In this document: in pieces, positions 1-64,000 of the stretch | Numbering within the stretch: the stretch's first letter is position 1 | How the letters are laid out: each line of letters starts with the position of its first letter | Assembly: GCA_016214955.1 (NCBI GenBank) | Contig: JACRMN010000017.1 | Coordinates: forward strand, 124,001 to 188,000 | Direction: 5' to 3' | DNA length: 64,000 nt | Source of the DNA: Deltaproteobacteria bacterium | GTDB taxonomy: Bacteria > Myxococcota > Myxococcia > Myxococcales > Anaeromyxobacteraceae | The notes under the pieces: generated by a model | Told to the model about the DNA's origin: nothing | Seen by the model: the letters and a program-made list of their open reading frames with translations, nothing else | Databases searched by the model: none | Program-made: the position numbers and the translations under genes

Positions 1-619
1 GGAGGAGCGCCTCGCTGGCCGCCAGGTCGACCTGGAAGGTGTGGAGGTTGCGGTTGTTCACGCCCACGAGCCGCGCCCCGCAGGCGAGCGCGGTCTCGGT
101 CTCGGGCCGGTCGTGCACCTCCACCAGCGCCGCCAGCCCCAGCGCCCGGCAGTCGCCGAGCAGACGGGTGAGGGCCTCGGGCGAGAGCGCGGCCACGATG
201 AGCAGCGCCGCGTCGGCCCCGGCCTCGCGCGCCTCGAGGAGCTGGTAGCGATCGATCACGAAGTCCTTGCGGAGCAGCGGCAGCGCCACCCGCGCCCGCA
301 CCGCCCGGAGGTCGTCGAGGGAGCCGCCGAAGCCGGGCCCGTCGGTGAGCACCGAGACGCAGGCGGCGCCGGCTTCCTGGTAGCGGGCCGCCTGGGCCGG
401 GGCGTCGAGGCCCGCCTGGATGGCGCCGGCCGAGGGGCTGGCCCGCTTCACCTCGGCGATGACCCGCACCGGGCCGCCGCGGGCCGAGAGGGCGGCGGCG
501 AAGTCGCGGGCCGCCGGCAGCCGGGCGATGCGGGCCTCCAGCGCGGCGTCGGGCTGGGCCCGGCGGCGCTCCGCCACCTCCGCCGCCTTGCGGGTCAGGA
601 TGTCGGCGAGGAAGGTCAT
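1..619 (-). CDS. trpC: Indole-3-glycerol phosphate synthase (partial, C-terminus beyond left edge)
   Basis: TrpC closes the indole ring of tryptophan precursor CdRP, forming indole-3-glycerol phosphate in the cytoplasm. The frame starts [19 protein letters not shown] and shows family landmarks: VIAEVKRASPSAG near residue 55, SVLTDGPGFGGS, LLRKDFVIDRYQ (the catalytic Lys region) and VGVNNRNLHTF near the window edge. About 206 residues are present of a usual 255-265, so roughly 50 are missing because the window ends, not because the gene is broken. Its ATG overlaps the trpD stop as ATGA, so it is translated with trpD. This frame has no stop inside the window. Confidence 0.95.
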   Translation of the reverse strand, partial: MTFLADILTRKAAEVAERRRAQPDAALEARIARLPAARDFAAALSARGGPVRVIAEVKRASPSAGAIQAGLDAPAQAARYQEAGAACVSVLTDGPGFGGSLDDLRAVRARVALPLLRKDFVIDRYQLLEAREAGADAALLIVAALSPEALTRLLGDCRALGLAALVEVHDRPETETALACGARLVGVNNRNLHTFQVDLAASEALL

Positions 620-1629
620 GCGCCGCCGCGGGAGAGGGAGACCAGCCGGGCCAGCTTCTCGCGGGCGGCGCCGGAGTCGATGGCCCCGGCGGCCAGCCTC
701 ACGCCGCCCTTGAGGTCGGGCGCGGCCCCGCCGGCCACCAGCGCGGCGGCGGCGTTGGCCAGCACCGCGTCGCGGGGCCCGCCCTTCTGCCCGTCGAGGA
801 TGTCGCGCAGCATGCGGGCGTTCCACTCGGCGTCGCCGCCGGCGATGGCCGACCGATCCCAGCGGCCCAGGCCCAGGTCCTCGGGCAGGATGGCGTAGCG
901 CTCGAGGGAGCCGGCCTTCACCTCGCAGACGTGGGTCATGCCGGTGACCGCGATCTCGTCGAGCCCCTCGCCGTGGACGACGAAGGCATGGGCCGCCCCC
1001 AGCGCCCGGAGCACGCCGCCGATGATGGGCACCCAGCGCGGCTCGTAGACCCCCATCACCTGGTGGCGGGCGCCGGCCGGGTTGGCGAGCGGCCCCAGCA
1101 GGTTGAAGACCGAGCGCACCCCCAGCTCGCGGCGGATGCCGGCCACCGCCTTGAACGCGGGGTGGAGCCGCGGGGCGAAGAGGAAGCCGATGCCCACCTC
1201 GGCGATGCAGCGCTCCACCACCTCCCGGGGCGCGTCCACGTCGACGCCCAGCGCCGCCAGCACGTCGGCCGAGCCGCTCTTCGACGAGACCGCCCGGTTG
1301 CCGTGCTTGGCCACGCAGACGCCGGCCCCGGCCACGGCGAAGGCCGCGGTGGTGGAGATGTTGAAGGTGTGCTGCCCGTCGCCGCCGGTGCCGCAGGTGT
1401 CCACGAACACCTCCCGGTCCACCCGCACCCGCTCCACCCGCGCCCGCATCACCTCTGCGGCGCCGGCGATCTCGTCCACCGTCTCGCCCTTGAGCCGCAG
1501 CGCCACCAGGAAGGCGCCCACCTGTGCCGGCGAGGCGCCGCCGTCGGCGATCTCGTTCATGGCCTCGGCCACCTCGGCCCGGGAGAGGTCCTGCCGCTCC
1601 ACCAGCCTGGCCAGCGCTTCCTTGATCAT
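616..1629 (-). CDS. trpD: Anthranilate phosphoribosyltransferase
   Basis: TrpD transfers phosphoribose from PRPP to anthranilate, the second committed step of tryptophan synthesis. The 337-residue length is typical. The glycine-rich PRPP/Mg loop [13 protein letters not shown] lies at residues 80-92, followed by [17 protein letters not shown] and the anthranilate-site segment [19 protein letters not shown]. The start ATG overlaps the trpG stop (ATGA) and the stop overlaps the trpC start, so this is the third gene of a tightly coupled trpEGDC run. It is a separate protein, not fused to TrpG or TrpC. No oddity was seen. Confidence 0.97.
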
Positions 1630-2258
1630 CGCCTCGCCCCCCCGGGACGCGCCCTGCGTCGTCCCACCTGCGCCAGCCAGTTGCCGAGCAGCCGCTTCCC
1701 CTCGGCGGTCAACACCGACTCCGGGTGAAACTGCACGCCCTCCACCGCCAGCCGCCGGTGGCGCAGGCCCATGATCTCCCCCTCGGCGGTCCAGGCGGTC
1801 ACCTGCAGCGCCGCGGGCAGCGTGGCCCGCTCCACCACCAGCGAGTGGTAGCGGCCGGCCTGGAACGGGGAGGGGAGGCCGCGGAAGACCCCCTGGCCGC
1901 GGTGGCGCACCGGGGAGGCCTTGCCGTGGACGATGCGCGCGTTGCGGATCACCCGGCCCCCGAAGGCCTGGCCGATGGCCTGGTGGCCGAGGCAGACGCC
2001 GAGGATGGGAAGCTCGCCGGCCAGGGCCTGGATGGCGGGCACGGTGACGCCGGCCTCGCTGGGCGTGCAGGGGCCGGGCGAGAGCACCAGGCCGTCGGGG
2101 CGGCGGGCGCGGATGCCGGCCACGTCGATGGCGTCGTTGCGGAAGACCTGCACCTCGGCGCCGAGCTCGCCCAGGTACTGGACCAGGTTGAAGGTGAAGG
2201 AGTCGTAGTTGTCCACCAGTACCAGGCGGACGCGCGACGGCTGCCTGCGGGCGCTCAC
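1626..2258 (-). CDS. trpG: Anthranilate synthase glutamine amidotransferase subunit
   Basis: TrpG supplies ammonia from glutamine to TrpE for anthranilate formation. The chosen GTG start at 2258 overlaps the trpE TGA as GTGA and gives 210 residues; a longer open frame reaches upstream to 2468 but lies inside trpE and is not needed. The class I amidotransferase triad is visible: nucleophile Cys89 in GVCLGHQ, and His178 and Glu180 in FHPES. The N-terminus [20 protein letters not shown] is characteristic of TrpG/PabA. Because PabA shares this fold it could also serve PabB, but its place inside the trp run makes TrpG the main role. Confidence 0.95.
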
Positions 2259-3691
2259 CGGCGGCCTCGCTTCCGGCGGGTGAGGGGCGGCGCCGGCACG
2301 GCGTCGAGCGAGCCCGACTCGGCCTGGGCCACGGCGGTGAAGACCGCGCGGGCCTTGTTCACCGTCTCCTGGTACTCGGCCTCGGGCACCGAGTCGTAGA
2401 CCAGCCCGCCGCCGGCCTGGACCGAGACCTGCCGGCCCCGGGCCATGAGGGTGCGGATGGCGATGCACATCTCCATGTTGCCGCCGCGGTCGAAGTAGCC
2501 CACCGCGCCGGCGTACGGGCCGCGCCGCGCCGGCTCCAGCTCGTCGATGATCTCCATGGCCCGCACCTTGGGCGAACCGGAGACGGTGCCGGCCGGGAAG
2601 CCGGCCCGGAGCACGTCCACCGCGGTGAGGCCGGAGGCCAGCCGCCCCTTCACCTCGGAGACGAGGTGCATCACGTGGGAGTAGCGCTCCACCGTCTTGA
2701 GGGCCGTGACCCGCACCGAGCCCACCTGCGAGACGCGCCCCACGTCGTTGCGCCCCAGGTCCACCAGCATGACGTGCTCGGCGTTCTCCTTGGGGTCGGC
2801 GCGGAGCTCCTCCTCCAGCTTCCGGTCGGCGGCCGGGTCGGCGCCGCGCCGCCGGGTGCCGGCGATGGGCCGCAGCGTCACCTCGCCCTCCTCCAGCTTG
2901 ATGAGGGTCTCGGGAGAGCTGCCGGCCAGGGCCCGCGCCCCGTCCTTGAGGAAGAAGAGGTAGGGGGAGGGGTTCACGCGGCGCAGCGCCCGGTAGATCT
3001 CGAAGGGCGGCACCGAGACCTCGGCGTCGAAGCGCTGCGAGAGCACGATCTGCTGGCAGTCGCCGGCCCGGATGTACTCCTTGGCCCGCTCCACCGCCTC
3101 GAGGTACTCGCGCTTGGCCACCCGGGGCGCGAGCCGGGCCGGTGCGGCGCTGCGGGCCGGGCGCCGGTCCTGCAGCGGCCGGCGCAGGGCCCGGAGCCGG
3201 GCGGAGATGCGGCGCAGCGCCCGGGCGTAGAGGGCCCGCGGGTCGTCCCCCTCGCTGCAGCGCACCTCGCAGATCACCTGCAGCGAGTGGCGCAGGTTGT
3301 CGAAGGCCACGATCTCGTCGTAGTCGCCCAGGAGCACGTCGGGGAAGCGGAGCTCGTCGGGGTTGGCGATGGGCACCCGCGGCTCGAAGAGCCGCACCGC
3401 GTCGTAGGCCACGTGCCCCACCAGGCCGCCGGAGAAGCGCGGCGTGCCCTCGATGCGCACCGCGTGGTGCGAGGCCAGCATGGAGCGGATGCGCTCCAGC
3501 GGGTCGCCCGGGTCGCCCTGCTTCCAGCGCAGCAGCCGCCGCGGCCCGGCGCCCAGGAAGGAGAAGCGGGCGCTGCGCTCGCCGCCCTCCACCGACTCGA
3601 GCAGGAAGGCGTTCTGCTGCCCGCGCGAGAGCTTGAGGAAGGCCGAGACCGGGGTCTCGGTGTCGGCCTCGATCTCGACGCGGACGGGCAC
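2255..3691 (-). CDS. trpE: Anthranilate synthase component I
   Basis: TrpE converts chorismate to anthranilate using ammonia from TrpG. Family segments in order are [10 protein letters not shown] near residue 12, [36 protein letters not shown], the metal/chorismate site [16 protein letters not shown] and [18 protein letters not shown]. The assigned GTG start gives 478 residues. The open frame continues upstream in phase to a TGA near 3775 with TrpE-like sequence ([16 protein letters not shown]) but no ATG, GTG or TTG, so either the GTG at 3691 is right or a rare CTG near 3720 is used. It is the first gene of the trp run. No leader peptide with Trp codons was recognised upstream. Confidence 0.95.
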
Positions 3692-3772
3692 CGCCCGGCC
3701 GGGCCGGCAGAGCTTCAGGAACGTGGGGAGATCGGGAACGGGAGAGCGCCTAGCGCTGCCAAAGAAACACCG

Positions 3773-4168
3773 TCATGCGCTCACCCTTCTCTGAGGGCCC
3801 GGCACCTCGACGGCGCCGGGCGAGACGATCTTGTTCTGCTTGTCGACCAGGACGACCCTGGGCACGTGAGCCGGCACCTCGGCCTCCTCGAAGTCGGCGA
3901 AGGTGGCGAGGATCACCAGGTCGCCGGGCTTGTTGAGGTGGGCGGCCGCCCCGTTGATGCAGATGATGCCGGAGCCGCGCTCGCCGGTGATGGCGTAGGT
4001 CACGAGCCGCGTGCCCCGGGTGATGTTCCAGACGTGCACCGCCTCGTAGTCGACGATCCCGGCCGCGTCCATCAGGTCGCGGTCGATGGTCACCGACCCC
4101 TCGTAGTCGAGGTCGGCGTGGGTGATCGTGGCCCGGTGGATCTTCCCCTTAAAGAGGTTGCGGCGCAT
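3773..4168 (-). CDS. panD: Aspartate 1-decarboxylase (pyruvoyl enzyme)
   Basis: PanD makes beta-alanine from aspartate for pantothenate and coenzyme A. The ATG at 4168 gives 131 residues, starting [20 protein letters not shown]. The self-cleavage site is Gly24-Ser25 in DYEGSVTID, which generates the N-terminal pyruvoyl group. Later family segments are [17 protein letters not shown] and [15 protein letters not shown] longer frame to 4465 exists but the extra part is low-complexity and unrelated. It lies 81 bases upstream of trpE on the same strand and may be co-transcribed with the trp genes. The hydrolase at 4281 is divergent. Confidence 0.96.
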
Positions 4169-4280
4169 GGCTGGGATCGGGATCTCTACCGTCTCGTGGC
4201 GCGGTGCGCAAGATGGGTGCGCCGGGCCGGGCCGGGTGGCCGCGCCTTGCGGAGCCGCGGCGGCGGCGCCAGCATGCGGC

Positions 4281-5165
4281 ATGACGACCGACCCCTTGTT
4301 CCCCGGGTTCGAGGTGCGCCGCTTCCGCGGCGCCGGCGCCGAGATCCACGGCGTCGTCGGCGGCAGCGGCCCGCCGCTCCTGCTCCTGCACGGCTTCCCC
4401 CAGACCCACGCCATCTGGCACGAGGTGGCTGCCCGCCTCGCCGAGCGCTTCACCGTGGTGGCCACCGATCTCCGCGGCTACGGCGACAGCCAGAAGCCGC
4501 CCAGCGACGAGCGGCACGCGCCCTACGCCAAGCGGGCCATGGCCGCCGACCAGGTGGCGGTGATGCGCGAGCTGGGCTTCGAGCGCTTCCGGGTGGCCGG
4601 CCACGACCGCGGCGGCCGGGTGGCCCACCGGCTGGCGCGCGACCACCGCGACCGGGTCGAGCGCCTGGCGGTGCTCGACATCTCGCCGACGCTGGCCATG
4701 TACCAGCAGACCGACCAGCGCTTCGCCACGCTCTACTACCACTGGTTCTTCCTCATCCAGCCCTTCGACCTGCCGGAGCGGCTCATCGGGGCCGACCCCG
4801 ACTACTACTTCGACCGGAAGATCGGCGGCTGGGGCACCGCGGGCTCGCCGTTCGACCCCGCCGCGCTCGCCGAGTACCGGCGCTGCTGGCGCGCACCGGC
4901 CGCCATCCACGCCATGTGCGAGGACTACCGGGCCGCGGCCGGCATCGACCTCGAGCACGACCGCGCCGACCTCGACCGCAAGCTCGACTGCCCGGTGCTG
5001 GTGCTCTGGGGCGAGAAGGGGGTGGTCCACCGCTGCTTCCGGCCGCTCGACGACTGGCGCGCCGTGGCCACCGACGTGCAAGGCGAGGCGCTCCCCGGCG
5101 GCCACTACCTGGCGGAGGAGCTCCCCGACCTCACCGCGGAGCGGCTGCTCTCCTTCTTCGCCTGA
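4281..5165 (+). CDS. Alpha/beta hydrolase of the fluoroacetate/haloacetate dehalogenase type
   Basis: This 294-residue protein has the alpha/beta-hydrolase fold and resembles characterised fluoroacetate dehalogenases along its length. The oxyanion segment is [14 protein letters not shown] (34-47). The nucleophile is Asp109 in GHDRGGR rather than Ser, with Arg110 and Arg113 placed to hold a carboxylate, the acid Asp133 in AVLDIS and the base His275 in PGGHYLAEE. The halide-pocket residues known from the family are also present: His154-Trp155 in YYHWFFL, Trp184 and Tyr216. ATG 4281 was chosen because the family N-terminus begins here; the open frame upstream to 4122 crosses the divergent panD start. 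The natural substrate is unknown; an ordinary epoxide hydrolase is less likely. Confidence 0.85.
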
Positions 5166-5343
5166 GGAGCTCCTCGCCCTGGCGGTGGAACCCGGAAGTG
5201 CCCTGCCCATCCGGGAGGCTTCCGGCGCCCGCGCGGATGTGGGCTTCATCGCCGGACCAGCTCGCCCGACCTCGGCCTCACCGGCGCGCCCCGCGGCGCG
5301 CGGCGCGGCCCCGACCTCGCCGGGCGGCTGGAAGGGAGGCGCC

Positions 5344-7500
5344 ATGATCCGCTCCGCTCGCTGGACCCTCGCGGTGGTGACCCTGCTGGCACCGCTGCTC
5401 CTCGCGCCCGCGGCCCGCGGCAGCGAGGAGGGAGGCAGGGATGGCCGCCACCCCTACCGCTTCTGGATCGGCGAGGCGGGGCCCACCGAGGGGCCGCTCG
5501 GCCTCGGCCCCAAGCAGCGGCCGTTCGTCTGCGCCACGGTGGAGTCGGGCCTGGGCCAGCCGCTGGTGGACAACCAGGCGGGGCGCGGCAGCGCGGTGTT
5601 CCCCGAGGTCGGGGGAGTCCCCGACTTCGCGGCGACGCCGGTGGGCTACAGCGAGGACTGCAGCATCCTCACCCGGGTCGACTACTTCTACTGGGACGGT
5701 GCGGCGGCCGCCTTCCGGCGCTTCGACCCGGCCACCATGTTCGACGCCCCGCCCCCCGGGCTCGCCCGCATCCCGGTGGGTGGCCAGGCCGTGCCCTTCG
5801 TGGTCCGCGTCGAGACCGGCACGCTCGACCGCTTCCTCTACACCATCGCCATGCTGGCCCCCTGGCCCGAGGAGGTGTCCTCTCCCGGCCGGCTGCGCAG
5901 CGAGGCCTGGAACCGGAAGCTCGTCTACTGGTTCCGCGGCGGCGTCGGCATCGGCCACTGGCAGGGCGAGGCGGCCTGGCACGGCGGCCTCTGGGGGGCG
6001 GAGCGCGCGATCTTCCCGGGCCTCCTGGCGCAGGGCTACGCCATCGCCACCTCGTCGGCCAACGAGACCGGCGTCCACTACAACCTGCGCCTCGCCGAGG
6101 AGGCGATGCTCATGGTGAAGGGGCACCTCGTCGAGACCTACGGCCGCCCGCGCTACACGGTCGGCCTGGGCGGCTCGGGCGGCGGCATCCAGCAGTACGC
6201 CATCGGCCAGAACCACCCCGGCCTGCTCGACGCCGGCATCCCGCTGTACTCCTACCCGGACATGGTCACCCAGACGATCCACGTGGGCGACTGCAACCTC
6301 CTCGAGCAGTACTTCCTCGAGGACGTGATGTCGAAGGGGGCGGCCTCGAAGTGGGCGGTGTGGAGCCGGCGGCAGTGGATCGAGGGGCTGAACGCCAGCG
6401 ACACGGTGCGCAACTCGGTGTTCGGCACGCCGGGATCGAGCGAGTGCATCGAGGGCTGGTTCTTCGCCGAGCCGCTGGCCATGAACCCCCGCTTCACCGA
6501 CCCGCAGTACTTCGCGGCCTTCTCGCGCTACCGCTTCCCCGCCGCGGAGGTCGCGGCCATCCGCTGGACCCACTGGAACGACCTGGAGAACATCTACGGG
6601 GTCGACGCCGCCGGCTTCGCCCCGGTTCCCTTCGACAACGTCGGGGTGCAGTACGGCCTCCGCGCGCTCGTGGAGGGCAAGATCACCCCGGCCGAGTTCG
6701 TGGAGCTGAACGCCTGCGTGGGCAGCTGGAAGGAGCAGGCCGACTACGTGGCCTGGAACCCGTACGCCGACCCCTTCGACGCCTCGAACGCCCGGCGCAA
6801 CCCGGTGGCCTGCCGGATGCCGCTCGGGGCCGGCTGGGCGCCGAGCCCGAGGCGCGCGGGCGACCTCTCCGCCATGCGGCGCGCCTACACCTCCGGGCAC
6901 GTGTTCACCGGCGACATCGAGATCCCGCTGGTGGACCTGCGGCCCTACCTCGAGCCGGAGCTCAACATGCACAACGCCCGGCAGTCCTTCTCCGCCCGGG
7001 AGCGCATGCGGCGCGGGGAGGGGCGCGGACGCAACCAGGTGATCTGGTTCACCGGCAGCGAGGCAGACGTCCCGGCCCGCATCCAGGAGGCCCTGGGGGT
7101 GCTCGACGCCTGGCTCACCACCGGGCGCAGGCCGCCCGGCTTCGTCGACAAGTGCACCGACGCCTCGGGCAACCTCATCGCCGCGGGCCGGCAGGTGTGG
7201 GACGGGATCCTCGATCGGCGGCCGCCCGGCGCCTGCACGCTCGCCTATCCGCTGAAGTCCAGCTCGCGGATGGTGGCCGGCGACGGGTACGCCGGCGACC
7301 TCTTCAAGTGCGCCCGGAAGCCCCTGGCCCGGGCGCTCGAGGACGGCACCTACGGCGCGGTCGCGTTCACCGACGGTCAGCTCTCCCAGCTCGACGCCAT
7401 CTTCCCCGACGGCGTCTGCGACTACACCCGGCCCGACGTGGGCAGGCCGCGCGGCTGGGGGCGCGGGGGCGAGGAGGAGCGCGACGAGGACGGCCGGTAG
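5344..7500 (+). CDS. Secreted DUF6351-family hydrolase-like protein
   Basis: This is a 718-residue exported protein of unknown substrate. The N-terminus is a clear signal peptide (MIRSARWTLAVVTLLAPLLL, cleavage probably after ARG near residue 28). An alpha/beta-hydrolase-like nucleophile elbow is seen in LGGSGGGIQQYAIGQ with Ser278, followed by NHPGLLDAGIPLYSYPD and a Cys-containing loop (HVGDCNLLEQYF). This arrangement matches DUF6351 proteins as I recall them, a family annotated only by sequence. The ATG follows GGGAGG. It ends 24 bases before the convergent purQ. The C-terminus is Arg/Gly/Glu-rich and looks disordered. Assignment to DUF6351 is from memory of motifs, so function is not claimed beyond a probable esterase-like fold. 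Confidence 0.75.
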   Translation: MIRSARWTLAVVTLLAPLLLAPAARGSEEGGRDGRHPYRFWIGEAGPTEGPLGLGPKQRPFVCATVESGLGQPLVDNQAGRGSAVFPEVGGVPDFAATPVGYSEDCSILTRVDYFYWDGAAAAFRRFDPATMFDAPPPGLARIPVGGQAVPFVVRVETGTLDRFLYTIAMLAPWPEEVSSPGRLRSEAWNRKLVYWFRGGVGIGHWQGEAAWHGGLWGAERAIFPGLLAQGYAIATSSANETGVHYNLRLAEEAMLMVKGHLVETYGRPRYTVGLGGSGGGIQQYAIGQNHPGLLDAGIPLYSYPDMVTQTIHVGDCNLLEQYFLEDVMSKGAASKWAVWSRRQWIEGLNASDTVRNSVFGTPGSSECIEGWFFAEPLAMNPRFTDPQYFAAFSRYRFPAAEVAAIRWTHWNDLENIYGVDAAGFAPVPFDNVGVQYGLRALVEGKITPAEFVELNACVGSWKEQADYVAWNPYADPFDASNARRNPVACRMPLGAGWAPSPRRAGDLSAMRRAYTSGHVFTGDIEIPLVDLRPYLEPELNMHNARQSFSARERMRRGEGRGRNQVIWFTGSEADVPARIQEALGVLDAWLTTGRRPPGFVDKCTDASGNLIAAGRQVWDGILDRRPPGACTLAYPLKSSSRMVAGDGYAGDLFKCARKPLARALEDGTYGAVAFTDGQLSQLDAIFPDGVCDYTRPDVGRPRGWGRGGEEERDEDGR

Positions 7501-7524
7501 CGCGGCGCGCGGACCGGCCGCCGC

Positions 7525-8325
7525 TCAGATCCCGGTGACCCCCGCCCGGAAGATGGCGAGCCCGCCCGGCTCCTGCGCCTCGATCTCCTTCTTGCGGCGG
7601 GCGTAGTCGGGGTGGTGCCAGGGGTAGAGGAAGGCGTCGGGGTGGGGCATGAGCCCGAGGATGCGGCCGGTGGCGTCGGTGACCCCGGCCACGCCGCGGG
7701 CGCTGCCGTTGGGGTTGTGGGGCCAGGCCTCGGTGGGCTGGCCCGCCGGGTCGAGGTACCGGAACGCGACCTGGCGGCGCTCCTCCAGCCGCGCCAGGGC
7801 CGCGTCCGACTCGACGACGAACTTCCCCTCGCCGTGGCGCGCCGGCACCTCCAGCGTGGAGAGGCCGCGGGTCCAGGCGCAGGCCGAGCGCTCGTCGGCG
7901 CCGAGCCGCACCCAGGCGTCGCGGTAGCCGAGCCTGTCGTTGTTGGCGAGGGCGGCGCGGGGCACGAAGTCGTGCGGGCCCGCCTCCGGCCCGGGCAGGA
8001 GACCCAGCCGCACCAGCACCTGGAAGCCGTTGCAGATGCCCAGCACCCGGCCGCCGTTGGCCAGGAAGGACGAGAGCTCGGCCTGGAGGTGGGCGCGCAC
8101 GCGGGTGGCGGCCACGAAGCCCGAGGCCACGTGGTCGCCGTAGGAGAAGCCGCCCACGAAGGCCAGCACCTGGTAGCCGGGGATCGGGAGCGGGGCCCGA
8201 CCGGCGAAGAGGTCGGTGAGGTGGACCTGATCCACCTCGGCCCCCACCATGCGGAAGGCGGCCGAGGTCTCCTCCTCGCAGTTGAAGCCGAAGCCCACCG
8301 GGACGAGCACGCGCACCGGCTTCAT
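7525..8325 (-). CDS. purQ: Phosphoribosylformylglycinamidine synthase, glutaminase subunit
   Basis: PurQ feeds ammonia to PurL in step four of purine synthesis. It is 266 residues, longer than the 220-230 of the Bacillus type and closer to the glutaminase domain of the large single-chain enzymes. The nucleophile Cys98 is in VLGICNGFQVL and the His partner lies in GLMPHPDAFLYPWHHP. The start ATG overlaps the purL stop as ATGA, so the two subunits are translated together. The N-terminal segment VLVPVGFGFNCEEETSAAF is typical. It converges with the DUF6351 gene. Confidence 0.95.
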   Translation of the reverse strand: MKPVRVLVPVGFGFNCEEETSAAFRMVGAEVDQVHLTDLFAGRAPLPIPGYQVLAFVGGFSYGDHVASGFVAATRVRAHLQAELSSFLANGGRVLGICNGFQVLVRLGLLPGPEAGPHDFVPRAALANNDRLGYRDAWVRLGADERSACAWTRGLSTLEVPARHGEGKFVVESDAALARLEERRQVAFRYLDPAGQPTEAWPHNPNGSARGVAGVTDATGRILGLMPHPDAFLYPWHHPDYARRKKEIEAQEPGGLAIFRAGVTGI

Positions 8326-11324
8326 GCGGCACCCCCTTCCCGCTTCCAGGCTCGCGTCAGATCGTCCACCGGGGCCTCGAGCAGCGTGCGGCCGCCGAGC
8401 CGCAGCCGGAGCACGCCGCCGGCGTCGAAGCTGCCCAGCACCCCGTGGGGCACGCCCGCCAGCGCACCGCGGAGCCGGTCGAGCTCCCCGGGCCGGCAGG
8501 CGAGCAGGAAGCGGCCCGGGGTCTCGCCGTAGCAGAGCCCCTCCCAGCCGGTGCCGGGTGCGGCCGGAGCCGCCGAGAGGTCGGCCGCGAGGCCCAGGCC
8601 GCCGGCGCGGGCCATGAGGAAGAGCGCCGGGGCGAGGCCGCCGCGCCCCACCGCGTGGGCCGCGGCCACCAGCCCGGCGGCGATGGCCTCGCCCACCTTC
8701 CGGTAGCCAGGCCAGAGCTCGGCCGGCCGGCAGCGGGGCACCTCGCCGCCGGCGAGGCCGCGCGCGGCGGCCCACTCGGTGGCCCCCAGCTCCTCGCGGC
8801 TCTCGCCCACCGCCAGCAGCACCAGCCCGGGGCCGGAGGGCTCGAGCGTCACCGCGCGTCGAACGTCGCGGACGAGCGCGATGGTGGAGGCGAGCAGCGT
8901 CGGCGGGATGGAGATGCGCTTGCCGCCCACCACCGCGTCGTTCTTCATCGAGTCCTTGCCGCTGATGAGCGGCACCCCGTAGGCGAGGCAGATCTCCTGG
9001 AGCCCGCGGGAGGCGCGGACCAGCTGGGCGGCCTTCAGCCTGGCGTCGGGGTTGGAGGGGCCGGGCAGCGGGTCGGGCCAGCAGTAGTTGTCGAGGGCGG
9101 CGATGCGGTCGGTGCGGGCGCCGGCGGCGATCACCCGGCGCACCGCCAGGTCCACGCCGGCCTGGGCCATGGCGTGGGCGTCCTGGTCGGAGTAGCCCGG
9201 GAACACCGCCTCGGAGACGGCGTAGCCGGCCGGCGAGGCGTCGTGGGCCACCAGGAACACCGAGGCGTCGGAGGGCACGTCGCGGTGCACGCCCACCCAG
9301 GGCTTCACCACCGTGAGCGCCTTCACCTCGTGGTCGTAGGTGCGGCAGACGAGCTCGCTGGAGCGGAGGTTGTCGCGCGCCAGGAAGGCGGCGAGCTGGG
9401 CAGCGCCCTCGGCGGGCGTGGCCGGGGCGGCCAGCGGCGCGGCGGGCGCGGCCGGCCGCGGGGTCCACTCGGCCTCGATGCGCAGCGTCGGGTCGCCCTC
9501 GTGGAGGAAGTCGAGCGGCAGGAGCGCCACCACCTGGCCGCGGAAGCGGACCTCGAGGTGGCCGTCGTCGGTGAAGGCGCCGAGGTCGGTGGCCTCCACC
9601 TCGCGCAGCTTCGCCAGCGCCAGCAGCGCCGGCAGGCTCGAAGGCGGCACCGCCAGCGTCATCCGCTCCTGGGCCTCGGAGACCAGGATCTCCCAGGGCG
9701 CCAGCCCCTGGTACTTGAGGGGCGCGCCGGTGAGGTCGAGGCAGGCGCCGCCGGGCTGCTTCGCCATCTCGCCCACCGAGGAGGAGAGGCCGCCGGCGCC
9801 GTTGTCGGTGATGGCCGAGTAGAGCCCCTGCTCGCGGGCCTCGAGCAGGAAGTCGAACATCATCTTCTGGGTGATGGGGTCGCCGATCTGCACCGCCTGC
9901 ACCGGGCTCTCCTCGGTGAGCTCCGCCGAGGAGAAGGTGGCGCCGTGGATGCCGTCCTTGCCGATGCGGCCGCCCACCATGACGATGCGGTCGCCGGGCC
10001 GGGCCAGCTTCACGTGGGTGGGGCGGCCGGCGGAGACCGCCGGCATGCGCCCGACGGTGCCGCAGTAGACGAGCGGCTTCCCCAGGTAGCGCTCGTCGAA
10101 GAGCTCCCAGCCGCGGCCGTAGGGGATGCCCGACTGGTTGCCGCCGTCGATGACGCCGTGGTGCACCCCCTCGCGGATGCGGCGCGGGTGGAGCAGGCCG
10201 GGGGGCAGCTCGCCCTTCCAGGCCGGGGGCCCGAAGCAGTAGCCCCAGACGTTGGAGAGCAGGTCCGCGCCCAGGCCGGTGCCGAAGGGATCGCGGTTCA
10301 CGCCCACGATGCCGGTGATGGCGCCGCCGTACGGGTCGAGGGCCGAGGGGCTGTTGTGGGTCTCCACCTTGAAGACCAGGTGGTAGGCGTCGGTGGCGGC
10401 GATGACGCCGGCGTTGTCGTGGAACACCGAGACCAGCCAGCTCTTCCCCTCGCGGGCCACGATGGCCGCGTCCACGGCGCTGGTGGTGCCGCGGATGTAC
10501 TGCTTGAAGATGGAGCGGATCTCCTCCGGCTCCTTGCCGGCCTCGCGGTAGGTGACGTCGGCGTTGAAGATCTTGTGCTTGCAGTGCTCCGACCAGGTCT
10601 GGGCCAGGCACTCCAGCTCGGCGTCGGTGGGCGCGGCGCCCAGGCCCGCGGCCCGGCGGCGCGGCTCCTCCGCGGCCCGGGCGAAGAAGTCGCGCACCGC
10701 CTTCATCTCCTCCACGGAGAGGGCCAGGAGCTTCTCGCGCGAGAGCCTGGCCAGCGCCGCGTCGTCGAGCCCGGCGAGCGGCACGGTGGCGGTGGGGCGC
10801 GGGGCGTGCTCGGCCACCCGCGGCACCGTGAGGTCGGGCGCGCTCGCCTGCCACTCGCCGAAGGTCTGCACCCCGACCCGCTCGATGACCTCGTTGGCGA
10901 GCAGCCTGGTGGCGATGGCGGCCGCCTGCTCCCGGGTGACGCCGGAGAGGAGGTAGATCCGCGAGGCGTAGACGGCGCCGTGGTCGCCGAGCTTCCGGCC
11001 CAGCAGGTCCTCGATGGCCACCCGGGCCGACTTGCCCACCGGGTCGGTGACGCCGGGCCTGTAGCCCACCGAGACCGCCACGTCGAAGGGGCCGTCCTCC
11101 ACCCGGCCCACCGCCCCCTGGCGCACCACCGGGCCGGCGAACTCGGCGGCCACGCGGGCGGCGTCGGCCGGCGGCAGGGCCGGCTCCACGTGGTAGACGT
11201 CGCGGGTCCGGACGGCGCCGACGGCGACGCCCAGGTGCTCGCGGATGGCGCGCGCGACGGAGAGCCCGCGGCTGTCGGCGAAGCCGGCGCGGGTGGCGAT
11301 CTCGATGCGGGTGACGTCGGCCAC
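8322..11324 (-). CDS. purL: Phosphoribosylformylglycinamidine synthase, large subunit with PurS-like N-terminal domains
   Basis: PurL makes FGAM from FGAR with ATP and PurQ-derived ammonia. At 1000 residues it is much longer than the roughly 740-residue Bacillus PurL. The first 170 residues contain two PurS-like stretches (IEIATRAGFADSRGLSVA, and AVSVGYRPGVTDPVGKSA), then a linker, the catalytic segment TWSEHCKHKIFNADVTY, and two synthase-type halves. It lacks the amidotransferase domain, which is PurQ. GTG 11324 is chosen with GGAGG about 10 bases upstream; ATG 11357 would lie inside a plausible -10 box. Separate purS was not seen, consistent with fusion here. Confidence 0.93.
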   Translation of the reverse strand: MADVTRIEIATRAGFADSRGLSVARAIREHLGVAVGAVRTRDVYHVEPALPPADAARVAAEFAGPVVRQGAVGRVEDGPFDVAVSVGYRPGVTDPVGKSARVAIEDLLGRKLGDHGAVYASRIYLLSGVTREQAAAIATRLLANEVIERVGVQTFGEWQASAPDLTVPRVAEHAPRPTATVPLAGLDDAALARLSREKLLALSVEEMKAVRDFFARAAEEPRRRAAGLGAAPTDAELECLAQTWSEHCKHKIFNADVTYREAGKEPEEIRSIFKQYIRGTTSAVDAAIVAREGKSWLVSVFHDNAGVIAATDAYHLVFKVETHNSPSALDPYGGAITGIVGVNRDPFGTGLGADLLSNVWGYCFGPPAWKGELPPGLLHPRRIREGVHHGVIDGGNQSGIPYGRGWELFDERYLGKPLVYCGTVGRMPAVSAGRPTHVKLARPGDRIVMVGGRIGKDGIHGATFSSAELTEESPVQAVQIGDPITQKMMFDFLLEAREQGLYSAITDNGAGGLSSSVGEMAKQPGGACLDLTGAPLKYQGLAPWEILVSEAQERMTLAVPPSSLPALLALAKLREVEATDLGAFTDDGHLEVRFRGQVVALLPLDFLHEGDPTLRIEAEWTPRPAAPAAPLAAPATPAEGAAQLAAFLARDNLRSSELVCRTYDHEVKALTVVKPWVGVHRDVPSDASVFLVAHDASPAGYAVSEAVFPGYSDQDAHAMAQAGVDLAVRRVIAAGARTDRIAALDNYCWPDPLPGPSNPDARLKAAQLVRASRGLQEICLAYGVPLISGKDSMKNDAVVGGKRISIPPTLLASTIALVRDVRRAVTLEPSGPGLVLLAVGESREELGATEWAAARGLAGGEVPRCRPAELWPGYRKVGEAIAAGLVAAAHAVGRGGLAPALFLMARAGGLGLAADLSAAPAAPGTGWEGLCYGETPGRFLLACRPGELDRLRGALAGVPHGVLGSFDAGGVLRLRLGGRTLLEAPVDDLTRAWKREGGAA

Positions 11325-11354
11325 GGGGTTCGGAGCCTCCGGAAGGAAGGCGCC

Positions 11355-11384
11355 CATATACCCGATTCCAGGGGGGCGGGTCAG
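11355..11384 (-). promoter_or_regulatory. Candidate sigma-70 promoter for purL-purQ
   Basis: Read on the minus strand, CTGACC at 11384-11379 and TATATG at 11360-11355 are 18 bases apart and resemble -35 and -10 boxes. A transcript would start near 11347 and give a leader of about 20 bases containing GGAGG before the GTG at 11324. In a region this GC-rich a TATA-like run is unusual. No operator-like palindrome was seen beside it. Confidence 0.4.
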
Positions 11385-11480
11385 CGTCCGCCGCGGGGGC
11401 CAGGCGGGTGCCCGGGCAGCCGGCACCGGGGCGATCCTGGGACGTGCACCGGGGCCCTCCCTGGGTGAAGATAGGCGCCG

Positions 11481-14096
11481 ATGTCGACGGCCGTGTCCGC
11501 CCGCCGCAGGGAAGTCTTCGCCGCCGCCCGCATCGAGCGGGAGGCCTTCGTCCGCCTCGACCCCTCGCGGCTCCGCTTCTCGCTCGGCACCACGCCCGGC
11601 GACCCGCGGGTGCCGGTGCAGGTGACCGCCGAGGCCAGCGCCATCGCCCAGGGTGCCGCCGCCGACCTGGCCCTCTTCCTCTCCACCGTCCACCGCCACA
11701 TCGTGGCCGCTGACGACCTCGACCGGCTGGTGATGAGCGAGGGGTACGCGCTCCTGCCCATGCCCGCGCCCACGCTGGGACCGAGCGGCGGCGGGCTCGA
11801 CCTGCGCTCGGCCGCCGAGGCCGGCCAGGCGGCCCACCCGGCGCTCACCGGCGGCATCCTCTGCGCCTGGATGGGACCGGGAGGCCGCGGCCGCTCGCTC
11901 ACCGCCCTGTGGATCGAGGCCATGAAGAGCGCCCTCGCCGAGATGAAGGGGGCCGACCCGGAGGAGGAGACGCCGCTCATCGCCGCCCTGGCGCTCCACG
12001 GCGAGCTCCTGGCCGCGGCCGAGGGGGCGCGGGAGCGGCTGGCCGGGCCGCCGGTCGACAGGTACCTGCGCTCGGCGGTGGGGCTGGGGCTGTGGGTCGC
12101 GGCCCGCACCGGCCTGCAGCGCGCCTGGCGCGACGCCGGCAGGCCGCCGGCCGATCCGCTCCTGACGCGGGTGGAGGCCGTCCTGGCGCCGGGGCCCCTG
12201 CTCGGCCGGGCCAAGCTCACCGGCGTCACGCTCTACGGCTGCGATCTGGGCGCCGGCATGCCGCGAGCCGAGGAGGAGGTCTCGCGGCTCGCCGGTGGCG
12301 CCGACCCGGAGGCGGTGGTCGACGACCTGGCCTCGCTGCTCGCCTCCGACGCGGCCGCGTCGCAGCGGGCGTCGCTGGCGGTGGCGGTGGGCCGGATGCG
12401 CGACCTGCTCACCGGGGCGCTGCTGGCGGCCGAGCCCGGCGGCCACGGCAACCTGCTGGCGCCGCTGCGGCAGCGGCTCACCGCGCCCGGTGGGCTCCTG
12501 GAGGGGCTGGCCGAGGAGCCGGGGCGGCGGGCGCTCAAGGCCGAGCTGGCCGCGGGCGAGGCGCTGCCCGGCGAGGCCAGCCAGATCCTGGCCGAGGCGG
12601 GTCGGGTGTTGAAGCGCTGGCGGGGGCGCGACCCGGCGGCCGCCTTCGGCCTGGGGTTGCCGGCCGCCTGCCGCGAGTACGCCGGATGCGTCGCCTCGGC
12701 GCTCTGCGACGCCGCCCTGGAGCGCTGGATGCAGCCGGCGCGCCGCTCGCTCCTGCGGCGCACGGGCCAGGAGACCGAGGCCGGCGCCGACGCCGAGTGG
12801 GAGGGCGGGCGGCTCTACCGGATCTCGGCCCGCGGCGGCCCCATCTTGAAGCAGGCCCGCCAGCAGCGCCACGGGCAGCTCTTCGCCGACGTCAAGGACT
12901 TCACCCGCCGCACCGGGCTCCTGGGCCAGGCGCCCATGGCCGAGTTCCTGCGCACCGAGTTCTACGGGCCCATCCTGGCCGCCGCCAAGCGCTTCTACGG
13001 CGGCATGAGCCACCTCTCCGACCGCGGCGGCGTCTCGCTCAACAACCTGCTGGGCGACGCCATCTCCTTCACCGGCGACATCGAGTCGCTGGTGGCGCTG
13101 GCCATGGAGGTGCGCCGCATCCTGGCCGACTACCAGACGCGGCTCCTGCGCCAGGTGTCGAACGAGAGCGTGGCCCGGCAGCTCGCCGAGATCGACTCGC
13201 GCCACCGCGAGGGCGTGGCCCGCGTGCGCCGCGACGCGTCCCGGGCGCGCGCCGCGCTGGAGCAGGCGCCACCGGGCACCGCCGCCCAGGTGGAGGCGCT
13301 GGCGCAGGTGGCGCGCCTGGCCGGCGAGGAGGAACGGCTGGGGCGCGAGCGCGAGCAGGCGCTGGCCAGGGCCCGGGGCGAGGGGCTGGAGGCCGGCGTC
13401 TTCATCTCCTTCGGCGCGCCGCCGCAGGTGGTGCTCATCGACGACGAGGTCTTCGGCCAGAACCGGGTGGCCATCGGCGACAAGATCAACGAGTCGGCCC
13501 GAGGCACCACCCGCTCGCCGCTGGGCCGGGCCCGCGCCGACGGCGAGCTCCTGGCGGCGCGCGCCGCCCGCAAGAGCGCTCGCCTGGCCCACGCCTGGGC
13601 GGTGTTCGTGGACCACCCGCTCACCGTGGCGCTGCCGGCCCACGTGGAGCGGGAGGCGCTGGCCGCGGCCCGCTCCGGCGACACCGCCGGCGCGCTCCAG
13701 GCGGCGGCCGGCCCGCTGCGCGAGGCGCTGGCCCAGGCGGCGCGCGGCCTGGGCTCGGAGGAGCCGGGCGAGCTCTACAACGCCGGCGCCGCCCTCTCCC
13801 AGGAGGCCCTCGACGCCTTCCTCGAGGCCACCCGCAAGGCGCGCATCGTCCGCGAGGTGGTGCTCGACCCGGCGGCGGTGCCGGCGGAGCTGCTGGCCCG
13901 CTGGTTCTACGGCACGGCGCCGCAGCCGCTGGTGGCCACCTTCCAGACCGACGGCCGCCCGGCCGAGCTCTTCCGCCGCGTCGGGCGCGCCGCCATGAAG
14001 GGGCTCGGCGACGTGCCGGTGTGGGAGATCGCCGCCGGGCCCGGTGCCGAGGCGCTGGTGCGCACCCTGGGCGCGGGCTGGCTCCAGCTGGAGTAG
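11481..14096 (+). CDS. Large protein with a divergent class III nucleotide-cyclase domain and coiled-coil insertion
   Basis: I do not recognise a named family for this 871-residue protein. Residues 1-440 are helical and Ala/Leu-rich with no clear domain. From about 465 there is a cyclase-like signature: LFADVKDFT (Asp470, the first metal ligand), a helix AEFLRTEFYGPILAAAKRFYGG, then LNNLLGDAISFTGDI (Asp526, the second metal ligand). An insertion rich in Arg, Glu and Ala (about 545-640) looks like a coiled coil. The fold resumes at GVFISFGAPPQVVLIDD and AIGDKINESAR, where Asn670 and Arg674 match the transition-state pair of GDxVNxAAR. About 200 further residues follow. No signal peptide or membrane segment is seen, so it is probably cytoplasmic. 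It could be an inactive relative. Confidence 0.7.
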   Translation: MSTAVSARRREVFAAARIEREAFVRLDPSRLRFSLGTTPGDPRVPVQVTAEASAIAQGAAADLALFLSTVHRHIVAADDLDRLVMSEGYALLPMPAPTLGPSGGGLDLRSAAEAGQAAHPALTGGILCAWMGPGGRGRSLTALWIEAMKSALAEMKGADPEEETPLIAALALHGELLAAAEGARERLAGPPVDRYLRSAVGLGLWVAARTGLQRAWRDAGRPPADPLLTRVEAVLAPGPLLGRAKLTGVTLYGCDLGAGMPRAEEEVSRLAGGADPEAVVDDLASLLASDAAASQRASLAVAVGRMRDLLTGALLAAEPGGHGNLLAPLRQRLTAPGGLLEGLAEEPGRRALKAELAAGEALPGEASQILAEAGRVLKRWRGRDPAAAFGLGLPAACREYAGCVASALCDAALERWMQPARRSLLRRTGQETEAGADAEWEGGRLYRISARGGPILKQARQQRHGQLFADVKDFTRRTGLLGQAPMAEFLRTEFYGPILAAAKRFYGGMSHLSDRGGVSLNNLLGDAISFTGDIESLVALAMEVRRILADYQTRLLRQVSNESVARQLAEIDSRHREGVARVRRDASRARAALEQAPPGTAAQVEALAQVARLAGEEERLGREREQALARARGEGLEAGVFISFGAPPQVVLIDDEVFGQNRVAIGDKINESARGTTRSPLGRARADGELLAARAARKSARLAHAWAVFVDHPLTVALPAHVEREALAAARSGDTAGALQAAAGPLREALAQAARGLGSEEPGELYNAGAALSQEALDAFLEATRKARIVREVVLDPAAVPAELLARWFYGTAPQPLVATFQTDGRPAELFRRVGRAAMKGLGDVPVWEIAAGPGAEALVRTLGAGWLQLE

Positions 14097-14137
14097 CGGC
14101 CCGAGCGGGGCACGTTGAGCGCGAGGGCGCCCGCGTT

Positions 14138-15004
14138 ATGGTCGCTGCCGTGCAGGACTCGCTCCCTGTCGCGGCGCTCGCGGCGCTCCTGGCCGCGCTG
14201 GCGGCCCTCGCCCTCTGGGCCTGGCTCCGCCGCCGGGGCCGGCTGCCGGGGAGGCGGCGCTGGCGGCCGGTCCGCCCGCCGCTGCCGGTGGTGCTGGTGC
14301 ACGGCCTCTTCGGCTTCGACGAGCTGGCCATCGGCAGGAAGCGCCACGCCTACTTCCGCGGGATCACCCCCCGGCTCCAGAAGGCGGGCCGCAAGGTGAT
14401 CCAGGCGCGACTCCCGGCGGCTGGCAGCGTGGAGCGGCGGGCCGAGGCGCTCGCCGCCGCGGTGCGGGCGCTCCCCGACCGGCGGGTCATCCTGCTCGCC
14501 CACAGCATGGGCGGGCTCGACGCCCGCCACGCCATCGCCCGGCTGGGCCTCGCCCCGCGGGTGGCGGCGCTGGTGAGCGTGGGGACCCCGCACCGCGGCA
14601 CGCCGCTCGCCGACCTGACGGCCGACCTCGCCGGCCGCCTGGGCATCGTCCGGGCCCTGGCCTTCGCCGGCGTGAGCCTGGAGGCGCTGCGCGACCTCAC
14701 CGGCGAGCGGCTCCTGCGGTTCAACGAGGAGGCGGCCGACGTCCGCTCGGTGGCCTATGCCAGCGTGGTGGGCACCGTCCGGCGCAAGCGCCGCGTCCAC
14801 CCGCTGCTCCTCCCGGGCCACCTGTGGCTGGCCGAGAAGAGCGGCGACAACGACGGCGTGGTGCCCGCCGACTCCCAGCGCTGGGGCGAGGTGGTGACCG
14901 AGATCGACGCCGACCACTGGGCGCAGATCGGCTGGTCGCGGCACTTCGACGCCGGCCGCTTCTACGTCCGAATCCTGGAGGAGCTCGAGGCCTCCGGGCT
15001 GTAG
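14138..15004 (+). CDS. Membrane-anchored lipase-like alpha/beta hydrolase
   Basis: This 288-residue protein has an N-terminal hydrophobic anchor (residues 8-30, Ala/Leu-rich) then an alpha/beta hydrolase of the bacterial triacylglycerol-lipase type. The oxyanion strand is PVVLVHGLFGFDELAIG, the nucleophile is Ser123 in LLAHSMGGLDARHA, and the acid and base are probably Asp in KSGDNDGVVPADS and His in DADHWAQIG. The segment SVGTPHRGTPLAD is also characteristic of lipases. The anchor suggests inner-membrane attachment with a periplasmic domain. It begins 41 bases after the cyclase-like gene; co-transcription is possible. Lipid substrate is inferred only from family. Confidence 0.85.
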   Translation: MVAAVQDSLPVAALAALLAALAALALWAWLRRRGRLPGRRRWRPVRPPLPVVLVHGLFGFDELAIGRKRHAYFRGITPRLQKAGRKVIQARLPAAGSVERRAEALAAAVRALPDRRVILLAHSMGGLDARHAIARLGLAPRVAALVSVGTPHRGTPLADLTADLAGRLGIVRALAFAGVSLEALRDLTGERLLRFNEEAADVRSVAYASVVGTVRRKRRVHPLLLPGHLWLAEKSGDNDGVVPADSQRWGEVVTEIDADHWAQIGWSRHFDAGRFYVRILEELEASGL

Positions 15005-15131
15005 GCCGCTCCTCCCGTCACCCCTCGCCTGCGCCCGCTCACCGCCCGGATCCGACCGGTCCCGGGAGCGGCGCCTCGGCCGGGACCACTGGCGCCTACC
15101 ATCGCCGGAGTCGCCCCCCGCGGAGGTCGCC

Positions 15132-15668
15132 ATGTTCGAGCAGTTCCAGGCCCGCGCGCAGGCCGTGAGCGCCGAGGTCCACCGCTTCGCGGGCGCCGGC
15201 CCGGCGCTCGACTTCGTCGTGCACACGCTGCTGGCCGAGGGGGTGGCGCCCGAGCCCGGGCGCCGTGCCGTCTGGTGCCCGGGGCCCATCCTCGGCCCTC
15301 CCGAGCCGGAGCGCCTGGCGCGCGAGCTGCCCGGCCTCACCTTCGAGGTCACCCGGGCCGCCGCCGCCGAGAGCAAGGTGGGCGTGAGCGAGCTCGACTG
15401 GGCGATCGCCGACACGGGCACCCTGGCCCAGGACGCCACCGATCCGCGGCGCCGCCTGCCCTCGATGCTCACCGAGACCCACCTGGCCGTCTTCCGCACC
15501 GCCTCCCTGGTGCCCGACCTGGCGACGCTGCTGGCGCGCGTCGACCCGCGCCGGATGCGCTACCTCACCTGCATCACCGGCCCCTCCCGCACCGCCGACA
15601 TCGAGCGGGTGCTCACCATCGGCGTCCACGGCCCCAGGCGGCTGCTGGTCGTCGCCGTCGACGCCTGA
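15132..15668 (+). CDS. lutC: LutC-type LUD-domain protein of lactate oxidation
   Basis: LutC is one of three proteins of the LutABC L-lactate oxidation complex. The 178-residue protein has the LUD-domain pattern: ELDWAIADTGTLAQDA in the middle, MLTETHLAVFRTASLVPDL and the ending TCITGPSRTADIERVLTIGVHGPRRLLVVAVD, where the GPSRTADIE stretch is the family hallmark. It lies 10 bases before the LutB-LutA fusion gene, so the two form an operon. No lactate permease or LldR regulator is adjacent in this window. Confidence 0.92.
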   Translation: MFEQFQARAQAVSAEVHRFAGAGPALDFVVHTLLAEGVAPEPGRRAVWCPGPILGPPEPERLARELPGLTFEVTRAAAAESKVGVSELDWAIADTGTLAQDATDPRRRLPSMLTETHLAVFRTASLVPDLATLLARVDPRRMRYLTCITGPSRTADIERVLTIGVHGPRRLLVVAVDA

Positions 15669-15678
15669 GGAGCGCGCC

Positions 15679-17820
15679 ATGGCCGACCGCACCGGTTTCC
15701 ACGAGCACATCGCCGAGGCGCTGCAGAACCCCAACCTCGCCGGCGCCCTGGGCCGCTTCAGCGAGGCCTACGCCATCTCGCGGGCCAAGGCCTACGAGGG
15801 CATCGACTTCGAGAAGCTGCGCGACCAGATCGTCGAGGCCAAGGGCAACGCCGCCGGCAAGCTCGACGTCCTGGCCGGGCGCTTCGAGGCCGAGGCCACC
15901 CGGGCCGGCGCCCGCGTCTTCCGGGCGGGGAGCCCGGAGGAGGCCCGCGACTACATCCTCCGGCTCTGCCGCGACAGGGGCGTGAAGCGGGTGGTGAAGT
16001 CCAAGTCCATGGCCACCGAGGAGATCCACCTCAACCAGGCCCTGGAGAAGGAGGGGATGCGGGTCAAGGAGACCGATCTCGGCGAGTGGATCATCCAGCT
16101 CGCCGGCCAGCGCCCCAGCCACATGGTCATGCCGGCCATCCACATGACCAAGGAGGAGGTGGCGGCCATCTTCTCCAAGGAGGTGAAGGAGCGGCTGGCG
16201 GCCGACATCCCGCGGCTGGTGGCGGTGGCCCGCCAGGAGCTGCGAGAGGAGTTCCTCCAGGCCGACCTGGGCATCAGCGGCGCCAACCTGGCGGTGGCCG
16301 AGACCGGCTCGCTGGTGATCCTCACCAACGAGGGCAACGCCCGCCTGGTGACCACGCTCCCCCGCATCCACGTGGCGGTGGTGGGCGTGGAGAAGCTGGT
16401 GGAGCGCATGGCCGACGTGGTGCCGGTGGTGCGGGCCCTGCCGCGCAGCGCCACCTCCCAGCTCCTCACCAGCTACCTCTCGGTCCTCACCGGCCCGGCC
16501 CCCGGGCCCGAGGGCGAGCAGAAGGAGCTGCACGTCGTCCTGCTCGACAACCGCCGCACCGCCATGGGGGCCGACCCGCGCTTCGCCCAGGCGCTGCGCT
16601 GCATCCGCTGCGCCTCGTGCCTCAACGTCTGCCCCGTGTTCCGGCTGGTGGGAGGCCACGTCTTCGGCGACGTCTACACCGGCGGCATCGGCGCCATCCT
16701 CACCGCCTGGTTCGACGCCCTCGAGGCCTCGGAGCACATCCAGGGGCTCTGCATCCAGTGCGGCAACTGCACCCAGGTGTGCCCGGCGCGCATCGACATC
16801 CCCGAGATGGTGGTGGAGCTGCGGCGCCGCCTGGCGAAGGAGCAGGGGCAGCCTCTGCTGCAGAAGGGCATCTTCCGCATCGTCAACGACCGCCGGCTCT
16901 TCCACTCCATGCTGCGCGCCGCCTCGCTGGCGCAGAAGCCCTTCGCCCGCGACGGCATGATCCGCCACCTGCCGTTCTTCCTCTCGGGCCTGGCCGAGTT
17001 CCGCTCCCTGCCGGCCATCGCCCGTCGGCCCTTCCGCGACCGCTTCCGCGAGATCGAGCAGCCGCGGGGGCTCTCCGAGAAGGTGGCCTTCTACGCCGGC
17101 TGCCTCGTCGACTTCGCCTACCCGGGCACCGGCGAGGCGGTGGTGAAGGTGCTGAACCGCGCCGGCATCGAGGTGGTGTTCCCCGAGGCCCAGACCTGTT
17201 GCGGCGCCCCGGCCCGCTACGCCGGCTCCTTCGCGGTGGCGGCGCAGAACGCCAGGGACAACGTGGCGGCGCTGGAGGGCGCCGGGGCCAGCGCCGTGGT
17301 CTCGGCCTGCCCCACCTGCACGGTGGCCCTCACCCGGGAGATGGCGGAGACGCTGGAGGCCGAGGGCGAGCACGAGTGGGCGGTGCGCGCCCGCAAGCTG
17401 GGCGAGAAGGTGGTGGACTTCTCCACCCTGGTGAAGCGGCTGGTGGACCAGGGCCGCCTCCGGCTCGTGCCCGGCGAGGGGCTGCCGGCGGTCACCTACC
17501 ACGACTCCTGCCACCTGAAGCGCACGCTCCGCGCCGAGAAGCCGCCGCGCCAGCTCCTCCAGGCGGTGGGCCACGAGGTGAAGGAGATGTTCGAGAGCGA
17601 CATGTGCTGCGGCATGGGCGGCAGCTACTCGCTCAAGTTCCCCGAGATCTCCAAGCCCATCCTCACCCGCAAGCTGGAGAGCATCCGCAAGACCGGCTGC
17701 GGGACCGTGGCCCTCGACTGCCCCGGCTGCGCCATGCAGATCCAGGGCGGCCTCCACAAGGCCGGCGACGCCGTGCAGGTGCGCCACCTGGCCGAGATCG
17801 TGGCCGAGCGGCTGGCGTAG
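15679..17820 (+). CDS. LutB-LutA fusion, iron-sulfur lactate oxidation protein
   Basis: This 713-residue protein joins two usual Lut subunits. Residues 1-300 are a LutB LUD domain (RVVKSKSMATEEIHLN, ADLGISGANLAVAETGSL). Residues about 305-375 carry two 4Fe-4S sets, CIRCASCLNVCP and CIQCGNCTQVCP. The C-terminal 250 residues are LutA-like with two CCG motifs (TCCGAPARYAGSF and MCCGMGGSYSLKFPE) and further cysteine segments SACPTCTVAL and LDCPGCAMQ. It oxidises lactate to pyruvate with LutC, delivering electrons to a carrier not identified here. Such fusions are known in delta-proteobacteria and other anaerobes. All expected cysteine motifs are intact. Confidence 0.92.
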   Translation: MADRTGFHEHIAEALQNPNLAGALGRFSEAYAISRAKAYEGIDFEKLRDQIVEAKGNAAGKLDVLAGRFEAEATRAGARVFRAGSPEEARDYILRLCRDRGVKRVVKSKSMATEEIHLNQALEKEGMRVKETDLGEWIIQLAGQRPSHMVMPAIHMTKEEVAAIFSKEVKERLAADIPRLVAVARQELREEFLQADLGISGANLAVAETGSLVILTNEGNARLVTTLPRIHVAVVGVEKLVERMADVVPVVRALPRSATSQLLTSYLSVLTGPAPGPEGEQKELHVVLLDNRRTAMGADPRFAQALRCIRCASCLNVCPVFRLVGGHVFGDVYTGGIGAILTAWFDALEASEHIQGLCIQCGNCTQVCPARIDIPEMVVELRRRLAKEQGQPLLQKGIFRIVNDRRLFHSMLRAASLAQKPFARDGMIRHLPFFLSGLAEFRSLPAIARRPFRDRFREIEQPRGLSEKVAFYAGCLVDFAYPGTGEAVVKVLNRAGIEVVFPEAQTCCGAPARYAGSFAVAAQNARDNVAALEGAGASAVVSACPTCTVALTREMAETLEAEGEHEWAVRARKLGEKVVDFSTLVKRLVDQGRLRLVPGEGLPAVTYHDSCHLKRTLRAEKPPRQLLQAVGHEVKEMFESDMCCGMGGSYSLKFPEISKPILTRKLESIRKTGCGTVALDCPGCAMQIQGGLHKAGDAVQVRHLAEIVAERLA

Positions 17821-17919
17821 GAGGCGGCGGCCCGCCGGGGCGCGCCGGAGGGCCACGCCCGCCGGCGCGACGGCGTCCGGTTTCCCTCGGGCGCACCGGC
17901 GTGATAAGCCCCGCCGGCC

Positions 17920-19545
17920 ATGAGTCCCAAGGAGATCGCGCGCCGGCGTACCTTCGCCATCATCTCGCACCCCGACGCCGGCAAGACCACCCTCACCGAG
18001 AAGCTGCTGCTCTACGGCGGCGTGATCCAGCTCGCCGGCGCGGTCAAGGCCAAGCGCGGCCGCGCCAGCGCCGTTTCCGACTGGATGGCCATCGAGCGCG
18101 AGCGCGGCATTTCCATCACCACCTCGGTGCTGCAGTTCCCGTGGCGCGGCTACCAGCTCAACCTCCTCGACACCCCCGGCCACGCCGACTTCAGCGAGGA
18201 CACCTACCGGACGCTGCACGCCGTGGACGGCGCGGTGATGCTCCTCGACCGCGCCAAGGGCGTGGAGGCCCAGACCAAGAAGCTCTTCCGGGTCTGCAAG
18301 CAGCGGGCGATCCCCATCTTCTCCTTCGTCAACAAGATGGACCGGCCCGGCCGCGACCCCTTCGACCTCATCGGCGAGGTGGAGGCGGTGCTCGGCATCG
18401 GCGTCTTCCCCGTGACCTGGCCCATCTTCCGCGAGGGCACATTCCGCGGCGTCTGGCACCGGCTGGCGCGGCGGGTGTACCTCTTCGACGCCGGCCACGC
18501 CTCCTCCTCGGCCGGCGTGGGCGCCGAGCGGCCGCCGGTGGAGGTCACCGGCATCGACGACCCGCTGGTGCGCGAGGAGCTGGACGAGGAGGGGCACGAC
18601 CGGCTGCGCCACGACGCCGAGCTGCTCGAGGCGGCCGGCGACGAGTTCGACCAGGAGCGCTTCCTGGCCGGCGGACTCTCGCCCCTCTTCTTCGGCTCGG
18701 CCATCAACAACTTCGGCCTCGAGCCCTTCCTGGAGACCTTCTGCCAGCTCATGCCGCCGCCGCGCAGCCGCGCCACCGACCAGGGGCCGGTGGCGCCGGA
18801 GCGGGCCGAGTTCAGCGGCTTCGTGTTCAAGGTGCAGGCCAACATGGACAAGGCCCACCGCGACCGCGTGGCCTTCGTGCGCATCTGCTCCGGCAAGATG
18901 GTGCGCGGCATGAAGGTGACCCACGTGCGCACCGGCAAGCAGGTGCGCCTCGCCAACCCGGCGCAGTTCATGGCCCGGGAGCGCAACGTGGTGGACGAGT
19001 CCTTCCCCGGAGACGTGGTGGGCGTCCACGACCCCGGCACCTTCGAGATCGGCGACACCCTCACCGAGGGCTCGCTCTTCTCCTTCGAGCCCATCCCCAG
19101 CTTCGCCCCCGAGCACTTCGCCCGGCTGGTGATGGTCGACCCGCTGAAGCGCAAGCAGTTCGGCCGCGGCATCGAGCAGCTCGCCCAGGAAGGCACCATC
19201 CAGCTGTACCACCCGCCCGCCGGCCGCACCGGCGACCTGGTGCTCGGCGCCCTGGGGCAGCTCCAGTTCGAGGTGGTGAAGTACCGGCTGGAGGAGGAGT
19301 ACGGCGTGGCCGTCCGGCTGGAGGGGGTGCCCTGGCAGCTGGCGCGCTGGCCGCAGCGGCGCGACGGCGGGCCGCTGGACCTCGACCACCTGTCCTCGGC
19401 GGTGGAGGGGATGGTGGTGCTCGACGTCCGCGACAGGCCGGTGGTGCTCTTCGACAGGCCCTGGGCGCTCCAGACCGCCGAGCGGCTCCACCCCGAGTAC
19501 CTCTTCAACGAGACGGCGGTGGGCGTGGTGGTGCGCGCGGCGTGA
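17920..19545 (+). CDS. prfC: Peptide chain release factor 3
   Basis: RF3 is a translation GTPase that removes RF1 or RF2 from the ribosome after termination. The 541-residue length fits. GTPase motifs are seen in order: SHPDAGKTTLTEKLLLYGG (G1), the switch segment MAIERERGISITTSV, DTPGHADFSEDTYRTL (G3) and NKMDRPGRDPFDL (G4). The RF3 insertion and the C-terminal domain (QLQFEVVKYRLEEEYGV) follow. It is transcribed after lutB-A with a 99-base gap and seems a separate unit. No oddity was noticed. Confidence 0.96.
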   Translation: MSPKEIARRRTFAIISHPDAGKTTLTEKLLLYGGVIQLAGAVKAKRGRASAVSDWMAIERERGISITTSVLQFPWRGYQLNLLDTPGHADFSEDTYRTLHAVDGAVMLLDRAKGVEAQTKKLFRVCKQRAIPIFSFVNKMDRPGRDPFDLIGEVEAVLGIGVFPVTWPIFREGTFRGVWHRLARRVYLFDAGHASSSAGVGAERPPVEVTGIDDPLVREELDEEGHDRLRHDAELLEAAGDEFDQERFLAGGLSPLFFGSAINNFGLEPFLETFCQLMPPPRSRATDQGPVAPERAEFSGFVFKVQANMDKAHRDRVAFVRICSGKMVRGMKVTHVRTGKQVRLANPAQFMARERNVVDESFPGDVVGVHDPGTFEIGDTLTEGSLFSFEPIPSFAPEHFARLVMVDPLKRKQFGRGIEQLAQEGTIQLYHPPAGRTGDLVLGALGQLQFEVVKYRLEEEYGVAVRLEGVPWQLARWPQRRDGGPLDLDHLSSAVEGMVVLDVRDRPVVLFDRPWALQTAERLHPEYLFNETAVGVVVRAA

Positions 19546-19639
19546 CGAGGCCGGGGCGGGGGCGCCCCGCGAAGCACGGATCGTGACACTCGCCCGGCCG
19601 GGGGCTGTTCCCGGCGGGCGGCGCGTGACAGGGTGCCCC

Positions 19640-21022
19640 ATGCCCGCCCTCCGCTCGCTCCGCGCCCCGCTCCTGCTGCTCCTCCTGCCGGCCCTGGCGG
19701 CCTGCGGTGGCTCCGACTCCTCGAAGGCCGCTGCGCCCACCTGCGATCTCTCCGGCGCCGTGCCGGTGGCCCACGGCTCCAGCCCCTCCGGCAGCGAGAC
19801 CTGGGCCTCCGGCGTCCACCGGGTGACCACCACGCTCACCATCCCGGCCTCCGCCACCCTGACCATCGCCGCCTGCGCGCGGGTGGAGCTGGCGCCCGAC
19901 GCCTCGCTGATCGTCAACGGCGGCCTGGTGGCGGCGGGCACCGCCGCAGGCCCCATCAGCTTCGTCCGCTCCACCGCGGCCTCGCCCTGGGCGGCCATCC
20001 AGGTCCTCGGCAGCGCCGACCTGGCCCACACCACCCTGGCGGGCGGCGGCGGCAGCCTCCCCATGGCCACCTCCGACACGCTGGGCGCGCCGCTCTTCGT
20101 CCACGGGTTCGGGACGCCGGTGCCGCGCCTGCTCAAGGTGACCCAGGTGACCGTGGACGGGACCACCGGCATCGGCGTGGCGCTGGTGGGTGCGGGCTTC
20201 GAGGCCGGGTCCACCGGGCTCACGGTGCGCAACGCCGGCTCCTACCCGCTCTACCTGGGCGCCGACGTGGCCGACACGCTCCCGGCCGGCGACTACGCCG
20301 CCAACGCCAGCCCGGCCATCGCGCTGCAGACCGCCTACTTCGCGGGGCAGGACAACCAGCGCACCATCGGCCGCGACCTCACCATCCCCAACCGCGGCGT
20401 GCCCTACCGCGTGGGCATCCGCGATCCGGGCACCATCCGGATCGGCTCCGCGACGGGGCCGGCCCCGCTCGTCACCGTCGAGCCCGGCGTGGTGATCGCC
20501 TTCCCGCGCGCTACCTTCTCCACCGGCCGCATCCTCGTGGACGGCGCCACCTCGGGCGCGGCCATGACCGTGGCCCAGGGGGCGCTGCGCGCGGTGGGCA
20601 CGGCGGCGGCGCCGGTCGTCTTCCGCTCCGCCGAGGCCACGCCCGCGGCCGGCGACTGGACGGGCCTCTCCTTCACCGGCGTGGACGCGCGCACCCGCCT
20701 GGAGCGGGTGGAGATCCGGCACGCCGGCGGCAACTCCGGGGCGCTGGGCACCTGCACCACCAACTCCGGCGCCACCACCTCCGAGTTCGACGGCGATGCC
20801 GCGCTCCAGATCTTCGTGGAGAACGGCTACCCCGCGGCCTCGTTCCTGGCGTCGAGCACCATCGCCCAGAGTGCAGGGAGCGGCATCTACCGGGCCTGGA
20901 GCGTCGGCGACGTGGACTTCCTGGCCGGCAACGCCCTCTCCGGCATCGCCTTCTGCTCGCAGACCCTGGTGCCGGACGACCTCAACGTCTGCCCCGCCGG
21001 ACCCTGTCCCGCGGCGCCGTAG
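19640..21022 (+). CDS. Putative outer-membrane lipoprotein with beta-helix-like sequence
   Basis: This 460-residue protein begins with a lipoprotein signal peptide, RAPLLLLLLPALAACGGSDSS, with the lipobox Cys near residue 22. The mature part is rich in short Val/Thr/Ala strands with repeated phrases such as SATLTIAACARVELAPDASL and AAGTAAGPISFVRS, suggestive of a right-handed beta-helix or beta-solenoid. Four or more cysteines sit at the C-terminus (FCSQTL, NVCPAGPCP) and may form disulfides. ATG 19640 is chosen because the signal peptide starts there. No enzymatic motif is recognised. A surface or adhesin-like role is only a guess. Confidence 0.7.
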   Translation: MPALRSLRAPLLLLLLPALAACGGSDSSKAAAPTCDLSGAVPVAHGSSPSGSETWASGVHRVTTTLTIPASATLTIAACARVELAPDASLIVNGGLVAAGTAAGPISFVRSTAASPWAAIQVLGSADLAHTTLAGGGGSLPMATSDTLGAPLFVHGFGTPVPRLLKVTQVTVDGTTGIGVALVGAGFEAGSTGLTVRNAGSYPLYLGADVADTLPAGDYAANASPAIALQTAYFAGQDNQRTIGRDLTIPNRGVPYRVGIRDPGTIRIGSATGPAPLVTVEPGVVIAFPRATFSTGRILVDGATSGAAMTVAQGALRAVGTAAAPVVFRSAEATPAAGDWTGLSFTGVDARTRLERVEIRHAGGNSGALGTCTTNSGATTSEFDGDAALQIFVENGYPAASFLASSTIAQSAGSGIYRAWSVGDVDFLAGNALSGIAFCSQTLVPDDLNVCPAGPCPAAP

Positions 21023-21151
21023 CGTCCCGCACCCGCGGCCGGCGAGCGCCCCGTGCCGACCCCCGCGGCCACGCGACCGTTGCCCGGTGGCGGCCGGGCT
21101 GCGATCCTGCCGCCCCGGCCCGGGTTCACCGGACCGTGAAAGGGAGGGATC

Positions 21152-21976
21152 ATGTTCGTGAGGCTCGCGCTCGCCGTGCTGCTCGCCACCCCAACGCTGG
21201 CCGCCGCCGCGAAGCCCGACAAGGCGGGCTGCGCAGACCACCCGCTCTTCAACCGGATGGCCGGCTTCTACCTGAAGAACTGCTCCGACAAGACCTTCGA
21301 CGCCTACAAGTTCCCCGTCGGCGCGGGCCGGAACGTGAAGGACGAGGTGGTGGAGGGCCGGTTCCGCATCCTGACCTACCAGTTCGACGGCAAGCCGCAG
21401 CCCAGCGCGCTGCAGTGGATCCGCAACTACCAGAACGCGGTCAAGCAGGCAGGCGGCGAGGTGCTCTTCGAGAGCAGCGGGAAGACGACCCTGCGGCTCA
21501 AGCGCGGCGGCGCCGAGACCTGGGTGGTGGCCGGCAACTACGGCAGCGACTTCTCCCTGCACATCGTCGAGCGGCAGGCCATGGTGCAGGAGATCCAGGC
21601 CAACGCCGCGGCGCTGCTGGCCGCGCTCACCGCCGACGGCCGCGCCACCGTCAACGGCATCTTCTTCGACACCGGCCTGGCGGTCGTGAAGCCGGAGTCG
21701 GCCCCGGCGCTCGCCGAGGTGTCGAAGCTCCTCTCGCAGGGGCCGGCGCTGAAGCTCCGGGTGGTGGGCCACACCGACTCCACCGGCGCCCTCGACGCCA
21801 ACCTGAAGCTCTCCCAGGCGCGCGCCGAGGCGGTGGTGCAGGCGCTCGTCTCCCAGCACCAGGTCGCGGCGGCGCGGCTCACGGCCCACGGCGTCGGCCC
21901 GCTGGCGCCGGCGGCGAGCAACCGCACCGACGAGGGGCGGGCCCGCAACCGGCGGGTCGAGATCATCGAGCAGTAG
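21152..21976 (+). CDS. OmpA-family outer membrane/peptidoglycan-associated protein
   Basis: The 274-residue protein has a signal peptide (MFVRLALAVLLATPTLAAAA) and an OmpA-like peptidoglycan-binding domain at about 160-274. That domain begins VNGIFFDTGLAVVKPES and contains LRVVGHTDSTGALDANLKLSQARAEAV and the ending GRARNRRVEIIEQ, including the conserved Asp and Arg that hold diaminopimelate. The N-terminal 120 residues (HPLFNRMAGFYLKNCSDKTFD) resemble the module often paired with OmpA in short periplasmic proteins and have two Cys. It is preceded by AGGGAGGG. No beta-barrel is seen, so it is more likely periplasmic than an integral porin. Confidence 0.88.
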   Translation: MFVRLALAVLLATPTLAAAAKPDKAGCADHPLFNRMAGFYLKNCSDKTFDAYKFPVGAGRNVKDEVVEGRFRILTYQFDGKPQPSALQWIRNYQNAVKQAGGEVLFESSGKTTLRLKRGGAETWVVAGNYGSDFSLHIVERQAMVQEIQANAAALLAALTADGRATVNGIFFDTGLAVVKPESAPALAEVSKLLSQGPALKLRVVGHTDSTGALDANLKLSQARAEAVVQALVSQHQVAAARLTAHGVGPLAPAASNRTDEGRARNRRVEIIEQ

Positions 21977-22210
21977 GGAGCCGGCGCTCGACGGGAGGGC
22001 CCCGGGGAGAGCCGCGCCCGTCGGCGCCCCCGGGGTCCTCGCCGGCTCACCCCGGATGCGGTGTCCCGCACAGGCTCGCCGGAACGGGGTGGCCCACGTG
22101 GTGCCTCCAGCACCCCAGGTGCGGGGTGGCCGAGGTCGCACCGAGCGTGTTATCGAGCCTTCCATCTCCCGCCGCCCGCCAGGGCGCCGCCGGGGCGAGA
22201 AAGGGCTCCC

Positions 22211-23410
22211 ATGGACGACCAGGCCCAGCCGCCGCAGGAAGCGCTCCCCACCGCCCCCGCGCCATCTCCCGGAGAGGCTGCGCCCCCGGCGGTGGCACGG
22301 GTGCCGCGCGAGGTCCCGGTCCGGTTCACCGGGACCGGCGGCGAGTACTTCCGCATCTGGGCAGTCAACCTGCTGCTCACCATCGCCACGCTCGGCATCT
22401 ACTCCGCCTGGGCCAAGGTCCGGAAGACGCGGTGGTTCTGGGGCAACACCCAGGTGGATGGCGCCTCCTTCCAGTTCCACGGCAGCCCGATGGCCATCCT
22501 CCGGGGGCGCATCCTGGTGGGCGTGGCCTTCGGCCTCTACACCCTGCTCGGCCGGATCTCCGTCGGGGCAGCGGTCGTCGGGTCGGTGGTGCTCGCCGCC
22601 GCAGCACCGTGGCTCCTGCAGAAGGCGCTGCGCTTCCGGCTCAGCAACTCCACCTGGCGCGGGCTGCGCTTCGGCTTCGCCTCCACCACCGCCGAGGCCT
22701 ACGGCGCCCTGGCGCCCGCGGTGGTCCTCTGGCTCATGTTCACGGTGGTGATGACCCAGGTGACGCCCGGCGCTCCGCCGAGTCCCTTCGCCATCCTCGG
22801 GATCTACGCGCTGGCCCTGGCGCTCGCCCCGCTGCTGCACCACCGCTTCAAGCGCTGGCAGCACGGCGCCACCACCTGCGGCGGCCTCCGCTTCGCGCTC
22901 CAGCCGTCGATCGGCCCGTTCTACAAGCTCTACGGCCTCACGTTCCTCGTGGGCGTCCTCCCCTTCGGAATGCTGATGGGCGCCATGATCGCCATCTTCG
23001 CGGCAGTCCGGCCGCCCGCAGCCGACGCTTCCGTCGCCACCCTCGGCCCTGCTCTGGTCGGGATCTACCTGGGCATGGCACTCGTCTACCTGGTGCCGGG
23101 CGCCTACTTCTCGGCGCGCCTCCAGCGGCTCGTCTGGTCGAGGACCCAGGGCGGCCCGGTCCGCTTCTCCACCCGCGTCACCATGTGGGGGATGGTCAAG
23201 GTCTGGCTCGTGAACGGCCTCCTCACCCTCCTCACGCTCGGCCTCTACTGGCCCTACGCGGCGGTGGCCATCGCGCGCTACAAGCTGGAGTGCATGAGCC
23301 TCGCCACCTCCGCGCCGCTCGAGGAGATCGCCGCCGGGGCCGGCACCGTCGAGGCCTCGGCCACCGGCGAGGGGGCGGTGGACGTCTTCGGCTGGGACTT
23401 CGGCCTGTGA
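22211..23410 (+). CDS. YjgN/DUF898 multipass membrane protein
   Basis: This 399-residue protein starts with a Pro/Ala-rich cytoplasmic tail and then has about eight membrane segments in two similar halves. Each half contains the YjgN/DUF898 pattern: VRFTGTGGEYFRIWAVNLLLTIATLGIYSAWAKVRKTRWFWGNTQ near the start (shown in parts), and FSTRVTMWGMVKVWLVNGL with TLGLYWPYAAVAIARYKLE near the end. Function of the family is unknown. It overlaps the next gene, an M48 peptidase, by GTGA; YjgN genes are often found beside M48 peptidases, which suggests a shared membrane role. ATG 22211 is preceded by GAGAAAGGG. Confidence 0.88.
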   Translation: MDDQAQPPQEALPTAPAPSPGEAAPPAVARVPREVPVRFTGTGGEYFRIWAVNLLLTIATLGIYSAWAKVRKTRWFWGNTQVDGASFQFHGSPMAILRGRILVGVAFGLYTLLGRISVGAAVVGSVVLAAAAPWLLQKALRFRLSNSTWRGLRFGFASTTAEAYGALAPAVVLWLMFTVVMTQVTPGAPPSPFAILGIYALALALAPLLHHRFKRWQHGATTCGGLRFALQPSIGPFYKLYGLTFLVGVLPFGMLMGAMIAIFAAVRPPAADASVATLGPALVGIYLGMALVYLVPGAYFSARLQRLVWSRTQGGPVRFSTRVTMWGMVKVWLVNGLLTLLTLGLYWPYAAVAIARYKLECMSLATSAPLEEIAAGAGTVEASATGEGAVDVFGWDFGL

Positions 23411-24453
23411 CCCGACCCGCCCTCGAAGGCCTGCTCTTCGACGGGCGAACGGCGGCCGCCGCGCCGGTGCGGGTGCTGATCGAGGAGGGCTCGCTCCTCG
23501 TCACCGCGCCCGACGGCGCCGTGCTCCACCGCCGGCCGCTCTCCGGGCTCCAGGTATCGGAGCCCTTCGCCAGCGCGCCGCGGCAGGTGACGCTGCCGGG
23601 CGGCGCCGTGGTCGAGGTCGCCGACGGGGCCGGGCTCACCACCGCCCTGGCGGCGGCGGGGCGCCCCGCCACCCTGGTGGAGCGGCTGCAGCAGCGCTGG
23701 CCGGCGGCCGCGGTCTCGCTGCTCGCGGCGGTGGCGCTCCTGTGGGCGGGCTACGTCCACGGTCTGCCGGCCGCGGTCCGGCTCATCGCCCGCTCGCTCC
23801 CCGGCGACGTCGAGCGGCGGCTCGGCGAGGGGGCCCTGGAGCTGCTCGACGGGCGGCTCCTCCGGCCCAGCGCCCTCCCCGAGGCGGAGCAGCGCGAGGC
23901 GGAGGAGCGGCTGGCGGCGGCGGCCCGGCTCGGCGCCCCGGGGCTGCGCTTCCAGCTGGTGTTCCGCTCCGCCGCCCGCGGGCCGGGGGTCAACGCCTTC
24001 GCCCTGCCCGGCGGCACCATCGTGCTGCTCGACGAGCTGGTGCGGCGCACCGGCGGAGACGACCGGCTGGTGGCGGTGGTGGGCCACGAGCTGGCCCACG
24101 TCTCGCGCCACCACGCCACCGAGGCGCTCCTGCGTGCCGCCGGCGTGGGCGCCGCGGCCAGCATGCTCTGGGGCGACTTCTCCGGCCAGGCCGCCAGCGT
24201 CCCCGCGGTGCTGGCGATGCTCGCCGGCTCGCGCGCCGCCGAGCGGGAGGCCGACGAGGAGGCCGTCCGCTTCCTCGCCGCGGCGGGGCGCACGGCGCGG
24301 CCCATGATCGAGGCGCTCTGCCTGCTCGCGGCCGCGAGCGCGGAGCAGGGGGACCCGCGGTTGCCGGACCTCCTCTCCACCCACCCCGACGTCGGCGAGC
24401 GGCTGGCCCGGCTCGGCGCGCCGGAGGCGGCCTGCGGCGCGGCGGCGCCCTGA
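23407..24453 (+). CDS. M48-family membrane metallopeptidase
   Basis: The 348-residue protein has a short N-terminal soluble part, one membrane segment near residues 98-118 (AAVSLLAAVALLWAGYVHGL) and an M48 zinc peptidase domain. The zinc site is HELAH at residues 227-231 (His227, Glu228, His231) with the third ligand in READEEAV. NAFALPGGTIVLLDELV is also typical of the family. It starts with GTG overlapping the yjgN-like stop, so it is translated with it. The family acts in membrane-protein quality control in other bacteria; that role here is inferred. The end, LLSTHPDVGERLARL, is the usual M48 C-terminus. Confidence 0.92.
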   Translation: MTRPALEGLLFDGRTAAAAPVRVLIEEGSLLVTAPDGAVLHRRPLSGLQVSEPFASAPRQVTLPGGAVVEVADGAGLTTALAAAGRPATLVERLQQRWPAAAVSLLAAVALLWAGYVHGLPAAVRLIARSLPGDVERRLGEGALELLDGRLLRPSALPEAEQREAEERLAAAARLGAPGLRFQLVFRSAARGPGVNAFALPGGTIVLLDELVRRTGGDDRLVAVVGHELAHVSRHHATEALLRAAGVGAAASMLWGDFSGQAASVPAVLAMLAGSRAAEREADEEAVRFLAAAGRTARPMIEALCLLAAASAEQGDPRLPDLLSTHPDVGERLARLGAPEAACGAAAP

Positions 24454-24477
24454 CGTCGCGCCGGGGGCCAGCGAGCC

Positions 24478-24867
24478 CTACGGCGCCACGTAGGTGGCGC
24501 CGCTGATCGGCGTGCAGGCGGCCTGCACCTGGGCAACGGTCATGGGCGCGTAGTACCAGAAGGTGTTCAGCAGCGTGAAGCCGCCGTTGGTCTGGGTGAG
24601 GCGGCAGCCGCCCGACGAGTTGGTGTGGCTGCAGCCGGTGCCGGCGGTGCCGCCGGCCTGGGTGCAGGCCGTGGACAGCGGGCCGGTGGGGTAGGCGCCG
24701 CCGCTCCAGCTCCACTCGGTGCAGCCGTGCGTGGGCGCGGCGACGTCGCAGCTGAAGGTGCCGCTGCCGCCCGCCGCGTCGTTGGAGCCGCTCGACGAGC
24801 CGCCGCAGCCCTGGAGCAGCGCCACCAGCCCGACGACCGCCAGCACCCCGACCATTCGCTTCGCCAT
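24478..24867 (-). CDS. Small Cys-rich putative lipoprotein
   Basis: This 129-residue protein is not recognised. It has a lipoprotein signal peptide (KRMVGVLAVVGLVALLQGC, lipobox Cys near residue 21), then Gly/Ser/Asn linker and a mature part with five more cysteines (FSCDVAAPTHGCTEW, STACTQAGGTAGTGCSHT, GGCRLTQT, QAACTP), likely paired in disulfides. ATG 24867 is preceded by GAGGGGG; an upstream ATG at 24927 would spoil the signal peptide. It converges with the M48 gene 24 bases away. Confidence 0.7.
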   Translation of the reverse strand: MAKRMVGVLAVVGLVALLQGCGGSSSGSNDAAGGSGTFSCDVAAPTHGCTEWSWSGGAYPTGPLSTACTQAGGTAGTGCSHTNSSGGCRLTQTNGGFTLLNTFWYYAPMTVAQVQAACTPISGATYVAP

Positions 24868-25084
24868 GGAGACCCCCTCGAGGAGTACGGCGCCAGCGCT
24901 CGCGCCGGCAGCCGCCACGGTGGACACCGCGGGAAGGAGATCGTGGCGCGCCGCGTCCGCAGGGCGGGCGCGCGTGATGACGCAGGGTGACCCGGGACCC
25001 GGGCGGCTCCTGCCGGAGGAGGGGTGAAGCCCATGCCGCCAGGCCGCCGAGGTCGCGCGCCGGAAATGGGAGCCGCCGGTCCGG

Positions 25085-26194
25085 CTAGGCGCGGAGCTTC
25101 AGCTCCTCGTCGCCGTAGGTGAGGCCCAGGGGCTCGATGACCACCCGCCGCGGCCCGGCCTCGACCCGGCCGGCAACCAGCGCCTCGATGCCGGCGCCGC
25201 GGGCGGCGCGGACGGTGGCCTCGGCGTCGGCCGCGGCCACGTAGACCGCGAAGCCGGCGCCCATGTTGAAGGTCCCGTAGGCTTCCCGGTCGTCGATGCC
25301 GGCCGCCTGCTGCAGGAAGGCCAGCACCGGCGGCACGGGCGGGAGCCTGTCGAAGCGGTAGGTGAAGGCGCCGGGGTGGCGCATGAGCTTCCGCCAGCCG
25401 TGGCCGGTGACGTTGGCCAGGTAGTGGGGCCGGACGCCGGCGGCGTGGAGCGCCTCGGTCACCGGGGAGTAGAGCGGCGTCGGGTCGAGGAGCGCCTCCC
25501 CGTAGCCGCGCCCGTCGCCGATGCGGGTGGCGTAGCCCTGCGGCAGCCGCTCGGCCACCTTGCGGGCCAGCGAGACGCCGTTGGCGTGGATTCCGCTCGA
25601 GTGGAGCAGGACGACGGCGTCGCCGGCGGCCAGCGCCCGGCCGTCCACCAGCCGCTCCCGCGGCCGCACCAAGCCCACGCAGGAGGCGGCCAGGTCGATG
25701 CGCCCCTCCACCACCACGCCGGAGAGGGCCGGCGTCTCGCCTCCGCCCCAGGAGACGCCGCAGCGATCGCAGGCCGCCTTCCAGCCGTTCACGAGGTCGG
25801 CGGCCCGCTCCTGGTCGTCGAACCACCCGGTGCCGCCGGCGGCCCAGTAGGCGTGGACCGAGACCGGGGTGGCGCCCAGGGTGACGAGGTCGTTCACCGC
25901 CATCGCCAGGGTGTCCTGGGCGATGGCCTGGTAGTGGGTGCGCCCGGTGAGGGGGCGCACCGCGTCGGCGATGAGGGCCTTCGTGCCCAGGCACTCGGTG
26001 ATCGAGGCCACCAGCACCTCGCCCAGGTCGAGCACGTAGGCCGACTCGCCGCGCGACTCCTCGATCTCGGCGATGCCGTGGGCCCGGAGGTTGGCAGCGG
26101 TGGCCCGCGCCGCCCGCTGCGCCAGGAGCTTCACCGGGTCGACCTTGTCGTAGTCGACGCCGGCTGCCTTGTAGTCGAGCGGCTTCTGGCCCAT
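25085..26194 (-). CDS. purM: Phosphoribosylformylglycinamidine cyclo-ligase
   Basis: PurM closes the imidazole ring to give AIR, step five of purine synthesis. The 369-residue protein has DYKAAGVDYDKVDP at the start, LVASITECLGTKALIAD, AQDTLAMAVNDLVTLGA (the ATP/Mg segment), SWGGGETPALSGVV, LHSSGIHANGVSLAR and GTFNMGAGFAVYV. It is 4 bases downstream of the DsbA-like gene and so probably in its operon. It is far from purL-purQ, so purine genes are scattered in this genome. Confidence 0.96.
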   Translation of the reverse strand: MGQKPLDYKAAGVDYDKVDPVKLLAQRAARATAANLRAHGIAEIEESRGESAYVLDLGEVLVASITECLGTKALIADAVRPLTGRTHYQAIAQDTLAMAVNDLVTLGATPVSVHAYWAAGGTGWFDDQERAADLVNGWKAACDRCGVSWGGGETPALSGVVVEGRIDLAASCVGLVRPRERLVDGRALAAGDAVVLLHSSGIHANGVSLARKVAERLPQGYATRIGDGRGYGEALLDPTPLYSPVTEALHAAGVRPHYLANVTGHGWRKLMRHPGAFTYRFDRLPPVPPVLAFLQQAAGIDDREAYGTFNMGAGFAVYVAAADAEATVRAARGAGIEALVAGRVEAGPRRVVIEPLGLTYGDEELKLRA

Positions 26195-26198
26195 GCGC

Positions 26199-27527
26199 CT
26201 AGCGCTTGGCCAGGCGGCGGTCGATGACCGCCTTGAAGGCCTCGAAGGGCTGGGCCCCCACCACCTTCTCGCCGTTGACGAAGAAGGTCGGGGTGCCGTT
26301 GGCGCCCACCTTGTTGCCGAGCGCCTGGTCGGCCAGCACCCGCTCCTTCAGCTGCGGGTCGGCCATGGCGGCCTTGAACTTGCCGAGGTCGAGGCCGATC
26401 TCCCTGGCCCAGGCCTCGTAGGAGGCGGCCGAGAGGGCGCGCTGGTTCTCGAAGAGCTTGTCGTGCATCTCCCAGAACTTGCCCTGCTGCCGGGCGGCCT
26501 CGGCGGCCAGCGCCGCCGGCATGGCCTCGGGGTGGAAGGGCAGGGGCTGGTGCTTCCAGACGATGCGCACGTCCTTGCCGTAGGTCTGCTCGATCTGCTT
26601 CAGCGTCGGCCCGGCGCGGCTGCAGAAGGGGCACTGGAAGTCGGAGAACTCGACGATGGTGACGGCCGCCTTGGCGTTGCCGCGGGCCGGGTCGTCGGGC
26701 CGCAGCGGCACCTCCACCGGCGCGGCCGGGGCGGCCGGAGCGGCAGCGGGCTCGGCGGCGGCGGCGGCCATGGTCTTCACGTTCTCGTCGCAGGCCTTGC
26801 CGTAGAAGGAGCCGTCGAGGGCGGCGCCGCGGGCCAGCAGGGCGTCGGCCTTCTTGATCTCCTCCTCGACGATGGTCCGGTAGCTGTCGAAGGGGATGGC
26901 GCCCACCACCTTGCGGCAGTTCACGAACATCGTCGGGGTGGCGGTGGCCCCCACCTGCGCGGCCAGCGCCATGTCCTCGTCGACGCGGGCCTTGCCGCTC
27001 TGCTTCGCGATGGCGGCCTGGAAGCGGCCGGCGTCGAGGCCGATCTGCCCGGCCCACTCCTTGTACTTGTCGGGCGAGAGCGCCTGCTGGTTCTGGAAGG
27101 CCAGGTCGTGGAACTGCCAGAACTTGCCCTGCTCGCGCGCCGCCTCCGAGGCCAGCGCCGCCGGCATGGCGTTGGGGTGGAAGGCCAGAGGCTGGTGCTT
27201 CCAGGTGAAGCGCAGCTGGCCGGGGAAGGCCTCCTCCAGCTGCTTCAGCGTCGGGCCCACGCGGGCGCAGAACGGGCACTGGAACTCGGAGAACTCGACG
27301 ATGGTCACCTTGGCGGCGGCCGGTCCCTTCACCGGATCGTCGGCGCGCACCGCCACGCGGGCGGCGCCGGCGGGCGGCGGAGGACGGGGCGCCGCCGGCT
27401 GGGCCGTGCCCGGCCGCGGGGCCTGGGCGGCGTACGGGCGCGAGCCCGAGCCGGTGGCCATCAGGGTCGCGAAGACGCCGATGCCGATGCCGACGACGAG
27501 GGCGATGAACCAGCTGGCCTTCTTCAT
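26199..27527 (-). CDS. Tandem DsbA-like thioredoxin-fold protein
   Basis: The 442-residue protein has one N-terminal membrane anchor (residues 5-24) and two consecutive DsbA/thioredoxin-4 domains in the periplasm. Each contains the active site CPFC (Cys84/Cys87 and Cys299/Cys302), the HQPL stretch, a helical insert and a cis-Pro loop (ATATPTMF and ANGTPTFF). The halves are clearly homologous, so the gene arose by internal duplication, with a Pro/Ala linker near 259-273. Domain one has two extra Cys (FVNCRKV, GKACDENV) that domain two lacks. Roles in disulfide formation or isomerisation are inferred. Followed by purM after 4 bases. Confidence 0.9.
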   Translation of the reverse strand: MKKASWFIALVVGIGIGVFATLMATGSGSRPYAAQAPRPGTAQPAAPRPPPPAGAARVAVRADDPVKGPAAAKVTIVEFSEFQCPFCARVGPTLKQLEEAFPGQLRFTWKHQPLAFHPNAMPAALASEAAREQGKFWQFHDLAFQNQQALSPDKYKEWAGQIGLDAGRFQAAIAKQSGKARVDEDMALAAQVGATATPTMFVNCRKVVGAIPFDSYRTIVEEEIKKADALLARGAALDGSFYGKACDENVKTMAAAAAEPAAAPAAPAAPVEVPLRPDDPARGNAKAAVTIVEFSDFQCPFCSRAGPTLKQIEQTYGKDVRIVWKHQPLPFHPEAMPAALAAEAARQQGKFWEMHDKLFENQRALSAASYEAWAREIGLDLGKFKAAMADPQLKERVLADQALGNKVGANGTPTFFVNGEKVVGAQPFEAFKAVIDRRLAKR

Positions 27528-27589
27528 GTCCGTTCCTCTCGGCCCGGGAGGAGCCCGGGAATCGCTCGGATTTTCAGCGGTGCGGCCGT

Positions 27590-27618
27590 GGTGTAGCAGA
27601 ACCGGCGGGGCCCGACAA
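27590..27618 (-). promoter_or_regulatory. Candidate promoter for the DsbA-like/purM transcript
   Basis: On the minus strand TTGTCG (27618-27613) and TACACC (27595-27590) are 17 bases apart. The -35 is good and the -10 weak. The leader of about 55 bases contains a small hairpin built from two CCCGGG palindromes near 27543-27559. Moderate to weak call. Confidence 0.3.
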
Positions 27619-27693
27619 TTTCGATCCCGCGGCCGGCCGTGGGATTCACCGGGCCGTAACCGCCGGGCCCGGGCCCGCCATTTCCGCGATCGG

Positions 27694-28188
27694 TCAGAAG
27701 CGGAAGGCGGCCCCGGCGCGGAAGAGGAAGGCCAGGCCGGCCTTGCTGGCGATGGGGATCCCCAGGTCGGCCTCGGCGAAGAGGCCGAGCTGATCGGTGA
27801 CGTTCACCTGGGCGCCGGCGCCCGCCAGGAGCCAGCGCAGCCGCCAGGAGCCCCCGGGCGCGGCGAAGTCGAGGGCGGCGCGGGCGTAGAAGGGCAGCCC
27901 CTCGAGCGCCCAGCGCACGCCGGGGCGCAGGCCCAGGAAGGAGCGGGGCGCGAGGCCGATCGTCAGCGCCACCTCGGGACGCAGGCCGCCGGCGAGCTCC
28001 AGGCCGGCGCCGGCCTCGGCCTCGAAGATGCCGCCGACGGTGGCGTCGCTGCGGCTGCCGGACACCGCCCCGCCGCCGCCGAGGCCGCCAAACAGGGTCA
28101 GGCCGGACGGGCCGGCCGCGCTGGCGGTGGCGGGCGCCGACAGCGCCAGGGCGGCCAGCGCCAGGAGAGCGGGTCGAGTCGTGAACAT
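27694..28188 (-). CDS. Small putative outer-membrane beta-barrel protein
   Basis: This 164-residue protein has a signal peptide (RPALLALAALALSAPATASAAG) and a mature part of alternating hydrophobic and polar residues with many Gly and aromatic ends, finishing FLFRAGAAFRF with a terminal Phe, as in outer-membrane barrels. No family name is recognised. Short barrels of this size would have about eight strands. It is divergent from the TusA-like gene and its stop lies 166 bases from the DsbA-like gene start. Confidence 0.6.
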   Translation of the reverse strand: MFTTRPALLALAALALSAPATASAAGPSGLTLFGGLGGGGAVSGSRSDATVGGIFEAEAGAGLELAGGLRPEVALTIGLAPRSFLGLRPGVRWALEGLPFYARAALDFAAPGGSWRLRWLLAGAGAQVNVTDQLGLFAEADLGIPIASKAGLAFLFRAGAAFRF

Positions 28189-28287
28189 GGGGCGTCAAGC
28201 TACCGCCCTCGACGCGGCGCGGCAACGCCGCTGCGGGGCGGCGGGGCCGATTGCGGCAGCAGGCGGCGCGGGGTAAAGCACCCGTCC

Positions 28288-28557
28288 GTGCAGCCCTTGC
28301 CCGCCACGCTCCCGGCGCCCGACCGCACCCTCGACGCCACCGGCACGCTCTGCCCGGTGCCCATCGTCGAGACCGCCAAGGCGGTGAAGGCGCTGGCCGA
28401 GGGCGCGGTGCTGCTGGTGCTGGCCACCGACCCGGGCGTCGCCACCGACATGCCCATGTGGTGCAAGGCCATGCGGCACGAGCACCTCGCCACCTTCCGC
28501 GACGGCGCCACCTGGAAGAGCTACCTGCGCAAGCGGGGGCGGGGGGCGGGGCGATGA
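28288..28557 (+). CDS. TusA/SirA-family sulfur carrier-like protein
   Basis: This 89-residue protein has the TusA fold: DATGTLCPVPIVETAKAVK with the CPVP active site, a central VLATDPGVATDMPMW and a C-terminal strand. The Cys of CPxP carries persulfide in known members. GTG 28288 is chosen because no ATG lies nearer. Its stop overlaps the start of the PP-loop gene (ATGA), so sulfur delivery to that enzyme is a strong inference. TusA relatives also serve other sulfur pathways. Confidence 0.88.
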   Translation: MQPLPATLPAPDRTLDATGTLCPVPIVETAKAVKALAEGAVLLVLATDPGVATDMPMWCKAMRHEHLATFRDGATWKSYLRKRGRGAGR

Positions 28558-29609
28558 TCCGCAAGGGCAAGGCCATCGCCATGATCTCGGGCGGCCTCGA
28601 CTCCACGCTGGCGCTGGCGCTCGTCCTGCGCCAGGGCATCGAGGTCAAGGCCATCAACTTCTACACCGGCTTCTGCATCACCGAGACCCAGCGCCGCAAG
28701 GGCGGGCGGGCCGACGGCACGGTGCCGCAGAACGAGGCGCTGCGGGCCGCCGCCGATCTCGAGGTGGAGATCGAGTACGTCGACATCTCCGGCGGCCCCT
28801 ACCTCGACATGCTGGTGAACCCCCGCTACGGCTACGGCCAGAACGCCAACCCCTGCGTCGACTGCCGCATCTTCATGATGCAGAAGGCGCGGGAGATCAT
28901 GGAGCGCGAGGGGGCCGACTTCGTCTTCACCGGCGAGGTGCTGGGGCAGCGGCCCAAGAGCCAGCGGCGCGACACCCTCTGGCTCATCGAGAAGCGGAGC
29001 GGCCTCGAGGGGCGGCTCCTGCGGCCGCTCTCGGCCCGGCTCCTGCCGCCCACGGTGCCGGAGCAGGAGGGGCTGGTGGACCGGGAGCGCCTGCTCGACA
29101 TCTCGGGCCGCTCCCGGCTCCGGCAGATGGCGCTGGCGAGGGAGCTGGGCCTCACCGACTGGCCGCAGCCGGCCGGCGGCTGCTGCTTCCTCACCGACGA
29201 GGCCTTCGGGCGGAAGTTCTTCGACCTGCTCGACGGGCGGCAGGCGGCCGGCGAGCCGCGAAGGCTCGTGCCCGAGGACGTGGTGCTGCTCTCCACCGGG
29301 CGCCACTTCCGCATCAGCCCGAAGGTGAAGCTCATCGTCGGCCGCACCGAGGTGGAGAACGTGCTCCTCGAGAAGTACGCCGACGGGCGCGCCCGCCTGG
29401 CGGCCCGCGACGTCAACGGGCCGGTGGCACTGGTGGAGGGCACGCCCACCTGGGAGGAGCGCCTGCTGGCCTCGCGCGTCGTGGCCCGGTACGGCAAGGG
29501 CCGGAGCGACGCCGAGGTGGTCGTCGAGTGGCGCGAGGGGGACGAGGTGGAGGCCTACGCCGTCCCGCCCGAGGCCGACGAGGCCCGCATCGAGGCCATG
29601 CGCGTCTGA
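28554..29609 (+). CDS. PP-loop tRNA thiolase-like protein (MnmA/ThiI-type)
   Basis: This 351-residue protein has an ATP-pyrophosphatase P-loop, ISGGLDST at residues 11-18, and cysteines fitting a tRNA thiolation enzyme: NPCVDCRIFMMQ in the middle and GGCCFLTDE near 208. Related delta-proteobacterial proteins are annotated as tRNA 2-thiouridylation enzymes. The C-terminal region, SPKVKLIVGRTEVENVLLEKY, resembles the C-domain that follows such PP-loop proteins. Coupling to the TusA-like gene supports a sulfur-transfer role. It is not the classical MnmA, which has another arrangement of cysteines. The tRNA position modified is unknown. Confidence 0.82.
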   Translation: MIRKGKAIAMISGGLDSTLALALVLRQGIEVKAINFYTGFCITETQRRKGGRADGTVPQNEALRAAADLEVEIEYVDISGGPYLDMLVNPRYGYGQNANPCVDCRIFMMQKAREIMEREGADFVFTGEVLGQRPKSQRRDTLWLIEKRSGLEGRLLRPLSARLLPPTVPEQEGLVDRERLLDISGRSRLRQMALARELGLTDWPQPAGGCCFLTDEAFGRKFFDLLDGRQAAGEPRRLVPEDVVLLSTGRHFRISPKVKLIVGRTEVENVLLEKYADGRARLAARDVNGPVALVEGTPTWEERLLASRVVARYGKGRSDAEVVVEWREGDEVEAYAVPPEADEARIEAMRV

Positions 29610-29657
29610 CGGAAGCTGGCGGTCGCGCGCACCGGTGTCACGCCCCGCGAAAACCAG

Positions 29658-29671
29658 TTGATCTGCGTCAA
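29658..29671 (+). promoter_or_regulatory. FNR/DNR-type binding site upstream of ppdK
   Basis: The 14 bases TTGATCTGCGTCAA form an imperfect palindrome matching the CRP/FNR-family box TTGATnnnn(A/G)TCAA, the G form being the DNR variant. It lies 128 bases before the ppdK ATG in an otherwise GC-rich spacer. A box centred near -41.5 would place the start near 29706. No clear -10 is seen. Regulation by oxygen or nitric oxide is inferred. Confidence 0.6.
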
Positions 29672-29798
29672 AGCGCGACGCGCCGCGTTGTCATGTCCGA
29701 TCTCGGTTTGGTAGAGATCGCGCACACTGTTCTTGGACCTCTACTCCGCCGGAGAGGGAATCCAGCCACCTATCACCCACCTCACCAGGGGAAACCCC

Positions 29799-32603
<2,805 letters not shown>

Positions 32604-33046
32604 GAGCCCGTCCGAGCAGGGGGGGCCCCGCGGCAGGAGCAGCGCTGCGGCGGGGCCTCACGCCTCGCTGGCGGCCGACGCCCGCGACGGTACCGAGGCG
32701 GCGGCGCCGCTCCACGCTCGAGAACCGTCTGTGGCGCAGGCAGGGCGGCGGCTCCGCCCTCTGGCGACGATCCTGCTCCTGGGCAGGGAACAAGCGTCGC
32801 CGGTCCGCGGTCCGATGGGGCGGCGCAGATCGAGGTCGGACCGCTGGCGCTTCGGCGTGAGGCCCCGCCTCCGCTCGGTCCAGGGGGGCGCGCGGCCGGC
32901 GCGCCGGCCGGAGCCGCCTGGTTCGATGCGCCCGCGCCGCCGATCCCACGGCCCGCCCGCTTGCCGCGCCCGCACGCGCCGTGAGAGCATTCCCTTCGCC
33001 GAACCGGGCCGGTTCACCAGGTCTCCCGGCCGAGGAGGTTGCACCG
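32604..33046 (+). other. 443-base region without a convincing gene
   Basis: Only Arg- and Pro-rich frames are open here, with no family resemblance. There is an imperfect GC-rich hairpin just after ppdK (GGCCCCGC near 32623 paired with GCGGGGCC near 32650) without a T tract. GAGGAGG at 33032-33038 belongs to the next gene. Confidence 0.4.
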
Positions 33047-33499
33047 GTGGAAACGTTCACGTTCCGCTCCCGGGTCGACGCCTGGCTGGTGGCCGTGACG
33101 CTCGGGGTGCCGGTGGCCGTGCTGGCGTTCGTCCTCTGGCGCTTTCCGCCGCAAGGCAGCGCCCACGCGGTGGTCGCCGCCGCCGTCCTGATCCCGCTCG
33201 GGCTCCCCCTCTGGCTCCTCGCGAGCACGCGCTACCAGCTCTCGGACGACACCCTCCGGATCGCCTCGGGGCCGTTCCGCTGGACCGTCCCGATCGCGGA
33301 GATCCAGGCCATCAGGCCCACGCGGAACCCGCTGTCCAGCCCGGCCCTGTCGCTCCAGCGGCTGGAGATCCGGTACGGCCCCGGGCGGACGGTCCTGATC
33401 TCGCCGGCCGATCAGGACGGCTTCCTGCGCGCGCTCGAAACGCGCCGCCCGCCGCTCCCGGCCAGCGGCAGCGCGGGCCGAGGGCAGGCGGCGGGGTGA
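33047..33499 (+). CDS. Two-TM protein with bacterial PH-like domain
   Basis: This 150-residue protein has two membrane segments (about 15-32 and 42-60) followed by a strand-rich region, YQLSDDTLRIASGPFRWTVPIAEI and LEIRYGPGRTVLISPADQDGF, which resembles the bacterial PH-like membrane proteins (bPH/YdbT type). GTG 33047 is chosen because GAGGAGG stands 9 bases upstream. The role is unknown. It lies alone between ppdK and the GNAT gene. Confidence 0.68.
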   Translation: METFTFRSRVDAWLVAVTLGVPVAVLAFVLWRFPPQGSAHAVVAAAVLIPLGLPLWLLASTRYQLSDDTLRIASGPFRWTVPIAEIQAIRPTRNPLSSPALSLQRLEIRYGPGRTVLISPADQDGFLRALETRRPPLPASGSAGRGQAAG

Positions 33500-33574
33500 A
33501 GGGGACGGGAGCGGGCGCCGGTGCCTGCGCGCCGCGGCCGGCCGGGGCCCTGGAGCGGCGGGTATGATGTGCGC

Positions 33575-34114
33575 GTGCCCCTCGAGCTCTGCCGCCCCTC
33601 GAACGACCGCGTAGCCTCGTATCTCGCCATGGTGGACGAGATGCGCACCCTGGGGGAGAGGATCTGGGAGTGGCAGGCCTGCCTGCCCGGCGAGACGCCC
33701 GCCGCCTTCGTCCAGCGGGTCCTCCGGGCCGAGCACTCCCCGGCACCTGGCCGCGTGCCCTCCACGGTCCACTGGGCGGTCCTCGACGGGGAGGTGGTCG
33801 GGCGCATCGCCCTGCGGCACGTCCTCGACGAGAACCTGCGGCGGTTCGGCGGGCACGTCGGCTACGAGGTGAGGCCCTCCGCGCGGCGCCGCGGCATCGC
33901 GTCGGAGATGCTCCGGCTGCTGCTGCAGACGCCGCGGGCGCGGGCGATCGGGCGCCTGCTGGTGACCTGCTCGCCCGACAACATCGGCTCCCGCAAGGCC
34001 ATCCTCGCCAACGGCGGCGTGCTCGAGAAGGTCGAGCTCGTCGAGGCCATCCAGCGAGACACCTGCTTCTACTGGATCGACGCAGGGGTCGCCGGGGCGC
34101 GAAGCCCGTCCTGA
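33575..34114 (+). CDS. GNAT-family N-acetyltransferase
   Basis: The 179-residue protein has the GNAT acetyl-CoA core: HWAVLDGEVVGRIALRHVLDENL, then VGYEVRPSARRRGIASEMLRLLL, where RRRGIA is the pyrophosphate-binding loop, and VTCSPDNIGSRKAILANGGVLEKV. GTG 33575 is a guess; GTG 33569 in the same frame is nearly equal, and an ATG 54 bases upstream is less likely. The acceptor is unknown. It resembles the GNAT members of the YkkB or RimL-like group in length. Confidence 0.82.
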   Translation: MPLELCRPSNDRVASYLAMVDEMRTLGERIWEWQACLPGETPAAFVQRVLRAEHSPAPGRVPSTVHWAVLDGEVVGRIALRHVLDENLRRFGGHVGYEVRPSARRRGIASEMLRLLLQTPRARAIGRLLVTCSPDNIGSRKAILANGGVLEKVELVEAIQRDTCFYWIDAGVAGARSPS

Positions 34115-34194
34115 CGGCGGCGCCAGGTTTGCCGCCGCGGAGACGTCCTCGCGGGGAGGAACACGCTCCCGGGCCGCCGCAGTACACTTCCTCC

Positions 34195-35897
<1,703 letters not shown>

Positions 35898-35901
<4 letters not shown>

Positions 35902-37307
35902 GCGACGGGCGCTACCCGGCCTTCGGGGTGCTGGCGGTGGACGACGAGCCGGCCTGGCTGCGCTCGCTGCGGGTGGCGCTGGGGCGAGCCGGCATCGACA
36001 ACCTGGCCACCTGCCAGGACAGCCGCGAGGTGCCGGGCCTGCTGGCGGCCGGCGGGGTCGGGCTGGTGCTGCTCGACGTCAACATGCCCCACCTCTCCGG
36101 TGAGGAGCTGCTGACCCGCATCGCCGCCGAGCACCCGGAGGTGGCGGTCATCGTCATCAGCGGCATGAACCAGGTGGAGACCGCGGTGCGCTGCGTGAAG
36201 GCCGGGGCCTTCGACTACTTCGTGAAGACCGCCGAGGAGGACCGGCTGGTCTCCGGCATCCTGCGGGCGGTGCGGATGCTGGAGCTGCAGCGCGAGAACC
36301 GCGACATGGCGAGCCGCATGCTCTCGGGCGCGCTGGCCCACCCCGAGGCCTTCGCCGGGATCGTCACCCGCGACCGCGCCATGCTGGCCATCTTCTCCTA
36401 CGTGGAGGCGGTGGCCCGCAGCCCCCAGCCGCTGCTGGTGCTGGGCGAGAGCGGCGTGGGCAAGGAGCTGGTGGCGCGGGCGGCCCACGCCCTCTCGGGC
36501 CGGCGCGGACCGCTCACGGCGGTGAACGCCGCCGGGCTCGACGACACCGTCTTCGCCGACACCCTCTTCGGCCACGCCCGCGGTGCCTACACCGGGGCCG
36601 AGCAGGTGCGGCGCGGGATGATCGAGGAGGCGGCCGACGGCACCCTCTTCCTCGACGAGATCGGCGACCTGGGCACCGCCTCGCAGGTGAAGCTGCTGCG
36701 GCTCCTGCAGGAGGGCGAGTACTTCCCGCTGGGCAGCGACCGGCCCAAGCGGCTGCAGGCGCGGGTCATCGTCGCCACCCACCACGACCTGGCGGCGCGC
36801 CAGGCGGCCGGCACCTTCCGCCGCGACCTCTACTACCGGCTCTGCACCCACCAGGTGCGGATCCCGCCGCTGCGCGACCGCAAGGGGGACATCCCGCTCC
36901 TGCTGGAGCACTTCCTCGCCGAGGCGGCGGCCCAGCTCGGCAAGAAGAAGCCCACCGTCCCCAAGGAGCTGCCGCAGCTGCTCGCCACCCACGCCTTCCC
37001 CGGCAACGTGCGCGAGCTCCGCGCCATGGCCTTCGACGCCGTGAGCCGCCACCGGGAGCGCATCCTCTCCATGGAGCCCTTCCTGGAGGCCATCGGCCGC
37101 GCCGGCGGCGCCCGCCCGGCGGAGGCCGAGGCGGCGGACAGCTCGCTCTTCGCCGGCGTGGACCCGCTCCCCAGCATCCGCGGCGCGGTCGAGCTGCTGG
37201 TGCAGGAGGCGCTCGCGCGCGCCGGCGGGAACCAGACGCTGGCGGCGCGGCTGCTCGGCGTGACCCAGTCGGCGCTCTCCAAGCGGCTCAAGGCGGCGCG
37301 GGACTGA
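35898..37307 (+). CDS. Sigma-54-dependent response regulator
   Basis: This 469-residue NtrC-type regulator has a receiver with phospho-acceptor Asp60 in LLDVNMPHLSGEE, a central AAA+ domain (Walker A LGESGVGKELVA, GAYTGA as the sigma-54 loop in the common Tyr form, DGTLFLDEIGDLG as Walker B) and a C-terminal Fis-type helix-turn-helix (NQTLAARLLGVTQSALSKRL). It is translated with the upstream kinase and should receive its phosphate. Target genes are not shown; the next gene downstream encodes a C4-dicarboxylate carrier. Confidence 0.95.
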
Positions 37308-37800
37308 GCACCCTCACCCAAACCCGCCCACCTCGACCCAGAGCTCCGTCCCTCCTCTCTCCCCGCCCCCGCCCTCCGCAGCCACGCCCCGCTGGTCCCC
37401 CCCGCCGTCCCCAACCTCGCCGTCCCCAACCCGCCGTCCCCAACCCAGAGTTCCGTCCCGCGTCCGCCCCCCGCCGTCCCCAACCCAGAGTTCCGTCCCG
37501 CGTCCGCCCCGGCCGTCCGGCGGCCTCCCCACCCAGGCAACCCCGCGGCGCGAAAGGCCATGACGAACCTCATGGCCCGTCCGCCCGGCATGGCCCCGGG
37601 CAGGCCGGCGAACGCGGGGGTTTCGCGCCCCTCCGGGCCCTCGGACATGAGCTCGCTCATGCCCTTTCACCTGAGGCACGCCCGCGCACCCGCGCCGGAT
37701 CCCGAACCGGCGCGCCGGCTTGCGCCTCCACCCCCCGCCGGCATCGGGCGTGCTCAGGGAAGGTGTGGGCCGGGGGCTCCCGGCGCGACGGAGGTCCACC
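37308..37800 (+). other. 493-base intergenic region with pyrimidine-rich repeats
   Basis: No gene is supported here. The first half is dominated by C-rich repeats, including a perfect 40-base tandem duplication (listed separately) and a degenerate copy near 37334-37350. The second half leads to GGAGG just before the dcuB start. No sigma-54 promoter with correct -24/-12 spacing was found. Confidence 0.6.
37431..37510 (+). repeat. Perfect 40-base tandem direct repeat
   Basis: Positions 37431-37470 and 37471-37510 are identical. The unit begins CCGCCGTCCCC, contains ACCCAGAGTTCCG and ends CGTCCGCCCC. A degenerate unit lies at about 37334-37350 (CGACCCAGAGCTCCGTCC) and fragments of CCGTCCCCAAC lie at 37405-37437. 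The core recurs in the opposite orientation at 41911. Confidence 0.9.
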
Positions 37801-39156
37801 ATGTTGATGTTCTGGATGCAGTTCCTCCTGGTGCTCGGCGCCATCCTGCTCGGCATCCGCAAGGGCGGCGTGGCGCTCGGGCTCATCGGCGGCCTGGGTG
37901 TCGCCGTGCTGGTCTTCTTCTTCCGCGTGGCGCCGTCCGAGCCGCCCATCGCGGTGATGCTCATCATCCTGGCGGTGGTGACCGCCGCCGCCACCCTGGA
38001 GGTGGCCGGCGGGCTCGACTACCTGGTGCAGGTGGCCGAGAAGCTGCTCCGCGCCCACCCCAAGTACGTCACCATCCTCGCGCCCCTCTGCACCTTCTTC
38101 CTCACCGTCTGCGCCGGCACGGGCCACGCGGTCTACGCCCTGCTCCCGGTCATCGCCGACGTGGCGCAGAAGACCCGGACCCGCCCCGAGCGGCCCATGG
38201 CCATCGCCAGCGTGGCCTCGCAGATGGGCATCACCGCCAGCCCCGTGGCCGCCGCGGTGACCACCTTCCTCGGCATGTCCGCCAAGATGGGCACGCCCGT
38301 CACCCTCTTCGACATCCTCAAGGTCACCATGCCGGCCGGCCTGGTGGGTGTGCTCGCCGCCGCCGCCTGGAGCCTCAACCGCGGCAAGGATCTCGACCAG
38401 GATCCCGAGTACCAGGACCGGCTCAAGGACCCGAAGTTCCGCGCCGGCCTGGAGCGCTCGGTCACCACCCTCGACAAGAAGCTCCCCGCCACCGCCAAGC
38501 TCTCCGTGGCCCTGTTCTTCGGCGGCGTGGGCTTCATCGTCCTGCTCGCCCTCCGCGACACCATCGCCCGGACCGGCGTCTCGCTTCCCCAGATCCTCCC
38601 GGTCATCGACGGGAAGGCCGTGCCCATGACCACGGTGGTGCAGTTCGTGATGCTGGCCTTCGGCGCCTTCATCCTCTTCGCCACAAAGGTGAAGGCCGCC
38701 GACATCGCCAAGTCGAGCGTCTTCTCGGCCGGCATGATCGCGGTGGTCTCCATCTTCGGCATCGCCTGGATGAGCGACACCTTCGTCTCCGCCAACAAGT
38801 CGATGCTCATCGGCAAGATCGGCACCATGGTGCAGATGGCGCCCTGGACCTTCGCCCTGGCCATGTTCGCGGTCTCGGCCTTCGTGAAGAGCCAGGCCGC
38901 CACGCTGACGGTGATGATCCCCTTCGGCATCGCGCTGAAGCTCCCCGCCACGCTGATGCTGGGGCTCCTGCCGGCGAGCTACGCCTACTTCTTCTTCGCC
39001 TTCTACCCGAGCGATCTGGCGGCCATCAACATGGACCGCACCGGCACCACTCGCATCGGCAAGTACCTGCTCAACCACAGCTTCATGCTCCCCGGGCTCA
39101 TCGGGGTGACCGTCTCCACGGCCGTGGCCTACGGCCTCTCCCGGCTGGCCTTCTAG
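37801..39156 (+). CDS. dcuB: Anaerobic C4-dicarboxylate carrier, DcuA/DcuB family
   Basis: The 451-residue protein is an inner-membrane carrier with about 10-12 membrane segments. It matches DcuB-type carriers: RKGGVALGLIGGLGVAVLVF at the start, the stretch TLEVAGGLDYLVQVAEKLLR, GTGHAVYALLPVI, SQMGITASPVAAAV, GKDLDQDPEYQ in the loop and the ending IGKYLLNHSFMLPGLIGV. Such carriers exchange fumarate, malate or aspartate for succinate during anaerobic growth. The ATG follows GGAGG. It lies downstream of the kinase/regulator pair and ends in an intrinsic terminator. The DcuB rather than DcuA label rests on remembered similarity. Confidence 0.88.
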   Translation: MLMFWMQFLLVLGAILLGIRKGGVALGLIGGLGVAVLVFFFRVAPSEPPIAVMLIILAVVTAAATLEVAGGLDYLVQVAEKLLRAHPKYVTILAPLCTFFLTVCAGTGHAVYALLPVIADVAQKTRTRPERPMAIASVASQMGITASPVAAAVTTFLGMSAKMGTPVTLFDILKVTMPAGLVGVLAAAAWSLNRGKDLDQDPEYQDRLKDPKFRAGLERSVTTLDKKLPATAKLSVALFFGGVGFIVLLALRDTIARTGVSLPQILPVIDGKAVPMTTVVQFVMLAFGAFILFATKVKAADIAKSSVFSAGMIAVVSIFGIAWMSDTFVSANKSMLIGKIGTMVQMAPWTFALAMFAVSAFVKSQAATLTVMIPFGIALKLPATLMLGLLPASYAYFFFAFYPSDLAAINMDRTGTTRIGKYLLNHSFMLPGLIGVTVSTAVAYGLSRLAF

Positions 39157-39230
39157 GCCCGGCCTCGCCCGGACGGCCCCCCTCTCGACGGCGGGGGGCC
39201 AGCCGGGTCACAATGTCCTCCGAGCGTCCG

Positions 39231-39265
39231 GGGGCGCCTCGAACGGTCGAGGCGCCCCTTTTCTT
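39231..39265 (+). terminator. Intrinsic terminator after dcuB
   Basis: A 12-bp perfect stem (GGGGCGCCTCGA at 39231-39242 paired with TCGAGGCGCCCC at 39247-39258) with an ACGG loop is followed by TTTTCTT. This is a textbook rho-independent terminator. A second GC hairpin without T tract precedes it at 39175-39200. Confidence 0.9.
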
Positions 39266-39302
39266 GACCGTGCGGGCGCACCGGCGAGACTCGATATCGC
39301 AG

Positions 39303-40592
39303 ATGAGCCAGCACCGGTTCACCCCCTGGATCCTCGGCGCCTGCGCCCTCTTCCTCGCCGTCCTGGCCCTGCCCTTCGGCGGGGCCAGGGCCGAGAACGA
39401 GGAGCCAGCGGTGGTCATCGCCGCCCAGGGCTCGGAGGAGGCCGGCGAGGGTGCCGCGCCACCTGCCGCCGCGGCCGAGCCGGCGGCGCCGCAGCTCGAG
39501 CTGGGTCCGATCCGCCTCGACGAGGACTCCGGCCGCTTCGTGGCCCCCCTGGGCGCCGGGCAGGCCCGGCTCACCCTCGACCCCACCCTGCAGAAGAAGC
39601 TCAACCGCCTGCTCTCCGACTACCGCGTGCCCTGGGCGGCGACCGTGCTGCTGGAGCCGCGCACCGGCCGCGTGCTGGCGATGGCCGAGCACTCGCAGAA
39701 GGAGAAGGGGGCGAGCGGCATCGCCCTGCGGGCCATCGGGCCGGCGGCCAGCATCTTCAAGATCATCACCGCCTCGGCGCTGCTGCAGCGCGGGGTCGGC
39801 CCCGAGGAGACGGTCTGCTACCACGGCGGCAAGCACCGCATCGCCAAGCGCAACCTGGCCGACGACCCGCGCCGCGACAGGCGCTGCCTCACCCTCTCCG
39901 CCGCCATGGGCCACAGCGCCAACGTGGTCTTCGCCAAGCTGGCCGACCGCGGCCTCACGCCCGAGCTGCTGCGCGCCGAGGCCGACCGCTGGCTCTTCAA
40001 CGGTGCCATCCCCTTCGCGCGGCCGGTGGAGATCTCCACCGCCGGCATCCCCGAGGACCCCTTCGCCCTGGCCACCACCGCCGCCGGCTTCGGCGAGGTG
40101 CGGCTCTCGGCGCTGCACGGAGCCCTCATCGCCGCGGTGGTGGCCAACGGTGGCGTGCTGGTGGCGCCGGAGCTCCTCGAGGCGGTGCAGGGCGTGCCCT
40201 TCCCGGTGCGGCCCGACGCCCGGCGGGTGGTGGAGCAGCCGGTGGCCGAGGCCCTGGCGCAGATGATGCGGACCACCACCACCGAGGGCACGGCCCGCAA
40301 GATCTTCCGGCGCGATCGCTGGTCGCGCCGCTCGCCGCTGCGCGAGGTCCAGGTGGCAGGCAAGACCGGCTCGCTCTCGGAGAAGAGCCCCTACCGCGAC
40401 TACAGCTGGTTCGTGGGCTACGCCCCGGCCGACGAGCCGCAGGTGGTGGTGGCCACGGTGGTCGTGAACGAGCGGCTCTGGCGGGTGAAGGCGCCCTTCG
40501 TGGCCCACCACGCCCTCGAGGCCTACTTCGCGGCCCCTCCGCCTCCCGGAATGGTGACCGCCGCCGCCCGCGGCGAGCGCTCCACCCGCTGA
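39303..40592 (+). CDS. Stand-alone penicillin-binding transpeptidase-like protein
   Basis: The 429-residue protein has an N-terminal signal or anchor (FTPWILGACALFLAVLALPF), a Pro/Ala linker and a transpeptidase domain. Active-site motifs are SIFK at residues 150-153, SAN at 205-207 and KTGS starting at 354. It lacks the dimerisation domain of full class B PBPs, so it is a short transpeptidase, perhaps a modified FtsI/PbpA relative or a beta-lactamase-like protein. ATG 39303 lies close to the terminator of dcuB; a TTGACC at 39264 could be part of its promoter but no good -10 was found. Confidence 0.85.
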   Translation: MSQHRFTPWILGACALFLAVLALPFGGARAENEEPAVVIAAQGSEEAGEGAAPPAAAAEPAAPQLELGPIRLDEDSGRFVAPLGAGQARLTLDPTLQKKLNRLLSDYRVPWAATVLLEPRTGRVLAMAEHSQKEKGASGIALRAIGPAASIFKIITASALLQRGVGPEETVCYHGGKHRIAKRNLADDPRRDRRCLTLSAAMGHSANVVFAKLADRGLTPELLRAEADRWLFNGAIPFARPVEISTAGIPEDPFALATTAAGFGEVRLSALHGALIAAVVANGGVLVAPELLEAVQGVPFPVRPDARRVVEQPVAEALAQMMRTTTTEGTARKIFRRDRWSRRSPLREVQVAGKTGSLSEKSPYRDYSWFVGYAPADEPQVVVATVVVNERLWRVKAPFVAHHALEAYFAAPPPPGMVTAAARGERSTR

Positions 40593-40646
40593 AGCGCCCT
40601 CCTCCCCCGGCGCCGCCGCCCCGCGCGACCCGGCCAGGGGGGCGCG

Positions 40647-41291
40647 TCAGTCGGCGTAGCCGTAGCTGCCGGTCTCGACCCGCACGATCTTCCCGTCCTC
40701 GAAGACGACGTGGCGGACGAGCGTGCGCCGGCCGAAGTCGTAGCTCCACACCTCGATGAGCACGCTCCGGGTGAACCCCTCGTGCCTCCCGTCGCCGAGC
40801 GCCTGCACGAAGGTGCGCTCCTCGGTGCGGGCCTCGCGCACCGCCGGCTCGCCGCAGCGGGCCAGGGCGTCGAAGGTGCCGTCGCCCTCGCGCAGCGCCG
40901 AGGGCTCGCAGCGCGCCCGGGGAATGGGAGGGGCGGCGCTGCCCGGAAGGCCGTAGCCGCGGCCGCCCTGCTCGATGCGGACGATCTTGCCCAGCTCCAT
41001 GGTGACGATCTGGATGAAGGAGCCGGTGCCGAAGTCGTAGGTCCAGCGGTCCACGACGCCGTAGCTGCGCTGGCGCCACCCGGCGCCGCTCTCCCGGTCG
41101 CGGTAGCTCGCCCCCGTCTCGCGCGGCTGCTGCTCCTCGAGGGCGGGGCGGCCGCACTTGCCCAGGAGGTCGAGCTTGCTGTCGCCCACCGAGACCAGCG
41201 CGCTGCCGCAGCGGAGCGAGCCATCGGCTGCCGCCGGGAGCGGCAGGCAGAGGAGCGAGGCGAGGGCAAGGGCGGCGTGCTGCGGGCGCAT
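40647..41291 (-). CDS. Exported protein with two DUF2845-like repeats
   Basis: This 214-residue protein has a signal peptide (LALASLLCLPLPAAADG) and two similar units, each with a Cys pair (LRCGSALVSVGDSKLDLLGKCG and CEPSALREGDGTFDALARCG), the middle Trp-Tyr-Asp-Phe-Gly (VDRWTYDFGTG, IEVWSYDFGRR) and an ending KIVRIEQGGRGYG or KIVRVETGSYGYAD. This is the DUF2845 pattern, duplicated. Function is unknown; it is probably periplasmic. It is a single gene convergent with the PBP-like gene. Confidence 0.82.
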   Translation of the reverse strand: MRPQHAALALASLLCLPLPAAADGSLRCGSALVSVGDSKLDLLGKCGRPALEEQQPRETGASYRDRESGAGWRQRSYGVVDRWTYDFGTGSFIQIVTMELGKIVRIEQGGRGYGLPGSAAPPIPRARCEPSALREGDGTFDALARCGEPAVREARTEERTFVQALGDGRHEGFTRSVLIEVWSYDFGRRTLVRHVVFEDGKIVRVETGSYGYAD

Positions 41292-41383
41292 GGGAGCTCC
41301 TCCCAGGGTGCGCCCGCGGCCGGCGGGGCGCAAGCGCGCCCCGGGAACCCCGGAGGAGGCCCGCAGGTTAGGCGGCCGCGCGC

Positions 41384-41728
41384 TCAGCGATGGGCCGGTG
41401 CGTGCTCCTGCTTCCAGTGGGTGGCCCAGGAGGCCGGCAGGAAGAATGTGGAGGTTGCCAGGAGCATCGCCATCACCACGTCGTGGATCACCGTGCCCAG
41501 CGAGGCCTGCGGGACCAGCATGGTGGAGACGAGCAGCCAGGCGGCCAGCGCCGCGCCCCACCAGCGGAAGCCGGGGCGGCCCGGCAGGGCCAGGGTGAGG
41601 AAGGCCACCGCGGCGAAGAGCGAGGCGACGACGAGGACGTTCCAGGTGCTTGCGGCGGTCTGGGCCAGCAGGAAGGCGGAGGCGAGCAGCCAGGTGGAGA
41701 GGACCAGCTTCGTGATCAGGGCGAGCAT
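41384..41728 (-). CDS. Small SPW-repeat-like membrane protein
   Basis: The 114-residue protein has four membrane segments in two pairs, with the small-protein pattern STWNVLVVASLFAAVAFLTLAL and FRWWGAALAAWLLVSTMLV that resembles SPW-repeat proteins. The chosen ATG follows GGGAGG. The role is unknown. An upstream ATG gives a longer but non-hydrophobic head. Confidence 0.62.
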   Translation of the reverse strand: MLALITKLVLSTWLLASAFLLAQTAASTWNVLVVASLFAAVAFLTLALPGRPGFRWWGAALAAWLLVSTMLVPQASLGTVIHDVVMAMLLATSTFFLPASWATHWKQEHAPAHR

Positions 41729-42036
41729 GATGACCTCCCGCGACGGGACACCGGGGGAGCGGACCCCGGTCCGAGCGTGAGCTTCCCGGTGGCGGGCCAC
41801 AAGCGGCAGAAAGGGCGCGCGCGGCGCCGCGCAGCGAAGGCGGGCCGCGCCGACCGCGGCTCGGGATCTCGCAGGGTTACCGGGCAGGGGGGGCCGCCCC
41901 TCGGCCCGACCGGCCGCGGGGCGGAACTCTGGGTCGGGGTCGGTTGGTCGGTGGGGGTCGGTGGGGTCGCGGACGCTGCGCTGGGAGGCCGGCGGTCGGG
42001 GGCCGGGACCAGGGGTCGGCGTGGTATGTCTCCCGC
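41729..42036 (+). other. 308-base divergent intergenic region with a dispersed repeat
   Basis: The region holds a copy of the intergenic repeat (41911-41935) followed by G/T-rich direct repeats built on GGTCGGT (41934-41968). No gene or clear promoter is supported. Confidence 0.55.
41911..41935 (-). repeat. Dispersed repeat copy, inverted relative to 37.4 kb
   Basis: Read on the minus strand, 24 bases here match 37443-37466 with 2 differences, centred on ACCCAGAGTTCCG. The flanks (pyrimidine-rich upstream, CCCGCG downstream) also match in kind. The copies lie 4.4 kb apart in different intergenic regions. Confidence 0.7.
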
Positions 42037-42813
42037 GTGACCTGGAGCCGGAATTCCACGATCGCCGCGCTGGTGGCGGTGGCCGCCACCGCCGGCCTCT
42101 CGGGCTTCCTGGCCGGCCGCTCCTCCGAGCCGCGGGGCGAGCCCGCCAAGCCTGCGCAGACGGGCTTTCCGGGCGGCAAGCCCATCGACGCCGCCGAGAT
42201 CCAGACCGGGAAGCTCTCCATGGAGCGCATGCCCGACGAGGTGGGCAAGGCGCTCGAGAGCCAGTCGCAGGAGATCGTGAAGACCGCCGAGATCCTGGCC
42301 ACCAAGCAGGCGCGGGTCACCGGCACCTGCCCGCCCGGCGCCGCCATCCGCGTCATCGCCGCCGACGGCAGCGTCTCCTGCCAGAAGCTGGCGCGCGGGG
42401 TGGTCTCGGTCTCGGCGCTCACCGGCCTGCCCCGGCTGCCGACCACCACCACCACCCAGGGCAACGTCGCCGGCGGCCTGGGCCGCTACCAGACCGGCGG
42501 CCCCGACGACTACCTGGTGGTGCCCCTGCTGCTTCCCGACGGCGCGGTGGTGACCTCCTTCGCCTTCTCGTTCTACGACGCCGACCCGCTCGTGGAGGGC
42601 GCCGCCTACCTCTACCGCTCCGACGACCAGGTGCTCGCCAAGATCGAGACCACCGGGGCCGACGTGGTGGTGCGCCGGCTCGAGACCGAGGAGATCCGGC
42701 TGCCGAAGGTCGAGGCCGGCGCCTTCGCCTACTTCGTCTACTTCCAGCTCTCCACCGAGTCGGGCGGCAACACGATGCCCATCTCGGCCACGGTGGGCTA
42801 CCGCATCCCCTAG
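42037..42813 (+). CDS. Hypothetical membrane-anchored exported protein
   Basis: I do not recognise this 258-residue protein. It has an N-terminal anchor or signal (TIAALVAVAATAGLSGFLAG), a helical stretch (KLSMERMPDEVGKALESQSQ), one disulfide-like Cys pair (GTCPPGAAIRVIAADGSVSCQK) and a C-terminal strand-rich half ending MPISATVGYRIP, which looks like a beta-sandwich. GTG 42037 is chosen as the only start near the signal. The middle resembles phage-tail-collar or collagen-like trimer exports in having a short CP...GSVSC motif, but this is weak. Confidence 0.6.
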   Translation: MTWSRNSTIAALVAVAATAGLSGFLAGRSSEPRGEPAKPAQTGFPGGKPIDAAEIQTGKLSMERMPDEVGKALESQSQEIVKTAEILATKQARVTGTCPPGAAIRVIAADGSVSCQKLARGVVSVSALTGLPRLPTTTTTQGNVAGGLGRYQTGGPDDYLVVPLLLPDGAVVTSFAFSFYDADPLVEGAAYLYRSDDQVLAKIETTGADVVVRRLETEEIRLPKVEAGAFAYFVYFQLSTESGGNTMPISATVGYRIP

Positions 42814-42883
42814 AGCGGCTGGCCGCGCCATCGGCGCTCGCGTCCGCTGGGAAGGGCCGCCGGTCGGGGCTATCCTCGGGCCG

Positions 42884-43432
42884 ATGTTCCGCGACATCCC
42901 CCCGCTCCTGCTGCTGCTCGGCGCCGCCTGGATCGGCCGCCATGCCGGCCTGCCGGGCGGGCCGGTGATGGTGGGCACGGCGGTCTGCCTGCTGCTCTCG
43001 GGGGTGCGGCTGCGGCTCCAGCGCCGGGCGCTGGCCGACGGCTACGGCAGCGCAGAGCCGCGCCACCGCTTCGCGCGCCGCGCCCTCACCGCCGTCGAGT
43101 GGCTGGCGGCGCTGGTGTTCGCGACCGCGGCCCTGGGCCCGCTCCTCGACCGCCGGGTGCCGGCGCTCCTGGCGGTGGGCGGCGCCGTGGCGCTCCTCGG
43201 CGCCGGCGTCCTGGCGGCGCGCCGCCGGCGCACGCCGCCTCCGGTGGGCGAGGAGCGCCACTGGCTCGCGGGTGCGCTCTACCTGAACCGCGCCGACCCG
43301 GCGGTGCTGGTGCCGCAGCGGCTCGGACCCGGCCTCACCGTCAACCTGGGCCGCCCGCTGGGCTGGGTGCTGCTGCTCGCGCCGCTCGCCGGCGCGTCGC
43401 TCCTCGCCTGGTGGCTGGCGCGCCGGCTCTAG
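42884..43432 (+). CDS. Membrane protein with DUF5808-like motif
   Basis: The 182-residue protein has four predicted membrane segments and a DUF5808-like motif in the third quarter: HWLAGALYLNRADPAVLVPQ followed by GLTVNLGRPLGW. In that family the Asn/Asp and Val-Pro-Arg positions are kept. Function is unknown. It ends 16 bases from the convergent DUF4388 gene. Confidence 0.7.
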   Translation: MFRDIPPLLLLLGAAWIGRHAGLPGGPVMVGTAVCLLLSGVRLRLQRRALADGYGSAEPRHRFARRALTAVEWLAALVFATAALGPLLDRRVPALLAVGGAVALLGAGVLAARRRRTPPPVGEERHWLAGALYLNRADPAVLVPQRLGPGLTVNLGRPLGWVLLLAPLAGASLLAWWLARRL

Positions 43433-43447
43433 CGGCCGGCGCGGCGC

Positions 43448-44572
43448 TCAGCCGCGCAGCGGCTTCAGCTCCACGATCCGGGCGTCGGCGAAGCGCCGGA
43501 TGGCCTTCAGGACCTCGAGCTCGGTGAGCGGCGCCACCCGCACCAGGTGGCTCACGTCGCGGACGCCGTCGCAGCGCACCAGGAGGTACTTCTCCGCCGA
43601 GCTGAGCCGCAGCCGGCCGATCTCGTGGGGCGGGAGCCGCGGGACGGGGATGCGGGGCGGAACCAGCAGGAGCGCCCGCAGCTCGGCCGAGAGCGCCTGG
43701 CGGGCCACCTTGAGCAGCTCCGTGGCCCCCTCGGTGGCCGGGGCCAGGTCCACCGCCCGCGCCGCCAGCTCCTCCGCCTCCAGCGTCTTGCGGGCGCCGA
43801 GCGCCTCACGGGCCCGGCGAAGCAGGTCGGAGGCGTCGAGGGCGATGGCCGGCATGCCGTCGGACGAGGGCGGCGCCCCGGCGGTCACCACGCCCTGCCG
43901 GTGCAGGGCGTAGAGCCGCTGGTAGAGGTGGAAGTCGGGGGCGTGGAGCGCCAGGCCGATCTCGTCGATGGTCTTGCCCTCGCGCGCCAGCGCCAGCAGC
44001 CTGGCGTCGAGCCCGCGGGCGCCGGCGCCCTCGGCCGCCTCGTCGTTCACCACCAGCGTGGCCGCCCCGGTGGGGAAGGAGGCGCGGAAGGCCGACCAGG
44101 CCGTGGAGCGGAACTCCGCCTCCCGGGCGATCTCGCCGAGCGGCACGGCCGCGTCGAGCTCCTCGGGTGCGGGCGGCTCGGCCTCGTCGAGCGTGAAGTA
44201 GCCCGAGTCCCACTGGAAGACGTCGAGGAGGGTCTCGCGGATCTTGAGCGCCAGCGTCTCGCGGATGACCTCGGGCCTCACCAGGCCCACCATGGTGAGC
44301 ACCCGGCCCAGCTTCACCTTGGTCTCCTGCTGCGTCTCGAAGGCCTTGGCGAGCTGCTCCTCGTCGATGTGGCCGAAGTTGATGAGGAGCTGCCCCAGGT
44401 ACTCGCGGGGGTCGTTGGAGGCGGCGCCCACGGCCACGCCCTGGGCCAGCACCATGCTCTTCTTCACCGAGCCGCGCTCGCAGGAGAGGGTGCCGCTGGC
44501 CCCGCGCCGGATCAGGAGCTCGCAGAGCTCGGAGAGGGGCAGCAGGTGGAAGCTGCCCATGAGGGCGCGCAT
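43448..44572 (-). CDS. DUF4388 (PATAN-type) protein
   Basis: This 374-residue cytoplasmic protein begins with a DUF4388 domain (GSFHLLPLSELCELLIRRGASGTLSCERG, given in part), then LGQLLINFGHIDEEQLAKAFETQ and a second helical unit that looks like a MshEN-type repeat. The C-terminal half has TPR-like helices. DUF4388 proteins are abundant in Myxococcota, often near two-component or motility genes, and may act in regulation. Two ATGs (44572, 44560) are possible; neither has a strong ribosome site. It is divergent from the TlpA-like gene. Confidence 0.78.
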   Translation of the reverse strand: MRALMGSFHLLPLSELCELLIRRGASGTLSCERGSVKKSMVLAQGVAVGAASNDPREYLGQLLINFGHIDEEQLAKAFETQQETKVKLGRVLTMVGLVRPEVIRETLALKIRETLLDVFQWDSGYFTLDEAEPPAPEELDAAVPLGEIAREAEFRSTAWSAFRASFPTGAATLVVNDEAAEGAGARGLDARLLALAREGKTIDEIGLALHAPDFHLYQRLYALHRQGVVTAGAPPSSDGMPAIALDASDLLRRAREALGARKTLEAEELAARAVDLAPATEGATELLKVARQALSAELRALLLVPPRIPVPRLPPHEIGRLRLSSAEKYLLVRCDGVRDVSHLVRVAPLTELEVLKAIRRFADARIVELKPLRG

Positions 44573-44636
44573 GCGCCGGGAGTGTCGCAGGGGCAGGCGG
44601 TGGCGGCAAGGCGCAGGGCGCGGTAAGAAGCGCCGC

Positions 44637-45251
44637 ATGAGCACCGCACCTTCCCTCTCCCGCAGCGCCAGGGTGGCCCTGGCCGTGGCCGGCGCCGCGC
44701 TCCTGGCCGCCGTCCTCGGCTGGAAGGCCTGGGACAACGTCACCGGCGACGACCGCCGCGCCGAGGAGAGGTTCGGCATCTCCACCTCGGGCGCGCCGGC
44801 GCCGCCGTTCTCGCAGCCGCTCGCCGACGGCGGCAATCTCTCGCTCGCCGATCTGCGCGGGCAGGTGGTCTTCGTGAACTTCTGGGCCACCTGGTGTCCG
44901 CCCTGCCGCGACGAGATGCCCTCGATGCTGCAGCTCGGTCGCGAGCTGGAGCTCCAGTACCCGGGCCGCTTCCGGATGGTGGCCGTCTCGGTGGACGAGG
45001 GCTGGGACGTGGTGAAGGGCTACTTCGGCGGCCGGGTGCCTGCCGGACTCGCGGTGACGCTCGACGTCGAGCAGGAGGCGACCAAGGCCTACTACTGCGC
45101 GGCGCGCGGGAAGTGCCCCGACGGCTTCAAGTTCCCCGAGACCTACATCGTCGACAAGGCCGGCCGGATCGCCGGTTACATGGTCGGACCGCGCAACTGG
45201 GGCGACCCGGCGGCGAGGCGCTACCTCGAGCGGTTGATCCGGGCCCAGTAG
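44637..45251 (+). CDS. TlpA/ResA-like periplasmic thioredoxin
   Basis: The 204-residue protein has an N-terminal membrane anchor (VALAVAGAALLAAVLGWKAW) and a thioredoxin fold with active site WATWCPPCRDE (Cys87 and Cys90). The TlpA/ResA features LRGQVVFVNFWATWCPPC and TYIVDKAGRIAGYMVG are kept. Two further Cys (YYCAARGKCPDG) are unusual and may form a second disulfide. It probably reduces periplasmic cysteines, for example in cytochrome c maturation, but no ccm genes are in view. It is divergent from the DUF4388 gene with 64 bases between starts. Confidence 0.9.
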   Translation: MSTAPSLSRSARVALAVAGAALLAAVLGWKAWDNVTGDDRRAEERFGISTSGAPAPPFSQPLADGGNLSLADLRGQVVFVNFWATWCPPCRDEMPSMLQLGRELELQYPGRFRMVAVSVDEGWDVVKGYFGGRVPAGLAVTLDVEQEATKAYYCAARGKCPDGFKFPETYIVDKAGRIAGYMVGPRNWGDPAARRYLERLIRAQ

Positions 45252-45328
45252 CCGGATAACGCCGCAATATCATCCACATGACGCGATGCGCCAGCGGTCG
45301 ATCCGCGGGGCCGTAGACCCGTTTTGTC

Positions 45329-45358
45329 TTGAACCGGTTTTCCAGCGTGGCGTATAAA
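45329..45358 (+). promoter_or_regulatory. Sigma-70-type promoter with palindrome at the -35 box
   Basis: TTGAAC (45329-45334) and TATAAA (45353-45358) are 18 bases apart, the best sigma-70 match seen in the window. The palindrome AACCGGTT (45332-45339) overlaps the -35, a likely operator. A transcript from about 45365 would reach the TTG start at 45409 with GGAGG in the leader. It should drive the dehydrogenase-like and MaoC genes. Confidence 0.75.
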
Positions 45359-45408
45359 CGCCCGAGAACGGAAGCAATTTTCGACCCTGAAGTCGGTCCG
45401 GAGGGACC

Positions 45409-46395
45409 TTGGCGGAGGGCACGCGAGGCATCCCGGTGGTGCTGGTGGGGCTCGGTCCGACCGGCCTCGCCATCGCACGCGCGGTACTCGAGACCCCCGA
45501 CCTCCGCATCGTCGGAGCGGTCGATCCCGCGCACCAGGGTCGCACCCTCGCCGAGGTGCTCGGGGGACCGGCACCCTCGGTCACGATCGCCGCGGATCCT
45601 GCCCGCATCCTGGGCAGCGCCAGGGGCGGCGTGCTGCTCCACGCCGTCGGCGGCGACCTCGACGACGCCGAGCCGCTCCTCACCCAGGCGGTGCGCGCCG
45701 GGTTGACGGTGGTCTCCACCTGCGAGGAGCTCTGCTACCCGTGGCTCGCCCACGAGAAGCTGGCCGAGCGGCTCGACAAGCTGGCCGAGTCGCGCGACGT
45801 GGCGGTGCTCGCCACCGGCGTCACCCCCGGCTTCGCCCTCGACAGGCTGCCCGGCTTCCTCTCGCAGGTGACCGGGCCGGTACGCCACCTCCGCGCGGTG
45901 CGGGTGGTGGACGCCGCTGCCGCCTCGCCGGGCCAGGCCGGGGCGCTGGGCATCGGCCTCGAGGCCGCCGCCTTCGACGAGGCCTCCGACCGCGGCGACC
46001 TGGGCCAGCCGGGCATGGCGCAGTCGGCGGCGCTGGCGGCGCTGGGCTGCGGCTTCGAGCTCGACGAGGTGGAGGAGTCGCTCGAGCCGGTGCTGGCCGA
46101 GGCGGCGCGGCCCGGTCCGCCGGCGGTGGCCCGCGGCGCGGTGGCCGGCGTGCGCCACTCGGTGCGCGGTTTCGTGGACGGCGCCGAGCGGGTGCAGCTC
46201 ACCCTGCGGGTCGAGGTGGGCGCGGCCGACCCGCACGACGAGGTGGAGCTGGACGCGCGCCCGCCGCTCTCGCTGCGCATCCCCGGGGGCGTCCCCGGGC
46301 TCGAGGCCACGGCCTGGGCGGTGGTCAACGCCGCCGCCCCCGCCACCTTGCTGCGCGGCCTGGTGACGGTGCTGGACCTGCCCGCGGGCAGGTGA
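45409..46395 (+). CDS. NAD(P)-binding dehydrogenase-like protein (dihydrodipicolinate reductase-type fold)
   Basis: The 328-residue protein has a Rossmann start, IPVVLVGLGPTGLAIARAVLE, followed by LRIVGAVDPAHQGRTLAEV, STCEELCYPWLAH and GVTPGFALDRLPGFL. This resembles the DapB-like dehydrogenase group that includes 2,4-diaminopentanoate dehydrogenases. The TTG start is set by the GGAGG just before it, though the spacing is short. It leads a run with two MaoC-type genes. The substrate is unknown; a role in an amino-acid or acyl catabolic path is a guess. Confidence 0.75.
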   Translation: MAEGTRGIPVVLVGLGPTGLAIARAVLETPDLRIVGAVDPAHQGRTLAEVLGGPAPSVTIAADPARILGSARGGVLLHAVGGDLDDAEPLLTQAVRAGLTVVSTCEELCYPWLAHEKLAERLDKLAESRDVAVLATGVTPGFALDRLPGFLSQVTGPVRHLRAVRVVDAAAASPGQAGALGIGLEAAAFDEASDRGDLGQPGMAQSAALAALGCGFELDEVEESLEPVLAEAARPGPPAVARGAVAGVRHSVRGFVDGAERVQLTLRVEVGAADPHDEVELDARPPLSLRIPGGVPGLEATAWAVVNAAAPATLLRGLVTVLDLPAGR

Positions 46396-46406
46396 AAGGG
46401 GAACCG

Positions 46407-46844
46407 ATGCTGGATCGATCGCTCGTGGGACGGGAAGGCGAGGCATGGACGGTGGAGGTGGAGCGGGGAATGATCCGCCGCTTCGCCGAGGCCGTCGGCG
46501 ACCCCAACCCGCTCTGGAACGACGAGGCCTCGGCCCGCGCCGCCGGCCACGCCGGCCTGGTGGCGCCGCCCACCTTCGCCGCTGCGCTGGCGCTCGACGA
46601 GCGCTTCCGCCAGTCGCTCGACCTGGGCACCCGCCTCATCCTGCACAGCGAGCAGCAGATCGAGTACGGCCGGCCGGTGGTGGCCGGCGACCGGCTCACC
46701 ATCCGCTCCAAGGTCGCGGACGTCCAGGAGAGGGCCGGGGCCAGCGGCCCCATGGACGTGCTCCTCATCGAGGACGAGGCCCGCGATCCGCAGGGCAACG
46801 TCGTGTTCCGGTCGCGCTCGACGCTGGTGCTCCGGCGCGGCTAG
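46407..46844 (+). CDS. MaoC-like hot-dog dehydratase (FAS1-type)
   Basis: The 145-residue protein has a single hot-dog domain: MIRRFAEAVGDPNPLWNDEASA and GLVAPPTFAAALAL, with IEYGRPVVAGDRLTIRSKV later. It matches the N-terminal type of MaoC (FAS1-like dehydratase) that pairs with a second MaoC subunit. The gene follows the dehydrogenase by 11 bases and precedes a second MaoC by 8 bases, so a heterodimeric enoyl-CoA or acyl-ACP hydratase is likely. The substrate is unknown. Confidence 0.88.
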   Translation: MLDRSLVGREGEAWTVEVERGMIRRFAEAVGDPNPLWNDEASARAAGHAGLVAPPTFAAALALDERFRQSLDLGTRLILHSEQQIEYGRPVVAGDRLTIRSKVADVQERAGASGPMDVLLIEDEARDPQGNVVFRSRSTLVLRRG

Positions 46845-46852
46845 GGGGTCCG

Positions 46853-47686
46853 ATGGCGCTTCTCGCACGGCAGCTCTACTTCGAGGCGGTCAAGGTGGGG
46901 GACGAGCTCCCCCCGCTGGTGAAGCCGCCGGTCGATCGGGTGCAGATCGCCCGCTACGCCGGGGCGGCCGGCGACCTGAACCCGCTCTACGTCGACGAGC
47001 AGTTCGCCAGGAACGCCGGCTTCCCCTCGGCCCTGGCGCCGGGGATGCTGGCGATGGGCTTCCTGGGCGAGCTGGCCGCCGACTGGCTGCGCGGCGCGCG
47101 GGTGCGCCGCTTCGGCGCCCGGTTCGTCAAGATCGTCTGGCCGGGCGACGTGCTCACCGCGCGCGGCCGGGTGACCGAGCGGCGCTTCGAGCCCAGCGGC
47201 GCCTACACCGTGGACATCGAGCTCTGGGCCGAGAACCAGCGCGGCGAGCTGGTGACCCGCGGCCTGTGCACCGCCCAGCTCTACTACAGCCCCGAGGACG
47301 AGGCCCGGCAGCGCGCCGGCCAGCCTCCGCTGCTGGTGACCGCCGCCGAGGAGGAGGCGCGGCTCGCCAAGCTCTCGCGCGCCCAGCCCGCGCGCCGCCC
47401 CGAGCCCATGCCCCAGCGCACCGGCCTGCCGCCGCCGGCCCGGCCGCCCTTCCCGCCGCCGCTGCCGCCGCGCCCCGGCACGCCGCCGCCTCCTCCGCGG
47501 CCGGGGCCCGCCGCGGCTCCGGCCCGGCCTGCCGCCGAGAAGCCCAGGGCGGCGAAGCCCGCGCCCAGGCCTGCGCCCAAGAAGGTGGCCCGGAAGCCGG
47601 CGAAGAGGCCCGCCGCAAAGGCGCCGAAGAAGAAGCCGGCGGCCAGGAAGCCCGCCAGGAAGCCGGCCGGGAAGAAGAAGCGGTAG
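46853..47686 (+). CDS. MaoC-like hot-dog dehydratase with histone-H1-like tail
   Basis: Residues 1-150 are the second MaoC hot-dog domain, with the catalytic-type segment ARYAGAAGDLNPLYVDEQFA (Asp and the later His position held by PGMLAMGF in this half). From about 170 the protein becomes Pro-rich (PPPARPPFPPPLPPRPGTPP) and ends in a Lys/Ala/Pro tail (KKVARKPAKRPAAKAPKKK) of about 55 residues resembling histone H1 or eukaryotic-like DNA-binding tails. Such tails are not part of the enzyme family. The tail could bind DNA, RNA or polyphosphate, or be a compositional drift. It is in frame and unbroken. Confidence 0.85.
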   Translation: MALLARQLYFEAVKVGDELPPLVKPPVDRVQIARYAGAAGDLNPLYVDEQFARNAGFPSALAPGMLAMGFLGELAADWLRGARVRRFGARFVKIVWPGDVLTARGRVTERRFEPSGAYTVDIELWAENQRGELVTRGLCTAQLYYSPEDEARQRAGQPPLLVTAAEEEARLAKLSRAQPARRPEPMPQRTGLPPPARPPFPPPLPPRPGTPPPPPRPGPAAAPARPAAEKPRAAKPAPRPAPKKVARKPAKRPAAKAPKKKPAARKPARKPAGKKKR

Positions 47687-47695
47687 GCAGCTCCC

Positions 47696-48496
47696 GTGGC
47701 CCTCCCGGCGGCGCTGCTGCTCCTCTGCGCCGCGGCGTCCGCCGACCCGGCGTCCGCCGCGCTGCGCGCCGGCGACGACGCCTACGCAAAGCGGTCCGCG
47801 CCCGGCCGCGCCGCCGAGGCGGCAGAGCGGTACGCCGAGGCCGCGGCGATGCGCCCCGGCGATGCCAGCGTCGAGCTGCGGCTGGCCCGCGCCCGCGCCT
47901 TCCTGGCGGCCGCCGGCGGGCCCGCCGGGCCGGGCTGGCTGGAGGTGATGCGCCCCGCCGAGCGGGCGCTGCGCCGGGTCTCGCCGGCCTTTGCCGCGGC
48001 CATCGACCAGGGGCAGGACCTGGGCGAGGCGGCCCAGCGGGTGGAGCGGCCCGGCGCCGAGCCGCTCTACTGGCTGGCGCTCGGGACCATGGGCCTGGCC
48101 CGCGAGCGCGGGCTGGCGGCGCTGCTCCTCACCGGCGCCCCGGCGCGGCGGGCCATGGAGCGGGCGGCGGAGCTGGACGAGGCGGTCGACGAGGCCGGCC
48201 CGCGGCGGGCGCTGGGTGCCTGGCTGGCGGTCTTGCCCTCGGCGGGCGGCGGCGGGGCCGAGCGCTCGCGCGCCGCCTTCGCCCGGGCCCGGGCGCTGGC
48301 GCCGCGCAGCCTGCGCGGCCGCGTGGCCGAGGCCGAGACGCTGGCGGTGCTGCTGCAGGACCGGGCTCTCTTCGACCGGCTGCTCGGCGAGGTGCTGGCC
48401 GCCGACCCGGCCGCCGACCCGGCCTTCGCCCCCGAGCACCAGCAGGCGCAGGGGCGGGCGCGGGAGCTCCTGGCGCGGCGCGACCGGCTGTTCTGA
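47696..48496 (+). CDS. TatT-like TPR protein, exported
   Basis: The 266-residue protein has a short signal (LPAALLLLCAAASADPASA) and TPR-like helices. The second half (YWLALGTMGLARERGLAAL, SRAAFARARALAPRSLRGR, LLQDRALFDRLLGEVLAADP and the end RARELLARRDRLF) fits the TatT family of TRAP-transporter-associated proteins. No TRAP transporter genes are adjacent, so its partner is unknown. GTG 47696 starts 10 bases after the MaoC gene and may be in the same operon. Confidence 0.72.
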   Translation: MALPAALLLLCAAASADPASAALRAGDDAYAKRSAPGRAAEAAERYAEAAAMRPGDASVELRLARARAFLAAAGGPAGPGWLEVMRPAERALRRVSPAFAAAIDQGQDLGEAAQRVERPGAEPLYWLALGTMGLARERGLAALLLTGAPARRAMERAAELDEAVDEAGPRRALGAWLAVLPSAGGGGAERSRAAFARARALAPRSLRGRVAEAETLAVLLQDRALFDRLLGEVLAADPAADPAFAPEHQQAQGRARELLARRDRLF

Positions 48497-48644
48497 GGCG
48501 ATCGGCCACCAGGGCCCCGATCGAGACCCGCGCCCGGGCCGCCATCGTCCGCCCTGCCAGACGCGGATCCGGTGAGCCGCGCGTCCACGCTCTCCTCCGG
48601 CGCGGAGGCCCACGACCGTTAGACAAGGGCAGCGCCTGCGCGAG

Positions 48645-48667
48645 CCCCGTGCGATTCCGGCACGGGG
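48645..48667. repeat. Inverted repeat before the truncated kinase
   Basis: CCCCGTGC (48645-48652) and GCACGGGG (48660-48667) form a perfect 8-bp stem with a 7-base loop. No T tract follows, so it is not a clear terminator; it may be an operator or leader structure for the gene at 48725. The rest of the spacer from 48497 shows nothing recognisable. Confidence 0.6.
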
Positions 48668-48724
48668 GCGACGGCCACCGAATCGCATGGACGCCGGCCC
48701 CGCCCGCCCCGCCGACACCCGCAG

Positions 48725-50305
48725 GTGCGGAAGCGCGCGCCGCGCGCGCGGGTGGAGTGGGCCGCGCTGGGCGCGGTGCTCGCCGCCTTCGCCGGAGAGA
48801 CCGCGGTGGACCTGTACGTCTCCCGCCGCGCCATCGAGACCACCCAGCGAAGCCGGCTCGAGCACCAGGCCCACCTGGTCGAGCAGATGCTGGCGACGCG
48901 ATTCTGGGCCACCGGCAACTCGCTCGACGTCCTGCGCGACGAACTGCCGGTGCTGCGCCAGGGGCCCGGCGGCTTCGCGCGCGTCAGCGACCGCATGCAC
49001 GGGATGGCGGAGTCCCTCCCCGAAGCCCGCACCTTCGTCCACGTGGACGCCCGCGGGAGGGCTCTGGCCAGCAATCGGCAGGCGGTCGTCGGGGCCGACT
49101 TCCGGGAGGGGGAGCGCTTCCGCCTCATCAGCGCGCACCCCGCCGCCTCCACCCTCTACGTCTCGCCCCCGTTCCTCACGCCGCTGGGCAACTGGGCCCT
49201 CAGCCTGGGCCGGGTCGTCCTCGACGAGCGGGGCGGCTTCGACGGCTACCTGCTGGCCATCATCGACCCCGAGTACTGGCGCCAGCTGCTGGAGTCGGTC
49301 CGCTTCGCGCCCGACGTGTCGGCGGCGGTGCTCCACGGCGGCGGACAGGTGGTCCACCGCGCTCCGCGGCCCGCCGGCGACGCCGCGCAGGGTGCCGCTG
49401 CCGGGCCGCTCCTCGAGGCGCACCTGCGCAGCGGGAGGGACCTCTCGTTCTGGGGCCGCGCCCTCACCGAGGGCGGCGGGGAGGGCATGGTCGTCCTCCA
49501 GACCATCCGGCCGGCGAGCGAGGCCGACCAGGTCCTCGTCGCCTCCTTCAGCCGCCAGGCCTCGGCCTACCTCGCCCCCTGGCGCAAGGAGCTGCGGGCA
49601 CACCTGGCGCTGGTCGGCGCCACGTCGCTGGCCGCCGCCGTCCTCCTCCTCGTGCACCAGCGGCGCCGCGCCGCCCGCACCCGGGAAGAGGCCGATCGGG
49701 AGGCCGAGCGCCAGGCCCAGGCCGCGGCGCGCACCGCGCTCCAGGAGCAGCTGGCGCAGGCCCAGAAGATGGAGAGCGTCGGCCGCCTGGCCGGCGGCGT
49801 GGCCCACGACTTCAACAACCTGCTCACCGTCATCCTGGCCAACAGCGGGGACCTGGCCCGCCAGCTCCCGGCCGGCGATCCGCACCGGGAGGCGGCGCTG
49901 GACATCGAGAAGGCGGCGCGGCGGGCAGCGGAGCTGACGCGCCAGCTCCTGGCCTTCAGCCGGCGCCAGGTGCTGCAGCCGCGGATCGTCGACGTGAACC
50001 GGCTGGTCTCCGAGCTGCGCAGCATGCTGCGCCGGCTCATCGGCGAGGACATCGAGCTGGCGCTCGTCCTGGCGCCCGACCTCGGCCCGTGCCGTCTCGA
50101 TCCCGGCCAGCTGGAGCAGGTGATCGTCAACCTGGCCGAGCGGCTCCGGGAGCGGGCGCGGGGCCTGCGGGTGGTGTTCATGTCCGGGTACGCCGAGGAC
50201 GTCATCGTCCACCACGGCATGCTGGATCCCGGGATCGACTTCCTGCCGAAGCCCGTCACCTCCGATGCCCTGGCCGCCAAGCTGAGGCAGGCGCTCGACC
50301 GGTAG
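48725..50305 (+). CDS. dCache-type hybrid histidine kinase with a large internal in-frame deletion
   Basis: The 526-residue protein has two membrane segments with a periplasmic dCache-like sensor between, then a kinase start with phospho-acceptor His361 in GGVAHDFNNLLTVILAN. After LDPGQLEQVIVNLA, the start of the HATPase N box near residue 469, the sequence jumps directly to ERLRERARGLRVVFMSGYAEDVIVHHGML and FLPKPVTSDALAAKLRQAL, which is the C-terminal half of a receiver. The rest of the N box, the DxGxG and GxGLG motifs and the receiver's acidic patch and phospho-Asp are absent. It therefore cannot bind ATP or accept phosphate in the usual way. GTG 48725 is chosen. The frame is intact, so it may be a decaying gene or a dominant non-catalytic sensor. 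Confidence 0.88.
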   Translation: MRKRAPRARVEWAALGAVLAAFAGETAVDLYVSRRAIETTQRSRLEHQAHLVEQMLATRFWATGNSLDVLRDELPVLRQGPGGFARVSDRMHGMAESLPEARTFVHVDARGRALASNRQAVVGADFREGERFRLISAHPAASTLYVSPPFLTPLGNWALSLGRVVLDERGGFDGYLLAIIDPEYWRQLLESVRFAPDVSAAVLHGGGQVVHRAPRPAGDAAQGAAAGPLLEAHLRSGRDLSFWGRALTEGGGEGMVVLQTIRPASEADQVLVASFSRQASAYLAPWRKELRAHLALVGATSLAAAVLLLVHQRRRAARTREEADREAERQAQAAARTALQEQLAQAQKMESVGRLAGGVAHDFNNLLTVILANSGDLARQLPAGDPHREAALDIEKAARRAAELTRQLLAFSRRQVLQPRIVDVNRLVSELRSMLRRLIGEDIELALVLAPDLGPCRLDPGQLEQVIVNLAERLRERARGLRVVFMSGYAEDVIVHHGMLDPGIDFLPKPVTSDALAAKLRQALDR

Positions 50306-50382
50306 GGCCTGGCGGCGCGCCGGTCGCGGTCGGGCCGCGGGCCGCCGTCGAGCCTCTACCCTCCGCGTGTTATACCGCCCTC

Positions 50383-51225
50383 ATGTCCGCCGCTCCGGCC
50401 CGAGCCCGCCGCGCCTGGCTCGCCGCGCTCCTCCTCGCCGCCGGCTGTCCGCGCGTCCCGCCGCCGGGGCTGCCGCACGACGCCCCCGGCCTGCTGGCGG
50501 CGGTCGAGGCCGCGCGGGGCAAGGTGAGGCGGGTGGAGGGGACGGCGCGGCTCGGGCTGGAGGGGCAGGGCGGGGGCTCGGCCGAGGCGTTCGTGGCGGC
50601 AGAGCGGCCCGGGCGGCTCCGCATCGAGCTGCTCGACTTCTTCGGCGCGCCGGCGGCGCTGCTCGTGGTCTCCGGCGGCCGCTTCCTCCATTTCGACGCC
50701 CGCCGGGGCACCTGGACCCGCGGCGAGGCCACGCCCGCGAGCCTGGCCCGGCTCCTGCCGCTGTCGCTCCCGGTTGAGGAGGCGGTGGCGCTCCTCTGCG
50801 GAGACGTACCCCTGGTGAATGGCGCCGCCGTCGACGCCTCCCCCGGCGACGGCGTGATGAAGCTGGTGCTCGCCGAGGAGGGCGGCACCGGGCGCCAGCA
50901 GTGGCTGGGCGTGGGCGCCGGCGCGGCGGTGGAGTGGTCGCGGATCGTGCGCCTGGCGGAGGGCGGCCAGGTGGAGCCGGCCGGCCCGGCCATCCGCCTC
51001 TCGGCCCTCGCCCCCCGCGGAGCCGTGCGCTTCCCCGGCCAGCTCCGGGTCGAGCGCCCTCCCTCACCGGCGGTCACCCTGGCCTGGCGCGGGGAGCCCG
51101 CGCTCGACGGCCCGGCCCGGCCCGGGGCCTTCTCGCTGGAGCCGCCGCCAGGCGCCCGGGTACTCGACCTTCCGGCGGGCGCCGAGCCGGGCTCGCTGCA
51201 CCTGCCCCTCCCGGGCGGCGAATAG
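50383..51225 (+). CDS. LolB/DUF4292-like outer-membrane lipoprotein
   Basis: The 280-residue protein has a lipoprotein signal ending LLLAAGC and a mature part resembling the LolA/LolB half-barrel group: RRVEGTARLGLEGQG, RPGRLRIELLDFFGAPAALL and SGGRFLHFDARRGTWTRG. A TATACC just upstream of the ATG could be a -10 box giving a near-leaderless mRNA, but the -35 is poor. It precedes an ExbB/ExbD pair, a layout seen for envelope-energised systems. Function is inferred only from fold. Confidence 0.68.
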   Translation: MSAAPARARRAWLAALLLAAGCPRVPPPGLPHDAPGLLAAVEAARGKVRRVEGTARLGLEGQGGGSAEAFVAAERPGRLRIELLDFFGAPAALLVVSGGRFLHFDARRGTWTRGEATPASLARLLPLSLPVEEAVALLCGDVPLVNGAAVDASPGDGVMKLVLAEEGGTGRQQWLGVGAGAAVEWSRIVRLAEGGQVEPAGPAIRLSALAPRGAVRFPGQLRVERPPSPAVTLAWRGEPALDGPARPGAFSLEPPPGARVLDLPAGAEPGSLHLPLPGGE

Positions 51226-51309
51226 GGCGGCTCCTCCGGGGGTTGGTGCGGCGTGGCTTTTCCCGGGGTCGGCCATCGCATAGGGTGAGCCGCTGCCGGA
51301 AAGGAATCC

Positions 51310-51996
51310 ATGGACAAGAACCTCGTCGCCCTCCTCAAGAGCAGCGTCGCCCTGTGGGTCATCATCGCCTGCTCGGTGATCGCCATCATGGTGGCGGTGG
51401 AGCGGCTCATGGCGCTGTGGCGCTTTTCCGATCGGAGCCGGTCGCTCGCCGACGCCGTCACCCGCGCGCTCCTCCGCGGCGACCTGGAGGACGGCCGTGC
51501 CCAGTGCGAGCGGTCCGGCTCGCCCGCCGCCGAGGTGTTCCTGGCGGTGCTGCAGGCCCGCAGCCCGCCCCCGGCCGGCCGCCGCGCGCCCGCCCCGGAG
51601 AAGGTGGCGGCGGCGGTGGAGCGGCAGCGCGTGCAGGTCAGCCTCAAGCTGCGCCAGAACCTCTGGATCCTGGGCACCATCGGCGCCACCGCGCCGTTCG
51701 TGGGCCTCTTCGGCACCGTGGTCGGCATCATGCAGGCCTTCCACCAGATGTCGGTCACCGGGCAGGGCGGCTTCAGCGTGGTGGCCGCCGGCATCTCCGA
51801 GGCCCTCATCACCACCGCCGCCGGAATCGCCGTGGCCGTCGAGGCGGTGGTGATCTTCAACTGGCTCAACACCCACGTGCAGAAGCTGGGCGTGCAGTTC
51901 AAGCTGCTGTGCGAGGAGCTGGTGGAGATCGCCCTCGAGCCCGCGCCGGCCCCGGCGGCGCCCTCCCGGGCGGTGGCGCCGCCGGAGGGTGCCTAG
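51310..51996 (+). CDS. ExbB/TolQ/MotA-family proton channel
   Basis: This 228-residue inner-membrane protein has three membrane segments: residues 13-32 (VALWVIIACSVIAIMVAVE), and two near the C-terminal half (LWILGTIGATAPFVGLFGTVVGIM and ISEALITTAAGIAVAVEAVVIFN). The ExbB/TolQ hallmark GxxAPxxGLxGTVxGI is kept. With the next gene it forms a proton-driven motor pair. The ATG is preceded by AAAGGAA. TolA, TolB or TonB are not seen nearby, so whether it is Tol or Exb is undecided. Confidence 0.93.
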   Translation: MDKNLVALLKSSVALWVIIACSVIAIMVAVERLMALWRFSDRSRSLADAVTRALLRGDLEDGRAQCERSGSPAAEVFLAVLQARSPPPAGRRAPAPEKVAAAVERQRVQVSLKLRQNLWILGTIGATAPFVGLFGTVVGIMQAFHQMSVTGQGGFSVVAAGISEALITTAAGIAVAVEAVVIFNWLNTHVQKLGVQFKLLCEELVEIALEPAPAPAAPSRAVAPPEGA

Positions 51997-52461
51997 GTGG
52001 CGGTCTCGGGCCCCGGCGGCGGCGGCGACGACCTCGACCTGGAGGGCTCGGGCGGCATCTTCTCCGACATCAACATCACGCCCCTCACCGACATCTTCCT
52101 GGTGCTGCTCATCATCTTCATGGTCACCACCACCGCCATCGCCGAGTCGGGCACCCAGAACGCCGGCCTCAAGGTGAACCTGCCCAAGGGCGGGGCGGCC
52201 GCGTCGGGCGCCGTGGCCCACGACCTGGCGGTGGCCATCCTCGAGGACGGGCGCACGGTGGTGAAGGGCGAGGTGGTGGACGAGGCCCGGCTCACCGCCA
52301 TGCTCGACGAGGCGCACGGCCGGAGCCCCGACACCCTGGTGCTGATCCAGGCCGACCAGGGGGTCCCCCACGGCCGGGTGGTCGCGGTGATGGACTTGGC
52401 GCGGCGCCACGGCCTCGACCGCCTGGCCATCGCCACCAAGGCGGCGGAACCCTCCCCGTGA
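51997..52461 (+). CDS. ExbD/TolR-family protein
   Basis: The 154-residue protein has one membrane segment with the ionisable Asp of the family in INITPLTDIFLVLLIIFMVTT (Asp in the TDIFLVLL run), preceded by a cytoplasmic Gly/Asp-rich head, and a periplasmic C-terminal domain ending in AVMDLARRHGLDRLAIATK. It starts with GTG directly after the ExbB stop, so the two are translated together. Confidence 0.93.
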   Translation: MAVSGPGGGGDDLDLEGSGGIFSDINITPLTDIFLVLLIIFMVTTTAIAESGTQNAGLKVNLPKGGAAASGAVAHDLAVAILEDGRTVVKGEVVDEARLTAMLDEAHGRSPDTLVLIQADQGVPHGRVVAVMDLARRHGLDRLAIATKAAEPSP

Positions 52462-52565
52462 ACGCCGGTATCGCCCGCGAGGGCCGCCGACTCGACCGCC
52501 ACGCCCACGACGGGTAGGATTCGGTGACGCGGCACGACACGGCTCCCGCCGGCGGCCGACACCAC

Positions 52566-53567
52566 ATGGAGCAGAAGAAGCGACTCGGAGAGCTCCTCCT
52601 CGAGGCCGGGGTCATCGACGAGACCCAGCTGCAGTCGGCCCTCGGCCACCAGCGGCGCTGGGGGATGAAGCTCGGCCAGGCCCTGCTCGATCTCAAGCTG
52701 GTGACCGAGCCGCAGGTGGTGGCGGCCCTGGCCCGCAAGTTCGGCTACGACGTGGCCAACCTGTCGGCGGTGACCCCTGGGCCGCTCCTCGACGCCGCCC
52801 TCAAGCTGGTGCCCAAGGACGTGGCCGCCAAGCACACGCTGCTGCCCATCGCCTCCGACACCAACTCGGTGACGGTGGCCATGTCCGACCCCACCAACAT
52901 CGCGGTGGTGGACGAGCTCTCCTTCCGCACCGGCCGCCGGGTGCGCATCTGCATCGCCGGCGAGCGCGAGCTCTCGGTGCTGCTGCGGCGGCTGTACTTC
53001 GGCGAGGAGGCGCGCCGCGGCCCCGAGCCCATCGCATTCGACGAGGGATCGGACGCGGGCATCGAGACCACCGCCGATCCCTTCGCGGCGCTCCCGGAGC
53101 ACCTGCGCCAGGAGTTCCTGGGCGGGCCCAGCGCCTCACCGCCGCCGCAGCCCGCGCTGGAGTACCGCGCCAGCCCCACGCCGCCGCCGGTGCTCCGCCC
53201 GGCCGGAGTGACGCCGGCGATCGCGCCTTTCCGGCCGGCCCCGGCCCCGCCGGTGGCCGCGCCGCCGCTGGCCCGCGCCGCGCAGCGAACTCCGCCTCCT
53301 CCGCCCATGCCCGGGCCCTTCCCGGCCTTCCCGCGCGCCTCCGAGCCCGAGGGCGAGGTGGTGGAGATGTCGGACATCGTGTCGGGGCACCCCGAGCCGC
53401 TGCAGCCCCGCGAGGCGGTGCTGGCCGACGCCATCACCCGCCTCACCCGCGACCTCAACAGGGAGGCGGCCGCGGCCCGCGTGGCCGCGGCGCTGGTGCG
53501 GGTGCTGGCCCGCAAGGGCTACCTGACGGAGCTGGAGTTCCTGGACGAGCTGGCGCGGCGCGGGTAG
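52566..53567 (+). CDS. MshEN/T2SSE-N domain protein with Pro-rich region
   Basis: The 333-residue protein begins with an MshEN-type (GspE/PilB N-terminal) domain: KKRLGELLLEAGVIDETQLQSAL and KLGQALLDLKLVTEPQVVAAL, the two motif copies that bind c-di-GMP in some relatives, then the strand region LPIASDTNSVTVAMSDPTN and VDELSFRTGRRVRICI. From about 170 a Pro/Ala-rich linker follows (residues to 265), and a short helical C-terminus. There is no ATPase domain, so it is a stand-alone regulator or adaptor. ATG 52566 is chosen at the RLGELL start. Confidence 0.82.
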   Translation: MEQKKRLGELLLEAGVIDETQLQSALGHQRRWGMKLGQALLDLKLVTEPQVVAALARKFGYDVANLSAVTPGPLLDAALKLVPKDVAAKHTLLPIASDTNSVTVAMSDPTNIAVVDELSFRTGRRVRICIAGERELSVLLRRLYFGEEARRGPEPIAFDEGSDAGIETTADPFAALPEHLRQEFLGGPSASPPPQPALEYRASPTPPPVLRPAGVTPAIAPFRPAPAPPVAAPPLARAAQRTPPPPPMPGPFPAFPRASEPEGEVVEMSDIVSGHPEPLQPREAVLADAITRLTRDLNREAAAARVAAALVRVLARKGYLTELEFLDELARRG

Positions 53568-53574
53568 CGCCGGC

Positions 53575-53958
53575 TCAGTTCACCGACCCCGGGATCGCCA
53601 GCGAGAAGGGGGCGATCGCGGCGTCGAAGCCGCCGCCGCCGTCGCGCACCATCTGGTAGGTGCCGCGCATGGCGCCGAACGGCGTCTTGAGGATGCAGAA
53701 GCTGGAGTACTCGAAGGTCTCGCCGGCGGCGAGGCGCGGCTGCTGCCCCACCACCCCCTCGCCCCGGACCTCCTCCTGCGCCCCGTGGGCGTCGGTGATG
53801 ATCCAGTGGCGCGAGACCAGCCGGGCCGGCTCGGTTCCCTCGTTGGTCAGGCGCACGGTATAGGTGAAGAGGAAGCGCTGCCCGGCCGGCGCCGAGCGAT
53901 CGGGACGGTACTCGGAGCGCACCTCGACGCGGATGCCCTGGGTGGTGGCGACCGACAC
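53575..53958 (-). CDS. apaG: ApaG-family protein
   Basis: This 127-residue protein has the ApaG fold: VATTQGIRVEVRSEYRPDRS, FTYTVRLTNEGTEPARLVSR, HWIITDAHGAQEEVRGEGVVG and YQMVRDGGGGFDAAIAPF. ApaG is a Fn3-like protein linked in other bacteria to Co/Mg and stress phenotypes; its exact role is unsettled. GTG 53958 gives the usual length. It is divergent from the sirtuin gene. Confidence 0.93.
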   Translation of the reverse strand: MSVATTQGIRVEVRSEYRPDRSAPAGQRFLFTYTVRLTNEGTEPARLVSRHWIITDAHGAQEEVRGEGVVGQQPRLAAGETFEYSSFCILKTPFGAMRGTYQMVRDGGGGFDAAIAPFSLAIPGSVN

Positions 53959-54009
53959 CCGGCCATGGTTATCGCCCCAGGGCTCCGGGAGCAAGAAAAG
54001 GGGACGGAC

Positions 54010-54825
54010 ATGGACCCGAGGCTGGCGGAGATCCTGGCGGAGGTGAAGGCGCGCCGCGGAAGGGTCCTGGCCCTCACCGGCGCCGGCATCTCCGCGGAGA
54101 GCGGCATCCCCACCTTCCGCGGCAAGGAGGGCTTCTGGGTGGTCGGCTCCCGGAACTACATGCCCCAGGAGATGGCCACCCTGGAGATGTTCGAGCGCAA
54201 CCCGGCGGAGGTGTGGCGCTGGTACCTCTACCGCTTCGGCGTCTGCCTGCGCGCCGAGCCCAACGAGGGCCACCGCGCCCTGGTGGCCCTCGACAGGGCG
54301 CTGGGCGAGCGCTTCCACCTCGTCACCCAGAACATCGACGGCCTCCACCTGCGGGCCGGCGCCAGCCGGGAGCGCACCTACTGCATCCACGGCGACGCCG
54401 CCTACGTGCGCTGCGCCGACGAGTGCACCCTCGACCTGGTCGCCATGCCCGACATGGGGGTCCGCGACGGCGAGACCCCGTTCACCGCCGCCGACCGCAG
54501 GACCCTCTCCTGTCCCCGCTGCGGCGGATGGCTGCGCCCGCACGTGCTCTGGTTCGACGAGTACTACGACGAGCACTGGTACAAGATGCAGAGCGCGCTG
54601 CGGGCCGCCGACAGGGCCGACCTGGTGCTGGTGGTGGGGACGAGCGGGGCCACCAACCTGCCCTCGCAGATCGGCGACATCGCCTGGCGGCGGGCCATCG
54701 CCATGGTGGACGTGAACCCGGAGGACAACCCCTTCGCCGCGCGGGCTCGCTCCATGGCCCGCGGCTTCGCCGCCCGGGGCAGCGCCAGCGAGCAGCTGCC
54801 GGCCATCGTCAGCGCGCTCTGCTGA
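54010..54825 (+). CDS. Sir2-family NAD-dependent protein deacylase
   Basis: The 271-residue protein has sirtuin motifs: LTGAGISAESGIPTFRG, the TQNIDGLHLRAG segment, the catalytic His in CIHGDAAYV, zinc cysteines (RCADEC and CPRCGG) and LRPHVLWFDEYYD. The first zinc pair is spaced C-x3-C instead of the usual C-x2-C. VVGTSGATNLPSQ is the NAD-binding turn. It would remove acyl groups from lysines using NAD. It is divergent from apaG and convergent with the phosphoesterase gene with a short overlap. Confidence 0.93.
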   Translation: MDPRLAEILAEVKARRGRVLALTGAGISAESGIPTFRGKEGFWVVGSRNYMPQEMATLEMFERNPAEVWRWYLYRFGVCLRAEPNEGHRALVALDRALGERFHLVTQNIDGLHLRAGASRERTYCIHGDAAYVRCADECTLDLVAMPDMGVRDGETPFTAADRRTLSCPRCGGWLRPHVLWFDEYYDEHWYKMQSALRAADRADLVLVVGTSGATNLPSQIGDIAWRRAIAMVDVNPEDNPFAARARSMARGFAARGSASEQLPAIVSALC

Positions 54826-56050
54826 TCACCTTCGGCGCGCCCGGGGTGAGCACCAGCCTGGCCACCTCGGCCGGCGCGCCGATGCGGATGGGCGGGCCCC
54901 AGTAGCCGGTGCCGCAGGAGACGTAGATCTGCCCCTGCCGCCCCGCCTCGGCGTGGTGGTAGAGCCCCTTGAGGTAGGGGAAGACCGCGCCCACCAGCAG
55001 GCTCCAGGGGAAGAGCTGGCCGCCGTGGGTGTGGCCGGAGAGCTGCAGCTCGACGCCGGAACGGATCGCCTCGGAGAGGCCGCGGGGCTGGTGGGCCAGC
55101 AGCACCAGGGCGCGGTCGGGGTCGCGCCCCTCCACCGCCCTCGCCAGCGCCGGCCAGCGCCCCTCCTCGGCGCGGGCCACGCTCCAGTCGTCCACGCCCG
55201 CCAGGTCGAAGGAGGCGCCGCCGGGGCCGCGGTCGCCGAGGGTGACGCGCTCGTTGCGCAGGACCCTGATCCCGTAGCGGCGCAGCTCCTCCAGCCAGGG
55301 GGCGGCGCCGGCGTAGTACTCGTGGTTGCCGGTGACGAAGTAGACGCCCTGCGGCGCCTTCAGGTTGGCCAGGTGCTGGGTGGCTTGCCGCAGGGCCGCC
55401 ACCGGCGCGTCCACCAGGTCGCCGGTGATGACCACCGCGTCGGGCCGGGCGGCGTTGGTGAGCTCCACCACCCGGCGCACCTCCTTCTCGCCGATGGTGG
55501 GGCCGACGTGCAGGTCGGAGATCTGGGCGATGGAGAAGCCGGCGAGGGCCGCGGGCAGCCGCTCCAGCGACACCGGGACCTCGCGCACCACCGGATCGGA
55601 GATGGCGGTCTTGAAGCCCAGGCCGGCGGCGCCGCCGGCGGTGAGCGTGGCCGAGGCGGCGGCGGCCCGCGCCAGGAAGATGCGCCGGGACGGGTCGGAC
55701 GGCGGCCCGGGCTCGCGCAGGAGCGAGGCCAGCCAGGCGGCGGCGCTTCCCGCCCAGCGAACCGCCTCCACGGCAACCAGCGCCGAGAAGAGCAGGAACG
55801 AGGCGCCCAGCCAGGTGAAGAGCAGGGCGCTGGCGGCGCGCGAGAGGCCCGAGGGGAGGAAGCGCCAGGCGAACATGCCGGCCGGAACCGAGACCGCCGC
55901 CAGGGCCAGCGCCACGGTGAGGATGCGCCGCCAGGGCTCGGCCAGCGCCGGGTCCCGCACCAGCCGGGCCCAGAGGAAGTAGTGCATCCCGCCGAGGATG
56001 GCGGTGGCCACGGCGAAGAAGACGACGGTGGAGAGGATCGGTCTCGACAC
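54809..56050 (-). CDS. Membrane-anchored metallophosphoesterase (YkuE-like)
   Basis: The 413-residue protein has about four N-terminal membrane segments (residues 4-25, 44-64, 74-100 and the region of 150) followed by a calcineurin-type phosphoesterase: FSIAQISDLHVGPTIG, VVITGDLVDAP, VTGNHEYYAG, and LSGHTHGGQLFP. All metal ligands of the family are kept. The GTG start at 56050 gives the first membrane segment directly; a longer start would add a Pro-rich head. It overlaps the sirtuin end by 17 bases on the opposite strand. Substrate unknown (YkuE relatives act on UDP-diacylglucosamine or other lipids). Confidence 0.9.
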   Translation of the reverse strand: MSRPILSTVVFFAVATAILGGMHYFLWARLVRDPALAEPWRRILTVALALAAVSVPAGMFAWRFLPSGLSRAASALLFTWLGASFLLFSALVAVEAVRWAGSAAAWLASLLREPGPPSDPSRRIFLARAAAASATLTAGGAAGLGFKTAISDPVVREVPVSLERLPAALAGFSIAQISDLHVGPTIGEKEVRRVVELTNAARPDAVVITGDLVDAPVAALRQATQHLANLKAPQGVYFVTGNHEYYAGAAPWLEELRRYGIRVLRNERVTLGDRGPGGASFDLAGVDDWSVARAEEGRWPALARAVEGRDPDRALVLLAHQPRGLSEAIRSGVELQLSGHTHGGQLFPWSLLVGAVFPYLKGLYHHAEAGRQGQIYVSCGTGYWGPPIRIGAPAEVARLVLTPGAPKVISRAR

Positions 56051-56192
56051 GCCAGGGGAATCTAGCCGCCGGGCGGCCGGGGTGCCACCCGGCCGTTCCG
56101 GAGGCGCCGTGCCGCAGGCGGAAGGCGCCATGCCTCGAAACGGCGCGGGGCGCCCGGAGGCGCCCCGCGGGATGCGAGTCCGTGGTGTGGGG

Positions 56193-56618
56193 TCAGCGGT
56201 GGTCGTGCTCGCGCTCGTACTCGCGGTCGTTCCAGGCGTAGCGGCCGTGGCGCTCGCCGCGCTCGCTCAGCCAGGCGTAGCGCCGGTCCAGCTGGGCGCG
56301 CCGCGAGGCGTACCACCGCTCGAAGCGGCGCTGGGCGCCGGGGTTGCCGCGCCAGCCGGCGTAGAAGCGCTCCCGCTCCATCTCCAGGCGCCGGTACTCG
56401 GCGCGCAGGCTCCGCATCTGCCCGTAGTGGCCCCAGGTCCGGTCCTGCTCGAAGGGGCGGTACGCCGGCGCGGGCGGCGGGGCCAGGGGAAGCTGGGCCT
56501 CGACCGCGACGAAGGCGGCCGGAGGGGCGAGCGGCGGCAGGGGGTGGCTCTCGTGGGCGAGGGCCGGTGCTGCGGCGAGGGCTGCGGCGAAGGCGAGGCT
56601 GCTGGCGATGGCGTTCAT
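56193..56618 (-). CDS. Exported Arg/Tyr-rich protein of unknown function
   Basis: The 141-residue protein has a signal peptide (SSLAFAAALAAAPALAHES), a Pro-rich stretch and a C-terminal half full of Arg, Tyr and Trp (RSLRAEYRRLEMERERFYAG, RRFERWYASRRAQLDRRYAW) ending in HDHR. It resembles small periplasmic proteins with helical repeats. Not recognised. The ATG follows GGAGGA. Confidence 0.65.
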   Translation of the reverse strand: MNAIASSLAFAAALAAAPALAHESHPLPPLAPPAAFVAVEAQLPLAPPPAPAYRPFEQDRTWGHYGQMRSLRAEYRRLEMERERFYAGWRGNPGAQRRFERWYASRRAQLDRRYAWLSERGERHGRYAWNDREYEREHDHR

Positions 56619-56687
56619 GTGTTCCTCCGTTTCGGGGCTTCCACGGAGGGACGGGCGGGTGCGCGGCGTATTCACGCACCCCCCGGG

Positions 56688-57032
56688 TCACCCGGAGGGC
56701 GGCGCGTCGCGCGGGAGCAGGTCGATCTTGGCGGCCACGATGAAGTCGTTCTCGGAGAGGCCGCCGATGGAATGGGTCCAGAGCGAGACGTCGAGCTGGT
56801 TCCAGTCGTGGAGGAAGAGGTCGGGGTGGTGCCCCTCGCGCTCGGCCACCTCGCCCACTGCGTTCACGAAGCGGAGCGCGGCGGGGAAGTCGCGGAAGCG
56901 GAGGTGGCGGCGCAGCCGCCCGCCGTCGAGGGACCAGCCGTCGAGCTCGGTGAGCAGGGCGCGGGCCCGATCGGCCGGGAGCGGCGGCGTGCCGCCCTCG
57001 CAGGGAACGCAGCGCTTCAGGGAGAGGCCCAT
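56688..57032 (-). CDS. phhB: Pterin-4a-carbinolamine dehydratase
   Basis: The 114-residue protein matches PCD/DCoH: LDGWSLDGGRLRRHLRFRDF, VAEREGHHPDLFLHDWNQLDVSL with the catalytic His pair in GHHPD, and WTHSIGGLSENDF. It recycles the pterin cofactor of aromatic amino-acid hydroxylases. No hydroxylase gene is nearby. ATG 57032 is preceded by no strong site but fits the family length. Confidence 0.93.
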   Translation of the reverse strand: MGLSLKRCVPCEGGTPPLPADRARALLTELDGWSLDGGRLRRHLRFRDFPAALRFVNAVGEVAEREGHHPDLFLHDWNQLDVSLWTHSIGGLSENDFIVAAKIDLLPRDAPPSG

Positions 57033-57128
57033 GGCCGGAAGCCTGGCGGCCGGACCGGCGCCGGGCAAGCCCGGGAAGGGGCGCACCAGGCCGTGAACGG
57101 CCATTCACCCGGCGCTAGGATGGGCGGC

Positions 57129-57503
57129 ATGGAAAAGACCTTCGTCGTGATCGGCGCCCTCTCGGGCCTCGTCTCCGTCGCCGCCGGAGCCTTCGGCGCC
57201 CACGCCCTCAAGGCCCGCCTCGGCCCCGATCTGCTGGCCGTCTTCGAGACCGGCGCGCGCTACCAGATGTTCCACGCGCTGGCGCTGGTCGCCGCCGGCT
57301 GGGCCTCGGCCCGCTTCCCCGGCACCGCCGCCTCGCTCGCCGGCTGGCTCTTCCTCGGGGGCACGGTGCTCTTCTCCGGCAGCCTCTACGCGCTGGCGCT
57401 CACCGGCGTGCGCGCCCTCGGCGCCGTCACGCCGCTGGGCGGCGTCGCCTTCCTGGGCGGCTGGCTGGCGCTGGCCTGGGCGGCCGGCACCGCGGCCCGA
57501 TAG
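57129..57503 (+). CDS. DUF423-family membrane protein
   Basis: The 124-residue protein has four membrane segments and the DUF423 pattern: FVVIGALSGLVSVAAGAFGA, HALKARLG, FETGARYQMFHALALVA and LGAVTPLGGVAFLGGWL. Function unknown. ATG 57129 (MEKTFVV) is favoured over ATG 57120 by family length. Confidence 0.92.
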   Translation: MEKTFVVIGALSGLVSVAAGAFGAHALKARLGPDLLAVFETGARYQMFHALALVAAGWASARFPGTAASLAGWLFLGGTVLFSGSLYALALTGVRALGAVTPLGGVAFLGGWLALAWAAGTAAR

Positions 57504-57576
57504 GGGTCCTCCTCGGCGGGGGCACCTGCTTCCGGGAAAGCGCGGGCTCGGGCGCTTCGTGGCAGAGTGGCCACCC

Positions 57577-58929
57577 ATGTCAACGGCCGCCGACCGGTTC
57601 CCGCCCCAGATCAAGTACATCGTCTGGAACGAGGGTGCGGAGCGCTTCTCCTTCTACGGGATGCGCTCGATCCTCACCGTCTACATGGCGAGCTACCTCG
57701 CCTTCCCAGAGCACGAGGCCAAGGGCAACTACCACCTCTTCCTGGCCATCTGCTACCTGACGCCGCTCCTGGGCGCCTTCCTGGCCGACCGGGTCTTCGG
57801 CCGCTACCGGATCATCCTCTGGGTCAGCCTGGGCTACGTCTTCGGCCACGCGCTCATGGCCGCATGGGAGACGCGCTGGGGGCTCTTCTTCGCCCTGAGC
57901 TTCATCGCGCTGGGCTCCGGCGGCATCAAGCCCTGCGTCTCGGCCCTGGTGGGCGACCAGTTCAAGCCCGAGCAGTCGGGGGCGCTCCAGCGCGTCTACA
58001 ACCTCTTCTACTGGATGATCAACCTGGGCTCGGTGACCTCGACGCTCCTCATCCCGGTGCTCTTCAAGCGCTACGGGCCGAGCGTGGCCTTCGCCGTGCC
58101 CGGCCTCTTCATGGTGGTGGCGCTCGCCATCTTCTTCGCCGGGCGCAAGCAGTACGTGCGCATGCCGCCCGCCGGCCCCGATCCCCACTCCTTCGTCCGC
58201 GTCGTCTGGACGGCGCTGAACCGCATCGGCACGCGCCCGGGCCACTGGCTCGACGGCGCGCTGCACCTGCACCCGCCGGCGGCGGTGGACGGCGCCAAGG
58301 CGGTGTTCCGGATCATGGGCGTGTTCGTGGCCGTGACCGCCTTCTGGGCGCTCTTCGACCAGCACGGCTCGTCCTGGGTGCTGCAGGCGCAGCGCATGGA
58401 CCTGCAGGTCTGGGGCTACACGCTCCAGGCCTCGCAGCTCTCGGCCCTCAACCCGTGGATGGTGCTGCTCATCATCCCCTTCTTCTCGGTGGTGCTCTTC
58501 CCGCTGCTGGAGAAGGCCGGCCTCAAGGTCACGCCGCTCGGCAAGATGTCGGTGGGGATGTTCGTGACCGTGCTCTCGTTCGTGGCCGCCACCGTGGTCG
58601 ACGTGCTCCTGGCGAGCGGGATGCGGCCGAACGCGCTCTGGCAGATCCCCCAGTACCTCCTCCTCACCGCCGCCGAGGTGCTGGTCTCGGTGACCGGGCT
58701 GGAGTTCAGCTACACGCAGGCTCCCAGGTCCATGAAGAGCACCATCATGAGCATCTGGTTCCTCACCATCTTCGCGGGGAACATGCTCACCGGCCTGGTG
58801 TCGAAGCTGAACTTCTTCCAGGGCTGGGGCTACTTCGCCTTCTTCTCCCTGCTCATGCTGGCCGCCGCCGTCGGCTTCGCCCTCATCGCCCGCCGCTACC
58901 AGCCCTACCGCCCGCCCGAGGCGGCCTGA
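57577..58929 (+). CDS. POT/PTR-family proton-dependent oligopeptide transporter
   Basis: This 450-residue inner-membrane carrier has about 12-14 membrane segments. Family signatures seen are ERFSFYGMRSILTVYMASY, LADRVFGRYRIILWVSLGY, ALGSGGIKPCVSALVGDQF, LFYWMINLGSVTS and LEFSYTQAPRSMKSTIMS. Such carriers import di- and tripeptides with protons. The E-x-x-E-R-like start motif NEGAERFSFYG is kept. It appears to be a single-gene unit. Confidence 0.94.
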   Translation: MSTAADRFPPQIKYIVWNEGAERFSFYGMRSILTVYMASYLAFPEHEAKGNYHLFLAICYLTPLLGAFLADRVFGRYRIILWVSLGYVFGHALMAAWETRWGLFFALSFIALGSGGIKPCVSALVGDQFKPEQSGALQRVYNLFYWMINLGSVTSTLLIPVLFKRYGPSVAFAVPGLFMVVALAIFFAGRKQYVRMPPAGPDPHSFVRVVWTALNRIGTRPGHWLDGALHLHPPAAVDGAKAVFRIMGVFVAVTAFWALFDQHGSSWVLQAQRMDLQVWGYTLQASQLSALNPWMVLLIIPFFSVVLFPLLEKAGLKVTPLGKMSVGMFVTVLSFVAATVVDVLLASGMRPNALWQIPQYLLLTAAEVLVSVTGLEFSYTQAPRSMKSTIMSIWFLTIFAGNMLTGLVSKLNFFQGWGYFAFFSLLMLAAAVGFALIARRYQPYRPPEAA

Positions 58930-59151
58930 TCCCGCCCAGCCGCGCCGCTTGACGCACCCGGCCGGAAGCATCCTGCGCGCGGCCCGCAGGTGGGAGCCCA
59001 AGCGGGGAAGCGCCCGTTTCCTCCCTGGCGGCGGCGCCTTGCGCCCGGGCCGCGCCTCCTCCAGTCACTCGCGGTGAACGGGGATTGCCCCCGCCGCCGC
59101 GGCCGTGCCCAGAATCCCGCGCTCGCCCCAAGAACGTCCTAGGAGGAGTGC

Positions 59152-60429
59152 ATGGCTCGCAAGCGCGTCAGCCGGCGCCGTTTCCTGGAGCTCGCCGGCA
59201 AGGGCTCGATTCTCGCCGCCGCCGCCTCGATGTTCCCGCGCGGCGTCTTCGCCGCCCCCCCGTCGATCAAGGGGCCCATCAAGATCGGCTACGGCACCGT
59301 GCTCTCCGGGACGCTGGCCGGGTACGGCGAGTTCCACAAGATGGGCGCGCTGATGGCGCAGGACGAGATCAACGCCAAGGGCGGCATCGCCGGCCAGAAG
59401 GTGGAGCTGGAGATCCGCGACGCCACCATGAAGCCCGACGACGCCATCAAGACGGCGCGCTACTTCGTCGACAGCTGGGGCGCCGACTTCCTGGCCGGCA
59501 TCGACTCCTCGGGCCAGGCCCTGGCGCTGGGGCCGGTGATGCAGCAGCTCGACAAGGTGCTGATCGTCACCCACGCCGCCACCGAGAAGCTCACCGAGGA
59601 GTGGGTCTTCAAGAAGGGGGTCCGGCAGATCTTCCGCATCTGCAACGCCACCTACCACGACGGCAACGCCGCGGCCTACGTGGCCAAGGACCTGCCGGCC
59701 ATGCGCTGGGCCACCATCAGCCCCAAGTACGAGTACGGCTTCACCTGCTGGAAGATGTTCCAGGACACCCTGGGCAAGCTGAAGCCCGGCACCACCTTCC
59801 AGACCGAGTCCTTCGCCCCGGCCGGCACCACCGACTTCCGCTCCCACATCAACACCATCCTCGACGCCAGGCCCGAGGGGCTCTACTCCACCGAGTGGGG
59901 CGGCGAGCTCATCACCTTCGTGAAGCAGGCGGCCGAGGCCGGCCTCTTCGAGAAGGTGAAGCACGTGCTCTTCCCGGTGGGCGCCGCCATGGACGTGCTG
60001 GAGGGGCTGGGCAAGGAGATGCCCGACGACGTCTGGATCTCGGGCCGCTACTACTTCCGCTACCCCGACAACCAGACCAACAACGAATGGGTGGCTCGCT
60101 TCCACAAGCGCTGGAACCACTACCCGGCCTACGTCTCCGAGACCGCCTACTCGTCCCTGTACGCCCTCAAGGCCGCGGTGGAGAAGGCCGGCTCCAAGGA
60201 CACCAAGCCCGTCATCCAGGCGCTGGAGGGGATGGAGCTCGACACCCCGGCCGGCAGGCGGCTCTTCCGCAAGGAGGACCACCAGGCCATCTACGACGTG
60301 CCCTGGGGCAAGACCAAGGCCGACCCGCGCTACCCCATCAAGATCATGGGGGAGCAGAAGCTGGTGCCGGCCAGCATCACCTTCGCCCGCCCGCCCTTCG
60401 AGGGGCCGGGCACGCGGCCGCCGTTCTAG
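59152..60429 (+). CDS. Branched-chain amino-acid-type ABC transporter substrate-binding protein (Tat signal)
   Basis: The 425-residue protein starts with a twin-arginine signal, SRRRFLELAGKGSILAAAAS, and a Leu/Ile/Val-binding-type periplasmic fold: IKIGYGTVLSGTLAGYGEFH, LMAQDEINAKGGIAGQKVEL, DDAIKTARYFVDS and YHDGNAAAYVAKDL. Export through Tat suggests the protein folds before export. It is followed directly by two permease and two ATPase genes. AGGAGG lies just before the ATG. The ligand is not predicted; related proteins bind amino acids, amides or aromatic acids. Confidence 0.93.
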   Translation: MARKRVSRRRFLELAGKGSILAAAASMFPRGVFAAPPSIKGPIKIGYGTVLSGTLAGYGEFHKMGALMAQDEINAKGGIAGQKVELEIRDATMKPDDAIKTARYFVDSWGADFLAGIDSSGQALALGPVMQQLDKVLIVTHAATEKLTEEWVFKKGVRQIFRICNATYHDGNAAAYVAKDLPAMRWATISPKYEYGFTCWKMFQDTLGKLKPGTTFQTESFAPAGTTDFRSHINTILDARPEGLYSTEWGGELITFVKQAAEAGLFEKVKHVLFPVGAAMDVLEGLGKEMPDDVWISGRYYFRYPDNQTNNEWVARFHKRWNHYPAYVSETAYSSLYALKAAVEKAGSKDTKPVIQALEGMELDTPAGRRLFRKEDHQAIYDVPWGKTKADPRYPIKIMGEQKLVPASITFARPPFEGPGTRPPF

Positions 60430-60486
60430 GGGGGCTCCCCGGGGCGCCGGCCCGGCGCCGGCGTCCCCCCTCGCCTCCGCCCGCGC

Positions 60487-61359
60487 ATGCAGTCCATCGT
60501 CCACGTCGTCCTGGCCGGCCTCTCGAACGGCATGTTCATCTGGCTGGTGGCCAGCGGCCTGACCCTGATCTTCGGCGTGCTCGGGGTGCTCAACTTCGCC
60601 CACGGCAGCTTCTACATGCTGGGCGCCTACGTGAGCTTCAGCCTGGTGAGGGCGCTCAGCCCGCACTTCTACCTGGCGATGCTCTTCGGCCCGCTGGTGG
60701 TGTGCCTGGCGGGCTGGGCGGTGGAGCGCTGGTTCCTGCGGGCCGTCTACCGGCTGGAGCTGCCCTACCAGCTGCTCCTCACCTTCGCCTTCGTCCTCAT
60801 CTTCGACAACCTGGTGAAGATCGTCTGGGGCGCCGGCGCTCTGCACCCGCCGCCCGGGCTCGGGCCGCTGGAGGGCTCGGTGGAGATCCTGGGGCGCAAG
60901 TTCCCCATCTACAGCCTCTTCGTCATCGCCGTGGGGCCGCTGGTGGCGCTGGCGCTGTGGGCGCTCCTGGAGCGCACCTGGATCGGCCGCATCGTCCGCG
61001 CCGCCGCCTCCGACCGGGAGATGGCCGCGGCCCTGGGGGTCCGGGTGCCGGCGCTCTTCACCGGCGTCTTCATCTTCGGCACCTGGCTGGGCGCGGTGGG
61101 CGGGGCGCTGGCGGTGCCCTACGTGGGCGTCCTCACCCCGGGCATGGGCGAGAGCATCATCATCGAGGCCTTCATCGTGGCGGTGCTGGGAGGGCTGGGG
61201 AGCCTGAAGGGCGCCTTCCTGGGCGCGCTGGTCATCGGGGTGCTGAACGCCTTCGGCACCCGCTTCTTCCCGGCCTTCGACATGGCGCTCATCTTCCTGC
61301 TCATGGCCGCGGTGCTGCTGGTGCGCCCGCGCGGCCTCTTCGGAGTGGCCCGCTCGTGA
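60487..61359 (+). CDS. livH: Branched-chain amino-acid-type ABC permease
   Basis: The 290-residue protein has about eight membrane segments and LivH motifs: ASGLTLIFGVLGVLNFAHGS and GSFYMLGAYVSF near the start, VRAAASDREMAAALGVRVPA in the cytoplasmic loop and GGLGSLKGAFLGALVIGVL near the end. It partners the LivM permease, whose GTG overlaps its TGA stop. It lies 57 bases downstream of the substrate-binding protein gene. Confidence 0.94.
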   Translation: MQSIVHVVLAGLSNGMFIWLVASGLTLIFGVLGVLNFAHGSFYMLGAYVSFSLVRALSPHFYLAMLFGPLVVCLAGWAVERWFLRAVYRLELPYQLLLTFAFVLIFDNLVKIVWGAGALHPPPGLGPLEGSVEILGRKFPIYSLFVIAVGPLVALALWALLERTWIGRIVRAAASDREMAAALGVRVPALFTGVFIFGTWLGAVGGALAVPYVGVLTPGMGESIIIEAFIVAVLGGLGSLKGAFLGALVIGVLNAFGTRFFPAFDMALIFLLMAAVLLVRPRGLFGVARS

Positions 61360-62336
61360 GCCCGGCGGCCGGCAGCCGGCGCGGGGCGCGGGCCCTCTCC
61401 TGGGCGGCGGCGGCGGCGCTGGTGGCCCTGCCGCTCCTCTCCGGCAAGTTCGCCACCTACCTGGGCGTGCGGGTGGCGCTGCTGGCCATCTTCGGCACCG
61501 GCTACAACCTGCTGCTGGGGCGCACCGGGCTCCTCTCCTTCGGCCACGGCGGCTTCTACGCCGCCGGCGCCTACGCCCTGGGCCTGTGCTCGCTGCACCT
61601 CACCGCCCACCCGCTGCCGGGCCTGGCGCTGGCGCTGGCCGCGGGAGCGGCGGCGGCGCTGGTGGTGGGCTTCTTCTGCATCCGGGCCAGCGAGGTCTAC
61701 TTCTCGATGCTCACCCTGGCCTTCGGGATGCTGATCTTCGCGGTGGTGTGGAACGCCCGGGAGATCACCGGCGGCGACGACGGCCTGGTGGGGGTGATGC
61801 GCGCCCCCATCGCGCTGGGGCCGCTGCGGCTCGACATCGCCGGGGAGCGGGCCTTCTACCTCCTGGCGGTGGCGCTCCTGGCCGGGAGCCTGTGGCTGGC
61901 GCACCGGCTCCGGCGCTCGCCCTTCGGGCTCACGCTGGCCGGCATCCGCGAGAACCCGGTGCGGGCCGAGTTCGCCGGCGTCCCGGTGCGGCGCTACCGG
62001 CTGGCGGCCTTCGTGATCTCCGGCGCCTACGCCGGCCTGGCCGGCGGCCTGGAGGTGCTGCTGGAGTCGAACGCCCGGCCCACCATGGCCCACTGGACCC
62101 ACTCGGCCGAGCCCATCCTGGTGAGCCTGCTGGGCGGGCTCCACTCGCTCCTGGGGCCGGCGGTGGGGAGCCTGGCCTTCGTGGCGCTGCGGGAGGTGGT
62201 GCAGCGCTTCACCGAGAACTGGATGCTGGCCTTCGGCGTCGTGCTCCTGGTCATCATCCTCGGCTTCCGCGGCGGGATCGTCGGCGCCGTGGAGGCCGGG
62301 CTGCGGGCGCGCCGCGCCGGGCGGGCCGCCCCGTGA
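61356..62336 (+). CDS. livM: Branched-chain amino-acid-type ABC permease
   Basis: This 326-residue permease starts with GTG overlapping livH. Features are LGRTGLLSFGHGGFYAAGAY, LTLAFGMLIFAVVWNARE and GIRENPVRAEFAGVPVRRYR, the EAA-like coupling loop, then GLHSLLGPAVGSLAF. It has about 9-10 membrane segments. The stop overlaps the livG start. Confidence 0.94.
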   Translation: MSPAAGSRRGARALSWAAAAALVALPLLSGKFATYLGVRVALLAIFGTGYNLLLGRTGLLSFGHGGFYAAGAYALGLCSLHLTAHPLPGLALALAAGAAAALVVGFFCIRASEVYFSMLTLAFGMLIFAVVWNAREITGGDDGLVGVMRAPIALGPLRLDIAGERAFYLLAVALLAGSLWLAHRLRRSPFGLTLAGIRENPVRAEFAGVPVRRYRLAAFVISGAYAGLAGGLEVLLESNARPTMAHWTHSAEPILVSLLGGLHSLLGPAVGSLAFVALREVVQRFTENWMLAFGVVLLVIILGFRGGIVGAVEAGLRARRAGRAAP

Positions 62337-63103
62337 GCGCGCCCCTGCTCGAGGTCCGCGGCCTCTCCAACCACTTCGGCAGCGTCTGCACGGCGCGCGA
62401 CCTCTCGCTCTCCTTCGCCGAGGGGGAGCTCACCTCGGTGATCGGGCCCAACGGCGCCGGCAAGTCCACCTTCATCAACCTGCTCACCGGCCACCTGCCG
62501 GTGCAGGCCGGGCAGGTGCTCTTCCGCGGCCGCGACGTCACCGGCCTGGCGGTGCACCAGCGGGTGCGCCTGGGCATGGGGCGCTCCTTCCAGATCGCCA
62601 ACGTCTTCCCGGGCCTGACGGTGCTGGAGAACGTGCTCATCCCGGCGCTGGCGCTGGCCGGCCGGGCCGGGCGGCCGCTCTCGCGGATCTCGGGCGAGCG
62701 GGAGGCGCGGGAGCAGGCCCAGGGCGTGCTCTCGCGGGTGGGGCTCGGGGCCGAGGCGGAGCGGCCCGCCAGCGCCCTCTCCCACGGCGACCGGCGGCTC
62801 CTGGAGGTGGCGGTGGCGCTGGCCTCGCGCCCGGCGCTGCTCTTCCTCGACGAGCCCACCGCCGGCATGAACCCGGTGGAGCGCACCCGGCTGCTGGAGG
62901 GCATCCGCGCCCTCTCGGCGGGCGGCCAGACCACCTTCGTGCTGGTGGAGCACGACATGGACGTGGTCTTCGCCCTCTCGGCCCGGGTGGTGGTGCTGCA
63001 CCGCGGGGAGCTGCTCTGCGACGGCCCGCCGGAGCGCGTCCGGGCCGACGCGCGGGTGCGCGAGGTCTACCTGGGGCACGAGGTCGAGGAGGCGGCGCCG
63101 TGA
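62333..63103 (+). CDS. livG: Branched-chain amino-acid-type ABC ATPase
   Basis: The 256-residue ATPase has Walker A IGPNGAGKSTFINLLTG, the LivG signature IANVFPGLTVLENVLI, signature SALSHGDRRLLEVAVALA (HGD in place of the common SGG), Walker B LLFLDEPTAGMNP and the H-loop VEHDMDVVF. GTG start overlaps livM. It pairs with LivF. Confidence 0.95.
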   Translation: MSAPLLEVRGLSNHFGSVCTARDLSLSFAEGELTSVIGPNGAGKSTFINLLTGHLPVQAGQVLFRGRDVTGLAVHQRVRLGMGRSFQIANVFPGLTVLENVLIPALALAGRAGRPLSRISGEREAREQAQGVLSRVGLGAEAERPASALSHGDRRLLEVAVALASRPALLFLDEPTAGMNPVERTRLLEGIRALSAGGQTTFVLVEHDMDVVFALSARVVVLHRGELLCDGPPERVRADARVREVYLGHEVEEAAP

Positions 63104-63801
63104 TCCTGGAGCTGGATCGCATCGACACCTTCTACGGCTCCTCCCACGTGCTCCAGGGGGTGAGCCTGGCCGTGGCCGAGGGGGAGGTGGTGGCGCTCCT
63201 GGGGCGCAACGGCGTGGGCAAGACCACCACCCTGCGCTCGGTCATCGGCCTGACCGCGCCGCGCGCCGGCTCGGTGCGCTTCCAGGGGCAGGAGCTCCGC
63301 GGCCTGCCGCCCGACGCCATCGCCCGGAGCGGCATCGCCTACGTGCCCGACGACCACCGCATCTTCCCCACGCTCACCGCCGAGGAGAACCTGGACATCG
63401 CCCGCCGCCTCTCGCCGCGGCGCGGCGCCTTCGGCAAGGCCGAGGTGCTGGAGCTCTTCCCCAGGCTCGGGGACCTGCTCCGCCACCGCGGCGCCAGCCT
63501 CTCCGGCGGCGAGCGCAAGATGCTGGCCATCGGGCGGGCGCTGATGGCCGGCCCGGCGCTGCTCCTGCTCGACGAGCCCTCCGAGGGGCTGGCCCCGCTG
63601 GTGGTGGCCCACCTCACCGAGGTGCTGGAGCGGATCCGCCGGGAGGGGATCACCATCCTCCTCGCCGACCAGAACCTGCGCTTCTGCCGGCGCGTCTGCA
63701 GCCGCGGCTACATCCTGGAGAAGGGCCGGGTGGAGCACCAGGGCACCATGGAGGCCATCTGGGGCGACCCGGCGGTGGTGACCAAGTACCTGGTGGTGTA
63801 G
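63100..63801 (+). CDS. livF: Branched-chain amino-acid-type ABC ATPase
   Basis: The 233-residue ATPase begins ILELDRIDTFYGSSHVLQGV and has Walker A LGRNGVGKTTTLRSVIGL, the Q-loop region YVPDDHRIFPTLTAEENL, signature SLSGGERKMLAIGRALM and Walker B LLLLDEPSEGLAP. The switch His position after LLAD is Gln-Asn (ADQN), as in LivF proteins. GTG start overlaps livG. Confidence 0.95.
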   Translation: MILELDRIDTFYGSSHVLQGVSLAVAEGEVVALLGRNGVGKTTTLRSVIGLTAPRAGSVRFQGQELRGLPPDAIARSGIAYVPDDHRIFPTLTAEENLDIARRLSPRRGAFGKAEVLELFPRLGDLLRHRGASLSGGERKMLAIGRALMAGPALLLLDEPSEGLAPLVVAHLTEVLERIRREGITILLADQNLRFCRRVCSRGYILEKGRVEHQGTMEAIWGDPAVVTKYLVV

Positions 63802-63803
63802 CC

Positions 63804-64000
63804 ATGCCCGACCCGTTCGACCTCCACGGCCGCACCGCCCTGGTCACCGGCGCCTCGCGCGGGCTGGGCCTGGCCATGGCCCGCGGGCTGGCCCGGGCCG
63901 GGGCCGACCTGGCGCTCACGGCCCGGCGCCGCGAGGACGTGGAGCCGGTGGCCGCCGAGCTCCGCGCGCTGGGGGTGCGGGCCGTGCCCCTGGCCCTGGA
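63804..64000 (+). CDS. SDR-family oxidoreductase (partial, cut by right edge)
   Basis: The first 65 residues are present: DLHGRTALVTGASRGLGLAM carries the SDR dinucleotide-binding TGxxxGxG motif (TGASRGLG), then ADLALTARRREDVEPVAAEL. It starts 2 bases after livF and could belong to the transporter operon. Substrate unknown; the catalytic Ser-Tyr-Lys part lies beyond the window. Confidence 0.9.
   Translation, partial: MPDPFDLHGRTALVTGASRGLGLAMARGLARAGADLALTARRREDVEPVAAELRALGVRAVPLAL

Follow-up and report, generated by a model that had tools for sequence, protein, structure and literature searches.

The window analysed here, a stretch of DNA of 64,000 nucleotides, encodes a protein that is probably a soluble, catalytically competent homodimeric class III nucleotidyl cyclase, representing a distinct subfamily with non-canonical base recognition. 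The class III reading follows from the predicted fold, the conservation of the metal-binding Asp pair, the Asn/Arg pair and a basic residue, and the map of insertions within the domain. The gene is an intact ORF with an ATG start and is present as a single copy in its own genome.

11481..14096, plus strand: whole gene, class III cyclase-like protein of 871 aa, homologues in 56 of 195 genomes of the phylum

The fold links the protein to known cyclases. An AlphaFold2 monomer model, built on the same 55-protein family alignment (A3, mean column identity 35%) as the conservation analysis, reached pLDDT 91 and pTM 0.80. In this model, Asp470 lies near the end of strand 464-472 (beta1), Asp526 in the turn joining strands 518-524 and 527-532, and Asn670 and Arg674 on helix 667-674; as modelled, these positions reproduce the class III arrangement. 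The preliminary description had proposed checking for a different fold, and the model returned that of class III cyclases: residues 430-857 superpose on solved structures with Z 15-17 and rmsd 2.1-3.2 over 155-184 residues. Structural matches include sGC beta (8hbh, Z 16.9), Rv1264 (1y11, 16.6) and CyaB (3r5g, 16.5), as well as Ma1120 and CyaC, and the top Foldseek matches are cyclases with probability 1.00; a viral structure library gave no match.

Sequence searches of the protein against Pfam, NCBIfam, PADLOC and PDB found no match, and hmmscan with PF00211 found none at E <= 0.1 in any of the 55 family members. The family is missed by standard annotation because its insertions split its motifs. 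Profile-profile comparison (hhalign) with 28 ordinary class III cyclases (PF00211 proteins) from the window’s phylum nevertheless connects the two groups with probability 95.8 and score 60.8, against a best score of 25.6 in 30 column-shuffled profiles and 9.9 for a reversed one. With the insertions removed, probability and score are 96.2 and 64.8. In the merged alignment, residues 470, 522, 526, 663, 670, 674 and 840 fall into the canonical columns D, K, D, T/D, N, R and K. Neither the N-terminal segments alone nor segment 700-871 alone has a profile-profile match to ordinary cyclases. The profile match of the second half of the cyclase domain by itself is likewise not significant (probability 2.4), so that assigning Asn and Arg relies on the spacing of the motifs, on the merged alignment and on the secondary structure of the model.

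The cyclase domain spans about residues 440-868. The preliminary description placed the end of the core near residue 700; fold match and alignment together carry it on to about 868. Its parts are as follows.

12798..13154, plus strand: residues 440-558, first cyclase part (beta1-alpha1/2-beta2-beta3-alpha3), from the model, hhalign and fold match
13155..13379, plus strand: residues 559-633, antiparallel helical hairpin in the alpha3-beta4 loop (helices 561-595 and 601-631), from the model
13380..13517, plus strand: residues 634-679, beta4-beta5-alpha4, from the model and conservation (0.68)
13518..13760, plus strand: residues 680-760, second, mainly helical insertion, from model helices 680-697, 720-731 and 735-756 and the Asn-Lys spacing
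13761..14084, plus strand: residues 761-868, last cyclase part with the Lys hairpin (G835...K840-G841...E849), from the fold match to about 857 and the alignment

The extra length shows directly in the spacing of the catalytic residues. The two Asp residues are 56 positions apart here versus 44 in ordinary cyclases, Asp and Asn 144 versus 72-79 (with one at 64), and Asn and Lys 170 versus about 39. The additional residues sit in a longer beta2-beta3 hairpin, the hairpin 559-633, the second insertion of about 80 residues (~680-760) that follows the Asn/Arg helix, and a smaller one near 796-828 that precedes the final Lys hairpin. That last hairpin aligns with the ..G..vKGk..vyE end of class III cyclases. 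A coiled-coil insertion within the core, as first described, does exist in the form of the alpha3-beta4 hairpin; it is not single, there being at least two large insertions, the second of which (680-760) had been missed. The estimate of about 90 charged helical residues between the halves holds for the character of the segment, a charged helical hairpin, and not for its length, which is about 75 residues (559-633). The hairpin is Ala-rich, contains 35% D/E/K/R, and turns at PPG 597-599.

Segment 555-638 ranges from 10 to 177 residues among homologues, without any invariant residue; it measures 20 residues in L034, the nearest relative of the window protein (64% identical), and 10-24 in L063, L087, L075, L073 and L076, which occupy scattered positions in the tree. 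Its loss in L034 shows that the family can do without the hairpin, which is probably regulatory or structural, not catalytic. The variable length and the missing invariant residues are what might be expected if the inserted helices were a product of gene decay or a recombination accident in an ordinary cyclase. This is highly improbable: the ORF is intact in nearly all homologues, the whole ORF is kept at similar length and with the same architecture in two phylum-level samples, and conservation in the protein is highest in the two halves of the catalytic domain. Moreover, the hairpin-less L034 retains all catalytic residues, and as it sits in a clade of hairpin-bearing members, loss is the simpler reading. 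The earlier argument against simple decay is borne out by the intact ORFs and by catalytic positions kept in 55 of 55 homologues.

An insertion at this site is not without precedent, because the Delta-subdomain of trypanosome adenylate cyclases, a proposed allosteric site of 36 residues, occupies the same alpha3-beta4 loop (PMC6027212). The trypanosomal receptor adenylate cyclases (GRESAG4/ESAG4) thus share a helical insertion in this loop with the present family. Their Delta-subdomain is a compact deltoid of two helices, whereas the hairpin here is antiparallel and about twice as long in its ~75 residues; unlike the trypanosomal enzymes, the present protein has further insertions and no transmembrane receptor part. 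The two insertions probably arose independently. Searches of an open-access literature collection found no described class III cyclase with a coiled-coil insertion and no Anaeromyxobacter cyclases of such a type. The suggestion that the whole layout is undescribed needs narrowing: the loop insertion is known from trypanosomes (PMC6027212), and it is the Asn522/Val663 substitution and the 438-residue N-terminal domain that look new.

The catalytic residues lie in three motifs, LFADVKDFT from residue 467 (D470), LLGDAISF from 523 (D526) and GDKINESAR from 666 (N670, R674).

12888..12890, plus strand: Asp470, first metal-binding Asp, in 55/55 homologues and D in 28/28 class III cyclases
13056..13058, plus strand: Asp526, second metal-binding Asp in the beta2-beta3 turn, in 55/55 and D in 28/28
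13488..13490, plus strand: Asn670, transition-state/ribose Asn, in 55/55 and N in 28/28
13500..13502, plus strand: Arg674, transition-state Arg, in 55/55 and R in 28/28
13998..14000, plus strand: Lys840, counterpart of the phosphate-binding Lys, K in 33 and R in 18 of 55 homologues, K in 26/28 ordinary cyclases

The two Asp motifs and the Asn/Arg pair had been reported as retained, and the residues are exactly those named. In the conservation check proposed earlier, all four are invariant in the 55 homologues; they also line up with D, D, N and R in all 28 ordinary class III cyclases from this phylum. Class III membership also demands a basic residue in the last beta hairpin, and Lys840 is present there. 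Across the 55 proteins, 27 columns are invariant (including D470, D526, N670, R674, K472, G525, V663, E671, G675 and R678): 14 in residues 439-558, 8 in 634-679, 3 in 761-868 and 2 in the N-terminal 438. The cyclase parts therefore hold 25 of the 27, and neither insertion has any. The chance that all four named positions fall among 27 of 871 is 7e-7 by a naive random draw, a figure that is only indicative because the sequences are related. Residues 634-679 are the best-conserved part of the protein, with a mean top-residue frequency of 0.68.

The two positions that read the base are a different matter. In class III cyclases, base recognition by these positions is established knowledge, and both are altered here, a change that the preliminary description overlooked.

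13044..13046, plus strand: Asn522, at the position of the purine-specifying Lys, N in 53/55 homologues, K in 28/28 ordinary cyclases
13467..13469, plus strand: Val663, at the position of the second base-specifying residue, V in 55/55 homologues; T 17, D 9, S 1, A 1 in ordinary cyclases

At the position four residues ahead of the second metal-binding Asp, the family has Asn in 53 of 55 members and Ser in the other 2, where ordinary cyclases have Lys throughout (28/28). Seven residues before the catalytic Asn, Val is fixed (55/55), compared with Thr or Asp in 26 of 28 ordinary cyclases. Both the adenylyl pair (Lys with Asp/Thr) and the guanylyl pair (Glu with Cys) are absent. Such a pair is not required for class III membership; its absence does bar the label adenylyl or guanylyl cyclase, and with Asn522/Val663 nearly fixed, ATP cannot be assumed as the substrate. 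This substitution is probably the most informative feature of the protein. Compared with PF00211 cyclases such as Rv1264 (1Y11), P. aeruginosa CyaB (3R5G) and sGC beta (8HBH), the family is thus alike in fold, Asp pair, Asn, Arg and the Lys/Arg position, and differs in being unmatched by the Pfam model, in its longer spacings and in having Asn/Val in place of Lys and Thr/Asp.

Altered base-reading residues raise the question of a pyrimidine-specific cyclase, making cUMP or cCMP instead of a purine product. Asn stands at the purine-reading Lys position in 53 of 55 members; in the cytidylate cyclase EaPycC, R142, at the same spacing four residues before D146, contributes to the choice of CTP, and PycTIR receptors and a CD-NTase subclade use Asn to recognise uracil (PMC11224242). 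Pycsar PycC enzymes resemble the present protein in combining a class III core with non-purine base-reading residues (PMC11224242), but their specificity residues are different, and the helical N-terminal domain of 438 residues is a feature of this protein. Searches for Pycsar membership found no match to any PADLOC defence-protein model and no PycTM/PycTIR effector adjacent, the neighbours reading as housekeeping genes. Since the base-reading residues of PycC vary by clade and none is reported with Asn/Val, the substrate cannot be inferred from them. By this analogy a pyrimidine substrate is conceivable but not indicated, and a dedicated pyrimidine cyclase is considered quite unlikely.

Another divergent bacterial offshoot of class III, DUF2652 (PF10851), was recognised by profile methods only and has altered substrate residues (PMC4886424). 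Its members are single-domain proteins of about 250 aa with, for example, Glu/Lys and His/Arg sets, as against 871 aa here. The DUF2652 profile matches 1 of the 55 members (E 0.013), and hhalign gives a non-significant probability of 2.1 with a shallow DUF2652 alignment; DUF2652 as the nearest family is not supported.

The altered purine positions (N522, V663) also bear on whether the protein turns over substrate at all. It had been left open at first whether this is a signalling enzyme or a nucleotide-binding scaffold. A pseudo-cyclase, binding nucleotide and metal as a sensor or scaffold but performing no turnover, would fit the change at both positions, the appearance of either K or R at the Lys position, and a neighbourhood with no conserved partner gene or operon pointing to a signalling circuit. 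In degenerate cyclases, however, the metal Asp, Asn and Arg typically drift first, and invariance of all four in 55 divergent proteins is unexpected if the chemistry has been lost. Conservation favours the enzyme, though sequence by itself does not settle the choice, and the pseudo-cyclase is regarded as unlikely.

In front of the cyclase domain lies a large region, given as 440 unassigned residues in the preliminary description and in fact 438 residues long, without a Pfam or NCBIfam family match.

11481..12794, plus strand: residues 1-438, all-helical N-terminal domain without a matching solved structure, from the model and Foldseek

Modelled alone, this region is almost all helical (pLDDT 93.5, pTM 0.93). 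Foldseek found no match in PDB at E <= 0.001, and the best PDB Z is 6.9, to a designed helical cage, which is within noise for helical models. The lack of a PDB match for the N-terminal model does not prove a new fold. The top Foldseek matches, membrane transporters, have low probability, and a PAS_5 match below cut-off (E 0.077), which falls in the helical N-terminal domain, was rejected. No segment of the window protein passes a typical cut-off for a membrane helix (maximum Kyte-Doolittle 1.38). R307 is invariant in the 55 homologues, and W130, G137 and D410 are nearly so. Regulation or sensing is the most likely role of the domain.

For the preferred reading, a competent class III cyclase, a mechanism can be proposed. 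Two chains would pair head to tail as a homodimer. Asp470 and Asp526 of one chain would bind two Mg/Mn ions and the triphosphate, and Asn670, Arg674 and Lys840 of the other would position the ribose and stabilise the transition state, yielding a 3',5'-cyclic mononucleotide and pyrophosphate. The base would be read by the Asn522/Val663 environment, not by a Lys-Asp/Thr or Glu-Cys pair. The 438-residue helical domain would act in regulation or sensing, and the alpha3-beta4 hairpin might be a non-essential appendage that regulates the enzyme or tunes the dimer, in line with what has been proposed for the trypanosomal Delta-subdomain.

Many myxobacteria and members of related lineages carry the family, with a single copy in each genome. 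In protein searches, homologues turned up in 33 of 60 genomes (the window’s own included), and scanning GTDB contigs yielded 59 named loci, most of them in Anaeromyxobacter-like MAGs, Archangium, other Myxococcota/‘Deltaproteobacteria’ MAGs and Candidatus Zymogenus. With the A3 profile, the family is found in 56 of 195 genomes and 37 of 90 genera of the window’s phylum, as well as in 18 of 198 genomes from the phylum to which a Zymogenaceae MAG belongs. Its distribution is patchy: within the window’s own family most other sampled genera carry the gene, but one (g3, including G004, G009, G013 and G016) has it in no sampled genome. In a quick tree, the window protein groups with L034 and other Anaeromyxobacteraceae.

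The neighbourhood gives no family-wide partner gene or conserved operon; flanking genes cluster within clades only, and gene neighbours differ between the window genome and other genomes. Read by eye, the genes flanking the homologues are presumably housekeeping genes (glnA, accD, larE-like, mnmA-like, thioredoxin-like, purQ). In the window, the cyclase-like gene is divergent from a PurS-PurL-like gene (8325-11357, minus strand), and an alpha/beta hydrolase gene (14138-15004) begins 41 bp downstream. The former encodes a 1011-aa FGAM synthase whose single chain carries a PurS-like segment (residues 93-163) ahead of the PurL parts, and a separate PurQ-like frame follows at ~7525-8330. An open frame of 1773 aa (8322-13643, minus strand) runs from PurL antisense through most of the cyclase gene and looks like a high-GC artefact upstream of a PurL start near 11357. 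Farther along, 15132-17820 holds a LUD-domain protein and a LUD/4Fe-4S/CCG protein of lactate-utilisation type; peptide chain release factor 3 comes next (17920-19545). In some relatives (L067, L077, L085, where it is immediately upstream, and L073, L076), the gene upstream on the same strand reads as purQ or as that of an MTAP-like phosphorylase. This recurring purine-metabolism neighbourhood, with PurL in the window and purQ/MTAP-like genes in relatives, may be coincidence.

What emerges is a full-length cyclase family overlooked by standard annotation, with one copy per genome in lineages whose lifestyles are complex. Hairpin-bearing and hairpin-less homologues form a natural series that bears on the role of alpha3-beta4 insertions. 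The boldest interpretation is that of a conserved, unannotated class III family of Myxococcota and neighbouring lineages whose product is a non-standard cyclic mononucleotide, whose base specificity depends on an Asn/Val pair, whose controlling helical domain has a new fold and which serves single-copy, non-defence signalling; taken as a whole it is a long shot. If true, cUMP or cCMP, for example, would be made outside phage defence, with the base read by an Asn/Val pair unreported for described cyclases. With the change at the base positions fixed in the family, either answer on the substrate would extend the rules of substrate choice in class III cyclases.

Follow-up and report, generated by a model that had tools for sequence, protein, structure and literature searches.

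Why should a hot-dog protein of the lipid-metabolism type end in a long polycationic tail? The question was raised by a gene at positions 46853–47686 (plus strand) of the window, a stretch of 64,000 nucleotides from a member of the Anaeromyxobacteraceae (Myxococcota; assembly GCA_016214955.1, contig JACRMN010000017.1), which encodes a HadB/MaoC-like protein of 277 amino acids. A sequence-only reading had proposed that the hot-dog domain is followed here by a Pro-rich and then Lys/Ala/Pro-rich tail resembling that of H1. This was borne out by a tail of 121 residues with a net charge of +27, and positions 47400–47686 were found to be the 3' part of a reading frame with a likely ATG start at 46853.

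Residues 1–150 (46853–47302, plus strand) form the hot-dog domain. Both PF01575 and PF13452 scored above cut-off, and the PF01575 score of 66.3 bits (cut-off 27) placed the protein in the MaoC-like hot-dog family, while the best PDB sequence matches were the HadB subunits 4rlj_B and 5zy8_B (E 7e-15). The AlphaFold model had mean pLDDT values of 86–96 per ten-residue block over residues 11–160, and Foldseek matched the predicted structure with a probability of 1.00 to HadB (4rlj_B) as well as to the R-hydratase 1iq6_A, indicating a predicted hot-dog fold; matches to PhaJ (1iq6 and 5cpg) were also obtained.

The tail (residues 157–277) was composed of 37 Pro, 26 Ala, 16 Lys and 16 Arg, among others, with the last 60 amino acids of the protein at net +22 and the preceding residues 1–156 at net +1. 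It opened at residues 157–176 (47321–47380, plus strand) with an EEEARLAKLSR segment common to the Anaeromyxobacteraceae orthologs and a predicted helix at 164–176, continued as a Pro-rich linker at residues 177–216 (47381–47500, plus strand; 20 Pro in 40 residues, 13 of them within residues 197–216) and ended in a Lys/Ala/Pro-rich, H1-like stretch at residues 230–277 (47540–47683, plus strand), where residues 237–277 held 19 Lys/Arg and no Asp/Glu. No secondary structure was predicted from the helix to the C-terminus, and block pLDDT fell to 61–80 at residues 181–230 and 53–69 from residue 231 to the end. The tail thus has the properties of an H1-like tail, being a strongly positive, Lys/Ala/Pro-rich and predicted disordered stretch of more than 100 residues; tandem KPAA repeats were absent from it, the sequence being irregular by eye.

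The adjacent HadA-like partner that is expected of a HadB was present immediately upstream. Its gene (46407–46844, plus strand) belonged to the FAS1_DH region family (PF13452, 117.4 bits; NF040624 HadA 83.4 bits, below the cut-off of 180), carried no cationic tail and was followed by the ATG of the HadB-like gene 8 bases past its stop codon. For comparison we assembled 79 Myxococcota loci, comprising 54 best-match loci (from which the weak matches L104–L107 and the second matches L108 and L109 were left out), 5 of the 30 loci from a search of 146 genomes and 20 hand-chosen loci, and a HadA-like gene lay upstream of HadB in 77 of them. A reductase gene related to 2,4-diaminopentanoate dehydrogenase (Ord/DapB-like; 45409–46395, plus strand; PF19328 60.3 bits, NF040740 161.9 bits against a cut-off of 400) is probably part of the same operon, and the Ord-HadA-HadB triad was kept in 19 of 20 neighbourhoods from the order. 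Among the 20 other hand-chosen loci, with flanks of about 3 kb or less, Ord was found only at L178 and L179, both in family f4 of the same order; a conserved operon therefore does not explain the tail and was dropped as a clue to its function.

As a rule, the HadB-like protein was the one of the three products with a cationic end. Mean net charge over the last 40 residues was +8.4 for HadB (63 complete rows), +0.2 for HadA (79 rows) and -0.8 for the reductase (57 rows, maximum +1). Six HadA rows reached +6 and a single one +21, although for the latter (L176) the search seems to have picked up HadB itself. In three other MaoC proteins of the genome, the last 40 residues of the coding frame had net charges of -1, +4 and -2.

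Whether the protein is still a hydratase is doubtful from its sequence. The GDLNPIH motif of HadB reads GDLNPLY in the window protein (D41-L-N-P-L-Y46; 46973–46990, plus strand), in which Asp41 is kept and the His is replaced by Tyr46. The Asp/His dyad (DxNPxH), which we take to be catalytic following the hydratase-2 and HadB literature, is thus incomplete, and the score against the HadB equivalog PRK13693 was 56.4 bits, below its cut-off of 203. The His was kept in 53 of the 79 rows and replaced in 26, and of the 23 Anaeromyxobacteraceae (L006–L028) 6 kept it and 17 had another residue there (10 Tyr, 3 Cys, 3 Ser, 1 Phe); hydratase activity becomes doubtful with this loss in the window protein and in most members of its family. 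The HadA-like partner has Trp at the corresponding position, and the 54 aligned HadA-like rows, including this copy, had 38 Tyr, 9 His, 3 Ala, 1 Ser, 1 Trp and 2 gaps. No coupling of the tail to catalytic state was found, as tails occurred in family members with and without the His. A FabZ match in the genome means that fatty-acid synthesis need not depend on the HadA/HadB-like pair, and a role for the pair as sole fatty-acid dehydratase was ruled out on this basis.

The tail on the HadB-like protein is real and not a product of chance. We called 649 genes with a simple codon-usage caller, as for the other genome samples below, on three contigs of the window genome (756 kb of 5.30 Mb, 14% of the genome), and among the 635 genes of at least 100 amino acids the HadB-like C-terminal 50-mer had the highest net charge (+21; mean 1.2, SD 3.4). 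A net charge of +12 in the last 50 residues was reached by 8 of the 635 genes, compared to 0.5 on average after within-protein shuffling, and the N-terminal equivalent was reached by one gene of this sample. Lys made up 2.5% of the sampled proteome, and across the 12 readable Anaeromyxobacteraceae orthologs it accounted for 2.7% of the domain against 11.3% of the tails, a bias in a direction that drift in GC-rich DNA would not be expected to take, since such drift should raise Arg, Pro, Ala and Gly codons at the expense of those for Lys. A similarity search of the tail against its own genome returned a good E-value only for the tail itself, with three others at E 0.45–0.86; this poor yield is probably due to composition-corrected scoring, and composition counts on sampled contigs were used instead.

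For comparison between genomes a stricter measure was applied (net +12 and 8 Lys in 50 residues), which retained 4 of the 635 C-termini in the window genome sample. On contig C12 of that genome (228 genes) the C-termini were those of pyruvate phosphate dikinase (PpdK) and HadB, with one N-terminus belonging to a phosphoribosyltransferase whose start is possibly miscalled. The sample from an f7 genome (G029, 284 genes) gave one C-terminus, TruD, and one N-terminus, HadB, and that from an f29 genome (G096, 297 genes) gave the C-termini of TopA, HadB and YceD and no N-terminus. Such cationic ends, found on about 1% of the sampled genes, are rare among genes yet recur on the HadB-like gene. The other carriers in the f29 and f7 samples (TopA, YceD, TruD) were all related to nucleic acids, and those in the window genome were mostly metabolic (PpdK, APS kinase, TrpB and SucD, plus a TPR protein).

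These counts also bear on a wider suggestion of the sequence-only reading, that adding polycationic tails to enzymes is a general habit of this organism. The suggestion was upheld in so far as several enzymes do carry them. PpdK (29799–32603, plus strand; TIGR01828 1290 bits) has a basic C-terminal tail at about 32487–32600, and such a tail of variable sequence, net +7 to +23, was present in all 18 complete family members (L262–L282; 3 more run off their contigs), with APS kinase, TrpB and SucD as further cases. As a general habit it was found to be limited, with 8 of the 635 genes reaching +12. Besides HadB and PpdK, the genes with cationic C-termini in the window genome were located at L042:1892-3175 (TrpB), L068:16460-17497 (SucD, succinyl-CoA ligase alpha), L052:17518-18189 (APS kinase) and L054:16787-18019 (TPR protein).

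Within the Anaeromyxobacteraceae the tail was present in all 12 of the 23 loci in which it could be read, the remainder being cut by a contig end within the tail (10) or masked (1). The 12 tails were Pro-rich and then Lys/Ala/Pro-rich, extended 102–209 residues past the domain and had net charges of +12 to +22 in the last 50 residues. Mean identity was 78% in the domain and 55% in the tail, and dN/dS in six pairs was 0.03–0.15 and 0.30–0.60, respectively, which indicates that some of the tail sequence can drift freely. A strain-specific, neutrally evolving tail, the outcome that would have spoken against the sequence-only proposal, is refuted by the occurrence of the tail beyond the window strain and by dN/dS values below 1. 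A frame or annotation artefact was also ruled out, since domain and tail share one reading frame both in the window protein and in those orthologs that were read, and since dN/dS is below 1. Contigs ended inside the tail coding region at L007, L008, L010, L011, L012, L015, L019, L020, L022 and L028, and draft annotations may consequently lose the tail.

The comparison among Myxococcota called for by the same reading revealed that the extension occurs in many families of the phylum. The domain alignment, searched against 146 Myxococcota genomes, found matches in 125, of which a part was read, and of the 79 rows 63 were complete, unmasked and distinct; L009, L160 and L168, all with masked bases, were omitted from tail counts. 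An N- or C-terminal extension of net +10 or more was found in 36 of the 63, and 57 of the 63 ended in Lys or Arg. C-terminal tails of net +10 or more, 43–209 residues long, occurred in families f1, f3, f19, f22, f24, f25, f27, f29 and f31, as well as in two f4 genera and in a single f23 row out of the three that were complete. Distant orthologs had regular KKPAA or AKKKV arrays, and repeat units differed between lineages, with AKKKV in L168 (f30, partly masked), KKPAAKKKPAA in L176 and PAPAKPAPAK in L162 (f29, running off its contig), indicating that lysine richness rather than sequence is kept.

In one lineage the basic stretch lies at the opposite end of the protein. A Lys/Ala/Pro-rich stretch of 67–121 residues preceded the domain in f7 (11 rows, 1 of them cut at the C-terminus) and f5 (1 row), and these 12 rows (L085–L089, L091–L093, L096, L097, L099 and L100) formed a single clade with support of 100/98, in a tree on which L009 is labelled 'C' and L160 'short' though both are masked. 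The start codon of the N-extension overlapped the end of the HadA-like gene by 4–8 bases, 11 of the 12 began with MSSR, MSSK or MTSR, and dN/dS of the N-extension in three f7 pairs was 0.07–0.42. The spread of the extension through the phylum, and its position at the other end in one lineage, suggests from comparative sequence that the extension matters.

The extension is not a universal rule in the phylum. Charges below +10 were found in all 15 core f4 (Myxococcaceae) rows, in f6, f9, f20 and f28 and in two of three f23 rows. The core Myxococcaceae had mixed-charge tails with the last 25 residues at net +4 to +8 (13 of 15 at +6 or more). Four rows (L101; L102 and L103; L177) from three lineages, among f4-g20, f3-g15 and f26, were essentially without an extension. 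The locus L232:2930-3113, from a Deltaproteobacteria MAG, encodes an acidic C-extension (net -4) with a hydrophobic, membrane-span-like stretch, and the contig ends within this extension.

Outside the phylum the basic C-tail was absent from all 21 homologs examined. Named genomes yielded 80 loci, of which 51 were read (43 + 8) and 21 were extra-phylum, from Rokubacteria, Chloroflexi, archaea, Burkholderiales/Betaproteobacteria (three titled as Bordetella parapertussis MAGs), Frankiales and Shinella. These homologs, judged by their C-termini alone, ended at most 26 residues past the matched region with net charges of -1 to +3; at 20–41% identity, and with several that are fused double-domain proteins to judge from their size, they may not all be orthologs in the strict sense. 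Upstream of the domain in L241, where the start codon is uncertain, the longest in-frame stretch was Arg-rich at net +10.

The kind of tail is not new, as DNA and granule proteins of bacteria are known to bear H1-like tails; the carrier, a HadB-like subunit of lipid-metabolism type, is unexpected. No report of a cationic tail on a MaoC/HadB protein was found in the openly licensed literature that was searched, and we know of no nucleic-acid function of HadB-like proteins. The protein resembles HadB of the mycobacterial HadAB (3R)-hydroxyacyl-ACP dehydratase (4rlj, 5zy8) in its hot-dog fold, with 34% identity in the structural alignment, and in the pairing of its gene with a HadA-like FAS1_DH gene. 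It differs in having Tyr for the catalytic His and in that both members of the pair score under the NCBIfam HadA and HadB cut-offs; moreover, the matched mycobacterial HadB chains are 141–147 residues long, leaving no room for a tail, and 5zy8 is titled as a C-terminally truncated HadBC.

The tail itself is closer to those of AlgP and PhaF of Pseudomonas, with which it shares predicted disorder, Lys/Ala/Pro richness and C-terminal position. In PMC9239181, AlgP is described as having a disordered Lys/Ala/Pro-rich C-terminal domain of 154–195 residues, of which a 154-residue KPAA version associates with polyphosphate granules and spaces them, and PhaF as a PHA-granule protein with an H1-like tail. 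Both have helical N-terminal parts and KPAA tandem repeats, whereas the window protein has a hot-dog folded part and irregular repeats. HupB/HupS and actinobacterial topoisomerase I likewise show a lysine-rich tail added to a folded bacterial protein, and such lysine-repeat tails are reported to raise topoisomerase processivity or to compact DNA (PMC3784963), although their folded parts, unlike the HadB-like hot-dog part, already act on DNA.

We assign a probability of about 0.5 to a HadAB-like complex whose disordered polycation tethers it to a polyanion, nucleic acid being the likeliest. The HadB-like subunit would join its HadA-like partner in a HadAB-type hot-dog heterodimer, as the adjacent gene suggests, and the extension would act as a flexible electrostatic tether holding the complex on DNA of the nucleoid or on RNA, much as has been proposed for AlgP, PhaF, HupB and TopA with their H1-like tails. 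The hot-dog part presumably still binds acyl thioesters, and in the Anaeromyxobacteraceae, where most members are without the hydratase His, the complex might have weak activity or serve for binding without catalysis. An electrostatic tether fits the retention of polycationic charge while sequence, length and position change. Nucleic acid is the first-choice partner on account of the tail composition and the company of TopA, YceD and TruD; it is not indicated by the window genome, where metabolic enzymes make up most of the other tailed proteins. The mixed-charge tails of the core Myxococcaceae, the rows with essentially no extension, the acidic extension of L232 and the higher dN/dS of the tail than of the domain also speak against the tether. 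More broadly, the extension might anchor the enzyme on DNA, on RNA or on some other acidic partner, and the localisation to nucleoid, RNA or polyphosphate that had been suggested from the sequence is a plausible hypothesis.

Two other acidic partners are serious rivals to nucleic acid. The tail could dock the dehydratase on acyl carrier protein (ACP) or anionic membrane lipid and so raise the local substrate concentration, which we regard as unlikely but the stronger of the alternatives. HadAB-type enzymes, as in the mycobacterial system, act on acyl-ACP, the tail is confined to the HadB-like subunit of the pair, a short basic end persists where long tails do not (the 57 of 63 rows ending in Lys or Arg), and L232 has its membrane-span-like C-extension where other relatives have the basic tail; however, a Lys/Ala/Pro composition over 100–200 residues is characteristic of proteins that bind nucleic acid or polyphosphate, such as AlgP, and the dehydration His is lost in 26 of 79 rows, many of them still tailed. 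Alternatively, the tail may bind polyphosphate or hold the complex at polyphosphate granules, as is the case for AlgP of Pseudomonas with its KPAA domain (PMC9239181), and the window genome has a polyphosphate kinase gene (PF02503). We consider this rather improbable, as the folded part is unrelated to AlgP, a regular KPAA array is missing from the window protein and the operon shows no link to polyphosphate in the present data.

Neutral low-complexity sequence generated by slippage in GC-rich DNA would account for the wide variation in tail length and sequence and for the break of 10 of 23 family contigs in the tail. Myxobacteria are reported to account for four of the five bacteria with the strongest enrichment in low-complexity regions (PMC6821194), and such enrichment would supply raw material for the tail, but not the lysine bias or the switch of terminus. 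Against a neutral origin, to which we give a low probability, are the four-fold enrichment of Lys over the domain in a Lys-poor genome, the dN/dS of the tail below 1, the same property at the opposite terminus in one clade, the lack of such ends on the neighbouring HadA and Ord, and a background of about 1% of genes. FapR provides a model for lipid-precursor sensing on DNA, and by the same logic the Anaeromyxobacteraceae pair might be a former dehydratase that has become an acyl-thioester-binding nucleoid module, sensing lipid precursors with its tail on DNA, which is a very doubtful proposition. MaoC/PhaJ hydratases supply PHA monomers, and the structural matches to PhaJ (1iq6, 5cpg) and the H1-like tail of PhaF could point to a PHA-precursor hydratase that, like PhaF or PhaM, is tethered both to the nucleoid and to PHA granules. 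This is exceedingly improbable given the missing catalytic His, and was rejected as the main reading with no PhaC_N match in the window genome (95.6% completeness).

Lysine richness on a lipid-metabolism-type enzyme subunit has been kept across many families while the sequence, the length and even the end of the protein have changed. If the tail is a tether, these lineages amount to a natural experiment on the electrostatic positioning of enzymes in bacteria, and the nucleic-acid reading raises the question why a dehydratase would sit on nucleic acid. The tractable M. xanthus offers for comparison an ortholog (L233) of the core Myxococcaceae kind, a short mixed-charge version. A typical Myxococcaceae HadB was also found on a 519 kb contig (L228) of a record titled Comamonas sp. 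KCTC 72670, which is probably a mislabelled genome.
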